Source: Terebella lapidaria (taxonomy: Eukaryota; Annelida; Polychaeta; Terebellida; Terebellidae). Taken from it: a DNA stretch of 64,000 nucleotides. The notes beneath the pieces were generated by a model, which was not told where the DNA came from, ran no database searches, and saw nothing but the letters and a program-made list of their open reading frames with translations. Numbering within the stretch: position 1 is the first letter of the stretch; each line of letters starts with the position of its first letter. Positions 1 to 64,000 of this stretch are shown piece by piece. The position numbers and the translations under genes are program-made. The stretch is taken from contig OX424556.1 in NCBI GenBank assembly GCA_949152475.1, positions 13,946,664-14,010,663 on the forward strand, read 5' to 3'.

Positions 1-265
1 TGAAAGACATCTCTATCGAATTCATTAGCTGGTAGTCATTCAATTCACCACAGTTTAAAATCAAACCAAAAGGTAATTGAAAATAATTCGTTTTAATTTA
101 TCACTTAAATGCAACCTTTTACCGATATATTAGAAAGTGAGTATTATTCAAAAGGAGCATGCATTATACATCAGAAAAAGAATGCAAAACACGATGACAA
201 CAGGTGGTTTAGGTGAACTACTAGAATTAAGCGTCACTCAGGTTAGAGTCATGGCCAGGCTGTAC
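1..265 (-). other. Downstream flank / probable 3' UTR of STIM
   Basis: This follows the tentative STIM stop codon at 266-268 on the minus strand. It is AT-rich with no open frame worth noting. A possible variant polyadenylation signal (ATTAAA on the minus strand) lies at 92-97. The window ends before the transcript end can be settled. Confidence 0.3.
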
Positions 266-3200
266 TCAGAGGACAAGCCTTCTACGGTTCTGACAAGATG
301 GTACACTACCTGAGTTGTGGTACGCCTGCCCCAAGTTGGCGGCAGAACCGTTTGTTCTTTGGATGCCTACTGCAGGCAGGGATTGGGCAGAGCATACTGG
401 GAGCAAACCCACTAGATTCAGGGGTGTAGGGTGGTGTGGGTGGGTGCAGGGGTTCGAGGGGAAACCAGTCAGACAGCAATTGTTAAACATTAACTTCACA
501 AAACTCATAATAATGGCCAACAAAAATCAAAGTTTGATCTTGGTATACAAAAGTTAAAATTTACACAGATTGTTTTTTAACATGTTCAATGACGGAAATT
601 GTGTCAAACAGTACATAAAGATTATGATTAAAGTGTTCCTTATGCACCCATAGCGCACAAGCCATGCAGAAGGTTTGAATTATTAGACAAATGGATTCAT
701 GTAATCATCAGGGCATTGACATCATTGCATTTACAAGCAAATTCCATGCAATTAATATACATTAACAAATTCAGATTTTCAATACAGGATGTGATTATAA
801 CCAGAAATTTTTTTCAACACTATCAGCAATTTACTCAATCAAGCAATAACCGTATTTCAAATGTATCGGTAAAGAAACAAATCACTATGCGTTTGACTAA
901 AACTGTGGTCACATGTTGTACATGAACATTGATGTCTCCAGACTGCCACAACTGTAGCATAGATGTCTCTGAAATGTACCTATTCATTACATGTAGGGTG
1001 TAGGCGTTAGTGCCTGGCTGTGCTGTGTCCCCGAAACAGACCTGAGTTTCGAGGCTAGATCACCAAGGCTAGATGGAGGCTAGATCACCAAATCATACTT
1101 ACATGTACCTACGGACAGGAAACATGTTTCCAGAGCGCCTACAGGACTAACACTCTTTGGGATCAGCTACCAAGTATTACTTGCTTAGAGATGAGTCGGC
1201 CATGAAACCCCCCCCCCCCTGTACGGGATACATTGCCACGGCACATGTCCGTTCCTCGTGTTTCTGTAAAAGGCTATGTTGCCAAAGCGCAGTGTCCCTC
1301 CCTCATGTTTCTGTAGAGGCTATGTTGCCAAAGCACATGTCCCTCCCTCGGGTCTCTGTAAAAGCTATGTTGCCAAAGGGCATGTCCCTCCCTCGTGTTT
1401 CTGTAAAAGCTATATTGCCAAAGCACATGTCCCTCTCTCGTGTTTCTGTAAAGGCTATGTTGCCAAAGCGCGAGTCCCTTCCTCGGTTTTCTGTAGAGGC
1501 TATGTTGCCAAAGCGCATGTCCCTCCCTCGGGTTTCTGTAGAGGCTATGTTGCCAAAGCGCATGTCCCTCCCTCAGTTTTCTGTAGAGGCTATGTTGCCA
1601 AAGCACATGTCCCTCCCTCATGTTTCTGTAGAGGCTATGTTGCCAAAGCGCATGTCCATCCCTCAGTTTTCTGTAGAGGCTATGTTGCCAAAGCGCATGT
1701 CCCTCCCTCATGTTTCTGTAGAGGCTATGTTGCCAAAGCGCATGTCCCTCCCTCAGTTTTCTGTAGAGGCTATGTTGCCAAAGCACATGTCCCTCCCTCA
1801 TGTTTCTGTAGAGGCTATGTTGCCAAAGCACATGTCCCTCCCTCATGTTTCTGTAGAGGCTATGTTGCCAAAGCGCATGTCCCTCCCTCGGGTTTCTGTA
1901 AAAGCTATGTTGCCAGAGCACATGTCCCTCCCTCGGGTTTCTGTAGAGGCTATGTTGCCAAAGCGTACCTGCTTTGGCAACATGCGCTTCTTGCCAAAGC
2001 GCATGTCCCTCCCTCAGTTTTCTGTAGAGGCTATGTTGCCAAAGCACATGTCCCTCCCTCATGTTTCTGTAGAGGCTATGTTGCCAAAGCACATGTCCCT
2101 CCCTCATGTTTCTGTAGAGGCTATGTTGCCAAAGCGCATGTCCCTCCCTCGGGTTTCTGTAAAAGCTATGTTGCCAGAGCACATGTCCCTCCCTCGGGTT
2201 TCTGTAGAGGCTATGTTGCCAAAGCGTACCTGCTTGTAGGTGACTGGTTGAGATGTCCTCGTCCAGTTCCACGTCTGGTGCGAGATTGGTTAAAGCCGAG
2301 AATGTGGACGTGCTCGCTGATTTGGACAGGCTCCCACCACAGTTCCCCGTCAGGTCTAGGTTTGGAAGGGGGTCATTATGTGATTAATAGTGACAAACAC
2401 ATTCAAGAATGCAATGAAATGTGAACCAACATTCAAGTACTCAATATATCTTTCAGAGTAACAGCAGAAACCCATAAGAGAGATGTCATGGGTTTCCGGT
2501 AACAGCTAATATCCTTGCCAAGAATACCATGGTATGCACCTCAATGATTCCATATACATTAACACTGAGATTTACAGGCAGTGAAGCACTCACAAGTGCT
2601 GCCGACCCCGCGAAGCGAGGTCTCCAGAACAGGAAGTCCCGGGTTCTGGATGATGTCGAAGCCACAGATATTCTCGACCTCCTGCCAGCGATGGGCTCGC
2701 TCTTGTAGATGTAACTTCACCTCCTCCAGTGCTCCTCTGGAAGCAGCAAATATATCAGTGTAGAATTCTCAACTATGACGGGTTAATATTGTTTTATTTT
2801 AGATACAATTGGACATGTATGTACATGTACATTACCTCGCTTGCATTATTGATTGGTCCGTGTCATCTAATGAAGTACTGTGAGCAATTCGCAGTGAGCC
2901 GAGCAAACCACCTCTTTTTCTTCTGACTCGCTCACACTGTGAAATATTTTCAGTGTTAACAACCACCAGAAATACAGCTGCATGACTCATTTGGCAAATA
3001 CTAAGTTGCACATTTTCACATCCAGAAGTGCAAATTTTACCATAAACTTAATTGAGCCCTGCGTATGATGCAAAATCTAACATCTTTATGAGTCTAGTGG
3101 TCAAACATTCACAGTCCTATAGCTAGAGAATGCGAGCCAGTACCATCTCCCGGGCGATGTGGAGGTGTCGCTCGGCGGCCTCTCGCTTGGCCTCGTAGTG

Positions 3201-6200
3201 CTGCGACTCGATCTCGAAGGTCAGCTGCAGCCACTGCTGGAGTTCCAGGAGCGGGGGCAGCTCCCGCCTCATCTGCTCACAGCAGCGCTCCGAGTCCGCC
3301 AGCGCCTTCCGAACCTGGGGAAAAATGCCACGCACAAAATCAATACATTATTGAAACCTTTATTATGTATGGTTCAGGTATGGCAATACATCATATATAC
3401 ATGTACATACAGCTGCATGTTTTACAGGTATAGTGGAATAAGTGGTTTGCAATATATACATGCCATCTCTACAATTGTTTCCACAACACATGCCATCAGA
3501 CTAACATGAAGCCCTGTCTCGACAAACATCACTGACCTCTATGAGTTCTCGCTCAGCCAGCTTCAGTCGCGAGATCTCTTCTTCCGTCGTCTCTCGTGTC
3601 TTTCTCAGACGCTCGGCTTCCGACTGTCAACATACATCACAACCACCACTCAGCACCACAAAACACCCATAAATCTAGAACTGGAAGATGAAATATGCAC
3701 CCTAGACAGAAAGAAGCTATCACTTGACTATTCACACCTTGGCCTCAGATATTTCATCCTTAAGTGTCTCTTCCAGGTGTTGTTTTTCTATCGCTGTCTG
3801 CAGATGTTCTTTCTTTGTCTGTTCATACCTGGTTTCAAACAAGGATGTCAAGAAATAAGGATGAGAATAATTGGTCAGAGATGCATGTACGAATGTATCA
3901 ATTTATCTCAATCTGATTTTCTGTTCAATTGTCAAGAATAAGAGCAGAAAGTGCACTTGTACTTGAGCTGAGAACAAAACCACCTTCCTACTGCAATACT
4001 AACTGCAATATATTGTACTAGTAGCATACAAGTTGACAAGACAGACTAGTTCTAGACACCTGTGCTGAAGGTTTCTCAGGTTGTCCTCAGACTTTTGCAG
4101 TCCCTCGAGTTCGTCCATGACGCGGCGGATGTAGGTCGACTGTTTGCTGTTCTGACGCCGTGCCCACCACGTCAGCGCCAGAGCGAACAGGAACAACACG
4201 ACCAGCAACAGGTCCTTGATCCAGTTGTGGCCCTCTACAAAACACGACAACAAGATGTAGTAACACTTGTACAATGGAATCAGCACTTGAAATTGAGCAT
4301 CAATACAATGTCTAATCTGTGCAATACTTTGCACTACAGTATGAGTAGGCATATGTGAATCTAGCGATCATGGTGATACTGATATTAAATTTTGTGCATT
4401 TAAATTCTTAGTTCTGTATATTCTTGATATTATCCATGCATGAAATTTTAGTGAATGCCTTGTGCTCCGTGCTTACTGTTTTTCTGGCCAAACAGGACGA
4501 GATCTGTGGCTTTGATGGCCAGTTTTTGACGGTGAACGCTGTTCTTGATATCGAGGATGCTGGACACATAGTTACTGTTGACAGCGATCCTGTTGAGACA
4601 CAAAGAGTAACCAACTAAATCAAATATATGGTTTATTATGCATGAAGTATTTACCTGTTTACGTGATAGCCTAAAAGTCAATACTTGAGCAGTCATGATC
4701 GGGAACTTTGTTGAAGTAATAGCAAGTTTTAAATAATGTACTTGAAATCAACATATACTAATTTATTACATTTCCACCTCTATAATAAATATATACTCGC
4801 AACCTCTCCCCCTGAGTACTGTTCATTATAGAGGTAGAAATAGTAACCTCTCCCCTAAGAGTTCACTAAGGAGGTAGATATAGTAACCCCTCCCCCTAAG
4901 TGTTCACTATAAAGGTAGATATAGAATCCCTTCCTCCTAAGAGTTCACTATAGAGTATGGCAATAAATTAGGGCTGTATACAATACACAATATGGCATGT
5001 TATGTTACCTGGGGAGGATGTGGCCATCCACAGCGTTGACTCTGAATGACTCGGCATACCTTGGCAGACCCACATCGTCACTCAGCCAGAATATCACGTC
5101 TTCTACCGTCCAGTTGTACACTAGAAATTCACCAATAGTTGTAGATAAAACTACTTAGATGTAATAGTTATGGTCATGATTCATGATGACGTAATTTATA
5201 AATTTATTAAAATTCATAATTGTTCATATTTATATATCGGTAGGCAAATACCACAGGATTGAGAATTGATGAAATGTTTACCGGTACTATTATTGCCTAA
5301 TCACCAGTCATCAACAATTAATAACTAAATTGGTATAGACTGTTTAGACACTATAAATATTTCTATTCAAATCTTGAGTGATTCAAATGGAATTCATCTT
5401 TGTGGCAATATGTCAGCATTTTCACAGATCTATGCCCCTAAGTGTTGTTGAAATATGCATACCGGTATTATGAAATTTCAAATGCAGGCTCATGGTTGGT
5501 TTTCGCAATATTCATCACATACTCATATTCCTTGTGGAGTCATTTTTATTGCATAGTAAACATGGTGCACATTTTTACATAAATGACTGGGCTACATTTA
5601 TACATAAATGTGCATTTATACATAAATGTGCAAATACAGATAAAACGCTTGGTACGAGCAATTTATGGAGTGTGTAAAGCCATGTATGATGAAATTGCAC
5701 AAAACTGCTTGCATTATATAGTGAGATATCATCATACTGTTGTTATTAACAGTCAACACTGAGGGTGCTGACATTTCGAGTGATCCATCAAATAGTACAA
5801 CTCTACTAGCACTCCAGTGACACGGTTATGTGCCTGTCCCTGTATCATGATTATGGTGCATGCTGAATTTGTTGCACTCCTGATATAATTTCCATGTTCA
5901 TGTACCATGCCATGCAGTATAGCGGACAGTACTGTAGAAAGACTAATTTCGGCGGACGATTTTTTTGGCGGATTTGGCGGTAGGAAAAAACCTCCAAATT
6001 AAATCTCTGCCAAATAACGTGGGGGCCACAACCGGCAAATTTAACAGTCGCCAATATTAGTCTTGTTACAATAATACAACAGAATATGTGGTACAACTAG
6101 AAAACTACATGATCATGATGGACAAGAAATATATTAAATTTTCAAATGACTGTAGCCATTGTATTTCTGAGTGAACCATGGTACATACAAACTACATTGT

Positions 6201-9200
6201 ATACATTTACATGTACTGGACAAACGCCTCGTTGATACAGAACAGCATGTGGATGAGCAGCTGTTTATCTGGAGACCACATCACAGAAACACACTACACG
6301 AACACGTCGCTGTGGGTGGACAGGTCTATTCACAAACAATTGACCGCCAACGCTGCATCATCACATCAGCTAGCAATTGAATCCCATCCACTGCTCTATA
6401 TGGCAGTGATAAACAACTTCTAATACTGCTACTAGCATGACTAGTTGTATGTAAAACACAATGCGTCTGAATATTTATATATTTCAAAAGTTGAAATACA
6501 TACACATGATTCTATACTCATGATACTGGTAGTGTTACAAAAAATATACCATCATAAAGTTATATAAATGCAACATTCAACATATATTTGCACTTTTTTT
6601 CACAGTTAGTTGGCAAAAACCGAGAATGAATGATGCGTAACTGTTTTATTGATGGGTATGATCATGATGATGCTTAATTATTTGCATAAGATTCGGCACA
6701 CAAATGGCAGGACAGCCAACTCCCCGAAGTGGTGTGTGGCTGTGTGTCCCCAACTTTCATAAATGCATATTATGATGACTCGAGCCGAACAAACCGTGAC
6801 TATGCATGTGTGTCACACAAAATTGCATGGAAGTTCAAATATATGATGTTGTTAAGTTTCAAGCACCATGTCAAATCTGTACCTTGAAAACCTGGAAGTT
6901 GATATCTAGCTAAGTCCACAAACTTCCCAGGGCCAATACAATTTTTAGCATGTTATCACACTATACTGCTGTAATCATGTTAATTAAAATATGTGTATGC
7001 CACATGAACGTAACTTACTAAACAAAGAAATATTAGCACTCAGTGACCAACAAACATGCCAACTAACTCATCCAGTAAACATGGTAAATTATATAAAAAA
7101 TGTTACAATGGCAATGATGACCTCTTGGTGGAAACCTTTTGTGAAATTCTGTGCACTAGTATCAATACACATGTAGTATGTGGTGACTGTAGTTATATTA
7201 TGATATGGCAATGTAATATGTGTGTGTCCAGGCAGTATACCAGGTACCCCATGCCATGTCCTTGTGAGGGATTCATTGATTTACACAAGTCTTCCTCTAA
7301 TTCCCACCCCCGCGAGCTCCCCTCCTCTCCTTCAATACAAGGCAGCTGTTATACACTCATGCCGTAATGCCGACATTATTATCGAAACAGCAATTCAATA
7401 TCTTGTAGGCAAGCAGGTAAGCTGAATACAATTTGCGATATGTGTATGCGACACTAGCCTCGCACTCCTCACACTAGGTCACATACAGTTCATGGGGTGC
7501 TGGCATTTTATATAAAACAGTCACCAATACATTTCCCTCTTAGACTTATTTTATGGGTATTGATCATATACCCCGGTATGCATGTGTCCGAAAAAGAACC
7601 AATCAGTTTTAGTGATTACTGGTAGTAGTACCGTGATCAACAAAAGACAGTACTAGTAATTTGCACATCAGCATTAATGTACAGTGTATGAATGTACCTA
7701 CATTTGCCATGCGACACATTAATTTTTTTTAGAAGACAAGCAGCATTCAATAAATACCTTTTAGACTATTGGAGATGAACATAATTATGACTACCAATAC
7801 CCAGCTCCATGATCACTCTCAGGACATGGAATAGAAATGTTCTCGATTTGCCACAAAATGACCTCTTGATTAGCGACATGATTAGTGACATTTTGAACAT
7901 GCAATTATCCACACTATAGCCCACAAATTGTGGGCCACAATACATCCTGTAAACATCAGGCAATGCCAAGCATCAGAAACCCATAAGAAAGATGGGTTTC
8001 TGCAAGCATGCATTCAGCTACCATATATTTTCTAGGAGGATAGAGCATGAAAGGTGCAACAAAGTGTACTGTAGTATTAGATGTAGATGGCAAATTCAAA
8101 TTTCAGGGTTCCAGATATTGTTACAATAATATCAGAAAACCATAATTCTTATTTGTCTTACTAGTATCAGAAGTGACAGTGTGAGTGTCACTTTTTAGAA
8201 AACCATATTCTTATAAGTCTTACTAGTATCAGAAGTGACAGTGAGTGTCAGAAAACTATATTCTTATATGTCTTACTAGTATGAGACACCCTCAAAAATA
8301 TCTTTGTACCCTATCATCTCATCAAAGAGTGGGTAGGTAGGTAGATGAAATTCTTTTTTTGTCTGAGTATCAAGATCGAGCGCATGAGCGCAGCCCGGTA
8401 TAAAAGCTTGGGCTCACAACATGTGTGTTTAATACATCTCCTACATTTTATGATACCAGTAGTTTATCAATTTAGAACTACGGCTTCCAGTAGGGAAGGA
8501 TTACCCTTGACACCCATATCTTTCTGGAATGAAACCTATTTGACCTGCTTTGTCAGTACATATGGAAATATTAGTGCTATATATCATAGCTTCCATGAGA
8601 AGGAAGGGGTTCGACCATAGAGACCATGAAGGAGCACATTACCATGGTGACCTATTTGCATGGCAGTGTGTGTGTGTATCGGTGTATAGATGTAGACAGA
8701 CCTGCTGAGAGTGTCCAGGTGCGCCAGAGCTCGTGAGTGGTGATGTGGTCATCAGACCCGTGGAAAGTCTGCTGTCTCGCGGCTCCGTCCTCGTGGTGCA
8801 ACTCATCTCGGAAATACTGCGTATAAAGTGATCATGGATTCCAGTCTTAGTAAGGGTATAATTCTTGTCAGGCATGAGCACCCAACACAAGACCAGACGT
8901 GTTCAGAAGAAATGAGAATGTTGTACTCACACCATCGCTCTCAGTGCGATCAAGGTTTCCATTGTGGTCATCGTCAATGATTGCATGTAGCTGAACGATA
9001 GCCTCAAAGCCGAGTGGATCAGTGTGACACAGCGAGTCCTGGCATCCTACAACATCCCACATACACGTATACAATCAGAGGCTCTCTCCAAGCAACAACA
9101 AAAATTGTGCTCCTTGGACACGGAAAAGTTTTTGGATGTGGCGTGACAGACACAAATCCATTTATACTCAAACATGCAGGCAAGACATGTACTGAGTAGT

Positions 9201-9519
9201 AGTAGTAGTTGATGCATCATAAAGTGTCATTTACCTTAGACTCCAATCTTAAATAAACATTTTGTACATCTTACCAACAAACACTTGAATTCAGCTACTT
9301 TGTCAGTAAGAAATAATTTCAGTATACTGTAATACTTTAGGCAGTGCTATTTGCCCAGGCATTCATTGACATGTTCTGTCGTCAGTATGATCGCCCATTA
9401 CCAGACACTCAGACCGTACCTGATTTCTCCAGGCGCGTGGAGGCCCAACTGAGGTGTAGGTACATCACTACAAGTACAAATGACACCATCCTCACTGTCC
9501 TTGTCATTGTTCCCATCAT
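266..9519 (-). CDS. STIM: STIM, ER calcium sensor of store-operated calcium entry (13 exons)
   Basis: STIM senses ER-lumenal calcium through an EF hand and, when stores empty, opens Orai channels through its cytosolic SOAR/CAD region. Exons on the minus strand are 9519-9420, 9046-8931, 8816-8702, 5120-5009, 4589-4477, 4234-4060, 3828-3738, 3623-3537, 3314-3144, 2936-2836, 2736-2594, 2355-2230 and 411-266. All have AG/GT borders and keep one frame, giving about 531 residues. The start ATG at 9519 has an in-frame stop just upstream and opens a signal peptide. Seen: Cys35/Cys40, EF loop DDDHNGNLDRTE (58-69), SAM domain from VYNWTVEDV (about 111-183), TM helix 193-209, coiled coil 1, SOAR with WLQLTFEIESQHY (331-343) and basic patch RVRRKR (363-368), and HRWQEVENICGF in the second half. 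Human STIM1 has 685 residues, so the tail is short. The last exon is chosen only by phase and ends QNRRRLVL; treat it as tentative (0.4). The other exons are near certain. Confidence 0.93.
1250..2226. repeat. 45-bp minisatellite in the last STIM intron
   Basis: About 21 tandem copies of a 45-bp unit containing TATGTTGCCAAAGC and ATGTCCCTCCCTC, with small substitutions. Because 45 is a multiple of 3, several frames on both strands stay open; this is a by-product of the period and not evidence of coding. The array abuts the splice donor of the exon that ends at 2230. The last block of about 260 bp (1993-2230) is a near copy of 1727-1970, so there is a higher-order duplication. The rest of this intron (412-1249) shows nothing recognisable except a C-run at 1208-1220. 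Confidence 0.95.
4799..4954. repeat. 41-bp tandem repeat in a STIM intron
   Basis: Four diverged copies of a unit of about 41 bp carrying AACCTCTCCCCCTAAG and GTTCACTATA followed by GGTAGATATA. It sits in the intron between the two SAM-domain exons (4590-5008). Confidence 0.8.
5940..6062. mobile_element. Short inverted-repeat (MITE-like) element
   Basis: About 123 bp bounded by imperfect inverted ends: AGACTAATTTCGGCGGACG on the left and GTCGCCAATATTAGTCT on the right. The centre has GGCGGATTTGGCGG. No coding capacity and no clear target-site duplication, so the superfamily is open. Confidence 0.5.
8129..8284. repeat. 60-68-bp tandem repeat, three copies
   Basis: Three copies of a block containing TCTTACTAGTATCAGAAGTG and GAAAACCATATTCTTAT inside the large STIM intron. 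The first copies differ by a small insertion around GTGTCACTTTTTA. Confidence 0.8.
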
Positions 9520-12316
9520 CCACTGCTGGAATTTTCACAGATCTGCCTCATCCTTCATTCTACTCATCTCACAAAATGTTGACTTGCTCAGCGCATTTCT
9601 CCAGCATACAACACTGCGCAATTAAAAGATGCAAGAAGAGAAGTTGTTGTAGAAATCAGGTCCACATTGCCTTAGGGCCCGGATTAGGGCTTGGATGAGT
9701 CGACAGGTACCCGAATTCGGGGCGGGTCATACAATTACCAGAATTACACAGAATTTTGTTACCCGTACCCAAGAACAAATGAAGATATAGTTTTTGTCTT
9801 GAATATTTGCAAATAACACTAATAAAATCACAAGACAATCATCAGGAAAAAATCAAAGAAGTTTTATGAGGTCATGTGATCTTTTTCAAACATGATAACA
9901 CCAACAAAACAAATAATATGTGTCAAAGATCGATGACTGATGTTTAAGTTAGTAAAGTTCAAGTTTTGATATATATTGGATGGGTTACCCGGGGCGGATT
10001 GGGTCAGACCATACGGGTACCCCAGGGATACCTGGGTCAGAAATTTTCAACTCGTCCGGGGCCTACTTTGGATACTAGTGCATAACACGGTATAACATCC
10101 CACATTTAATTTAGACATGCGATCGACAATACAAAATTATTAGTTTTTGGAATGCACTGCACGATAATTATGCCTCAAATACTTTGATCAAATTTCTCAC
10201 TTTCCCCGGCCAGCCGCAGACAGTCGAGTCGGCACAGCGATGTATTGAGTCAGCGCTGTACACAGTAAAACGCGTCGTAGGGTCAGAACTGGCATAGGCC
10301 TATGCACTGGCATAGATCTAATTGCCTGTTTTGTTGTTGTTGTATATTGTATGATTTAATCAGAACTACTATGTCTAAAGTACCCACCAGAAACACATGT
10401 AAACTTTGATGTTGGTTTAGCGAGTTCAAGTTGACTGGTACGTTGGAAACAGAAGGGAAACTCGGATGATTCTGGTTGGCTGAAAAGTCAACACCCCTAC
10501 GAATACTCGCTAGATGGACATTGCTCGATAGGTGTCAGTAGTGAGCATCTAAATACTCGCCAGGGGAAAAGAAGTATTGATTTCATTCAACAGGTGGCGC
10601 CTGGCGTCATATAGAACAGGCCCGTAACTAGAAAATACAGAGGGTGGATGCGAATCTGGCGCGAATTTAATGGGCTCGGGCGTCTAGGACTACATTACAA
10701 ACATATCATAAGTCATTATAGTCCGTCAGCTAGGGGGGGGGGGGGGAGGGTGTCACCGTGCACCCCCCATGATCCTCCATGAGTGGTATCATTTTCTTCA
10801 GAAACATCACTAGATTCATATTAGCGATGTTAACACAAAAAAAAACTGGGACTCACTACCCCTAAAGGCCATAGTTCAAGATGGCCACCATGAAAAATTG
10901 ATATTCTGTTATCGCGCTCAATAATTTCTTTTTTTTATATGATCTATGTGTCAACTCTGGACAAATGGGGTCTAAATATTGTAGGTAGCATACGAGGCAA
11001 CACAATATACCATATAAAAGGTTTTTGGTTGGAAAAAATTAAATTAAAAACAAAATGTCTGCCTTATGAACATGATTTTTCGTAAAATTTACCATATCTT
11101 TGGTGTCTACTAATGGGTTTTCATATGTGCCGGATCCAGTGGGGCAATAATAAATACCCTTGGAGCAAGTGTTTGACAGATAATTGCGAAATTTGCAAAG
11201 ATACGAAATACGTGAAATTTCGCAATAATTCCTATATTGATGATACAATGCCTAATAACTGGTGTTAATATCCATATTCTGCCATCATATCAACAAAGTG
11301 ATCTGGTTAACACATTATTAGTATGCTTTCCATGTATTTTTCACCAATGTTCTTTCTCATATACCATATTGGTCCTAATAGAAGCACGCGTCCCAATAAA
11401 AGAACATCCTCTTTCATTGCAGAAAACAATGTCATGTTCTTCACTTTATAACTGTCCTTATATCTTATAACATGCTCTTTGTCGTTTCAAACATCACATC
11501 TAGCATATTTTATCGAATGAACATTGTAATAAACACGGTATAGTATTATACTATTGATTTCCCAAAAAAATTCTCTTGAATTTTCCCTATTTTTATGCTC
11601 ACTAATGTTGAGAGTCATGCATTAGAGCGCTGCTCTTCTATTTCAACCAATATTGCATTAAATAACTGCCTTCGAATGTATGTAATATTCTTTTCAAAAC
11701 TAAATTCTAGTCCAACTAATCTAATACAAAATACAAAATATGTGCACATTGATTTTGACAATTACATTACATCCGAGTTGTCTTTCAATCCGTTTTAATA
11801 CACTCTTTATGCCCATCTGTATATAAACAAACAAAGTGTATCCATCAGTGCATTTTCAAGTTTGTATCTGCATATATAGTGCAGTTATGAGAAAATAATC
11901 AGCGATATACAGTAGCGTGCTTGGAATTGTCAATCCATTTTGCACTTTCATGCTTTGTTTACATCTGCTTTTGATGGTTACAGTTCCCGAATTTACAGGT
12001 GAACCACCTGTTCAAATGAACAAAATTGCCCAAAGGACTGGTTGTAGTCAAAACATTTCATGTACGTCTCATTCAGTTAATTTCCCATGTTTGATATGAA
12101 ATATTTACTTCTCAAAAACTATTACCTGCTTTCGAAAGCAGTCACTGTATGGTATAAAATGAAAAACAAATATCCCAAATATATGTCTCATGATCATGAA
12201 TAATTCATGAAGTGTGCCATAGCTTAAGTGTTCTGCCGCTTTCATATATATATGTTTATGATGTCTACTATTATAACACCTGCCGCGATCTATGGGCAAA
12301 ATCGCCACATTGGTTT
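9520..12316. other. Intergenic region upstream of STIM
   Basis: No convincing gene. The STIM promoter should lie just beyond 9519, but I recognise no TATA box or other defined element. 9668-10071 may be a degenerate inverted-repeat element: its left end has TAGGGCCCGGATTAGGG and its right end TCCGGGGCCTA, with GGTACCC/GGGTACC motifs inside. A G-run lies at 10733-10746. The rest is AT-rich with short chance frames only. Confidence 0.5.
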
Positions 12317-13267
12317 TCATTATTAGGAAACCACATTAACATATCTCCACATCATATATCATATATAGGCATTAGGACGTGATGTAAAGCAAATATGAGC
12401 AACTCGAACTACAGTATGAGGTATGAATAATGTTATTTATTATAAACAGGGATGGGGTCAAATACATATTTGTATTTGCATTTAAATACGCTGTTTGAGC
12501 GTATTTGATAAAAGATTAATTGCAATATTTGTATTTGTATTTTATACCCATATTCGAGGTATTTGTACAAATACAATCAAATATCGCACTCAACTGTGAT
12601 AAGATCTTGACTTAGCTTCCTGTGGTGTTGTAAACACCCTCCCCTTTCCCTTCCCCCAAGCACCCTGCACCCATCCATTATCAATAGGCTCATAAATTGG
12701 GTAATCAACACTGGTCAAGCCACCTTCCTCTCACACTGCCTGTAACATGTTAAAAACAACATCAGTCAATTAGCTAGCTGCAAGCCACTGGTTTTATCAT
12801 CCTTTGAATACCAATAACAATGAGCAACCTGAGAATTGAAAACACAAACCTGAGCCACTTCGACTCATCACTGGCATTCGAGTAATATGTGTACATGATA
12901 TATTGTACACTTAGGGAGATAATCAGCTCTGACTTAGTATAATCAGGAAATCAACAGTAGGCCTAAGAATGTTTGAAAGTGAATTTCTTTGATATAATTA
13001 TTTAATATAGTTGTGCTTTGCATCTTACCCGTATTTGTATTTGAATTTGTATTTGATCATAATATCTGTATTTGTATTTGTATTTGAAAAATGAAAATTA
13101 GGAGTATTGGTATTTGAATTTGTATATCGAAAAAAATATATTTGTGGAATATGATTTACATTACTACCACTGTAGTTCTAGTTGATTATATTTGCTTTCC
13201 ATCATGTTCTAATGCCTATATATGATATATGATGTGGAGACATGTTAATGTGGTTTCCTAATAATGA
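12317..13267. mobile_element. Inverted-repeat element with roughly 100-bp arms and a (caaatac)-rich core
   Basis: The left arm (12317-12414) and right arm (13169-13267) are reverse complements at roughly 90% by eye, starting CATTATTAGGAAACCACATT. Between them is about 750 bp that opens with AGGGATGGGGTCAAATAC and is rich in ATTTGTATTTG repeats near both ends. That opening resembles the ends of hAT-type non-autonomous elements, so this may be one element nested in another. No transposase frame is visible. Confidence 0.6.
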
Positions 13268-13299
13268 TTACCCAAATATCAAAGCAAAACTCAACCGAT

Positions 13300-13940
13300 G
13301 TACCATGAGGGTCTTGGAGAGAGTTTCTTCAGAGATGTAGACAAAAACTACATTTAGCTAGTTATAGAGAGCTGAATTTTTATAGCAACTGAAATATAAA
13401 CAGATCATTTGACAGATAATTCAATTACCTGTTATATGCTTATGACATAAGATTATCAAAGTATTAAAACAGATGTAGTAACTCTGATACCAAGTATACC
13501 CCCTTAAATAATTTGAGTGAAAATCGCGAAATGTCAATTCAGGGTAACACGTGTTTACAAAATGTTACCATGGAGTTTGTGGCTATGTTTTCTTTTAATG
13601 ACTTTTTCCAACCTAGAAGCCCCAGTGGACAAAAATATACCAGTGGGTGAAGAATATTTGAGAGATTTCAGGGGATAACTTAACCCTGCCACCATAGGGG
13701 TCTTCGGAAGACTTTGTTTAGAGTTGGCGACAAAAGTTATTTTTAACTAGTTACAGGAAGATGAAATTTTATTGCAACTGCAATATTAGCATATCATTGG
13801 ACAGATAATTCAATTACCTTTCCTTTGATATGTGATATATGATGATTGATCCATTAAAACTTATGCAATGGCCGAAACACCAACTATACCCCCTTAAATA
13901 ATTTGCGCGAAAACAGCAAAAAATTACTTCGAGGGGACCC
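13300..13940. repeat. Two diverged copies of a roughly 250-bp block
   Basis: 13300-13560 and 13690-13935 share a series of landmarks in the same order: GGGTCTTSGGAGA-like start, ACTAGTTA, GACAGATAATTCAATTACCT and ATACCCCCTTAAATAATTTG. They look like an old direct duplication of non-coding DNA. Confidence 0.7.
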
Positions 13941-15644
13941 GTATAAAATGTCATTTTTCTCGCTTAGTGCCGGGCTACCAAATGTCTATCCTGATTGATA
14001 TGTTCCCTGAATAGCCCCAAATTATATATCTAAAGTCAAATTTAGGGGGCATCTCATGCACACATACACCCCCTGAGCCACTGCACTAACTGTCACGTGG
14101 GCCGTGGCCATGGACTAGAATTTGAGATTACGATACAATTTAATAATGAAAGTTAAATTCCTAATATCGACTGTCGAATACTCATTAATGGCGTTAACCC
14201 AGTTTTTAACAGCTTAATTATGACTTCTGCTAATTACAAAAAAAAAATCCACAATGTTGTGGCTCCAAATTACAGACAATACAGACCTGGCAGTAGGCCT
14301 ATAGTTAATTCGTAATTTATTCTAACTCAAGTAAATGCGTAAGTTCACACAGTTTAGATGTTCCTACCTACTCGGATTCATGTGCTATGACATATCTAAG
14401 CACTACTACTAATAATTGTGAGCCACAAAAATGGGGCCATCGCCCCGTCGGTTCCCGCTATGAATGTATCTAGTGAACTGCAGACAGTCTGCAGTTGGAC
14501 ATCCGGGTAAATATCTAGTACAGAACGTTCATGACTCATAAAACGAAAACACAGCATACTTCCTGCACAGATTGGATATTTGAGAGGTTTGTAGTAATGT
14601 AAATGGTAATATATTCGTTAATATTTATTTAAGAAGTGATCAAAAGAACATTTAACGCATACAGGTTTGTAGCGTTATGTATGTATATTCGTTATTCTAT
14701 TAGCTGAGAAGTGATCAAAACTATCCTCTACACATTTTATATTTCAATGTTATGAGCATCGTTTTGCTCTATGAATGCCCGTCCTGCTTGAATATATTAT
14801 ACTGAAAGCGGACACAGATGTACATGAAATCAGGAATTGTGTCGCGCAGTAACCCAACCAATCAGCATACTATGAGCAGAACTCCAGCGTACGCGGAAAG
14901 CTATGTCTATACAGTTAAATCTTAAACTATTTCATGGCTATGAATGTGCTAACCTGAAGGGGTAAATGGTTTGATGAATGAAATGGTGCGAAGATATGAC
15001 ATAACAGTATAAACAAATGTCGTGATCACAGTAAGTAGCCAGAATTCCACGTTAAACCCCAAAATTAGATGGGTGATGATGGACCAAAGATATAAGTATT
15101 CATGTTGATTTGTTGAAAAATACCATCCAGTTTTTGAAACATTTGGCACTGAAATGAACATGACATTGATTTGACTTCTCAATGTCATCTCAGTATGAAA
15201 CAGAAAACAGGTATAGTAAATAGAGTATGCTATCTATATAGTAATATATAATATAGTAAATGGAGTATGCTATCTATATAATATAGTGATAATATCTGAA
15301 GTAAAGAGCTCTAGGCGAAATAAAATGTAGATCTAGGCGAATTTTATGACTGTTATCCAATGTAATTTAACGATCATGGATCAGCTCAGATAGGCCTACT
15401 TAGCTTCGGCTGCTGCATATCTACTACTACTGTGCAAACGTATGAACACATGATTTATTATTCATGATTACATAATTTATAAATTATGAACACATAATTT
15501 GTTATAATGTATAGTATGTATTACATAAATATATTTGTATTGGTGTTTTCTTTTCATCGAGCAGAGGGATGCCTCTTTATAATTATGTTAAATTATCAGT
15601 CTTGTGCAACATCATTATTGTTGTGTCACGGAGATCTTTAATAC
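13941..15644. other. Intergenic, nothing recognised
   Basis: AT-rich sequence without a supportable gene. A near-duplicate of about 38 bp around GAGTATGCTATCTATATA lies at 15220-15285. Only short chance frames are present. Confidence 0.5.
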
Positions 15645-16475
15645 GGAAGCCCATAGGTGACATGCGTGTAAAAATGTCCTATGTATTTTCCAGCAAAAAG
15701 CTAGCACGTTCGAACGTGGAAGCATTTAACACTTTCACTTTCGCACGTGGAAACAGTTAAGGCTATTGCGTTCACACGTGGAAAGTCCGAGGTTACCACG
15801 TTCACACGTGGAAGCATTTAACGCTTCCACGTCCGCACGTGCAAACTTCGGGAGCTACCACGTTCACACGTGCAAAGATTTGGGTGTGGCGGCATCAAAT
15901 GCTTTCACGTGTGAACGTGGTAGCTTTGAATCTTTCTACGTGTGAACGTAGAAACCTAAATCTTTCTACGTGCGAACGTGGAAAGGCATAAATGCTTCTA
16001 CGTGTGAACGTGGTAGATTTGGAACTTTCTACGTGTGAACGTGGAAACCTGCATCTTTCTACGTTCGAACGTGGTAGGTTTCAAAGTTTCTACGTACGAA
16101 CGTGAATGCTTATAATGTTTCCACGTGTGGACGTGGTAGCTTAGAAACTTTCTACATGTGAACGTGGAAACCTACATCTTTCTACGTTCCAACGTGATAG
16201 GTTTTGAAGTTTCTACGTGCGAACGTGAAAGCATGTAATGTTTCCACGTGTGAACGTGGTAGCTTTGGACTTTCTACGTGTGAACGTGGAAGCCTAAAAC
16301 CTTTCTACGTGCGAACCTGATAAGTTTTAAAGTTACCACGTGCGAAGGCGATAGCGCTAAATGCTTCCACGTGCGAACGTGGTAGTTTTTAACTTTCTAC
16401 GTTCGAACGTGCAAGGTTTTTAATAGAAAAAAAAAACACCAAATTTTTTCCCGCACATGTCACCTATGGGCTTCC
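15645..16475. mobile_element. Inverted-repeat element filled with CACGT-type short palindromes
   Basis: Terminal inverted repeats are GGAAGCCCATAGGTGACATG (from 15645) and its complement ending at 16475. Between about 15694 and 16412 are more than 20 short motifs of the type CACGTTCGAACGTGG or CTACGTGTGAACGTGG, separated by 8-15 variable bases such as AAACCTAAATCTTT. Each motif is itself near-palindromic. No coding frame. It resembles a Foldback-type or MITE element whose interior is a palindrome array. Confidence 0.75.
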
Positions 16476-17281
16476 ACACAGTCTGTTGAGACTTTGATCC
16501 CACAGCTCATAACCATATAATTGATAATTGCCTTATGATTTCACTTACTTATATGTGGTTCTGAAATAATATCTAATATAATCCAATACTGGATCAACGC
16601 CAGCCACACCAAGAATCCTGTATACCTGTCCCTGATTAGCACACGAAATAGGTATCCGATAGTCCCAGAAAATTCTCCAGAAGCATCCAAAAAAAATCCC
16701 AAGTGCTCTCAGAAGAAACCAAAATGCGAAATTTTCTCGGAAACTTAATAAGGGACTAGACATTTTGAAATGTACATGACGCTTTGGGAAATCTATTTTC
16801 TACTGGTAAATCGCTTTCGTTTTGAATCGCATACTTCCTGGTACACGTATTTTTGTGCATCAGTGTTGTGAGTTGAACCGTCTAGTTGTGGAATTGAACC
16901 GTCTACCATAAATTTCGTCATCGCTCTATGAGGCGGGCCTTTCAATTTTAACATATTCTGTTGAATATTTCTTTGGTTATTTGACTGGTGATGTTGATAT
17001 CTCTTGAAAAATTGTTGTTATGACATTTACATAACCGCAGATGACTTTTTTTACCATCCGCTCCGCCCGTCCAATTATTTAGAATACCCACCAATCTGAG
17101 AAAATTTGCGTCACCAAGGCATCCTAGAGAATATTCTGACAAAACCATATAAGAGATCAACCGATCCGATGGACAAGAAGACAATGACAATACGAGTACG
17201 TAAACAAGATAGTGTTCGAATGACGATGGATATGTGTTTTTGGTACATGTGATATTCTTGCAGTTACCCTTGGGAATAGAG
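16476..17281. other. Upstream region of the Ig receptor gene
   Basis: No gene or clear promoter motif recognised. It precedes the signal-peptide exon at 17282, so the 5' UTR and promoter probably lie here. Confidence 0.4.
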
Positions 17282-20200
17282 ATGAAAAACAGCCTGGTGT
17301 TTCTCGTCGTGGCGCTTCTGGTGTATTGTAAACATGTGCATTCGCAGTCGGGTATGAATTTCACCTGGCATACCTATTCAATAAATTTATAGGCTCGGTG
17401 AAATACAGTCAAATATTAGATATTTACAATATGTTCTGAATCAGAGTTTATTCAAATGTATCCAATATCTGCAATAGAAGACTTTCCATGAACAGATGAA
17501 TGGATGATGGTATTGCTATGGTTGCAGTGTTCACCTGGTCCCCAGGGAGAGTTTGGGTCATGGAAGGTGACGACGCCGTGCTGAGCTGGCGCTTTGACTC
17601 CAGTATCAACCTTCCAGATGCCAATATAGATGTGTTGAAGGGAACGGCAGAGGTTATTAACTGGTCACCGGGGTCGTCTTCGAGTCCGACAGTGGACACC
17701 ACGGGTGACGGGCTGCAATACCTCGTCCCGGAGCGCTCCGCCAGAGCCTTCAACTTCACACTGCGGGGCGTCACATCATCAGACCACGGCACCAGGTTTA
17801 AGTGCAAGGTGCTCTACAATGGCAAGTTACACGAGAACAGTGACGCCGTCATCGTGGTCGATGGTGAGAGGATGTTCAGACTTTGTACCGAGCTTGAACG
17901 GTATATTCTGCAAAATATTCACAGCAGAATATTTGGCCACATTTGAGTATTATGCCAATATCCTTGTACAGTTTTGCCCAGGACCCCAGACATACGTACA
18001 TCACCCCAGCTACCGGTGGAGGAGGGTGCCGCCCTGACGCTGACGTGCAGCTCCAGGTCCCAGGTTCCAAGTTACTCGACGGGCCTCGAGTACACGTGGG
18101 TGGCCCCGCCGTGGTACGTCCACAACGACAGCATGCTGTACACGGAGCATGCAAGGCCGAGCGACAACCCAGTCCGTTGCTCGGTGCGTGAGAAAGCCTC
18201 CAAGTCGTCAGCAAGTGCACACACGGATATCTACGTCATCCTCACGCCCACCTCGAGCGCCGGTAACACTTTGGGCTATCTAAATAGACGTAACACATAC
18301 GAACATGAGTGTATACATGTAGTAGCTTCAATGAATATTACACATTTATAGTGTTCTTGTTGTTGTTAAGGTATCGAGACGACATCCCTGGCCAAAACCC
18401 CTACGGTCATCACAACTCTTACGGCCATCACAACTGAAGAGTCTTCCAGTGGTGAGTCCGTGTGCACGTTTTGGTGCCCGTTGTACATGTATTTTGAGAG
18501 AAACGTTAGTGGTATTGTGGTAAATATGGTTCATAAGGCCCCTCTCAGGCCTGTGTGGTTAGGCAAGACTCCAGTGTTCAGCACAATCACACACACAATA
18601 TCCTTCATTGCCATGTCAATCACTTGGCACGAGTGAAATGCAAGACACGCTCACGGCCACACAATCCCGCTACTTATTGTCCAAATATATTAGTATCCTA
18701 AGTCCTGATAATTTAGTCCACTGGTGTCACCTAACACTGTATTCTAGAATGCCAAGATGGCGGGGCCACGTCTGTGTGTCTGGGTTTTTCACCGCGGAAT
18801 GTTGCGGTGTTGTGTCTGATTGGTTGTGAGTGACGTCATATCATGTACTATACACGTGATGTCTGAATGCGGGGTCTGAAAGTCTGAATATCAGTATATC
18901 GATATTCGGCATGTGTGTCCTGTCGGGATCGCGGGAGAGGCTGGCGCTGGCGGCGGTGCAGACAGTGGAAGGCCCACGATAGTGATTGGCTGCGGCTGGT
19001 ACACCTGTAATTCCGTGGCACTGGTGCTGGAGATCCGTATTCCGATGTCATGTGTGTCACGTGCGGCGTCGGCGATGGCCGCGGGTCTGGCGTGGAGGTA
19101 GCGAGCACAGCCACAGGTTCCAACGACATGCGGTGAGGCACATCGGAGATTGGTACTGCAATCTAAGGCACATCGTATTCCTTTGGGATGTTCGTGTGGA
19201 CCACGTGTGACACCATCGATGCGGCGGGAACAGCAGGAGTCGATGGGATGGGCACCGGAGCATATCCTGGGTTGCTCGGGGCAGCTGCGACAGGCGTTCA
19301 TGTCGTGTCAGTGCAATTGTCAACACTGACGGGCAAGTTATCGAATAGGCGCTCGGCAGCACGAATTCTGTTCTGCAATACTGCCTGACTCGTGTATCTA
19401 CTGTTGCGTTCTGGTTTAGCTCGGGCAGATGTGTCACCATGGACGCATTCAAGTTCGCTGGTCAGACATTGACCGAATGAGTCCAGGTCATTGTGCTCGC
19501 TCGTACCCATTTGCAAGCACCAACGCACATAGTCCATTTGGGCATTGTCACAAAGCGATGGTAATGTCTCCTTCGATGGTGTGGCGTTATACGCACGAGC
19601 ATGTGCATTACCAATGTTACTCACTGTCATGAGTTTAAATGGAAAGCAGTAGCGACCTACCGTACGGCGTCGTCGGAGGCAGCGAGTCAGCGACATGTAC
19701 TGGAGCGATTTAGGCACGACTCCAGTGCTCAGCACAATATCCTCTATTGGCACGTCAATCACTTGGCATGAGTAGAATGCAAGACCGCTCATGGCCACGC
19801 AATCGCCGCTATATATATTGTCGAAATATATTAGTATCCCACAACCTGATAATTTAGTCCATTGGTGTCACTTAACAGAGCTTATCCAAAACACGTCCTT
19901 ACTGATCGGAGTCGGATTCTAGAATGCCAAAATGGCGGGGTATTTTCCCGAATGTTACGGTGTTGTGTCTGATCGGTTGTGAGTGATGTCATATCATGTA
20001 CTGTGCATGTGATGTCTGAGTGAAGGCCGTGTGGGTGTGTCAAGTCTGCAAGTGTCCTGATTGGTGGATATATGGTGTGGCTGTACTAAGCAGGATATGA
20101 GTGTTTGCGCCGCGCGCGTAATTCCGAGAAGTGCTCAGCACTTCCAGGAAGGAGAGTTATTTATAGATATTGATGTAAGCGTGTGTGTATGCATGTAAAG

Positions 20201-23200
20201 TGTGGGGGAGGGTTTCGGGACGTTACAGTCATAAAAATATTCTATAGTATTATGTGAAACAAACAAAAACTCCCAATCATCCACCTCAATGAACATCTGT
20301 TGTGGATCAGTGATACTGATCCTTGACAATCTTGGTCCCTTGGCACGTATGTCATGACAATGCTCCTTGCTGTGATTGATAGTTAAATGCGTTGCTGTGA
20401 TGTGATAGTTAACACCAAAAATTCTACTGGATTATATCAGATAATAGACCAGAAGTATGAGTATGATATGACCGAACACATAATGGATTTATGAGAATAA
20501 ATATTTTATGTGACAAATTCATGAACGTACCAAGATCGAACCAGAAAATATGAAAACGGTCTCTCCCCACAAAAATTGTTGCGATTTTGACCTGGGTAAC
20601 TCGATCCGAGGGGACGGATCTGATTCCCAATCACTGCCGGGTCGTTAAGGGGACTCTGTCTCATCAGAGCTCACCCAGATAACTATAGCTCACCGTCCAT
20701 AAATTACCAAATCAAACACAAAATGGCGGAAGCTGACATAGATGTCATTTAAGATTTACGCGGTTTCTAAAAATTGCTAAAAGATGTCAGCTTGGAATCA
20801 ATCCTTTGTCACAGTAAAAATCCACGGAAACCCTTTTATTGCAAGATCAAACAAATTTTCTTTAGATTGAATACTACGGTACAGACCTCTGAAGGGACAT
20901 AGAAGAAATATATTTTGCACATATCGTTATTGCATTCTCTCGCATTTCGGATCGTGTTACTTCGCGATCTTGTTCGTTCCATCGCATTCCAGATCGCGTT
21001 CCCTCGAGTTCCGGATCGCATTCCCTCGCGATATTCTTGCGTTCTCTCGCATTCTGGATCGCATTCCCTCGTGATAGCCTTCATTGTGTTGACGCCCATG
21101 ACTTTCGAGAAGTTTTAACTGCAAGATCGCGAGGGAACGCGATACAGAATGCGAGGGAACGCAATAAAATCGGAAGGGAAAGCAATCCGGAATGTTATAG
21201 AATGCAATAAGATCACGAGGGAACGCAATCTGGAATGTGAGGGAAATGCAATAAGATCACGAGGCAATGCGATAATATTGTGAGGGAACGCAATAACAAT
21301 GTGCCAACAATATTTTTTCATGTTTCCCCATTGGCTCGGTACGTTTCGGAATGTTTAACTCGTGTATATGGATAGGTATATGGCCAAAAGGTCCGAAATA
21401 TAGGCCCAAAATAGCCAAAATGACCAAAATTTCACTTTTTGGCACTTTGCTTGATAACTTTCAACAACTCTCTTTCTAGTCTTACACATGGATGGCATTT
21501 AGGACTGTTTAGCTTGAGTATGGAGAAAAAGAACCTTGAAACGTTGGAAAAAAATATAGAGCTTAAGTGGGGCATAAAATGGCCAAAATTGCACCTTTGG
21601 GGAATTTGATCTAAATTTATTCTGTAACCTTCTTTTTTTCCATATGTGGACAGCATTTGTAACTGTTTCTTACTTGTGTAAAAAGAAAAAGGGCCTCGTT
21701 TAAAATGTCCAAAATTTCACTTTTTGGCACTGCCTGAACTCTATTCAGTAACTTTCCCCTAAATTTCACATATTCATAACACATTTTGTTAACTAGTATT
21801 TCGTGTCCGAAAACAACATACGTTTCGCTCTACGACGCATCGTTTCCGAGATATGCAGTTGGCCTCAAGGATGACTCACCAAAATCTCTTTTGAGCTCTA
21901 GGTCAAAGGTCATTCGACCAATTCAATAGGGATCCCCATTATCAATAGGGTTCCTCTCTGATACAATATCAACTTATGTCTCAAGTTCACAAAGGGTAGC
22001 ACAAGAACTTTCCGAGTTATTATCCGGAACCATTTGACAGAAAATCCATCCTCATGGACTAACCGGACCTCGAAGCGAGTTCCAAAATAGTAGGGTCCAT
22101 CTACGCAATATGAGTGATAACTGGTGAAAATTTCTGTTGAAGATACGTCCAGGCTTTTTTGAGTTATCGTCCGGAAACCAAAAAAAGAAAAAAATAATAA
22201 TTACGATAAAACCATAAGGGCATTCCGTGCCGTTGTAGCGCATAAAAGCAATATACAGACATACAAATATAATTTGTGCAATGAACCTCTTTTTTTCACC
22301 ACGGGTTTCAGGTAGTTCCCAAATGTTGTTTGCCATAGTGTGTTTCAACGGGGACAAGAACTAACTGGCAATTGCTAAATTTATGTATTGTTTTTATGCC
22401 AGGGGAAGCAGGCGGTCAAACCGGTGGAGAGGTCAGCATGTCAGGTCTTCCTCTGATACCCACGGTCATTGTGATTGTTGTCATGGGGTGCATCATCATC
22501 GCCCTGGTGTCTGCGATGTGTTGCATGTACAAGAAAAGGTACAAATCAAGATTTTGACTCACGAACTGTCCATATCTTCCATAAACCTCGCGATATATTA
22601 ATTGATTGAGCCCTAATTATCGAGATGGTTACAACAAGGATCCTATATTATAAAGGTTACATCCTTGCTTACAGTAGAGAACTTTGATGCCATGTTTTCC
22701 CCAGACGCATACACAGACAGTTGACCGTTACAACCGACACCACTTCACTGGAGACACCCACGCCCCAGGCAGTGATCACTCCAGCGACACCCAACCACAC
22801 CCTCGTGTTTCCGTCTCCCGGGGCCGGAACTGCGGAGGTCCGCCAGCAGCGGCTGTACCCAGTGCTGACAGCCATGCGCCAGCTGTCAGTGAACTCCACC
22901 CAGCGAACCCCGGCCACGTCCTTCACCTCCATCCCAGCTGGCGTGCTGGAAGAGCAGGAGAAACAGGACACCTACAGTGTCATTGGTAAGCTGATATATG
23001 TTCATGTGTGTGGCCTAACATCAATCTGAATGTCAGATGTTCATGAATCTCATTGATGATTATTGTAACATATTCGTTTTTATGGAATCTTATGCTTGTA
23101 TGGAGAAATACATAAGGGATTCTATGCATTTTTTGGCGTTGGCTATATGTTATTCAGTTTTTTGAGTGAGTGGAGGGATATCTCGTTCTGCAGATGACGT

Positions 23201-23705
23201 AACGCCGACATCACGAGGACCGCTGCCGTCCCCGCCGAGCGAGACGCGTGTGATGGTGAATGATCTGATGTACGGCAACCTGTCCAGTGCAAAGAACCTG
23301 GCGGCCATGGGCGGCACGACCCCGTCTCCCGTCCAGGAGTTAGCACCAGCGGGCACCAGAGACGGCGAACTGGTGAGCGCCAGCGTGGACCAGCCGCGCG
23401 TCGTGTGGAGCCTAGGCGCAGACTTGGGTCAGTCAGAGGGGACGGCTCTACTTCCCGGTCACTGCCTGAATCAGAATGAGGCTGGCCGAGCAAGGTACCT
23501 CAAGGCACGCTCACCAAACGCAGAGGGATCGCCTTCGGGATACGTGGCGATAACCGGTGCTGCTGAAAACACTAGGGTGAAGACAGCCGGGATGCCTGCA
23601 GCAGCAATGGAGACTGGCAATCACTACACCACGACCACACAAGCCATCCGACCAGCGACAGTCCCGACACATCAGCGGCCTCATGACTACCTGCAATTGC
23701 ATTGA
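17282..23705 (+). CDS. Two-Ig-domain type I receptor with an ITIM-bearing tail
   Basis: Exons 17282-17351, 17528-17863, 17972-18262, 18371-18451, 22403-22538, 22705-22985 and 23194-23705 join in one frame with AG/GT borders; the Ig exons are phase 1 on both sides. Predicted length is 568 residues. Order: signal peptide (MKNSLVFLVVALLVYC, 1-22); V-like Ig domain (24-135) with F-strand Cys116 but Trp44 where the B-strand Cys should be; second Ig domain (136-232) with C161, W178 and C205; Thr/Ser-rich stalk; TM helix about 276-300 followed by YKKR; long tail. Tail tyrosines: DTYSVI (Y395), LMYGNL (Y425, canonical ITIM), SGYVAI (Y515, canonical ITIM) and HDYLQL (Y564). In known immune receptors, phosphorylated ITIMs recruit SH2 phosphatases such as SHP-1/2; that role here is inference. 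I do not recognise a named orthologue. An adhesion-type co-receptor is the main alternative. Confidence 0.88.
18560..20021. repeat. Direct repeats flanking a decayed open frame in intron 4 of the Ig gene
   Basis: 18560-18868 and 19711-20021 are direct copies sharing AATCACTTGGCAYGAGT, CTGATAATTTAGTCCA, TCTAGAATGCCAA and GAGTGACGTCATATCATGTA (one base differs in the second copy). The stretch between them (about 840 bp) reads on the minus strand as a remnant of a coding sequence that begins inside the right repeat. It is Cys- and Pro-containing, of a family I do not recognise, and broken with a few breaks. It could be a small terminal-repeat element treated as a fossil, or a duplicated gene scrap. 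Confidence 0.5.
20022..20904. other. Intron 4 filler, nothing recognised
   Basis: Part of the 3.95-kb fourth intron of the Ig receptor. No coding or repeat structure I can support. Confidence 0.4.
20905..21315. mobile_element. Inverted-repeat element built from GAGGGAACGC sub-repeats
   Basis: The left half (about 20925-21085) carries repeated TCGCATTCCCTCGCGAT-type motifs; the right half (about 21120-21295) carries the complement, GATCACGAGGGAACGCAAT. The outer ends, GCACATATCGTTATTGCATT and the complement of AACGCAATAACAATGTGC, are also inverted. A short unique loop lies at about 21090-21118. No coding capacity. Architecture matches Foldback-type elements whose arms are tandem sub-repeats. 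Confidence 0.7.
21410..21830. repeat. Three diverged 130-150-bp tandem units
   Basis: Units begin near 21418, 21568 and 21703. Each starts with AAAATGNCCAAAATTTCAC, then TTTTTGGCACT or a variant, a CAGTAACTTTC-like motif and an ACATATGGA-like motif. The same vocabulary (GGCCAATTTT, CAGTAACTTTTC) recurs at the window end (63770-63870), so both belong to one dispersed repeat family. Confidence 0.6.
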
Positions 23706-24770
23706 CCCGCACGTCTCGGCTGCATACCCTATTTTATATCATGAGTATGTTCGCAATTTGATGTATATGGGCAGTAATTCAGTCAATGGGGGGCAACATG
23801 CCTTCACGAACTTGTTGTCTCCCCGCGGGGGAGATTTCATAAACGCCGTCTGAGAAACCCATGGAGAAAATACTATTGAAGTTATTTTTCCGAGTCCGGT
23901 TTATCTATCACGGCATTTTACGGTCTTAAAGACTCATATGTATTTATTTCGGATTACTTTCAGATTATTTTCAGACTAATGTTTCCATACAGAGAATATT
24001 GCTTTGTACTGCTGTACACCTTTTTAGCTTTAGCGATACGTTGTTGCCCGTAGTCCGTCTAAAAGTTGTTTTTGTCCCAAGTCAAGTCAGTATTCAATTG
24101 GAGCCATTTCCAGCCCAAACAATTTTCTTCTCTTTGAAAACATTTTTGGTTTTTTTTTTGGCACTTTTTTCGTTTCATAATGGGAACTGCCACAACTGTA
24201 TGCACAGAAAGCTTGTAGATAGACCTTAGATATTGCCACTTTCAAATGGGAAGTCATACATCATGATTTGTGTGGTGACCTTGGATTTGACCTTAGATGA
24301 TCTTGAGAGGTCAAAACAGCCCCTTTTTGTCAAACATTTGGATCATATTTGGAATTTCAACATTACATGTATTATTACTAGCGGTATTTGAACTAGTGTA
24401 GCGGAGCGCTCAAGGCCGAGAGGCCTCTTGTATATTGAACGGTTTTTTCGTGAATTTCCAAATGTACTTTACGCGAACGTATTCGATTTATCATATCCAA
24501 AATATTTCCTCATTTCAGTAAACCATAAACTTCTTTGTTGAGAAGTTGTTGACGTTGTTTCGGCCAAACAGATAAATAAAGCGTTTACGAACGTACAGCT
24601 GTAACATTTTCCCAACTTGTTTTTTTTTTTTTTTTTTTTTTTGTGTTTTGTGAACTTTCGCATAGTTCGATAGATCTAGTTTGTGTAGCGAAATCGAGTA
24701 CGCTATTATTGGGCCCACTGTCGTGTGTTGAGGTAGAGCACATGAAATATGCGGCATATCATCGTTCCGA
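23706..24770. other. 3' flank of the Ig receptor gene
   Basis: Probable 3' UTR and flank. A canonical AATAAA lies at 24575-24580, about 870 bases after the stop codon, and is a candidate polyadenylation signal. A T-run at 24620-24642 could be the tail of a minus-strand retroposed sequence. 24220-24440 has a GTGACCTTGGATTTGACCTTAG motif family also seen near 28840, 29100 and 34600. Confidence 0.35.
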
Positions 24771-24779
24771 AAAAGGTCA

Positions 24780-27650
24780 AGATGCCCTGGAGTTCAAGCA
24801 CTCAGTGTTACCTGGGCTTGAGTTCAGGTCATCAAAAGATGTTTTACAAATGACATCCTTTCTGCCCTAAAAACAAACCAAACATTTATCTTCGATGAAT
24901 GTCCATTATGGACAATATACTCAGTTTTGTTGTAACCTGCTTGTTTCAGCTTGCGTTGGAACAACCCCAAGGTCACCAAAAGATGTCATACATATGATTT
25001 CCCATATGCTCACAAACAAACATACACACTATGTTCAAGTGTTTTAGCCTTTTTCCATTTGTGTACAGTCATCTTGAGCCAATCATAGGGCAAAGTGGTC
25101 CACTTTTAGCGATTCAATAAAAATTTAAATTGAATAGCAGGTACAGATTTGATTTGACAGACAAATTATTTTGAGAAAATAAACATGTAGATTCGCAAGT
25201 GATTCAAAGCCAAACTACCATTCTTTTGATTCATTCTTACATGATACATGCACATAACTAATTAAGCAAACATTCATGACTAAATGCATTGCTGTTATTA
25301 TGGATTGGTAATGAAGCACACACAAAATGACATAATCACATTCGAGCAAAAAAATTTGGCATTTTATGTATTTAGTGGCAGTGACACTGTACGATAAGGA
25401 CATTCATGTTCCGTAATCGTGCCACTCGCGAATGGGGAATTGTCACCTGATACACAGTGGTTTTAACACACGAGACAACACAACACGTCGCGTGCTCGCC
25501 ATGATAGACATCGGCGACATCGATTGTTAAATGATGGCATTTGCATGGTACGACAAGTAACACATGTCAGAATTTTGAATTTTGAATATAACAAACTCGA
25601 ATGTTGATTGAAGGCTATTTTGCCTTTCAGGCCCCAGACGTGGTAGTGGAATAATGTTATTGTTCTTAGACGCATGCAAACACAATTTACAAATGGCAGA
25701 CAGGGAAGGGATGTGACAGGGAAGATAAGAAGATACTTTTAATGAAGTGCACACCATATATTCAGACGTACATGTTCGAAGATGAAGTGAAAGCAACAAG
25801 ATCCTTTGACCTTCTCGACCACATGTAGACTTTATTAGAAGATGTAAGTTAACACAACAAAGTTATCTTCTTCCATGATTAACCAAAAAGAGGAAGCGCT
25901 TGGTATCAATAAGTACTTGGAAACATACTTGGATATACAACTGAATCTAACCATCCGCAATTGAAAGCAATATATACTAGCTCTACACATTCCTTACCTC
26001 TAGGGTTGTTCAGAAAATAACATTTCTCACAAAACCATTCCTATTCATTATACTATTTAACCATTTTACTATTCATGATATACCTAGAAAACACTTTTTG
26101 CAGAATTTTAGCAACTCATCATGAGGTCCCTCAAAGCCTCTGAACATAACTATGTGTAATAAATGACATGGAACCATATAAATGTATCCATCTCGGGTGC
26201 AAATAGACATACTTTAGAAAATAGTCTCAAAATGTTGAACATTAGATAGTCACAGATAAATATCCATTTTTCGTATACTTTCGTATGCCAGTTTATTTAA
26301 TACTACACTATTTCGGCCACGTTGGGCAGAAATATAAAATATAATTAAACTTTCCACATATGTTTTTCACATAGTTCTCTTGTATCTTTTCACAATATTC
26401 TTATCACATAATCACACACAATCACAAACTGGATATTTCACATTGAGAGTTCAGCACATTAACATAACAAACAAGTGTAAAGCTCCCATCCCCTATATTT
26501 CTATGAACATACTAATTATATAATTATATTATTTTTATGAACATTCTGATTATGCTATTTCTATGAACATACTGATATCTATTAAAATATACAGGTAATA
26601 TTTTCCTCTTGAACTTGCATGTGTAGCGCCATCTTATTCACCCTGCCGGCGACGCCCTAAATTGTACCATTCATGCTCATCACACAATGTGAGGTTGGCC
26701 ACACATTCATTCCAATAATGCAGAGTTTGGTGTTGGAACAAGCTGCCACAGGCACAATGCGTCATCTACATAAATGAATCCCTGAAGACCTTGAAATCTG
26801 TTTTCTTCATTGACACGACGAAGAGTCCTTTATGTAGTCACGTTCAGTACGTAATTTCTTAGGGATGTCATGGAGAATTTGAAAACGGCACTTTTGGAAA
26901 TGATATTCATTAGCTCCAACATATCATTCCTCCGCCCCCCCCCCCCCCCTATATCACTATGAACATATATATGGCAGAGATTCTGATTTCTATATAACGT
27001 CAGCCGTAGAATCTCATTTCGTCAGTATCCACCTTTCAAAAGTAATTAAAGAACTGATTTGACTTTCTAGGGTTTTTAAGGTTGTCATAAAATCAGTATG
27101 AGTACTCATTTCAGTGATAAAAGAAATTGCATACTCACACTGTGTGTTTCACGTCTTTCTCTTTATAAATCATTTATTTGGTGATAAAATGCTATTGCTT
27201 CTTCTTTATATACCTGTGGCTGTTTTTATCAAGTTTCACACCAAAGATGTTGCCCTCGGCGGTGCTTCATCCTTCCAGTTTGTAAGCTGCACATTGAGAA
27301 TATTGCCATATTGTGGTGGACAATGATGAACAGCTGTCACCTTGCTATAAACTGACCTTCAGACTAATGAGATTTAGGTGTTGACATAATTCATCTCAAT
27401 CGCCACACTGCAGCAATATTAATGGTCTCATCTCTTTGTTGTTAAACAGGGAGAGAAATTTTCAGGAAGAGAATGGGTTAGAACGAGCCTGAGAATTTCG
27501 GGTATCTCGTACGGTTTGGGTATCATTCGATAACGGGTCAACTTATTTCCCGTACTGGACAAAATACGCATCAAGTACCCAGCAGAATTTGGAGCATTCC
27601 AGGCAATCAGGTCCGTGCACATAATGTATATATTATATTGAATTTGCCGA
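24780..27650. repeat. First copy of an old segmental duplication
   Basis: 24780-25800 matches 29110-30030 in order: GTCCATTATGG near its start, then ACAGATTTGATTTGACAGAC, AATCACATTCGAGCAAAAA, TCACCTGATACACAGTGGT, GAGACAACACAACACGTCG, and AAGATACTTTTAATGAAGTG at the end. About 25930-25960 matches 30560-30600, and 27070-27400 matches 39150-39450 (GTGATAAAATGCTATTG, GGTGCTTCATCCTTCCAGT, GAACAGCTGTCACCTTGCTA). No gene is recognised. A C-run lies at 26937-26951. Confidence 0.65.
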
Positions 27651-28080
27651 TATCATTTCTTTTAGCAAAATAAACATTATCTGCCCAGCCTTGACACTGG
27701 TCTTTATTGGGACCCAATCTGTTGCATGAACATTGGTGTTTCCTTGATATTTTGAGCTGTCATGTAGTTATGTAAAAATTTCAATGCGCAGTATAATAGT
27801 TTACCTAACATTTCATTTTTTTTGGGTAAGAAATTATACATTCTGAACGAACTCAGCTATACGATAATACGTTTTCGTCCATAATTATAGCAGACAAATT
27901 TACATTGGTACTAACTGATATGTTAAATGAGTTTAATTCCCCGCATGTATTGTGTCGATAACAACCGTGGGGATTATTTACATTTTTGTGTCATGGATTA
28001 GTTGTATACTGTATCGTTTTGTTCGTTATAAATGTTGGAAATATTGTGACGGATCGTTGTTCACATTTTGTGCGATATAG

Positions 28081-28155
28081 GTATATATATATATATATAT
28101 ATATGTGATGAATATCACATTATTTTGCGACATATGTGATGAATATCACATCTTA
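28081..28155. repeat. AT microsatellite and repeated ATGTGATGAATATCACAT palindrome
   Basis: A short (TA)n run at about 28082-28104 is followed by two copies of the near-palindromic TGTGATGAATATCACAT at about 28104-28154. Confidence 0.7.
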
Positions 28156-28415
28156 TGTCTGGAATAAAATTATATTTATGAATACATATATCTAACCCTG
28201 AATTGGCCTGGAGCTAATTATTTCAAAAAATATTTTACAAGAGGGAGGCGCGGGTCGATAGTCATCCTGGACACTGGGAACCGAGTCAGACCAATGTAAC
28301 TAGAGGGCCGAATAGGAGAGCGTCACCAGAGGGCATGAAACAGGCGTGGGAACCCGGGCTCTAGTTAGGCAACAAGACAATCTTTCAGCGACCAACGAAA
28401 AAACCTTCGTTCGTG

Positions 28416-28745
28416 TGACGTCAACTCAAACCTGTATACGCCCACCTTCACACACTAGCACTGATAGAACGAGCTGAGATAGCTACCACGATAATCCAGT
28501 GCTATCCATCGGGACTGTCGAATGCTTGGGTTATGGTTACCGGGGTATGATATCACTTCATGGTATATAATCACGCCTTCTTTCAGACAACGACAATGAT
28601 AGAACGAGCTCAGATAGATTCCAGGAAAAATTCCTGTCGAAGTCTTGGGTACCGAGGTGTGACGTCACCTGCGCCCAATACAAACCCTTCCCTTACCTCG
28701 GACGCCGACAGTGATAGAACGAGCTGATATAGCGACCAGCAAATA
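28416..28745. repeat. Three tandem units pairing TGACGTCA with TGATAGAACGAGCT
   Basis: TGACGTCA is at 28416 and 28660, with a degenerate TGATATCA at 28548. Each is followed 46-52 bases later by TGATAGAACGAGCT and a variable SAGATAG/GATATAG (28462, 28597, 28712). Unit spacing is about 115-135 bp, and ATCCATCGG recurs in the first and third. TGACGTCA is the CRE consensus bound by CREB/ATF proteins; regulatory activity here is inference. Confidence 0.6.
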
Positions 28746-29099
28746 TCCATCGGAGCTCAGGTTGAAATCTTTACAACAATTTACACATCTCGATGTAGCC
28801 GTAACCTGAGAAATGTGCACTCGAGTTCATCATAGGTCAAGATCAAGGTCACCACAAGATGCACCACTTGATACTTCCCATATATTCATGATATATATAT
28901 ACATCTAAAACTTTCCAACGGCTAATTCAAACATCTTCGGGTAACTATAGCCTTGACATTGAGTACTCAAGGTTAACTAAGGTCAAATTCGGGGTCACCA
29001 AAACGTGGACATATGAATTCCTATATGCTCAAAACTTAATCCTGACATGACAGAAGCAATGGGTCACAGCTTGCTGGAGCCATAAACCTTGAATTCATG

Positions 29100-30345
29100 C
29101 ACTCAAGGTGATGAGGTCGAGTTCAAAGTCATCGAAAGATGTTTCACAAATGACGTCCGTTTTTGCCCACAATAGAAACCAAACCTTTGTCTTGATGATG
29201 TCCATTATGGGCGATATACTCAGTTTGCTGTAGCTGGCTCGTATTAGCTTGCGCTGGAGCATCGAAGTCGCCTGAAGTCCAGTCCATGGTCACCAAAAAA
29301 TGTCTTGCATGTGATTTCTCAAATGCTAATAAACAAAACTAGAAACTATGTTACAGATTTGATTTGACAGACAAATTTGAGAATTTATTGTGAAATGGCC
29401 CAGATTCAATAGCGCAAGTGATTCGTTCTATTCATTCCTACATGTTACATGTACTTGGCTGTGTAATGAAGCACACACAAAATCACATAATCACATTCGA
29501 GCAAAAACAAACACTGATTTGGTATTTTTTCAATATTTAGCAGCAGTGACACTATGATTATAGAAATATATGCATTTTTATGGTATGATAAGGATGTGAT
29601 CCGTGATTATGCCACTGGCTAATGGAGAGCTGTCACCTGATACACAGTGGTCTTGATAAACGAGACAACACAACACGTCGTTTGCTCGCCATGTTAGTCA
29701 TCGAGTAACGCCCCGCATTCCAATGCACGGGGGCGGGTTTGTTGAATGATGATATTTGCATGATACGAGAGTTAACTCATGTCAAAAACTTAAATGTTGA
29801 AACTCAAAAACTTGAATGCTGTTTGAATATTTTTGCCTTTCAATCTCCAGGCGTGGTATTTGAATGACATTATTGTTCATAGACGCAGACATAATTTACA
29901 AATGGCATACAGGGAAGATACGAAGATACTTTTAATGAAGTGCAGACCATATATTTTGATATACATGTTCGGAGATGAGTAGAGATGTTCGCCAGTGAGA
30001 GCAACAACACCCTTTGAACTTAATGTAAGATTTTAGAGTTCGTCGGGCTAGAGTTAACATCCTAATGTTTTCGAGTTAACATCCTAGTATGAAAAAACAA
30101 CCGTTTAACCACTATATGATCACTATCTTCTTCTTTACAATTCCGAATATTTCAAGACGGCTGTCTTCGTTCGACTTCCTCAGTCAAAGTCTATTTTCCA
30201 AAAGCGTAGCGCCATGGCTGTTTACTTCCCGCCTAGTGTTGCGGAAGTCATGTCTAATTGGTTGAATGTGATGTCTGTGCACGTATTGTGTGCGTGTCTG
30301 TCATTTCCTTGTAGCTGTGGCTGCACGAGAAGGGAATGTAGGTAT
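29100..30345. repeat. Start of the second copy of the segmental duplication
   Basis: Collinear with 24780-25950 as described for that copy, with many substitutions and indels. No coding region is supportable. Confidence 0.6.
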
Positions 30346-31812
30346 GACGGGATGTAGGAGTCATTGTGTATGCGGTTAGGGTATGAAGGGATGTAAGTGT
30401 CATCGTGTCATGTATGTGGCCGTGTGTGGTGTTTTGAGGACGTACTATGGTCGAAAATATAGCCATATTAGAAGAAGCAAGTGAACATGACATCGGTCTC
30501 TTCTGATAATTCTGATAAAGGGATGACTGCTTGACATCATAATTCCGTGGCAACATGGTTGGATATCTATAGCTGAATCCAACGATCCGCAGTTGAACTC
30601 AAAACATACTGGCTAGAAACTTCTTCTACCTTGACAATAAAATTGCTCATTACTGTGTCAATGAGTTCACAAAGGTTATACTGTGTCCTTCATGAGTCGG
30701 GGCATGGTGTTTCAGGCTGTTAAACACCTCTTACCCTTGGTGAACGTGCCAAAACGAAAACGATGGAAGCCCAATGATAGACAGCGGTTATACCATCAAC
30801 GTTTTTGCATTCGGAAGTCAACATAATGCAATTGTTGCGAGGTTTATTCTTCCATCAACACGCTCCAGACTCAAAAACAGGAATGAGCAGTACAATACCA
30901 TATCGCAAGTTTTATTGTATGGTGGTAACCGCACTATATATATTCTGTTAGTGTAATTTTTCCCCAATGGTGCCATTGCTGCGGAGTTACGGTTGGTCAA
31001 CAGTCAGGATCGATGCATTATCAGCCGAATTCTGGTATGTTTTATTTGAGCTATATCTCTGCAGTTTGGCGACGAATTTCGCTGAAAATTGTTCCGTAGG
31101 TTCTGTACATGACTACAAGACTTGTTCAATGGCCAAATTGAACTCCCAGTCGATAATCATACAGATACCGAACGTTATACACCGCCAATTAAATGTAACT
31201 TACATAGGAAGCAGACAGCGTTTTAGGGTATAGGTTCTTGACTATGGTTAGATCACTTATCATAGAACAATAACATACTGCCTATTCTGGGGTTTGCATT
31301 GACACTTGGTGGTGATTTTTTTTTTTCAAAATAGCATGTTATTCATCATCTGCATGTAAAATACACTTGGCAAAAGAAATTGATTGTCAGTCGCATTAAT
31401 GACGTGTATATCCGTTGGAATTGAAAACTCAACCGCAAAATTTATGAAGAATTCAGCGAAGAGTAGTGTAGAACCAAAATCATAACAACATCACACCTGA
31501 ATACCACGCTCTCGATAGCTGAGCATTGACAGTATTTCCCATACGAATAATCCGCTGCCTAACTGACCATCACCACAAGACATTTTCAGTGAATCGCGAT
31601 AGATATGCGTATTTGCACATCAATTTGACATGAATATCGATGGGATACTTGAAAAAGCAGGGTAGGTAATTTATCATGGATATGTGCACTCGTGGTAGTT
31701 AAGAAACTGCACCATGTCCTGCTTCGTGTACGCAACGTACGTTTGTACTACAACAACAACATTCAACTCTATTTTTACACTAATTTATTAATGAAATCGT
31801 CAATCGCTTATT

Positions 31813-34800
31813 TACGGAAGCGTATTACCGCCATGCAAAAAAAATTTTTTATCTCGCCGTGGCGAGTTACTATCTCGCCGTGGCGAGTTACTATCTCGCC
31901 GTGGCGAGTTAGCATCTCGCCGTGGCGAGTTAGCTATCTTGCCGTGGCGAGTTACTATCTCGCCGTGGCGAGTTAGCTATCTCGCCGTGGCGAGTTACTA
32001 TTTCGCCGTGGCGAGTTACTATCTCGCCGTGGCGAGTTAGCTATCTCGCCGTGGCGAGTTACTATCTTGCCGTGGCGAGTTAGCTATCTCGCCGTGGCGA
32101 GTTACTATCTCGTCGTCGGTGTGTCATTGTATTCCTCAAACGTAGGTCGGCAGATACTATGGATTCACCCCATAGTTGATGATGAAATGATGATGAAATC
32201 AACCCTCTTGACACGCATGGCCTGTATGCGCTCTAGGTATGACAATTTCCATTGAATCGCTGGGATTGTGAACGAGTAGGTTGAGCAATGCTTGGACACG
32301 ACAACTGAAGTTTTCCAGAAATATTGAATATGTTAGATCTATGTGGATGGAGAAAAGAAGTAACTCGACGACAATGTCGAATATCGACTCCCCCTCCCAA
32401 AGTGTGTGTTTGAGATAATTATAGAGTATAATGCGAAATCTCATCCACGAATAACGTTCAAAATGTCTTTCGTTGGTATGAGATACGCCATTCATGCACT
32501 CAAGTTACATGTGTGCCACTAACTCAGTACTGGATCACTAAATCATGAGTATTCTTTCCAGGTCACTGATATTTATGCATCTAATATTAAGTGGCAGCTT
32601 TCACAATGTCGCTCTGATGAAATCAGCGACTTTTCTGCACAGCAAGATACATATTATTCACTCTTAGAAAAACAGGTTCCAGTGGGTTCCCTAACAAACC
32701 TTAACTCGAAACCGTGGAACAGCAACATATGTACAAGTGAACGCAACGTATATCAGGTGGGCCACATCCACCTCACAGGGTGACGACACCGTGCACGGCA
32801 ACCACGGGCTCGAGGTGGTAACCCTCACATCTCGTCCATATCAAGTCCCTAAGGTAGAAAGAGGTAAAGGTGTTATGGGATTGCCATCAGCATCACTTGA
32901 TCGAGGGGAACACATCCCATATATGGAGGCCGCCATGGCTCTACCTCAAACGAACTTACCATGACACTTACCTCAAACGAACAAGTGGAGTCCTGCTTGG
33001 CCAGGTCATAGCAAATTTGGATACACTTTTGAATCCAGGGCGAGTAGGAAGTGGAACGTATGTCTCGGTGGAATATTGACTGATGCGATATGAACAACAG
33101 ACGTTTGCCAGCACAAAGATTTTTTGTTCACTTAAGTTACAAGCGCAAAGCCTACACCGGGCATAGAAGACAGTCTTTTATCAGATTCGAGCCTAAGGAC
33201 GAAGCCAAGGCAGGGATCGTGAAGGCCAACGATGGAGAGAAGGCAAGCTTCACTAGGAAGGAAGGGATGACATGCAAGGAAACCTTGAGGCCATCCTCCA
33301 ACCAGAAAACCTTGGGAAGATCCAACGGATTCTTCCCTGTGATGCCCGGTTCATCTTGTTCTGGGACGGAGCTATGGAGACTTGAATTTGGGCTTCTTAT
33401 CATTGTTTTGTATGGCCGAAGGAATTAGTGACAGCTGTCCTTCATTTGTCTCGGCAGTGTTCCCTGTAGCCTCTGCCATGCCCCCCAGGCTGGATAAGGT
33501 TTTCATTTGTGTCAGCATTGTCCCAAGTAGGCTCTCCCACGTTCCCAGGCTGGATAAGGTCTTCATTGGTCTCAGCAGTGTCCCAAGTCGGACTAATTTG
33601 GACTTATTAACTCCTAGTTTGGACTTATAAGGTTCTTATAAGGTTCATTATACATGAATGGAGTAAAGGGTTTTTGACTCAGAGTATTTTCCCGATTTAT
33701 GCGTATAAATAAATATACACCTTTTTCTTAGCTTTCGAAGGTGCAATATGAAATTGATGTGTTTCAAACAACTTACTTTGAACCATAGGATATTCTTTTG
33801 AAAACAATTGGAAGGTACTCTGAAGAACCTGAAATGTTCTATTTAGAAACTTGAGTACTTTAGAGTGAACAAATATTGAACCACTTGGAGGTTCTTTACC
33901 TAACCTGCAAAGAACCTGAAATAGGTCAATATGGAACTGATTTTTTTTTGGGATGGAAACATATTTGAATGAGGGAGAGTTCTTCATAGAACCTAAACGT
34001 TATTTGATGGTACCTTTAAGTACCCCCAAAAGCTTCAATTCACTGGTTGTGAAAGAACCCGGGTTGAACCTTTACGAAAACTTCATCTCATAATTCCAAA
34101 TTTTCTTTACAAAGAACCTTTGAGGTTCCACGAAAAAGGTTCCACACAAAGAACCTTTCAAAAAGGTTCTAAATGAAACTGTTGAGGTTCCATATATGTA
34201 TAAGCTCAAACAACCGTAAAACGTTCTATCCAGAACCTATTCAGTACACGTTATATTGTACGCTCAATTCCGTCCATTATTGGCCCGAGATGGCCACTTT
34301 ATAAAAAATCTCGCCTGAACGCTGAATGCTTCATGATAGAGTCTGGATTTGTATTAATAGAATTAGGGTTAGGACAGGATAGGTATTTATCCTATCCTTT
34401 CCTAAATTTATCCAATTTAATGTGTGCAATTTCTGATGAACATGGACTTGACTCCAGCAGACCTCGAGTGCTCGAAAAATAGTTATAGCTACACCAAATT
34501 GCGCAGATTGGCCATAAGATACCCTTGACAAGCTTTTATAAGTTCGTATTATGGGTTCATGTGCTAAACATGTAGGAAGTCACAATTATGTGAAGGGCTC
34601 ATCTTTCGGTAACCTTGGAATTGATCTCAGATGACCTTGGGGGCTACGTCACGATGCTATTGAGGACAGAATAGTAACTCGCCACGGCGAGATAGTAACT
34701 CGCCATGGCGAGATAGTAACTCGCCATGGCGAGATAGCTAACTCGCCACGGCAAGATAGTAACTCGCCATGGCGAGATAGTAACTCGCCACGGCAAGATA

Positions 34801-34985
34801 GTAACTCGCCATGGCGAGATAGCTAACTCGCCACGGCAAGATAGTAACTCGCCATGGCAAGATAGCTAACTCGCCACGGCAAGATAGTAACTCGCCATGG
34901 CGAGATAGTAACTCGCCACGGCGAGATAGTAACTCGCCATGGCGAGATAAAAATTTTTTTTGCATGGCGGTAATACGCTCCCGTA
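31813..34985. mobile_element. Foldback-like DNA element, 3.17 kb, with 6-bp target-site duplication
   Basis: Ends are inverted: TACGGAAGCGTATTACCGCC at 31813 and the complement of TACGGGAGCGTATTACCGCC ending at 34985. They are flanked by CTTATT at 31807-31812 and 34986-34991. The uninterrupted sister sequence near 36697 has a single CTTATT, showing a clean insertion with a 6-bp duplication. Inside each end, after an A/T run, is an array of about 13 near-palindromes: TCGCCGTGGCGA on the left (31851-32115) and TCGCCATGGCGA or TCGCCACGGCGA on the right (34676-34949), spaced 21-22 bp. The 2.5-kb core has short frames (33090-33428 among them) but no transposase I recognise. It looks like a non-autonomous Foldback-type element; superfamily unknown. 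Confidence 0.85.
33430..33620. repeat. Imperfect repeats in the core of the Foldback-like element
   Basis: Two to three copies of a block of about 60 bp with CAGGCTGGATAAGGTYTTCATT and GTCAGCATTGTCCCAAGT-type sequence. 33780-34240 is dense in AAGAACCT and its complement AGGTTCTT, giving diffuse short inverted repeats. Confidence 0.6.
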
Positions 34986-35190
34986 CTTATTCGCGTCACC
35001 TTCATAGATATATGCAGAATATATATTCCAAATTTCATGTAAGTTTGGTACGAAACGGCCGAGATATATGGACTAAAATTACACATGGTATTAAATTACC
35101 AGAACGTATGTCACCGTTACGCAATCTTGAGCCAGCAATGACAGTACCCATATTATGTCACAAACTCAAATTATAACACAACTAAGTAGC

Positions 35191-35270
35191 TATGGTGTCC
35201 GATGGCGGCCATCTCGCAACCTCGTAATTTCGTGGCGAGGTTGCGACGCGAAGTTGCGAGGTTGCGACGG
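35191..35270. mobile_element. Truncated left end of the 36897-37431 element
   Basis: Begins TATGGTGTCCGATGGCGGCC like the complete element and stops inside the GCGACGCGAAGTTGCGAG sub-repeats exactly at the tandem-duplication junction, where GACGGGATGTAGG resumes. Confidence 0.85.
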
Positions 35271-36896
35271 GACGGGATGTAGGAGTCATTGTGTATGCGG
35301 TTAGGGTATGAAGGGATGTAAGTGTCATCGTGTCATGTATGTGGCCGTGTGTGGTGTTTTGAGGACGTACTATGGTCGAAAATATAGCCATATTAGAAGA
35401 AGCAAGTGAACATGACAACGGTCTCTTCTGATAATTCTGATAAAGGGATGACTGCTTGACATCATAATTCCGTGGCAACATGGTTGGATATCTATAGCTG
35501 AATCCAACGATCCGCAGTTGAACTCAAAACATACTGGCTAGAAACTTCTTCTACCTTGACAATAAAATTGCTCATTACTGTGTCAATGAGTTCACAAAGG
35601 TTATACTGTGTCCTTCATGAGTCGGGGCATGGTGTTTCAGGCTGTTAAACACCTCTTACCCTTGGTGAACGTGCCAAAACGAAAACGATGGAAGCCCAAT
35701 GATAGACAGCGGTTATACCATCAACGTTTTTGCATTCGGAAGTCAACATAATGCAATTGTTGCAAGGTTTATTCTTCCATCAACACGCTCCAGACTCAAA
35801 CACAGGAATGAGCAGTACAATACCATATCGCAAGTTCTATGGTATGGTGGTAGCCGCACTATATATATTATGTTAGTGTAATTTTTCCCCAATGGTGCCA
35901 TTGTGGCGGAGTTACGGTTGGTCAAAAGTCAGGATCGATGCATTATCAGCCGAATTCTGGTATGTTTTATTTGAGCTATATCTCTGCAGTTTGGCGACGA
36001 ATTTCGCTGAAAATTGTTCCATAGGTTCTGTACATGACTACAAGACTTGTTCAATGGCCAAATTGAACTCCCAGTCGATAATCATACAGATCCCGAACGT
36101 TATACACCGCCAATTAAATGTAACTTACATAGGAAGCAGACAGCGTTTTACGGTATAGGTTCTTGACTATGGTTAGATCACTTATCATAGAACAATAACA
36201 TACTGCCTATTCTGGGGTTTGCGTTGACACTTGGTGGTGATTTTTTTTTTCAAAATACCATGTTATTCATCATCTGCATGTAAAATACACTTGGCAAAAG
36301 AAATTGACTGTCAGTCGCATTAATGACGTGTATATCCGTTGGAATTGAAAACTCAACCGCAAAATTTATGAAGAATTCAGCGACTCTAATAATTTCGAAG
36401 AGTAGTATAGAACCAAAATCATAACAACATCACACCTGAATACAACTGACCATCACCACAAGACATTTTCAGTGAATAGCGATAGATATGCGTATTTGCA
36501 CATCAATTTGACATGAATATCGATGGGATACTTGAAAAAGCAGGGTAGGTAATTTATCATGGATATGTGCACTCGTGGTAGTTAAGAAACTGCACCATGT
36601 CCTGCTTCGTGTACGCAACGTACGTTTGTACGTTACATTTGCTACAACAACATTCAACTCTATTTTTACACTAACTTATTAATGAAATCGTCAATCGCTT
36701 ATTCGCGTCACCTTCATAGATATATGCAGAATATATATTCCAAATTTCATGTAAGTTTGTTACGAAACGGCCGAGATATGGACTAAAATTGCACATGGTA
36801 TTAAATTACCAGAACGTATGTCACCGTTACGCAATCTTGAGCCAGCGATGCAGTACCCATATGTCACAAACTCAAACTACAACACAACTAAGTAGC

Positions 36897-37431
36897 TATG
36901 GTGTCCGATGGCGGCCATCTCGCAACCTCGTAATTTCGTGGCGAGGTTGCGACGCGAAGTTGCGAGGCTGCGACACGAAGTTGCCAGATTGCGATGCGAA
37001 ACAATGAGATTGCGACGCGAAACAGCGAGAGAGTGACGCGACTTTTTGCCTCGTCTTCTCGTTGATTCACGTCGCTACCTCGCAGCCGCGCGTCGCTACT
37101 TCGCAACCGCGCGATCACATTTGATCGGAAATGACGGGAACTTCTGTTCACATTATGAGCTATACCGTCCAAACTACCGAAGATTAACCGTCCCAGAAAC
37201 TTCACGCTCACGCAACCTCGGGCGCGGGAGCGACGCGAAGTTGCGAGGGAGCGACACGAAGTTGCGAGGTAGCGACGCGAAGTTGTGAGATTTTTCGCGT
37301 CGCTACCTCGTTGTTTCGCGTTGCTGTCTCGCTATTTCGCGTCGCAATCTCGCAACATCGTGTCGCAACCTCGCGTCGCTCTCTCGCCACAAAATTAAGA
37401 GGTTGCGAGATGGCCGCCATCGGACACCATA
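36897..37431. mobile_element. Inverted-repeat element with GCGACGCGAAGTTGCGAG sub-repeats
   Basis: Ends are TATGGTGTCCGATGGCGGCC at 36897 and its complement ending at 37431; the inverted region extends roughly 48 bp, to GTGGCGAG. Inside are arrays of GCGACGCGAAGTTGCGAGG and the complement CCTCGCAACCTCGCGTCGC, with a short unique centre near 37105-37205. Flanks AAGTAGC and AATAGC might be a degraded target-site duplication. No coding capacity. Confidence 0.75.
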
Positions 37432-38968
37432 AATAGCAGATATTGAGCAAGAGAAACACACACGTATCATAATTTCGTGTGGAAAGTGTACCTGAAACAC
37501 ATTTTGGCAAGAATAATGGGCAACTCGACAATAATTGCGGGTGAGAATCAGTCTATGAATGGCCAGGCTCCACCCCAGTGGGGTTAAACGTTTTTGTGTT
37601 CACTCAGCCTGAAGTACTGGTTCCAATCTCATATGGCCCAGTGTTGTGATGCTTGTCTCTCTGACTTCTAGGATAAAACCGAGCATTCAGACAGCCCTAG
37701 AGGCAGCGACACAACTCCAGTGTTTTATCCCTGTCAACACTGTCAAGACACATAAGTTAAGCTGTGAACTTTCAAAACACCATGAGTTAAGTATTATCAA
37801 CATTTTTCGCTCACTACGAGATTCAATGTGTTTTGACTATCATTGTGTCTTGTCGCACGACAGTTAAGTACTCTATACGAAAATAAAGGGTTGATCGGGC
37901 CCTGGTGAACCCGATTCGTCACATAATATATTAAGTCGTCTTTAACCTTCAATTTCCCAAATTGTTTTTTTGATGTTGACACAACTTCGATAGTCTAGTG
38001 TATGTTTATGACATTCATCTCATTCATCTTCATCTTTTTTCTTCAATGTATGTCTTTTTAAACTAGATATAGTTGAATAAAGCTAAATTGTTGACACCAA
38101 AGACTTCAATGACAAACTCTACCAGCTGATATAGCCATTGAACCATTGATTGTAATTTACTAAGACCGTTGATTTTGATGGCCACTCTATTATTTGTTGT
38201 TACAAGGAATCCAGTAATACCGGAATTACTGGAATAAGTTATTTTCCAGTAATTGAGTTAACATCGCGGAAATCAGTCGCTTTTTCCACACCGCGGATGA
38301 ACTAAAATGTCCTTGGATTAACACCAGAAGATTTGAATGATGTATCCATGCACTATAGAAGATGAAAGGCATTAATGACAAAGGTCTAACCCTACCAAAT
38401 AACAGAAGGTGTCGCATCTCTAAATATCAGACCAATTACTCAAATCAGAGACAGTCTTTGCTCAAAGGAAAAAAAAACGAACATATGTTTTATTCAAAAC
38501 ATACATGTAATTACATGTGAAATGGAACCAAGATGTACCGTCTCTAATATATCACACCCAGTGTATACTAGTGGCTTTTGTATATATTTATGCATGAACA
38601 AGAGTGTGTGACGTGGACATGATTACCCCATTGAATATTGATAAATAGTATTACGGATAGTTGTATACTAATTCCATCAGGTGTACAGTTGAAACAACTA
38701 CATTTAACACACTGTCTGCCCCTGATGACGCCAGTGTGTCTTTGGATAAACTATTTGGTCGGGCTTTATTTCTATTGCAAAATGTTGTATTTTACGTTTG
38801 TTATTGGCATCATCAGAATCTACTGTATTTGTGGTAATAGATTGATATCTACATACTATTACCATTACGGTATACTGGTATACGGATGTCAGCCTGGAAA
38901 CTGATCACTTGATTCACGGGAAGCTCAACAGTTGATTTCTAATGTATTCTATGCAAAAAAATACTAAA
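37432..38968. other. Intergenic, nothing recognised
   Basis: AT-rich sequence without a supportable gene. A near-palindrome, CCAGTAATACCGGAATTACTGG, lies around 38211-38232. Confidence 0.4.
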
Positions 38969-39456
38969 ACACAAATTGACTCTAACACTAACGTGAAAAT
39001 GAGAAAGTTGTTTTAAATTTATTTCATGCAATCTCAGCATTCAACAAGCATTGAATCAATCAAATACTTTGCTATAAACCGCGAAACACTGGGGGTCATA
39101 TATCTGAGATACTATATGCATTTTTCATAAAGCTTTTAGTCCTGCCAATGTGAGTGTGTCATACATCGTTAATGTTTAACGCTCTATTCTGGTCCTTTTC
39201 GTCCTTGTATTTATAGATTATTCACTCGGTGATAAAATGCTATTGTTTTACCTTATACGTTTGCTTGTTTCATAACGAAGCTGTTGCCCTCGATGGTGCT
39301 TCATCCTTCCAGTGAGCGGACTGGTCATGCAATAATAGGGTCGCAATTATGAACAGCTGTCACCTTGCTATAGACTGACCTTTGGACTAATGAGATTTCG
39401 GTGTAAAAATACATAATCTCATTTCCCACACCGCAGAAACATCAACAACATCTTGA

Positions 39457-39535
39457 CGGGCCCCTTCTGCACAATGGTTGAGGCACAGGACTCAAAGCCT
39501 GGAGGTCCTGAGTTCGAATCCCATTGGTGGCCGGG
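39457..39535 (+). repeat. tRNA-derived SINE-like head
   Basis: About 75 bp with a pol III A-box-like TGCACAATGGTTGAGGC, an anticodon-arm-like CAGG..CCTG hairpin around ACTCAAAG, a variable-arm-like GGAGGTCC and a B box GAGTTCGAATCCC. It reads like a Leu/Ser-type tRNA with decayed acceptor pairing, as in SINE heads. A second copy at 49603-49672 lies in the sister unit and lacks about 24 bp after the B box. A weaker tRNA-like block (GTGTTCAAGTCTCCC) is at 39929-40002 and about 50039-50112. Confidence 0.55.
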
Positions 39536-41186
39536 GGATATATGACCGATCCCCAGGATGTGTGTGTTGATGAGTAAGCTGTGCGGTCAATGTGCATGTT
39601 GACCACTCAGCCATGAGTTGTCCACCTACCAATACGGTCATAAGTTAACCTTTTCATGTAACAGTGTATTGATTAGGAAATTATTTTGGTCAGTCATACT
39701 GTTCGTATACTATGTTTGTCTGTCCGTCAGCTCGCACGATAGCGGGCGCAATTCGTGTCTGAATGACATGAAATTTGCACGAGAGATGCGCATATTACCC
39801 GTGCATAACCCTACTAATCATAGCTGAAGATGTAGATCATAGCTCAAAAACTGTTGTCTTGGCGACCGAAAAACCGTTACATTTATACCGTTACAAAGAA
39901 AACCATAAAGGAATTGTTACATAGGATCAGCCACGTTAGTGCTGTGCATAGAGCTTAGGACATTGGATCCACAGACCTGTGTTCAAGTCTCCCTCTCAAC
40001 CATTTGTTTTTATAGCTTACACGATCATGACCCTGCATTTCATTCTAAACAATATAACACAATTTAATGAATGTACAACCTATTTAACAGCAAATAAATA
40101 ACTGAAAAAAACGGAGGTTTATCCGAGCTGGCTTATGGACTTCTCTATAAGTTCATAGAGAAGCGATAGCTTCATTATCTAGGTCTGGGTTTTTTAAAAA
40201 GCAGAAATATCTGGAGAATTTTGGTGTACTTAGGTTTCAACTCGTATGCACTACATTTGTTTAATGGGGATACGTCTAGGTATTCTTTGAATTAATAGCG
40301 AGCATGGGTTGTTTGTAATGAGATTTATGGTGGTCATTGGTCAGTATTGGACTGCACCCAACTTGTCCTAATTTTCAGATAATTACAACTCGGTTATTCA
40401 GAGGTAACAAACGGGAAATTTAAGCTGATCCATGAAAAATCATTTTCAGGACACTCCATGTTATAACATAATGTAAAACGTGTTTTATATTTTATATTTT
40501 TCAATCTCCAGACGCCAAAATTGATATGCAATATTCTGAATTTTCATTGCCCATAATACACAAATTGACTCTAACACTAACGTGAAAATGAGAAAGTTGT
40601 TTTAAATTTATTTCATGCAATCTCAGCATTCAACAAGCATTGAATCAATCAAATATTTTGCTATAAACCGCTAAACACTGGGGGTCATATATCTGAGATA
40701 CTATATGCATTTTTCATAAAGCTTTCATTTCTGCCAATGTGAGTGTGTCATACATCGTTAATGTTTAACGCTCTATTCTGGTCCTTTTCGTCCTAGTATT
40801 TATAGATTATTCACTCGGTGATAAAATGCTAATCAAATCAAATCAAATTTATTCGGCTATATAACTATGATACACAACACTCATTACAAACAACGAAATA
40901 GCCGGGTCACCACATAGCTTGGTAAAGCTGTCTTCCTGTGGTGCCCTGAAAAAAATAACTAAAGAAATTGAGGTGAGAAAAATAATAATAGAAACAGAAA
41001 GTCTCTAAATGATAAGAAAAATAACTAAAGAAACAGTAACAGAAAAAAAAGACTTATGTGATCTCGATCGGAGGCAGGGAGCGGTAGGCACTGTGTGGTG
41101 TGGACGTAGGACGCAGGCGGCGGCAGCACACGTGGGGCAGGTACAGTCTAAGTAAATGTCGAGGCAAAATGTTCAATATTAAATTA

Positions 41187-44100
41187 TTAAGTGCGACAAT
41201 CTTTACAGTACCGATTTTGACAGAGTATGTTGTTATCATAAAGTGATATAAAATGTGTTTTCAAAAATTCACGGAAGGTCTTTCGGTTTTTGTATTTAAA
41301 GCGTGATAACGATTCATCATAAGTGTTCCATAGCCTAGGGAAAGAATGATTAGGTAATTTAGAGCTAAAAGTTGTTCTTGGTCGCGGAGTGAAATATAAA
41401 TGTGCCTGTCTAGTTAATTTAGATTTTAGAACAATGTTTGTTCTTGCAAAATGTTCAAATGATTTTGGGAGATTGTTGCTTTTATGGTCATACATAAACA
41501 TAAGCACTTGTAGATGATACAGGTCCATCACTTTTAGAATTTCATCGGCTTTAAAGAGAGGGTCAGTGTGTGATCGGTAATGTTTATTGTTGATAATGCG
41601 GATAGCGCGCTTTTGTAATCTAAAAATTTTATCAACATGTATGGAATTCCCCCAGGCTAATAAACCATAATTTATGTGTACTTCAAATATTGTATAATAA
41701 ATTGTTTTTAATACTTGACGTGGAAGTATATGTTTTACTTTATTCATCATGTATAAAGTTTTACTGAGTTTCTTACACACCTGTTCTATATGAGGCTTCC
41801 AGGTCAAGTGATTGTCCAGTAAAACTCCCAAGAAATTTGGAGTGATATTATTGTCGTATTTTTGTATTGCTTTGTTGTTTATATTTAGCGCGATTTCAAA
41901 TTGTCTGGTTTTTGTGGATGGCCCATATATAGCATATTTAGATTTGTCACTATTTAATAATAACTTATTTGCACAAAGCCAATCAAAGATTTTATTCAAT
42001 TCCGAATTAATATGAGTTTCTAATATGGCAGGATGCTTTCCGGATGTAAATATTGTCGTATCGTCTGCAAAACTCAAGATATTTAGGTCAGTACATCGAT
42101 GGAAGTCATTTATATAGATTAAAAACAATATTGGCCCCAAAACAGAGCCTTGTGGCACACCGACATTCAGATGTTTTATCTCCGATTCCTGATTATTTAA
42201 TTCGCAATATTGCCGTCGGTTTTTTAGATAGCTCTCAAACCAGTGATAACAAGTCCCCCTAATCCCATAGCGATGTAATTTATACAACAAAATGTCATGA
42301 TTAACGGTATCAAACGCCTTTGAAAGATCTAAGAATAATCCAAGTGTGAAATTTTTATCCGGCTTATCGTTCTCTTCTGATATGGCAGTTAATAATTGAA
42401 TGATAGGGTGTATTGTAGAGTGCTTGGCGCGAAATCCATACTGATTATTATGAAGTACGTCGGAATATTCAAGAAAGCCTACGAGCCGTTTACACATAAT
42501 CTTTTCTAGAAGTTTCGAAAAGGATGATAAGATACTGATTGGTCTGTAGTTGTTTACATTTTTTCTATCACCAGATTTGAATAAAGGAATTACTTTAGCT
42601 ATTTTAAATTCATCTGGGAATACACCCTGTTCCATGGATAAGTTAAATATGTGGGTCATTGGAATTAATATCGTTTCAATAGTTTGTTTCATTAATTTTG
42701 TGGATATTTCATCAGCGCCAGAAGAAGTTTTAGGTTTGAGTTTTCTTGAAACTTGTAAAATTTCTACCGGATTTGTAGGACTCATAAACATACATCTTGT
42801 ATTATTAAATTTGAAATAATGCTTGTATGAGTTTATTGAATGAGGAATTTTGTCACTAGTAGATTGTCCAACATTGATAAAGTGTTCATTGAAACCATTT
42901 ACTATTTTTTTCATGTCGGTAATATTTTCACCGTTCAATGTTATGGTAGGCGAACTTGATTTATCATTTGACTTTCCTATGATTTCCCACGTTCTTTTCA
43001 TATCATGTTTGTTGTCTTCGAAGATACCTTTATAATACGTTTTCCTATGAGCACGGATGATTTTGTTATATATTAAAACATATTGTTTATAATCAAAGAT
43101 ATTCTTTGCAGTTGGGCGTCTCAGTTTATTTTTGTACAGCTTGATTTTTGTTATCGATGATACTATTAGTCCCTTTGTCATCCAAGGTTCCCTTTTGATA
43201 TATTTTCTTTTCAGTTTTATCTTTTTCAAGGGGAAACATTCGTTAAATTTTCCTTTGTAGATGTTATAGAAATACGAGTATGCCATATTGGGGTCTCTCA
43301 GGTTTAGGATAGGATCGAAATTAGTGTTTGTTAATTCAATGTTAAACGTATTAATATTCTCATTCGAGAAGTTTCTGGCCCATATAACTTTTTCTCTAGG
43401 AATTATTTCATGCTTATTTTTAACTATATGGAATATTCCAAAATGATCGGATACATCAGTAATAATAATCCCAGAATTAGAGTCATGGGTAATATCATTC
43501 GTATAACAATGGTCAATCAAGGTGGCTGATTGGTGTGTCACTCTGGTGGGTTTAGTTATAGTCGGGAGATATCCGAAGGAAAATAAATTATCTACATAAT
43601 CTTTTGTTTTTATGTTTGTTGAATATTTTAGGAGGTCGATATTAAAGTCTCCCATCAAAATAACTTTCTTATTTTCAGTTTCTATCATTCTCATAATATC
43701 ATCTAAAGTGGCAATAAAAATATCTAGATCAGCTTTAGGTGGGGTATTTGGCCTATATATATTACCGATAATCATCGGTTTTGTGTTCTCATTTAATTTT
43801 ATTTCGAGAAAGATCGATTCAAAAACATGAGGAATAAATACACTTATATCGTCACGGACCACAAAGGATATGCTATCTTTAATGAAAAATCCTACGCCTC
43901 CTCGTCCATCGTCCTGATCATCGCGTGAACTGTGAATTAAATCATGATAACCCGGTAAATTAAATGCATTTCTTATTTTAAATACCTCGGACAGGGCAAT
44001 TATGTCAAAACTATTTACATGCTGAATATCCACCATTAGGTTTCTGAATTCGTGCCAGTGGGCATTGAGGCTCTGGCAGTTTAGAGAAAAAAGAGATACA

Positions 44101-44267
44101 ACTGGGGTGTTAAGTTTTGAAAAAAATGATCTGAATTCTAAAGGGTCGTAATATTTACATTCAGTCAGATCTCTCTCATCAAAATCTTCATCATTTATAT
44201 CAAGGGAATTTATCAGATTGTACTGGTCGTCAGTCTGTACCTGCTCCAAGGATACGCTACCCGCCAT
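41187..44267 (-). CDS. LINE ORF2: endonuclease and reverse transcriptase
   Basis: About 1026 residues from the ATG at 44267 (MAGSVSLEQ); the frame stays open 69 bases further upstream but without an ATG. The N-terminal third is an AP-like endonuclease: SLNCQSLNAHWHEF, LSEV, GDFNIDLLK and SDHFGIFH near its end. The middle is the reverse transcriptase: RPISILSSFSKLLEK, FLDLSKAFDTV, GVPQGSVLGPILF and the catalytic LSFADDTTIF. The C-terminal part has FLGVLLDNHLTWK and INYGLLAWGN, usual for Jockey-group LINEs. The protein nicks target DNA and copies the element RNA there. No stops or frameshifts are seen, so it may be functional. On the sense strand a good splice-acceptor-like sequence (ending CTCGATTACAG) lies just upstream of the ATG. 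Confidence 0.97.
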   Translation of the reverse strand: MAGSVSLEQVQTDDQYNLINSLDINDEDFDERDLTECKYYDPLEFRSFFSKLNTPVVSLFSLNCQSLNAHWHEFRNLMVDIQHVNSFDIIALSEVFKIRNAFNLPGYHDLIHSSRDDQDDGRGGVGFFIKDSISFVVRDDISVFIPHVFESIFLEIKLNENTKPMIIGNIYRPNTPPKADLDIFIATLDDIMRMIETENKKVILMGDFNIDLLKYSTNIKTKDYVDNLFSFGYLPTITKPTRVTHQSATLIDHCYTNDITHDSNSGIIITDVSDHFGIFHIVKNKHEIIPREKVIWARNFSNENINTFNIELTNTNFDPILNLRDPNMAYSYFYNIYKGKFNECFPLKKIKLKRKYIKREPWMTKGLIVSSITKIKLYKNKLRRPTAKNIFDYKQYVLIYNKIIRAHRKTYYKGIFEDNKHDMKRTWEIIGKSNDKSSSPTITLNGENITDMKKIVNGFNEHFINVGQSTSDKIPHSINSYKHYFKFNNTRCMFMSPTNPVEILQVSRKLKPKTSSGADEISTKLMKQTIETILIPMTHIFNLSMEQGVFPDEFKIAKVIPLFKSGDRKNVNNYRPISILSSFSKLLEKIMCKRLVGFLEYSDVLHNNQYGFRAKHSTIHPIIQLLTAISEENDKPDKNFTLGLFLDLSKAFDTVNHDILLYKLHRYGIRGTCYHWFESYLKNRRQYCELNNQESEIKHLNVGVPQGSVLGPILFLIYINDFHRCTDLNILSFADDTTIFTSGKHPAILETHINSELNKIFDWLCANKLLLNSDKSKYAIYGPSTKTRQFEIALNINNKAIQKYDNNITPNFLGVLLDNHLTWKPHIEQVCKKLSKTLYMMNKVKHILPRQVLKTIYYTIFEVHINYGLLAWGNSIHVDKIFRLQKRAIRIINNKHYRSHTDPLFKADEILKVMDLYHLQVLMFMYDHKSNNLPKSFEHFARTNIVLKSKLTRQAHLYFTPRPRTTFSSKLPNHSFPRLWNTYDESLSRFKYKNRKTFREFLKTHFISLYDNNILCQNRYCKDCRT

Positions 44268-44336
44268 GACCTGTGGACACACCACTACAGCGAACCGCCA
44301 CACCCAGCCTGTAATCGAGAACACATAGTAAAACAC

Positions 44337-47300
44337 AAATTAAAATCAAGCAGAGTTCACCAACCGGTGACAGTGCAAACAATATACAATCGAACATTTA
44401 TAAATACAAGTGTTTCATGGACCTGATATGTTATAAGTAATAGGTAAACACAATCGGATATAACTCGGATACGTGAGATTCATTTCAACTAGAAGGGATC
44501 GTTTTTAATTGAACGGTTATACATATATTAGAAAAGTATCATTCATGTCCGTTCCGAAGAAAAACAAATTCCAGAGGTGATTTCATACATGAATATTTCC
44601 ATATATTAGAAAAGTATCATGTCCGTTCCGAAGAAAAACAAATTCCAGAGGTGATTTTCGTACATGAATATTTCCACTATTTATGACCAATTTCTGCAAA
44701 GTAAACTGACTATCGTTTCGTGGAAGATGTAATATTACAAACATATCAACCCAGTCTTGTGTTTCCGAATAATGCAAATATTTATTTAAAATAAAATATG
44801 CCGTACTATGCAATACATGTGCACAAATGTGCACCCATACAACTGTTTGATAGTGTTATTTTTGTTTGAATTTCAACAGGGTGAATGTTGCTGTTGTATT
44901 GGTATACTATGACTTACTCCGGACTGGACTACCAGTACTGTGCGGCATAACAGCCAGACTGTGACACGACAGCCACCAGACCGTGACATCACATCCCAAG
45001 TACATCAACACAAGTGAGCTGTACTGCCATTACTGGTGTGCTTAGAGTTCTTTGAGACCATGACTGTACTTTGACCTGTTAGCAACGGCAACTAATACTG
45101 TTGATTCATCGGTCTAATGATTGCACCCGTGTAGGATCAAAATTCATGGGAACTCAGAGGGACACTGGGTCAACAATGTTTAACTTTATCGAAAAAACCC
45201 CGGACTGGACTACCAGTACTGTGCGGCATAACAGCCAGACTGTGACACGACAGCCACCAGACCGTGACATCACACCCCAAGTACATCAACACAAGTGAGC
45301 TGTATTGCCATGAGTTCCTTGCGACCATGATTGTACATTGCCAAGTTAACAACACCAATAATAGTGATTTATCGGTCTAGTAATTGCACCCGTGTGTAAT
45401 CAATATTCATGGGAAATTGGGAGGGGCACTGGGTCAAAAATGTTTGTAAACATACATTGACAGTGACAGTACTGGACTACCAGATATCAATAAACCATTG
45501 AATTCAATATAATATTGGACTACATTATGTTCGTGTCAGCACAGACAATTTATATCAAATGCAATTGAGCACAAATTTGTTAAAGGTTTCATGTAATGAA
45601 CTCACACAGAAATGCAGTTTCATAGATAACGGATCGTAGGTAACAATTTTCTCTGCTTTTTTACAATTGTTTTACAGAACTAAATTTTGTGTGGTATGAT
45701 CAACGGAGAACATCCCAACAAATAGGAATCATGTTTAACATAAATGAATCGTGAGTATTGTAATAATATACACTCAGTGTAGCTCAATATACGTAATATA
45801 GCCCCTCACACACACACACACAGACCCTCACACACACAAACATACACACACACACCCACAACCACACCTATACACACATACATATATACATACATAATAT
45901 ATTCATGTGGTCCACATCATAGCCACAGTCTTCGTAGGGTATATTATCAAGTCAATCATTCATTACAGAGGTACATAATATATAATAGATTCAAATCTTT
46001 ATATCAGAAATCATTTTATAGAGTGCCAATAACCAATGTAGTTTGGTTCAACAGATCAGTGTCGATAAAGCTCACACGATAGAATATGATAACATGCCAT
46101 TCATACATGTTTGATATTCAGCAAGGGAAATTCATAATACATAAATCCTACATATAGGCACACTAACATAATTGTACACATACAGCTACATACAAACACG
46201 AATATATGTGAACTTTTGACATTTTTTTGACATTTTTTGACATTTTTCATACCCAAATATATTCACATACAATTACACATACACGTGATGCGTTTGTTGA
46301 CACATGTCAATTGTTGACATACACCACACACACATCAACACACATACACACATAAATATATGTGAACTTTTGACATATTTTATACCAAATATACCCACAT
46401 ACAATTACACATACACAAGCAGCATCTGTTACCACATGTCATTTGTGGACATACACCACACTCACAAACACACACCTACATACACACACCTTCACACACA
46501 TTCACACATAAATATATGTGAACTTTTGACATATTTTTTTATACCCAAATATATCCACATGGATACACATACACAAGCAGCATTTGTTAACACATGCCAT
46601 TTGTTGACATACACCACACCCACAAACACACACCTACATACACACACCTTCACACACATACATACATAAATATATGTGAACTTTTGACATATTTTTTTTT
46701 CATACCCAAATATATCCACATGGATACACATACACAAGTAGCATTTGTTGACACATGCCATTTGTTGACATACACCACTCTCACAAACACACACCTTCAC
46801 ACACAAACTCACACACACATACATATATATATATATATGTGAACTTTTAACATATTTATTCATACCCACATATGCCCATACACAAGAACACATACACAGG
46901 TTGTTGACATACACCCACCCACACACATACACCCCTACACACAAATATATGTGAACTTTTGATATATTTTTCATACCCAAATATATCGACATACAATTAC
47001 AAATACACAAGCAAGCTTTGTTGAGACATGTCATTTGATGATATACTTTTTTTTGTTTGTACCCCCCCCCCACACACTCACACATACATACATGATTATA
47101 TGTAAACTTTGACATATTTATTCATTCCACCATATACTCACATACAAGTACACATACACATGCAGCCTGTGCTAACCATGTCCTCTTGTTGACCTCCCTC
47201 CATCTCACACCAACACACATACATCAATATATGCGAAATTTTAACTTATTTTTTTATACCCACATATATCCACATACATATATACACATATACAAGCATC

Positions 47301-47912
47301 CTTTGTCTAAATATTTCCTCTTGTTGACATCCCCCCCCCCCCCACACACACACACACACTGACACAACAAACATGTACCTATCTTCAACATGCATATAAC
47401 CAATAGCACATTACATATTTATATATTGAATGTGGTCATTATAATCATTTGTACTATTTTGTAGTAATAACAGCATATACCCCACATGCAACAAAATACT
47501 TGGTTGCTCAAGATTAATAGTACACTTCATGCATAGCAAATAGTATATTGACAAAAAGTGCATTATTTTGCAAGAATAAGCCATTCTGATAAGAATTTTC
47601 CATTTTCTCCCATCACAATCATGTTCAATAAACAGCAAAGTCATAGCAGGTGAATATTTCTTTGAACTGGTCTATTTTTAATAGCTGAGATAAAGATCTT
47701 TAAGTATGGCCACATTCAACCTATTATTAGATTTATTACTCATAGTTAATGAGGTCAATGAGGTGTAAGTTAACATACAAGACGTGGAATGAAACATACA
47801 TAGCTGCACACGTATACACAGAGTTCCAGACACATATACCTATACTAACACACACATGTATTTATATTTCAGGGTTTAATACTCTGTGCACATGCAAATC
47901 AGAATCAAAACT
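44337..47912 (-). other. Long inter-ORF region of the LINE
   Basis: 3.6 kb between ORF1 and ORF2, unusually long for a LINE. It holds a 75-bp direct duplication at 44525-44675 (GTCCGTTCCGAAGAAAAACA), a 280-bp tandem duplication with a third partial copy at 44918-45480 (CTGGACTACCAGTACTGTGC) and a CA-rich array at 45800-47350. No domain recognised. Confidence 0.7.
46190..47350. repeat. CA-rich minisatellite inside the LINE
   Basis: About seven imperfect copies of a unit of roughly 150-175 bp: ATATATGTGAACTTTTGACA, CCCAAATATATCCACAT, ACACAAGCAGCATTTGTT and CCATTTGTTGACATACACCA, then runs of ACACAC. C-runs lie near 47052 and 47332. The open frame of 207 codons on the minus strand here is low-complexity Cys/Val and not a gene. 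Confidence 0.85.
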
Positions 47913-49205
47913 TCACATAGTTGCTGTGTCTATTGCCAGGTTGGCACTTTCTTCAAAGTACTTGAAACGAGCAGGGCCGAGATTTTCTGGACCATCCCAT
48001 CGAGTCACACATATCAACTCATCAACGACGTTCTTTTTACGAAGAATGTCAAGTATCCTTCGGCCACCACCAAACTCGCCATCGTCTTCGAAGTGTTCTT
48101 GGACTCCCTGGTCGGTAGACAGACGATACGCGTAAAATGTGTGAGATGCTCTGGCGACGTTCGGATCACGATAGACAGCATGCAGCGAAGGAACTACATC
48201 CTTCGGTGTTGAGATTGGCACTCTAGAGCCCTGAAAACAGCTTCCACCATGCCACTGAGGAGGAGCACGCGCCACGTCAGCTTCCAAGGACTTGGTCAGG
48301 TAGTCATCTGTTGGGTCCAGTTTGTCGCGTTTTACCTCGTGTTTTGTGTCGTTCACATACAGCGTGCATCCCGACCACGAGACAGTGCATTTGGCTGCCT
48401 TGGCTTCCTTGTAGATAGGCATTAGCTCCCTTTTGCGTTCCGACAGTTCTCGAGGCAGTTGAGGGAAAATGCTCAACCCAGTTTGAGCAAGATTTTTGAC
48501 GTGTTTCAGGATGGTTCCATGATGCACTCTGGGAATATTGGCTACAATTGGACGATCACGACCCTCCTGCTCGATACCCATCCTGTGGGTATTTGTGATT
48601 GTTATTTTAGACACATCTGAAGCAGGCATCTTTAGATTTTGCGTCATGAAGCTTTTCACTGTTTCGGCAACACTTTCAGAAGAACGTTCATTGATGCCAG
48701 TGATGACTAAATTGTTCTTCATGGAACGCTTCTGCACATCTAGTAGTTGATCGTGCATATCCTCAACCAATTTTTCTAGCCGATTGATACGACCCTCATG
48801 TAATTCTTGTATAGCTTTCAGAGTCTTATTCTCCTGTTTTAGTGAATCTAGTTCACTAGCCTGTTTTGTTACTTTACTGTTTATTCCAGATATTTGGTCA
48901 CCCACCTCAGACAGTTTGCCCATAACGTCGTTCCTGAGTACCTCGATTCCTTCCATTAGAGTGAAGGAATCACCCAGCGTCATTGGAGAATTGCGTTGAC
49001 GTTTGCGTGGATTACTCACTGGGTTTTTTTCGAGAAATTTATCCATTAGGGTTTGTGTATCGCGTGAGGGTGTGGAGGTATTCTCATTCATTGGAGTCTG
49101 TGCTTGGAGGTCTAGCGCCGCGAAACTCTGATCGATGTATTCCTCTGCACTGGTGGTCATCACGGCTGTTTGTTTTTCACGGTTGGGTGACTCGACTGAA
49201 GACAT
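47913..49205 (-). CDS. LINE ORF1: coiled coil, RNA-binding body and C-terminal IMPACT-like domain
   Basis: 430 residues from the ATG at 49205. Residues about 1-90 are low-complexity with basic RKRQR; about 90-165 are a heptad-rich coiled coil; about 168-300 are the usual ORF1 RRM-like body (NNLVITGINERSSE, NTHRMGIEQ, RELSERKRELMPIYKEAK). Such proteins form RNA-binding trimers that package the element RNA. Unusually, residues about 322-427 match the IMPACT/YIH1/YigZ (UPF0029) fold: SCFQGSRVPIS, ASHTFYAYRL, EDDGEFGGGRRIL, VTRW and NLGPARFKYFEESA. These align with IMPACT ATHNIYAYRI, EDDGETAAGGRLL, SRWYGG and LGPDRFKHINNCA. In host IMPACT that region accompanies an RWD domain and the protein restrains Gcn2 signalling. 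The function here is unknown. The fused domain is in the same open frame, with no break. Confidence 0.93.
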   Translation of the reverse strand: MSSVESPNREKQTAVMTTSAEEYIDQSFAALDLQAQTPMNENTSTPSRDTQTLMDKFLEKNPVSNPRKRQRNSPMTLGDSFTLMEGIEVLRNDVMGKLSEVGDQISGINSKVTKQASELDSLKQENKTLKAIQELHEGRINRLEKLVEDMHDQLLDVQKRSMKNNLVITGINERSSESVAETVKSFMTQNLKMPASDVSKITITNTHRMGIEQEGRDRPIVANIPRVHHGTILKHVKNLAQTGLSIFPQLPRELSERKRELMPIYKEAKAAKCTVSWSGCTLYVNDTKHEVKRDKLDPTDDYLTKSLEADVARAPPQWHGGSCFQGSRVPISTPKDVVPSLHAVYRDPNVARASHTFYAYRLSTDQGVQEHFEDDGEFGGGRRILDILRKKNVVDELICVTRWDGPENLGPARFKYFEESANLAIDTATM

Positions 49206-49386
49206 GGTTCAACTTCGGATGCACGAATCACAATTTCTCAGTTATAAGTTGACAATTTTATACATGTGAGTTCTGCTATGTATCCTCAGATATTCATTGC
49301 GTAAGATATATCACCGATATGTGTTCAGAAATAGCATGAAAACATTCTGAAACAGGCCCCGAAAACAGAATTCGTGTCTCACGCCA
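49206..49386 (-). other. LINE 5' UTR
   Basis: Sequence between the repeat-defined 5' border and the ORF1 ATG. On the sense strand it starts near GAATTCTGTTTTCGGGGCC. It should carry the internal promoter, but no defined motif is recognised. Confidence 0.6.
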
Positions 49387-50680
49387 TATTGTTTTACCTT
49401 ATACGGTTGCTTGTTTCATAACGAAGCTGTTGCCCTCGGTGGTGCTTCATCCTTCCAGTGAGCGGACTGGTCATGCAATAATAGGGTCGCAATTATGAAC
49501 AGCTGTCACCTTGCTGTAGACTGACCTTTAGACTAATGAGATTTCGGTGTAAAAATACATAATCTCATTTCCCACACCGCAGAAACAACAACAACATCTT
49601 GACGGGCCCCTTCTGCACAATGGTTGAGGCACAGGACTCAAGGCCTGGAGGTCCTGAGTTCGAATCCTCAGGATGTGTGTGTTGATGAGTAAGCTGTGCG
49701 GTCAATGGGCAGGTTGACCACTCAGCCATGAGTAACCTACCTACCAATACGGTCATAAGTTAACCTTTTCATGTAACAGTGTATTGATTAGGAAATTATT
49801 TTGGTCAGTCATACTGTTCGTATACTATGTTTGTCTGTCCGTCAGCTCGCACGATAGCGGGCGCAATTCGTGTCTGAATGACATGAAATTTGCACGAGAG
49901 ATGCGCATATTACCCGTGCATAACCCTACTAATCATAGCTGAAGATGTAGATCATAGCTCAAAAACTGTTGTCTTGGCGACCGAAAAACCGTTACATTTA
50001 TACCGTTACAAAGAAAACCATAAAGGAATTGTTGCATAGGATCAGCCACGTTAGTGCTCTGCATAGAGCTTAGGACATTGAATCCACAGACCTGTGTTCA
50101 AGTCTCCCTCTCAACTATTTTTTTTATAGCTTACACGATCATGACCCTGCATTTCATTCTAAACAATATAACACAATTTAATGAATGTACAACCTATTTA
50201 ACAGCAAATAAATAACTGAAAAAACGGAGGTTTATCCGAGCTGGCTTATGGACTTCTCTATAAGTTCATAGAGAAGCGATAGCTTCATTATCTAGGTCTG
50301 GGTTTTTTTAAAAAGCAGAAATATCTGGAGAATTTTGGTGTACTTAGGTTTCAACTCGTATGCACTACATTTGTTTTAATGGGGATACGTCTAGGTATTC
50401 TTTGAATTAATAGCGAGCATGGGTTGTTTGTAATGAGATTTATGGTGGTCATTGGTCAGTATTGGACTGCACCCAACTTGTCCTAATTTTCAGATAATTA
50501 CAACTCGGTTATTCAGAGGTAACAAACGGGAAATTTAAGCTGATCCATGAAAAATCATTTTCAGGACACTCAATGTTATAACATAATGTAAAACGTGTTT
50601 TATATTTTATGTTTTTCAATCTCCAGACGCCAAAATTGATATGCAATTTTCTGAATTTTCATTGCCCATAATACTTATTT

Positions 50681-50682
<2 letters not shown>

Positions 50683-50720
<38 letters not shown>
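50683..50720. repeat. (ATT)n microsatellite
   Basis: About twelve ATT triplets immediately after the end of the second tandem unit. Confidence 0.95.
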
Positions 50721-53700
50721 GCCCGTGCCTTCCAATGGCATGTGGTCCTGAGGAAACTTTCGGCTTCCCGTGCTGATGAATCTATTTCAGGAGGTTCTGT
50801 CTTTAGAAATACACACTTAAAACGTAACTCTTCTTTGCATCCACACAACGGAACCGACTGAAACCATTTTTCTTTCTTATGGGCACGGACACGTTGGCTT
50901 CTAGGCTTGCTTTAGTATACACGACTTTCCACATGTAAGTGGTGTGTGTGTAATTTAGCGTCGATTTGGGTAGCAGCATGTATACTAAATACTCGAATGT
51001 GTATCTGTGAATGTAAAAGTATGGAAACGATGATTTGTGAAAGAAAGTTAGTACAACAGTATACTGTGTAGACGTGAAGTTGCAAGTCTCACCGCGTTTC
51101 CGTTGTGACATGCGTGGACAAATGCATTAGCTCATGACTTTTGGTCGAAGCACGAGTGCATGCCTTCTGCCTTCTGATGCCCGATCTGTCACAGATGGTG
51201 GAAACACTGGGAAATTTTCACACTTTTCCATTGGTTGGATCTCATTTGCATTCGCGTGATCGTAAGATGATTTGACAATCACTCGGATTATTTATTCGCT
51301 TTTTTGTTAAATCCAATTTACCTGTGGTGTCAGGAATTAGAACTCTCAACAATTCTAATAATCTGCCCGACAATAACACAGTGGTATGAATGATTTGTGT
51401 TGCGGGAAGCATACTGAGTGGCCATATATTTGTCACATTTAAAAATAACTGCATAGATACATGTGGTTATTACTGTGTTTTGATGCATTTAGGGACAGAA
51501 GAATTTCTTGCAGATAGAACCCGAATGTGTGAAAGCACAAATGGATACGGTACCGACAAACAGACGAATTCCAATTCCAAGACCGAATCCATGGAGAAAA
51601 TTTACAAGTTCAGTATAAGTGGTCAAATCCTAGGTATACTGCAAGTATCATAGAGCCATGTGAATATCACAGACACCCAGCCAGCTGAGTGTGAATTAGG
51701 TGCTCCGCAAGAGTGAACACCTCCTGCCTCGCATATCCACTTTTCGCAAATTGGGAAGCATACATGCACAGAATTACAAGGATGGAAGGTTTCACTCCGC
51801 GCGACAGACTCGATGTGGATACGTAATACTATACGTATAATATGTGGATACGTAATACATTTACCGCTTGTGAAAGTATCTTCTTGGTAACTGGTTTCTA
51901 TATGACATACCCGTAGGTGTAAGTGTGCGCAGCTCCGATTGTGTTCGTAAGAGTAGCAGGCAGAAGATGATAATAATATCACACTCATCATCGCCATTTC
52001 AACCCGATATGAAAGAGTCCAGAAGAACATGAATCACTACGTTGCACATTAGGAGCTTCCATCAAAATATACTATTTCAGCTGGGTATTGCTTTGCTGGT
52101 GGTTATAATTGTGAGTCCTAACAGATAAAACACGACGATTATACAGGCCAGAGCAATGCCAGTTTGCTCAGATTACCGAGTGCGCTGCGTCACTTTTCTA
52201 CACGTAATGATAGAGATGTACTATTTGACGACAGACAACAGAATGGATTTCTCTGCTCGACCAGTGGATTTATTTAGTAGGCCCTATGAAAGGGAAACCC
52301 CAAAACAAGAAATGTCCATATTATAGGGAATTAGAACTTCAAACCATAGAATTGTATGGGGGGAATTCTATGTTTAAACAAAAGACAATTAACTCTGTTT
52401 TGATATCATGAGATTAGTACCTCGGATGTCAAGTACTTCCATTTACACGAATAGGTTCCTGCAGCCATACAAGTGAATGTGAATACTTAAATTGAATATA
52501 TATTTCAAATCACAACACTTTGTGAATGTATTCATTGTAACATAAAAAACAACAAGGTAGTGGCTCTCTGAAATAGTGAAGGGTTGATGGTGTGCCTAAT
52601 CTGCTCAAATGTTATACTTAACTATCGGTAATATTGTACATAATAGGAATTTTATTTCGTAAACAAGATAGACATGTACAAATGCGTATCACGAATCTGT
52701 ATGACAGGTATAATATTTGAAAATCATTAGTGGACTCGGAACTATTTATCACTTAACAAACGTTGATATGATCTTATCGTTGGCATAAGTTGGCATAAGG
52801 CATAAGTTCGTTACATAAAAGCAGTTCATACTCACCTCTGCGACTATTAGACGGCGTTTGCATTTGCATTACTCATGATAAGTTAATTCTTCAAAACAAA
52901 TGTTTGCATGGACCTATAATTATCACCAGTACGTCAATATTGATGTACAAACAGAAAACTAAATGGAAGTAATCAAAGGAATGAGCAGAATATCATAATA
53001 TCTGAGCATTTATATATATGTCCAAAGCCACATCGGGGCCATCAGGGGCATTATTCAGGAGAATAAATTTATAACACGACCCAACAATAGACAGAAACAG
53101 TTTTAAAATCCGAAACAACCCCAGACTACTCAAGTACACAACCAAAAGCTAAGAGGCACTCAATGGTCTACTTATGTACCAGGTATATATTTGTTCCACT
53201 ATCTTATGACCTGAGTTTTCATTGAAATTATTTCCCCACGTCGATTATGCTGATCGTTGTTCTATACTAGATAAGGATTGAAAAGCTGCCGGACGGAATA
53301 TGTTTCGAGTAGACGAATGATATTAAAGGACAGCAACCTATCGACCCAATTCCCTTTCCTGGCAAGAATATATATTAGGGATATTATTTCATTATGACAG
53401 GGTCTCTTCCGTGATTACATTTTGTCAACGTGCGAGAAGAAACGAGGACAAGACTGAAACCAACATAACCTGACTGCAAAGCCTCCTGTGGATTACATGC
53501 TGAGGATAGAATTACATACATAACTAATCCGTCCTTTTCCCTTAGCCGTGAGATTACGTACGGTACTGAACAAGTTTTCCTGCAGTATGCGATATTGACG
53601 TTGACGTTTGTTCCCGGGAGGGTTTGTTCCTGGATTGCTATGCAATTATGTAAGGTACTTTTTACTGCGGTGAATCATTGTTACAGAGGAATGGCTAGAT

Positions 53701-56544
53701 GAGAAGAAAAGGTGGGTCGTATGGAAACATATACGTATGAAGGGCAAAATCAACCTTTTCCCATCAATATTTGACATTACTTAATGCAAGAATGATTTCT
53801 TTCGCCCTGGTGATAATTATTGAAACGTGCTGGTGCGACAAGATAGTGACCCATTTTCCCGTCCATAATTTAGGATTAGCCGCGAAACTGAAGATGAATC
53901 AATATAGATAGTAAGTAGTTAAATAAAATAGCAAAGCCAAATAAAATTTGTATAAACTTGTCCGGTAATGTGACAATCATGTTATACCTCTCCGATTCGA
54001 CTGCAGGAATCGGCAGGAATGATGAATTGGTCACGTGCCCAATATGTGCTCAATGAGTCTATACTCTGAATTTAAAAAAACTCGTAAATATATTTTTTGC
54101 TGATATTTTTTTTCCGATGGTAAATGGCATTGCATCATAGTCTGGTGTGCCTCACATCGGAGACAAACTTCAATTTTCCACAATATTTCAGATTTCTATC
54201 GCAAAAAAAAAAATTGAAAAGGTTGGCAGTCTACCTCAATGTTAAATTTCAGCACAAAAAGGCATCTCAGAAATCTGAGCATATTCCGCTTCGTGGTCGT
54301 ATTTACATCCAACAGGAATCTATATATTGTTGTAATTTTTGGACCAGAACATACATTTTTGTGTATTCTACGCGAACATGCAAATTTCAAATGATTGCAC
54401 CGCTATAAAAGCAAATACAAAAAAAATCGTCTGCAGAGACTGAGAAATTCGATGGTGGGACTTAAAAATAGCATTGGGATAGATTGCCATTTTTTGTGAT
54501 ATAGAAGTCTGAAATTTGAATCCCATTTGAAGTATGTCTAGTTATGATACTATAAGTTATCATGGGCTTCAGACCCCAATACGGCGTGATATCTGCCTAA
54601 AGTCACCATATACCACGAGGCCTCAGGCCGAATGGGATATTCTGACTGAAATATCATGCCGTATTGGGGACTGATACAGGAAATCGCGCATTCTCAGCAA
54701 TCCGATGATAAAATGTCATATCACAAAAATATGGAACACCTATATAAATATCGTTTATCTCGGTGTAAACGAGTTTGAGACACACATTTTAGATTTTGTC
54801 AATCCCTTGAAACTCAACAGGTTGGCTGCTCATCTGTGGTTCAAGCATAGTTCAAACCTAAAAACGGTTTGAACCACGTCTAAATTTATTTCAGATTCGA
54901 ACTGTTTTTTCTCGTCTTCGGTTTAATTAAACAAACGGATTTAATGTTAGTTTTAAAGAAACTGATTGCGAAACTATGCAAACTATTTTTCGAATATTTG
55001 CACAATGATTTAGACGATTGCAATCCGTCCGAGTAGTATTTCCATTTGAACACACATTTAATGCGAGTTTCATATATAAACATTCAAAATGTATCAATCA
55101 AACCCGAATGTAAGCAAATGTCTATATATATTGTCATCAAAAGTCCACATTTGGTACTTTTTCCAGTTTGTTTCTGCATAGTTATAGAGTAGTTATTTTG
55201 GTGTGCGTGGAGTTGTCAGCTTACCATACACTTTTATGCTTAGTTTAAATTTGCGTATGATGGATACAATTCCTGTATTTTCGGTTAAAATCCCGTTTGA
55301 AAACGCCTCAAAATACCTCAGAGGTCTGGCAGTAGTCATAACGTTTGATGTATTCCCCATTCAGTTAAAATCAAGTTACCAAAAACATATCCCCTTTTTC
55401 GTAGTTAGTACATTTAATTTGAACCATGTCACGGGTGGTCTTATCCACGAACATCGTTCACTATTCAATGTATTTTTGTACATAATTTTAGTCGTAAAAC
55501 AATATTGCGAAATGTCATATGTAACATTGAATGCACATATTGGGCAGTATGTGACACGGGGTATGAATAGGTGTGATACATAAATGATAGCTGTTTTGTT
55601 GTTGAAATGACATCTGCTACCGTAGTTAACGTTCTGTGGATCGAATAATAGTCAGGATTTGATATCTGTGAGTAATGTTCAGTCTCGTTCGTCCTATACA
55701 ATGTACCGAACAATGAACCTAGAAGCTCGAGGATCTCAACCTCATAAATGTTGCTTCCATATGGCGAGAGGAGGAATCCATGATTACATTTCAAGCATCA
55801 ACAGAATGTTGACCCGAGCCTCAGAATGTTATCATGTCACGGATAAATTAACAACACAAAATATCGGGCAGATACAACAATTTATTGTATATAAACTTTA
55901 AACTGAACAACCTTTGTACATATATGCTAAATTTCTCTCAAAAATGCTAATTTTTCATGCTCCAAATCCAGGGAAGTTTACATCCATCCCGGACTTTGGT
56001 GTTACACTGTCGCAGTGCAAGATACTTTTCATCCAAACTCTTAGTCCCAGTGTAGCAATCTCAATGCATAACTTTTCATAACATCCTCGGACATGGAATC
56101 AAATTGATTACAAAAGTGTACTTACTTGGAAATTGTTATTTTTCACCTGTTTACATCATATGTCGGACTTTTGAAGACAACAGAACGTTAACATAAACAT
56201 GACCAGACCCCAACATACTAGAACTGGGTCAGATAACGTTCGCTGTACGGCTAGCTGTAGGGTTTAATGATATGTTTCAAAATTACAGCAGTAACTGTGT
56301 TTGCATAAAATGGCAGGTTTGACACAATCTGTTTGATATTCTATATTCTATTGCGACCAGGCAAGCTGTACTACGTTTACCTTATTTGAATAAACACGGT
56401 TTTATCTGACGTGTGAAATCCGTAAAACATTATTTAAAACCAGTTTAAGCCAGGTCATTTCGAACCAAATTCAAAGCAGGTTAAACCAGGTTTATACCTG
56501 TATATGAGACATTCACACACATACATCATTGGCGCATCTTCATT
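50721..56544. other. Gene-free stretch continuing the second segmental copy
   Basis: 50850-51210 matches 61760-62130 (AGTGGTGTGTGTG, GTGTGGACAAAGACATTAGCTCATG-like core), and 51990-52330 matches 57880-58100 (GGAGCTTCC, ATTTCAGCTG, ACAGAATGRA). A minus-strand frame at 51620-52030 has a hydrophobic start and a Cys-rich part but is not supported as a gene. An inverted pair lies at 54574-54669. 52330-54570 and 54670-56544 show nothing recognised. Confidence 0.45.
54574..54669. repeat. 96-bp inverted repeat
   Basis: CCCCAATACGGCGTGATAT (54574-54592) pairs with ATATCATGCCGTATTGGGG (54651-54669) with one mismatch, around a 58-base loop containing GGCCTCAGGCC. It may be the core or ends of a very small inverted-repeat element. 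Confidence 0.8.
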
Positions 56545-56945
56545 CTCAGTGCTTAGGGCTCATTGATGGTGCATTAATGGATTATGTCAATATATGTGTG
56601 TGGGGCAACGGGATGGGTTTAGGCCTCACTGAAGGGGCATTAATAGATCATGTCAATATATGTGTGTGGGGCAATGGGATGGGTTTATGCCTCACTGATG
56701 GTGCATTAATATATCATGTCAATGTATGTGGGTGGGGAATGGGATGGGCTTAGGGCTCATTGATGGTGCATTAATAGATCATGTCAATGTATGTGGGTGG
56801 GAATGGGGTAGGATGGGGCTCACTGATGGTGCATTAATAGATCATGTAAATATTGTCTGGAGAAGAGATTGGTTGGGCTTGGGACTAACTGATGGTACTT
56901 TAATGTTATTATTTGGGGTTGGGCTTGGAGCTCGCTGATGTTACA
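56545..56945. repeat. 66-bp minisatellite, about six copies
   Basis: Units share CATGTCAATATATGTGTGTG, GGATGGGCTTAGG and TCACTGATGGTGCATTAATA, with growing divergence toward the right end. The period of 66 keeps plus-strand frames open by chance. Confidence 0.9.
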
Positions 56946-56949
56946 TAAA

Positions 56950-57555
56950 TGGAACATGTAAATAATTTCTGTTATTATAACACACATATTTCTAATACCT
57001 GTATATATATGTATGTTATAACGTGCCTTATCATTAATTGTATAGGATGTTAATTATAATGTTATAGTTGTCATGTTTATTTTAGTGTTTTTTTTATTAT
57101 GTTCAATTTGATTACCGTTTTAGTCATAACATTTCATAATAATCATTATTTTTTTGAAAAAATTAGGAATATATTGATGTGATTTTGATATTGAGGGTGG
57201 GGCGGGAACGTGTGCCAATCAGTCTTACTGAAACTATCAATAAGAACTACTGTCCCGATTTTATTGTGTTCAATTTTCTTGTTTATTATTGTTATAATTT
57301 TCCTCTGTATCTAAAAAATAATTGTATTTCCATAAAAGAACCATAATACACACAGGATAACTCCAACTTATCTGTTGTAAACTATTCCATATTAAAATGT
57401 AATAGGATAAATCACAGGTACTACAACCTATGGGGTTTACCTCAGAATTGTTAAGTTATATTGCAAGTTAATCAAATGTCCGTTTATGTATTTGTACACA
57501 ATTCTGGAATAAAATACCATACCATACCATACCATACCATACCATACCATACCAT
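56950..57555 (+). mobile_element. Probable 3' end of a truncated non-LTR element with (CCATA)n tail
   Basis: AT-rich sequence ending ATTCTGGAATAAAATA and then about eight CCATA repeats (57514-57555). A polyadenylation-like AATAAA directly followed by a short tandem tail is the 3' signature of several LINE and SINE groups. No reverse transcriptase remains, so the 5' limit is a guess. Confidence 0.55.
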
Positions 57556-57789
57556 TCTCTTTTTCATAGTGATAGGGACGAGTTGTGTTAACAATGTCAA
57601 AATACACTAGCTTCATGGTGTTGTTTCATATAGCAGCTTCCATGTTTATGGCAATGTCACTCACGCTCTCCGCTACATCATGCAGAAGACTCATTCCGAT
57701 ATATGTATATGCACATTCACCTTTTATGAAAGTATCTGTCTGACAACTGATATATGATTAACTCAATTTGGACTATTCGTGTAAGACAC

Positions 57790-60700
57790 CGACTGTTCAT
57801 GCAAGACACCAGAGTACCAAACAGGCGATTTCTAATACCACGCTCCTCATCGTCACGTGAGTCCAATTTGGAAGCAGTAGCGATAACATAAACAGCACGA
57901 ATCCTCTTTGGAGCTTCCGTCGATATTTCACCATTTCAGCTGTATTGCTTCCGAACAGAAAAAAAACTACAGATGATTGTACATAATACAACATTGCTGG
58001 TATGTTCAGATTGAATCACTTCTATTTATGCTGATGAACAACATTTATTTCATGACAGAGAACAGAATGAAAGGACTGTTCATCAAAGGATTTTTTTTTT
58101 TTCATTTTAGAAGATTCATATATATCATAGGGAAGACGGTTCCCTTTTTTAAAAATTAAAACAGCATATCAGAGGCCAAGAGTGGCCATAATATATATAG
58201 CAAAGACAATTCCCCCTTTTCAGATTTATACAGCACACCAGGTGTCAAATACCTAACATATCCATGTATCCATATCCATTTTACATGTATAATGTGTTGT
58301 TATGTTTCACAGGTTTTACTTGATTACGTAGGTGTAGGTTTCCTTTGGATTTACGAGTAAACTCTAATGAGCAAAAATTCTGAATACTCGAATGCGCTTC
58401 AGAAGACCACTAAACGCCATATCCATTCCTTGATTCCGTCGAGTGATATCAGAGAAAAGTAATTGTCTCATAACGAAAGAGTCCGCAACATCACGGCTAC
58501 CACTGAACCCGTGGACATTGAGTGATGGGCATGCACGGACGATGACCCGAAGGAACAAGTAAAAAAATATAGTTAGCTGGTGACATCCCCTAATTTTTGC
58601 ACAAGACTTGGTAAATGATTTCTCGCTTATTACTTGAATGTTTCCTTGTTGTACTGACGATTCACTCAAACATATTCAATTTATATTTCCATTTTTTAAG
58701 CTGTTCTGGTTTTGTTCTGTTCTGTTCTGTTCTAGCTGTTCTGGTCATTTTCAGCACTTTGTCATTTTTTTTAACATCTCAGAAATGTTGCCAATATCTA
58801 GAATCACACCTGCAATGGCTAATTGAGACCTCCCTTGTAACAGACGGACAGTGGTTTTGGCCTGCGTACGTCAATCTAACAGATTGTCATACACTGAGTA
58901 CAATTCCATTTGTGTACGAATGTTATCATCATCGTTTCTGATGTGCAAACGATTGTTTGAAGAAGACATTGCGAAAAATGATGATGATGGATGTCATCAT
59001 AATTATTTCAAAGATCTCGAGAAAATCTCATGAACGTTGCTGTTAAATATTTGGAGGTTTCTCAACACTGCTGGATTTGGGGGGAGTTTGACTGTCATGT
59101 TTACGAACCATGCAGCAACAAGACCGAAAGATTTCTCTCATCTGACCTGAATATAATAGCTCCCTCTATTTGGATATCTATGTATTAAGGTGACAGCAAA
59201 CAGAAAAAAGTTTATAAGTGTCATACTGGGAACAATATACGCCCAACCTATATATTTAATGACGATTGTTTGAAGATGAGTATAAAATATTTGCCAGTGA
59301 GCACATTGAAAGATGATGAAACACACCAAAAGTCGTTTCAGAAGATTACAACAGAGTGAACAGCGCACGACATCATAGTTACTTGGAAGCCTAGCTGAAT
59401 ATACATCATTTGCAGCTGAACGTGACAGTATATAGATAGCCTTAATTAAATTAAAACCATCCCAGTTATACTAATAATGGTATATGATAACATTAAAGGA
59501 AAGTATATTAACTCAATCTTGTTCGTCTGGGTTACCCTACACTTTGCAAAGGTAATATGGTGCCCTCCATAAGCCGGATCATCATGTTTCTGGCTGATAT
59601 GAATGTCTCCGCTCTTACTTACTTGCTTTGGTAGATTTCCGACAAAACGGAAATATAGCACATGTATTCGTAGGTAGAGTGGGCACCACTCAGGTGACGA
59701 GATAATGCACTTGTTGGAATCTTCCCATCAACATTATAATACTCAACTATAACATATTTAATGTTGAGGATGAAACCGAGAATCGTGTGTTTCAACGATG
59801 TGAGTAAAACAAGTCGTCTCACGAGGTTATTAATCCGTGGTACCAATATACATACAGGGTTGTATTTATTATATTATACCGAATGTATGTTTTGATAAAA
59901 CGTCCTTGACGAGTGATGCTGCCGGTTAGTATATTTATTGCGGTCTGCCCCAGCAGAGCGTATCACTTCATGTGTATTAGTCAATCACAGAGCGTGATTC
60001 TTACAGGAGATATAATAAGTGGGAATATGGAATGTAAAACAGCAGTATTGGTCTGTTGATTTGAATGAATATTCTCATATCTGTTGTGGCAACGAATACG
60101 TAAATGCCCAATTTTCAGTCATCGTCAAAGCAACGACTCCAAAATATTTCTCACAAAGATGAAAAGAATTTAATGTCCTTGGGAGATTCCACAGAAGCTT
60201 TTAATGCTGCATCCAATCAGTAAGGAAGATAAAATGCAAATACATCATGACAGAGGTTGTCTCTTCGTACGTGAACAAAACGGAAAAGTAACACCTCTCT
60301 GAACATCATAGAAAATATTAAAATCTCAAATCAAAGAGCTCGAATGAATACACGAAAATGAAGATATTTAACATAACATGACCTTACCTTCCTTGAAGAT
60401 ATAAAATGTGTGTTTTGAAAACAACCGGAACCACTTTTAGAATTCATTGAATTTATTATTCAGCAGTATCTGTCCTTCAGCTATGATATTTGCAAGGAAA
60501 GATTCAAGATTGTGAATCTCTGTGACATGGATATGATCATCTCACATTAAATATGGTGATTGTATGCATGGGTGTCACAAGATGGCCAGGAAATCGGACT
60601 GCAATAGCACACGAAGAGCTCGTTAAATGATACCAGATACATTTTTGTGCGACACCAATGGGCTTTCACATAATGACTCGTGGAAACCCACGTAAAGGTC

Positions 60701-62150
60701 CAGTTAACCTCGTATGTTCAAATCTTCAAAACTGCAAGCTGAGCATCAATCGGAGCATGCTACAATTTTTAAGTGCACAGGTAATCATCGACAAACTCTG
60801 GAACACTTGCGTCACTCAAATGTATGTGGGTGACTCAACGAGTTTAACACAGATGTTGTTGCACTCACAAGTGCTTCATCTTCTCAATTTGTAGTCCACG
60901 CACATGTCATTATGGTTTGCGATGATGAATAGTTGTCGTTCTGCTGTAAACTGACATTCGGTCTAATGAGATTTGGGTGTTGAAACTAATCATTTGGTTA
61001 AAACTATTCATTTGGATGATTACTCTGCAGGCATGTAGAGATTTTATAGCATGATAAAAAAGATTGAAATTTGTATTATATTTATCACTTATAAAAAAAC
61101 ATTCTTGCACGTACTTTCTTCGAAAAAACGTATGAAATTCCAATTCCGAATTTTGAGTGACATATTTATTATGATTCGTTAGCGATTGAATTCCGTGCCA
61201 TGCACTATATGAACTGCCATTTCCATCCAGATTCGGGTTCAGAAAAGGCTGAACTATTCAGAGAATTTCAGTGCATGTGTAAGTTAGGTTTCATGTCTTG
61301 AAAATTGGCATGGATAGGTCTTCTCAAAAATACCAAGTACAGGTTTGTTGTATTGAGAGCTTTGGTCATTGACCAATGTTCGTTGGTGCCCAACTTCAAT
61401 CGTGTTGTCTTAGTTTCCAGACAGTTACAATTCGTCAGTAACGAAGGAAAATGTAAGTTGATACCAGACGCCCCATTTTCAGGATAATTCGTGTTTTATC
61501 TTTTCCATTTTCCAGTCCATTCTCCACTTATGAACAGTGATATGCTTGGTTTTGTCTGGTAACACTGACGTCCTCTCGGCTAGAGCTAAATCAAACGATG
61601 GTGTTTCAGTTCGCTTGGAGTACTAAGAAAACTGTTGTTTGGTTTCGAATGCTTAGGAAACTATTTCAGTGAGGTTCTCTCATTAGGTTCTGTTATTCAC
61701 ACTTCTATTAGTGAAAATTGGAAAGAGGAGACATTGAGGCAGATTTCCTTCTGATAGGCACTTGCACCGGACATGTTGATATCCAATATCTCATTACTAT
61801 CATGTGTAAGACTTTCTATAGTGTACGAGTGAGTGGTGTGTGTGATTTAAGTGGATTTATGTCGCAGTATTAATAGATCTACACATTCTATGCATACTAA
61901 AAAAATACTCTATGTCAGACTTGAATCTGTCATGTAAATAACGTAATTTCATGTGAACCATACACACCGCTATAACAAAAAAAACATGTGAAAGGACAAT
62001 TGTATCTACTACATCGACAGATTGTTGTTAGTTTCACCATGTTACCGTCGCGTCATGTGTGGACAAAGACATTAGCTCATGGACCATTGACGGAAGCACG
62101 GGTAGATCGGCGATCTGTCACAAATGTTCGCATAAAGGCAGACTAGACAT
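57790..62150. repeat. Third, most diverged copy of the segmental duplication
   Basis: Blocks recognisable against the second copy: 57880-58100 with 51990-52330; 59270-59420 with 29970-30590 in part; 59540-59740 with 30640-30860 (CATCATGTTTCTGGCTG against GGCATGGTGTTTCAGGCTG, CTTCCCATCAACATT against ATTCTTCCATCAACA); 60870-61000 with 39300-39440; 61250-61500 with 40210-40480; 61760-62130 with 50850-51210. Order is mostly conserved. No gene is supportable. The alignment is by eye. Confidence 0.5.
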
Positions 62151-63564
62151 GAGTACAATAAAAAAAATATCGGTTCTTTGTGGAGGTGATCCATCACAAG
62201 TTGCCACATTTTGTCGAGTTGACAACGTATTGTAGATTGTATAATGTCACTGGCTGCAAAAAGTCAATTTATTCTATAGTTTGAAACGTTCGTGGTTATC
62301 TTTCTCAGAAATATCTGGGTAATGTGGCAATGCTGAATGTGATATGATCAATTTTCTGTCTGCTATATTCGGTTGTCCTGCAAACACAGTCGCATACGTA
62401 TATGTTTCCCACGCAAATACACGTCATTTAGAAATCAGTTATCAGAATGAAAGATACTTCACAGAGAAAGCTGATAGTCCTTTGCACGATATATATGATT
62501 GGGAGTGCAATAACATAAAACCAAGGATTCTCTATACTCCTCACATTGAGGGTTTACATCAAAAGTATGCTGTTTCAGTTATTTCCTTTTTCATGTAATA
62601 TCTTCATGACAAAGATGGCACATACCATCTCCATGACAACAAGTATTCTTCTCCAATTACTCGGCCATTGGAAACCTAAAAATGACATCACAAAGTTTGA
62701 TATGATCATCTTCACATGCTGATAAGATGCGTAATATCCGGGAACCGACAACAGAAATGCTGTGTTTCTTTATATTGAAATCGACACCTCGATTTAAATT
62801 AGACGCCCGTTCTGTGAGACAACTAGCTGTTTCTGTCAGTAAAAGTTGTCAGTCATACTGTGTCATACACATGATAATAACTGTCACAAATCAAGGTTAA
62901 AAGTTATATGTTGACTAATGGAGTGTTCTATCAGGTGGAATATGTAACAATAATGATTCGTACGAACTTACGAGTGATAAATGTATTCGTTTCATTGTGT
63001 TTTAGAAGAAACTTTTCAGTATGTTTCAAAGTTTTGACAAATATCTCGAAATATTGACCACATTTTGGACCAATTTGTGGTTTCATGATTCGCTCGTATG
63101 CCGAATATTTGTTAGTAAACGTCAGAAATAATTGGCAAGCGTGAGCTTGAACAAATCGTTATGGAAATTAAAGAAATCGAAGGTTTTTCATGTCAACGCC
63201 GGTTCTTTGTAAAGGCAACGCTGCTTCTATGCGAACTTCGAACTCTCAAGTCAAATGATCGAAACCGTTTATGACCAACATGTACACCTAGATTATGTGT
63301 GATGAAACACATTTCAGTAGATAAGCATATATAAATTACATACCACAAATAAATTCAAATACATGTAGATACACCACTTTCGTGTTCGATGGCCCAGTGA
63401 CTGGGAGATAGTTAGTCGATTTTCAGAAACAAAATACACAGTTTGTCATGGAATGGATGACCCCTTCCCGTGCATTCTCCCGTTGCAGTCTACATTTTGG
63501 GTAACAGATATAGTGATTATGTCGGGATACAATTGTGTTTCCAAAAATTACCAAGAAAGTTTAA
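62151..63564. other. Gene-free, nothing recognised
   Basis: AT-rich sequence with chance frames only. Confidence 0.4.
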
Positions 63565-64000
63565 TTATTAGGTTACCGGACCTTTGGTCCGATAACCTAT
63601 TGCCGTGGCGTTGCGTCCGTCGTCCGTCGTCTGTCGTCTGGTGTCCGTCGTCCGTCCACATTTTTATCATTAAAGTTTACAGGCGAATATTTCTGAAATT
63701 TTGCACAAAAATACCTAAAAATATTTCCAGGAAAGGTTTTTTTAGTTTTTTGATTTTCGCATTTTTTTTCAAAATGGCGGCCGTTTTCGTCGAAAAATGG
63801 CCAATTTTGGACTTTGATGGTCATTTTCTCAAAATCTGTTCAGTAACTTTTCTTCTTATTGATGCATGACACTTCTCCTATGTACCCCTGTGACATGTAT
63901 AAATTTCGTTGCCCTTGAATCGCTCGAAGTGGGCCATTTTGGGCCCAAACTCGGCCCAAATGGGACTTTCCCATGTTAAATTCTCCTATGCTTTATAATG
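63565..64000 (+). mobile_element. Start of a dispersed repeat with terminal hairpin, cut by the window end
   Basis: Begins with a hairpin, GGTTACCGGACC TTT GGTCCGATAACC (63571-63597), then repeated GTCCGTCGTCCGTCGTC (63617-63657), then sequence with AAAATGGCGGCCGTTTT and CAGTAACTTTTCTTCTTATT. The latter part shares wording with the tandem units at 21410-21830. No recognised coding region; family unknown. Confidence 0.6.

Follow-up and report, generated by a model that had tools for sequence, protein, structure and literature searches.

In a 64,000-bp window of the Terebella lapidaria genome (the whole stretch of DNA analysed) we found a LINE whose ORF1 frame ends in a UPF0029/IMPACT-type domain. 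The reading that we favour, with a probability of about 0.66, is that of a recent, apparently full-length CR1/L2-like LINE whose ORF1 carries a captured IMPACT-related UPF0029 domain, which would dock the RNP to a host partner. The element reads, in order, leader, ORF1, spacer, ORF2 and a 3′ end of short TTTGA repeats. Its parts, and the two copies of the unit into which it is inserted, are:

49387–50674, minus strand: 5′ flank of the filled target unit, 95.8% identical to 39241–40559
40832–49386, minus strand: the entire insertion of 8,555 bp, its ends placed to within about 2 bases; missing from the adjacent tandem target copy
49206–49386, minus strand: 5′ leader, 181 bp, reaching from the insertion boundary to the ATG of ORF1
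47913–49205, minus strand: ORF1, 430 aa, an uninterrupted frame that exceeds the longest run of each of 120 simulations
48723–48968, minus strand: coiled coil, residues 80–161 (single-sequence AlphaFold2 helix, heptad count)
48306–48722, minus strand: body, residues 162–300, putatively RRM/CTD-like by element order only
47934–48245, minus strand: UPF0029/IMPACT-type domain, residues 321–424 (Pfam PF01205; PDB 6bqi, E 8.9e-10; tail model and Foldseek)
44337–47912, minus strand: spacer of 3,576 bp separating ORF1 from ORF2; it contains a TG-rich minisatellite and a tandem duplication of about 266 bp
41187–44336, minus strand: ORF2, AP-type endonuclease and reverse transcriptase, up to 1049 aa (Pfam, PDB)
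40832–41186, minus strand: 3′ UTR, closed by some three short tandem repeats of TTTGA type in place of poly(A)
40554–40831, minus strand: 3′ flank of the filled target unit, 97.5% identical to 38965–39242
38965–40559, minus strand: empty target unit, directly adjoining the filled copy (joined-flank alignment)

The ORF1 frame starts with an ATG that is preceded, two codons upstream, by an in-frame stop. Its 430 codons at 47913–49205 form a single frame, as the original prediction had claimed; the minus strand, which that prediction left unstated, is established here. First-order simulations of 64 kb each, 60 per dinucleotide composition, produced open runs of at most 296 codons with the dinucleotide statistics of the ORF itself and 218 codons with those of the window. 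No second copy of the ORF was found by tblastn in the 64-kb window. Two further open stretches were noted elsewhere in the window: positions 1157–2424 hold a tandem-repeat array with several open frames on both strands, probably a satellite and not a gene, and positions 17500–17946 hold a 148-aa frame that looks by eye like an immunoglobulin-type exon, with no Pfam match at E 0.1.

The C-terminus of the ORF1 protein, proposed from the letters to be IMPACT-like and to share the ORF1 frame, matches the Pfam family UPF0029 (PF01205) at residues 321–424 with 64.6 bits (E 9.4e-18), far above the gathering score of 27 and over nearly the full length of the domain (profile positions 2–106 of 107). 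The tail alone scores 68 bits. Searched against the PDB by sequence, the whole ORF1 protein has its best match in the IMPACT homologue 6bqi (E 8.9e-10), which is also the only match of the tail alone up to E 10 (E 3.1e-10). The bacterial family members YigZ and TTHA1053 were reached by sequence only with a profile built from the tail and 35 bacterial rows, and the score of ORF1 against the YigZ equivalog TIGR00257 of NCBIfam is 25.5 bits, below the cut-off of 167.95. Among solved structures, its sequence thus places the tail closer to eukaryotic IMPACT than to YigZ, and a capture from a host IMPACT is likely.

The fold of the tail points to the same family. For the alignment, 80 bacterial loci were kept from at least 216 relatives; 79 gave an ORF, and 35 of these aligned with the tail. 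The resulting model has a mean pLDDT of 89.9 and a pTM of 0.84. Its three best Foldseek matches in the PDB are all members of the family: 6bqi (Yih1) at E 2.6e-9, 2cve (TTHA1053) at 1.0e-7 and 1vi7 (YigZ) at 3.6e-6, with rmsd values of 3.3–5.1 and TM-scores by query length of 0.65–0.74. These are the only matches below E 0.001, and the next follows at 0.038. The bacterial alignment helps the model to fold, so the fold match is not independent of the sequence match. A fold search with the full-length single-sequence model also ranked 6bqi first, at E 0.014, with nothing below E 0.001; among viral structures the tail model found nothing below E 0.001. The proposal of a UPF0029/IMPACT-type domain in one frame with ORF1 is thus borne out by Pfam, by the PDB sequence match and by the fold.

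The tail is 26–34% identical to the 35 bacterial rows. Of the 37 columns in which these rows are conserved to 95% or more, it retains 20, including the DDGE and TRW.G..LG loops, and differs at the other 17, including the second G of W.GG. With IMPACT/Yih1 (6bqi), its best PDB match both by sequence and by fold, it shares the C-terminal placement of UPF0029 and, in the alignment, the motifs A(Y/W)R and GPxRFK (LGPARFK in ORF1, IGPDRFK in 6bqi). It differs from IMPACT/Yih1 in having P for the second G of W.GG, in being joined to a coiled-coil ORF1 body, and in belonging to a protein with no RWD match. The YigZ family (1vi7, 2cve) and the short alphaproteobacterial UPF0029 proteins have the fold in common with the tail, but are bacterial and lack the ORF1 fusion.

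The remainder of the ORF1 protein was described beforehand as a typical ORF1 coiled coil followed by an RRM-like body, and the first half of this description stands. Residues 80–161 form one helix, the best-scored part of an otherwise poor single-sequence AlphaFold2 model of the whole protein (mean pLDDT 47.6): block means of pLDDT are 72–88 at residues 91–150 and 54–65 at the ends of the helix. In the best of seven heptad registers, 71% of the a/d positions are L, I, V, M or F. Pfam matches of ORF1 to Lebercilin, Cep57 and similar families lie below their cut-offs and were rejected as coiled-coil noise. The RRM-like body did not find support in a profile or a confident fold. In residues 162–300 the single-sequence model shows, with low confidence (pLDDT mostly below 50), what would be the first elements of a beta-alpha-beta order. 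This region matches no Pfam family up to E 10, Transposase_22 (PF02994) included, and its one PDB match up to E 10 is an antibody chain at E 1.5 and not an ORF1p. By eye, we take the body to resemble L1-type ORF1 proteins. The protein has the coiled coil of a type II (L1-type) ORF1 but lacks a Transposase_22/L1 ORF1p sequence match, and is not classed as a member of this type.

The second open frame of the element encodes the enzymes of a LINE. ORF2 matches RVT_1 (E 2.9e-38) and Exo_endo_phos (E 8.7e-13) in Pfam, so that a single ORF combines an endonuclease with a reverse transcriptase; in the PDB, LINE-1 ORF2p is its second match (E 2e-18), behind another RNA-directed DNA polymerase. Both ORF1 and ORF2 are open. 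RNase H has no Pfam match in the element, and the CR1/L2-like label is our presumption from this, the layout and the short-repeat tail. Inside the spacer, the TG-rich minisatellite occupies 46188–47374 with a period of 132–161 bp.

Comparison of the window with itself revealed that one target unit occurs twice in tandem and that its first copy is interrupted. The joined flanks of the filled copy align with the empty unit over 1599 columns, 37 of them gapped, and 1535 of the 1562 gap-free columns are identical (98.3%). The alignment contains one 31-base gap, away from the junction. Exactly two extra bases are present at the insertion junction, which we regard as weak evidence of a target duplication; any such duplication is at most very short. 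The 5′ boundary of the segment lies 181 bp before ORF1, and its 3′ boundary coincides with the 3′ tail of the LINE. With these boundaries, one just before ORF1 and the other at the TTTGA-type tail, the 8,555-bp segment has the layout of a full-length LINE and is a discrete insertion with a 3′ tail. The placement of the frame as a LINE ORF1 is therefore supported by the filled and empty sites and by the EN-RT ORF in the same segment, and not by a profile of the ORF1 body. The distance and the GC contrast between ORF1 and the EN-RT ORF had raised the reading that they belong to unrelated elements, which the empty site speaks against.

The interior of the segment bears on the chief rival explanation: that the segment is composite, with an ORF1–UPF0029 gene (from another LINE, an ORF1-only element or a host gene) upstream of a LINE without such an ORF1. 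Spacers of 3,576 bp are unusually long for a LINE, and ORF1 has a GC content of 46.6%, against 35.3% in the spacer and 33.4% in ORF2; it is this length and this contrast that make a composite segment possible. The window contains no second EN-RT copy, and downstream of ORF1 the spacer has repeat-like open frames only, which speaks for a composite origin. The parts nevertheless have the order and strand that a LINE would have, the outer boundaries agree with a single insertion of 8,555 bp, and the spacer holds, as inverted repeats, only three short imperfect pairs. We consider a composite origin unlikely.

A second filled and empty tandem pair lies in the same window at 30346–36974. Here the unit is interrupted by about 3.2 kb (31813–34985) with inverted terminal repeats of about 300 bp that are 93% alike, and its uninterrupted copy is found at 35271–36974 (identical in 1656 of 1681 gap-free columns, with 92 columns gapped). 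The junction carries 6 extra bases. This interruption looks like an insertion of the DNA-transposon type and overlaps no ORF longer than 112 aa. The presence of two filled and empty pairs, about 98% identical, within 64 kb (38965–50674 and 30346–36974) suggests that the assembly may have set two alleles one after the other. The LINE copy would in that case be polymorphic and young, which fits its two open ORFs.

The same observations could be turned against the insertion itself. A deletion of 8.5 kb at a microhomology of 2 bases might have produced the empty unit, or the tandem might be an assembly artefact; in either case the boundaries would reveal little about the element. The junction is marked by two bases only, and the second pair makes an assembly artefact plausible. 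Yet two alleles misplaced in tandem would still display the presence and absence of exactly this segment, and at one end it stops with a LINE 3′ tail, which is what an insertion, unlike a random deletion, would be expected to leave. This explanation appears improbable. The empty site also weighs on the idea of a host gene domesticated from a LINE ORF1, in which the domain would have been retained because it serves the host, for instance in retroelement restraint or translation control. The intact frame is consistent with domestication, and L1TD1 offers, in principle, a precedent of a domesticated ORF1; but the ORF lies in a segment missing from the adjacent target copy, so a gene long fixed at this site is unlikely, and we hold domestication to be quite improbable.

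Searches for relatives covered collections of viral contigs, phages and plasmids. The viral contigs gave no loci with the whole protein, the tail, the body, the tail alignment or ORF2; ORF1 had no hits in phages, and its DNA no match in plasmids. The tail retrieved 18 plasmid records, all at E 0.3 or worse, and the two inspected are annotated as a YigZ family protein and a hypothetical one. The best PHROGs match of ORF1 (E 0.013) falls in the coil. As none of these is a collection of eukaryotes, the misses have no bearing on how frequent the fusion is among them. Matches of ORF2 in phages (5) and plasmids (13) were rejected as relatives, with coverage of 25% or less and identity of about 25–31%; those with informative names are group II intron reverse transcriptases. 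Among predicted invertebrate proteins, we presume, similar ORF1-like proteins with this tail are present.

The combination of a LINE ORF1 with a UPF0029 module is one that we did not find described. A table of ORF1 modules from 448 elements of the Jockey superfamily lists PHD, RRM, CCHC, Tnp22, coiled-coil, esterase and zipper/zinc-finger modules, of which PHD, RRM, CCHC, Tnp22 and esterase are reported to be shuffled among ORF1s (PMC4120745). UPF0029 is absent from that table, and neither UPF0029 nor IMPACT occurs in the main text of the article; this agrees with the original prediction, which had set an IMPACT-like module apart from the ORF1 modules known in Jockey elements. Like the LINE ORF1 types I–V of that superfamily, the present ORF1 contains a coiled coil and precedes an EN-RT ORF2, and unlike them it bears a UPF0029 module and has a body with no Transposase_22 match (PMC4120745). 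An acquired extra domain is also found in helicase-bearing TRAS LINEs, whose helicase, in contrast, resides in ORF2 and derives from an RNA virus (PMC5563155). Open-licence PMC articles yielded no literature linking UPF0029, YigZ or IMPACT to a LINE ORF1.

As to function, the original prediction suggested that a captured IMPACT-type domain could interfere with Gcn1–Gcn2 signalling. This suggestion is not sustained. Gcn1 binding and Gcn2 inhibition are attributed to the N-terminal RWD domain of Yih1/IMPACT (PMC4503747, PMC7140605): overexpressed alone, the RWD domain inhibits the starvation response (PMC7140605), and substitutions in its helix H3 reduce Gcn1 binding (PMC4503747). No RWD family is among the 12 Pfam matches of the ORF1 protein up to E 1. 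That the tail acts as in IMPACT/Yih1, binding Gcn1 and dampening Gcn2 so that translation continues during retrotransposition, is very improbable, since, for all its homology to the C-terminal domain of IMPACT, it comes without the domain to which competition for Gcn1 is attributed (PMC7140605, PMC4503747).

We prefer, on weak foundations, to regard the tail as a putative docking module in the LINE RNP. The function and binding partners of the ancient domain are called elusive in PMC4503747, where the invariant features of Yih1 and YigZ are reported to cluster on one side of the domain. That article also mentions that a part of Yih1 which suffices to bind ribosomes has been mapped; as the consulted text does not state that the ancient domain binds ribosomes by itself, the case for docking is weak.

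The preferred reading of a LINE with a captured UPF0029 domain would combine these elements as follows. The ORF1 protein would begin with an N-terminus of poor structure, followed by a long coiled coil, a body of presumed RNA-binding type and the captured domain. The coiled coil would oligomerise the protein and the body would coat the LINE RNA, while each subunit would display one UPF0029 domain. The conserved loop face of this domain (DDGE, TRW.G..LG) may then dock the RNP to a conserved partner in the host, which would most likely be ribosome-associated or RNA. Such docking could hold the RNP near its translating template.

We put forward tentatively that a LINE lineage has taken the C-terminal domain of a host IMPACT as a standing ORF1 module, which docks the RNP to ribosomes or to another conserved partner. 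If this is true, the element would be a natural probe of what UPF0029 binds across kingdoms. In LINEs it is the ORF1 protein whose structure varies, and the modules that it gains hint at its function. The presence of UPF0029 in ORF1 would tie LINE RNPs to translation-related host machinery, and would provide a new handle on the domain.
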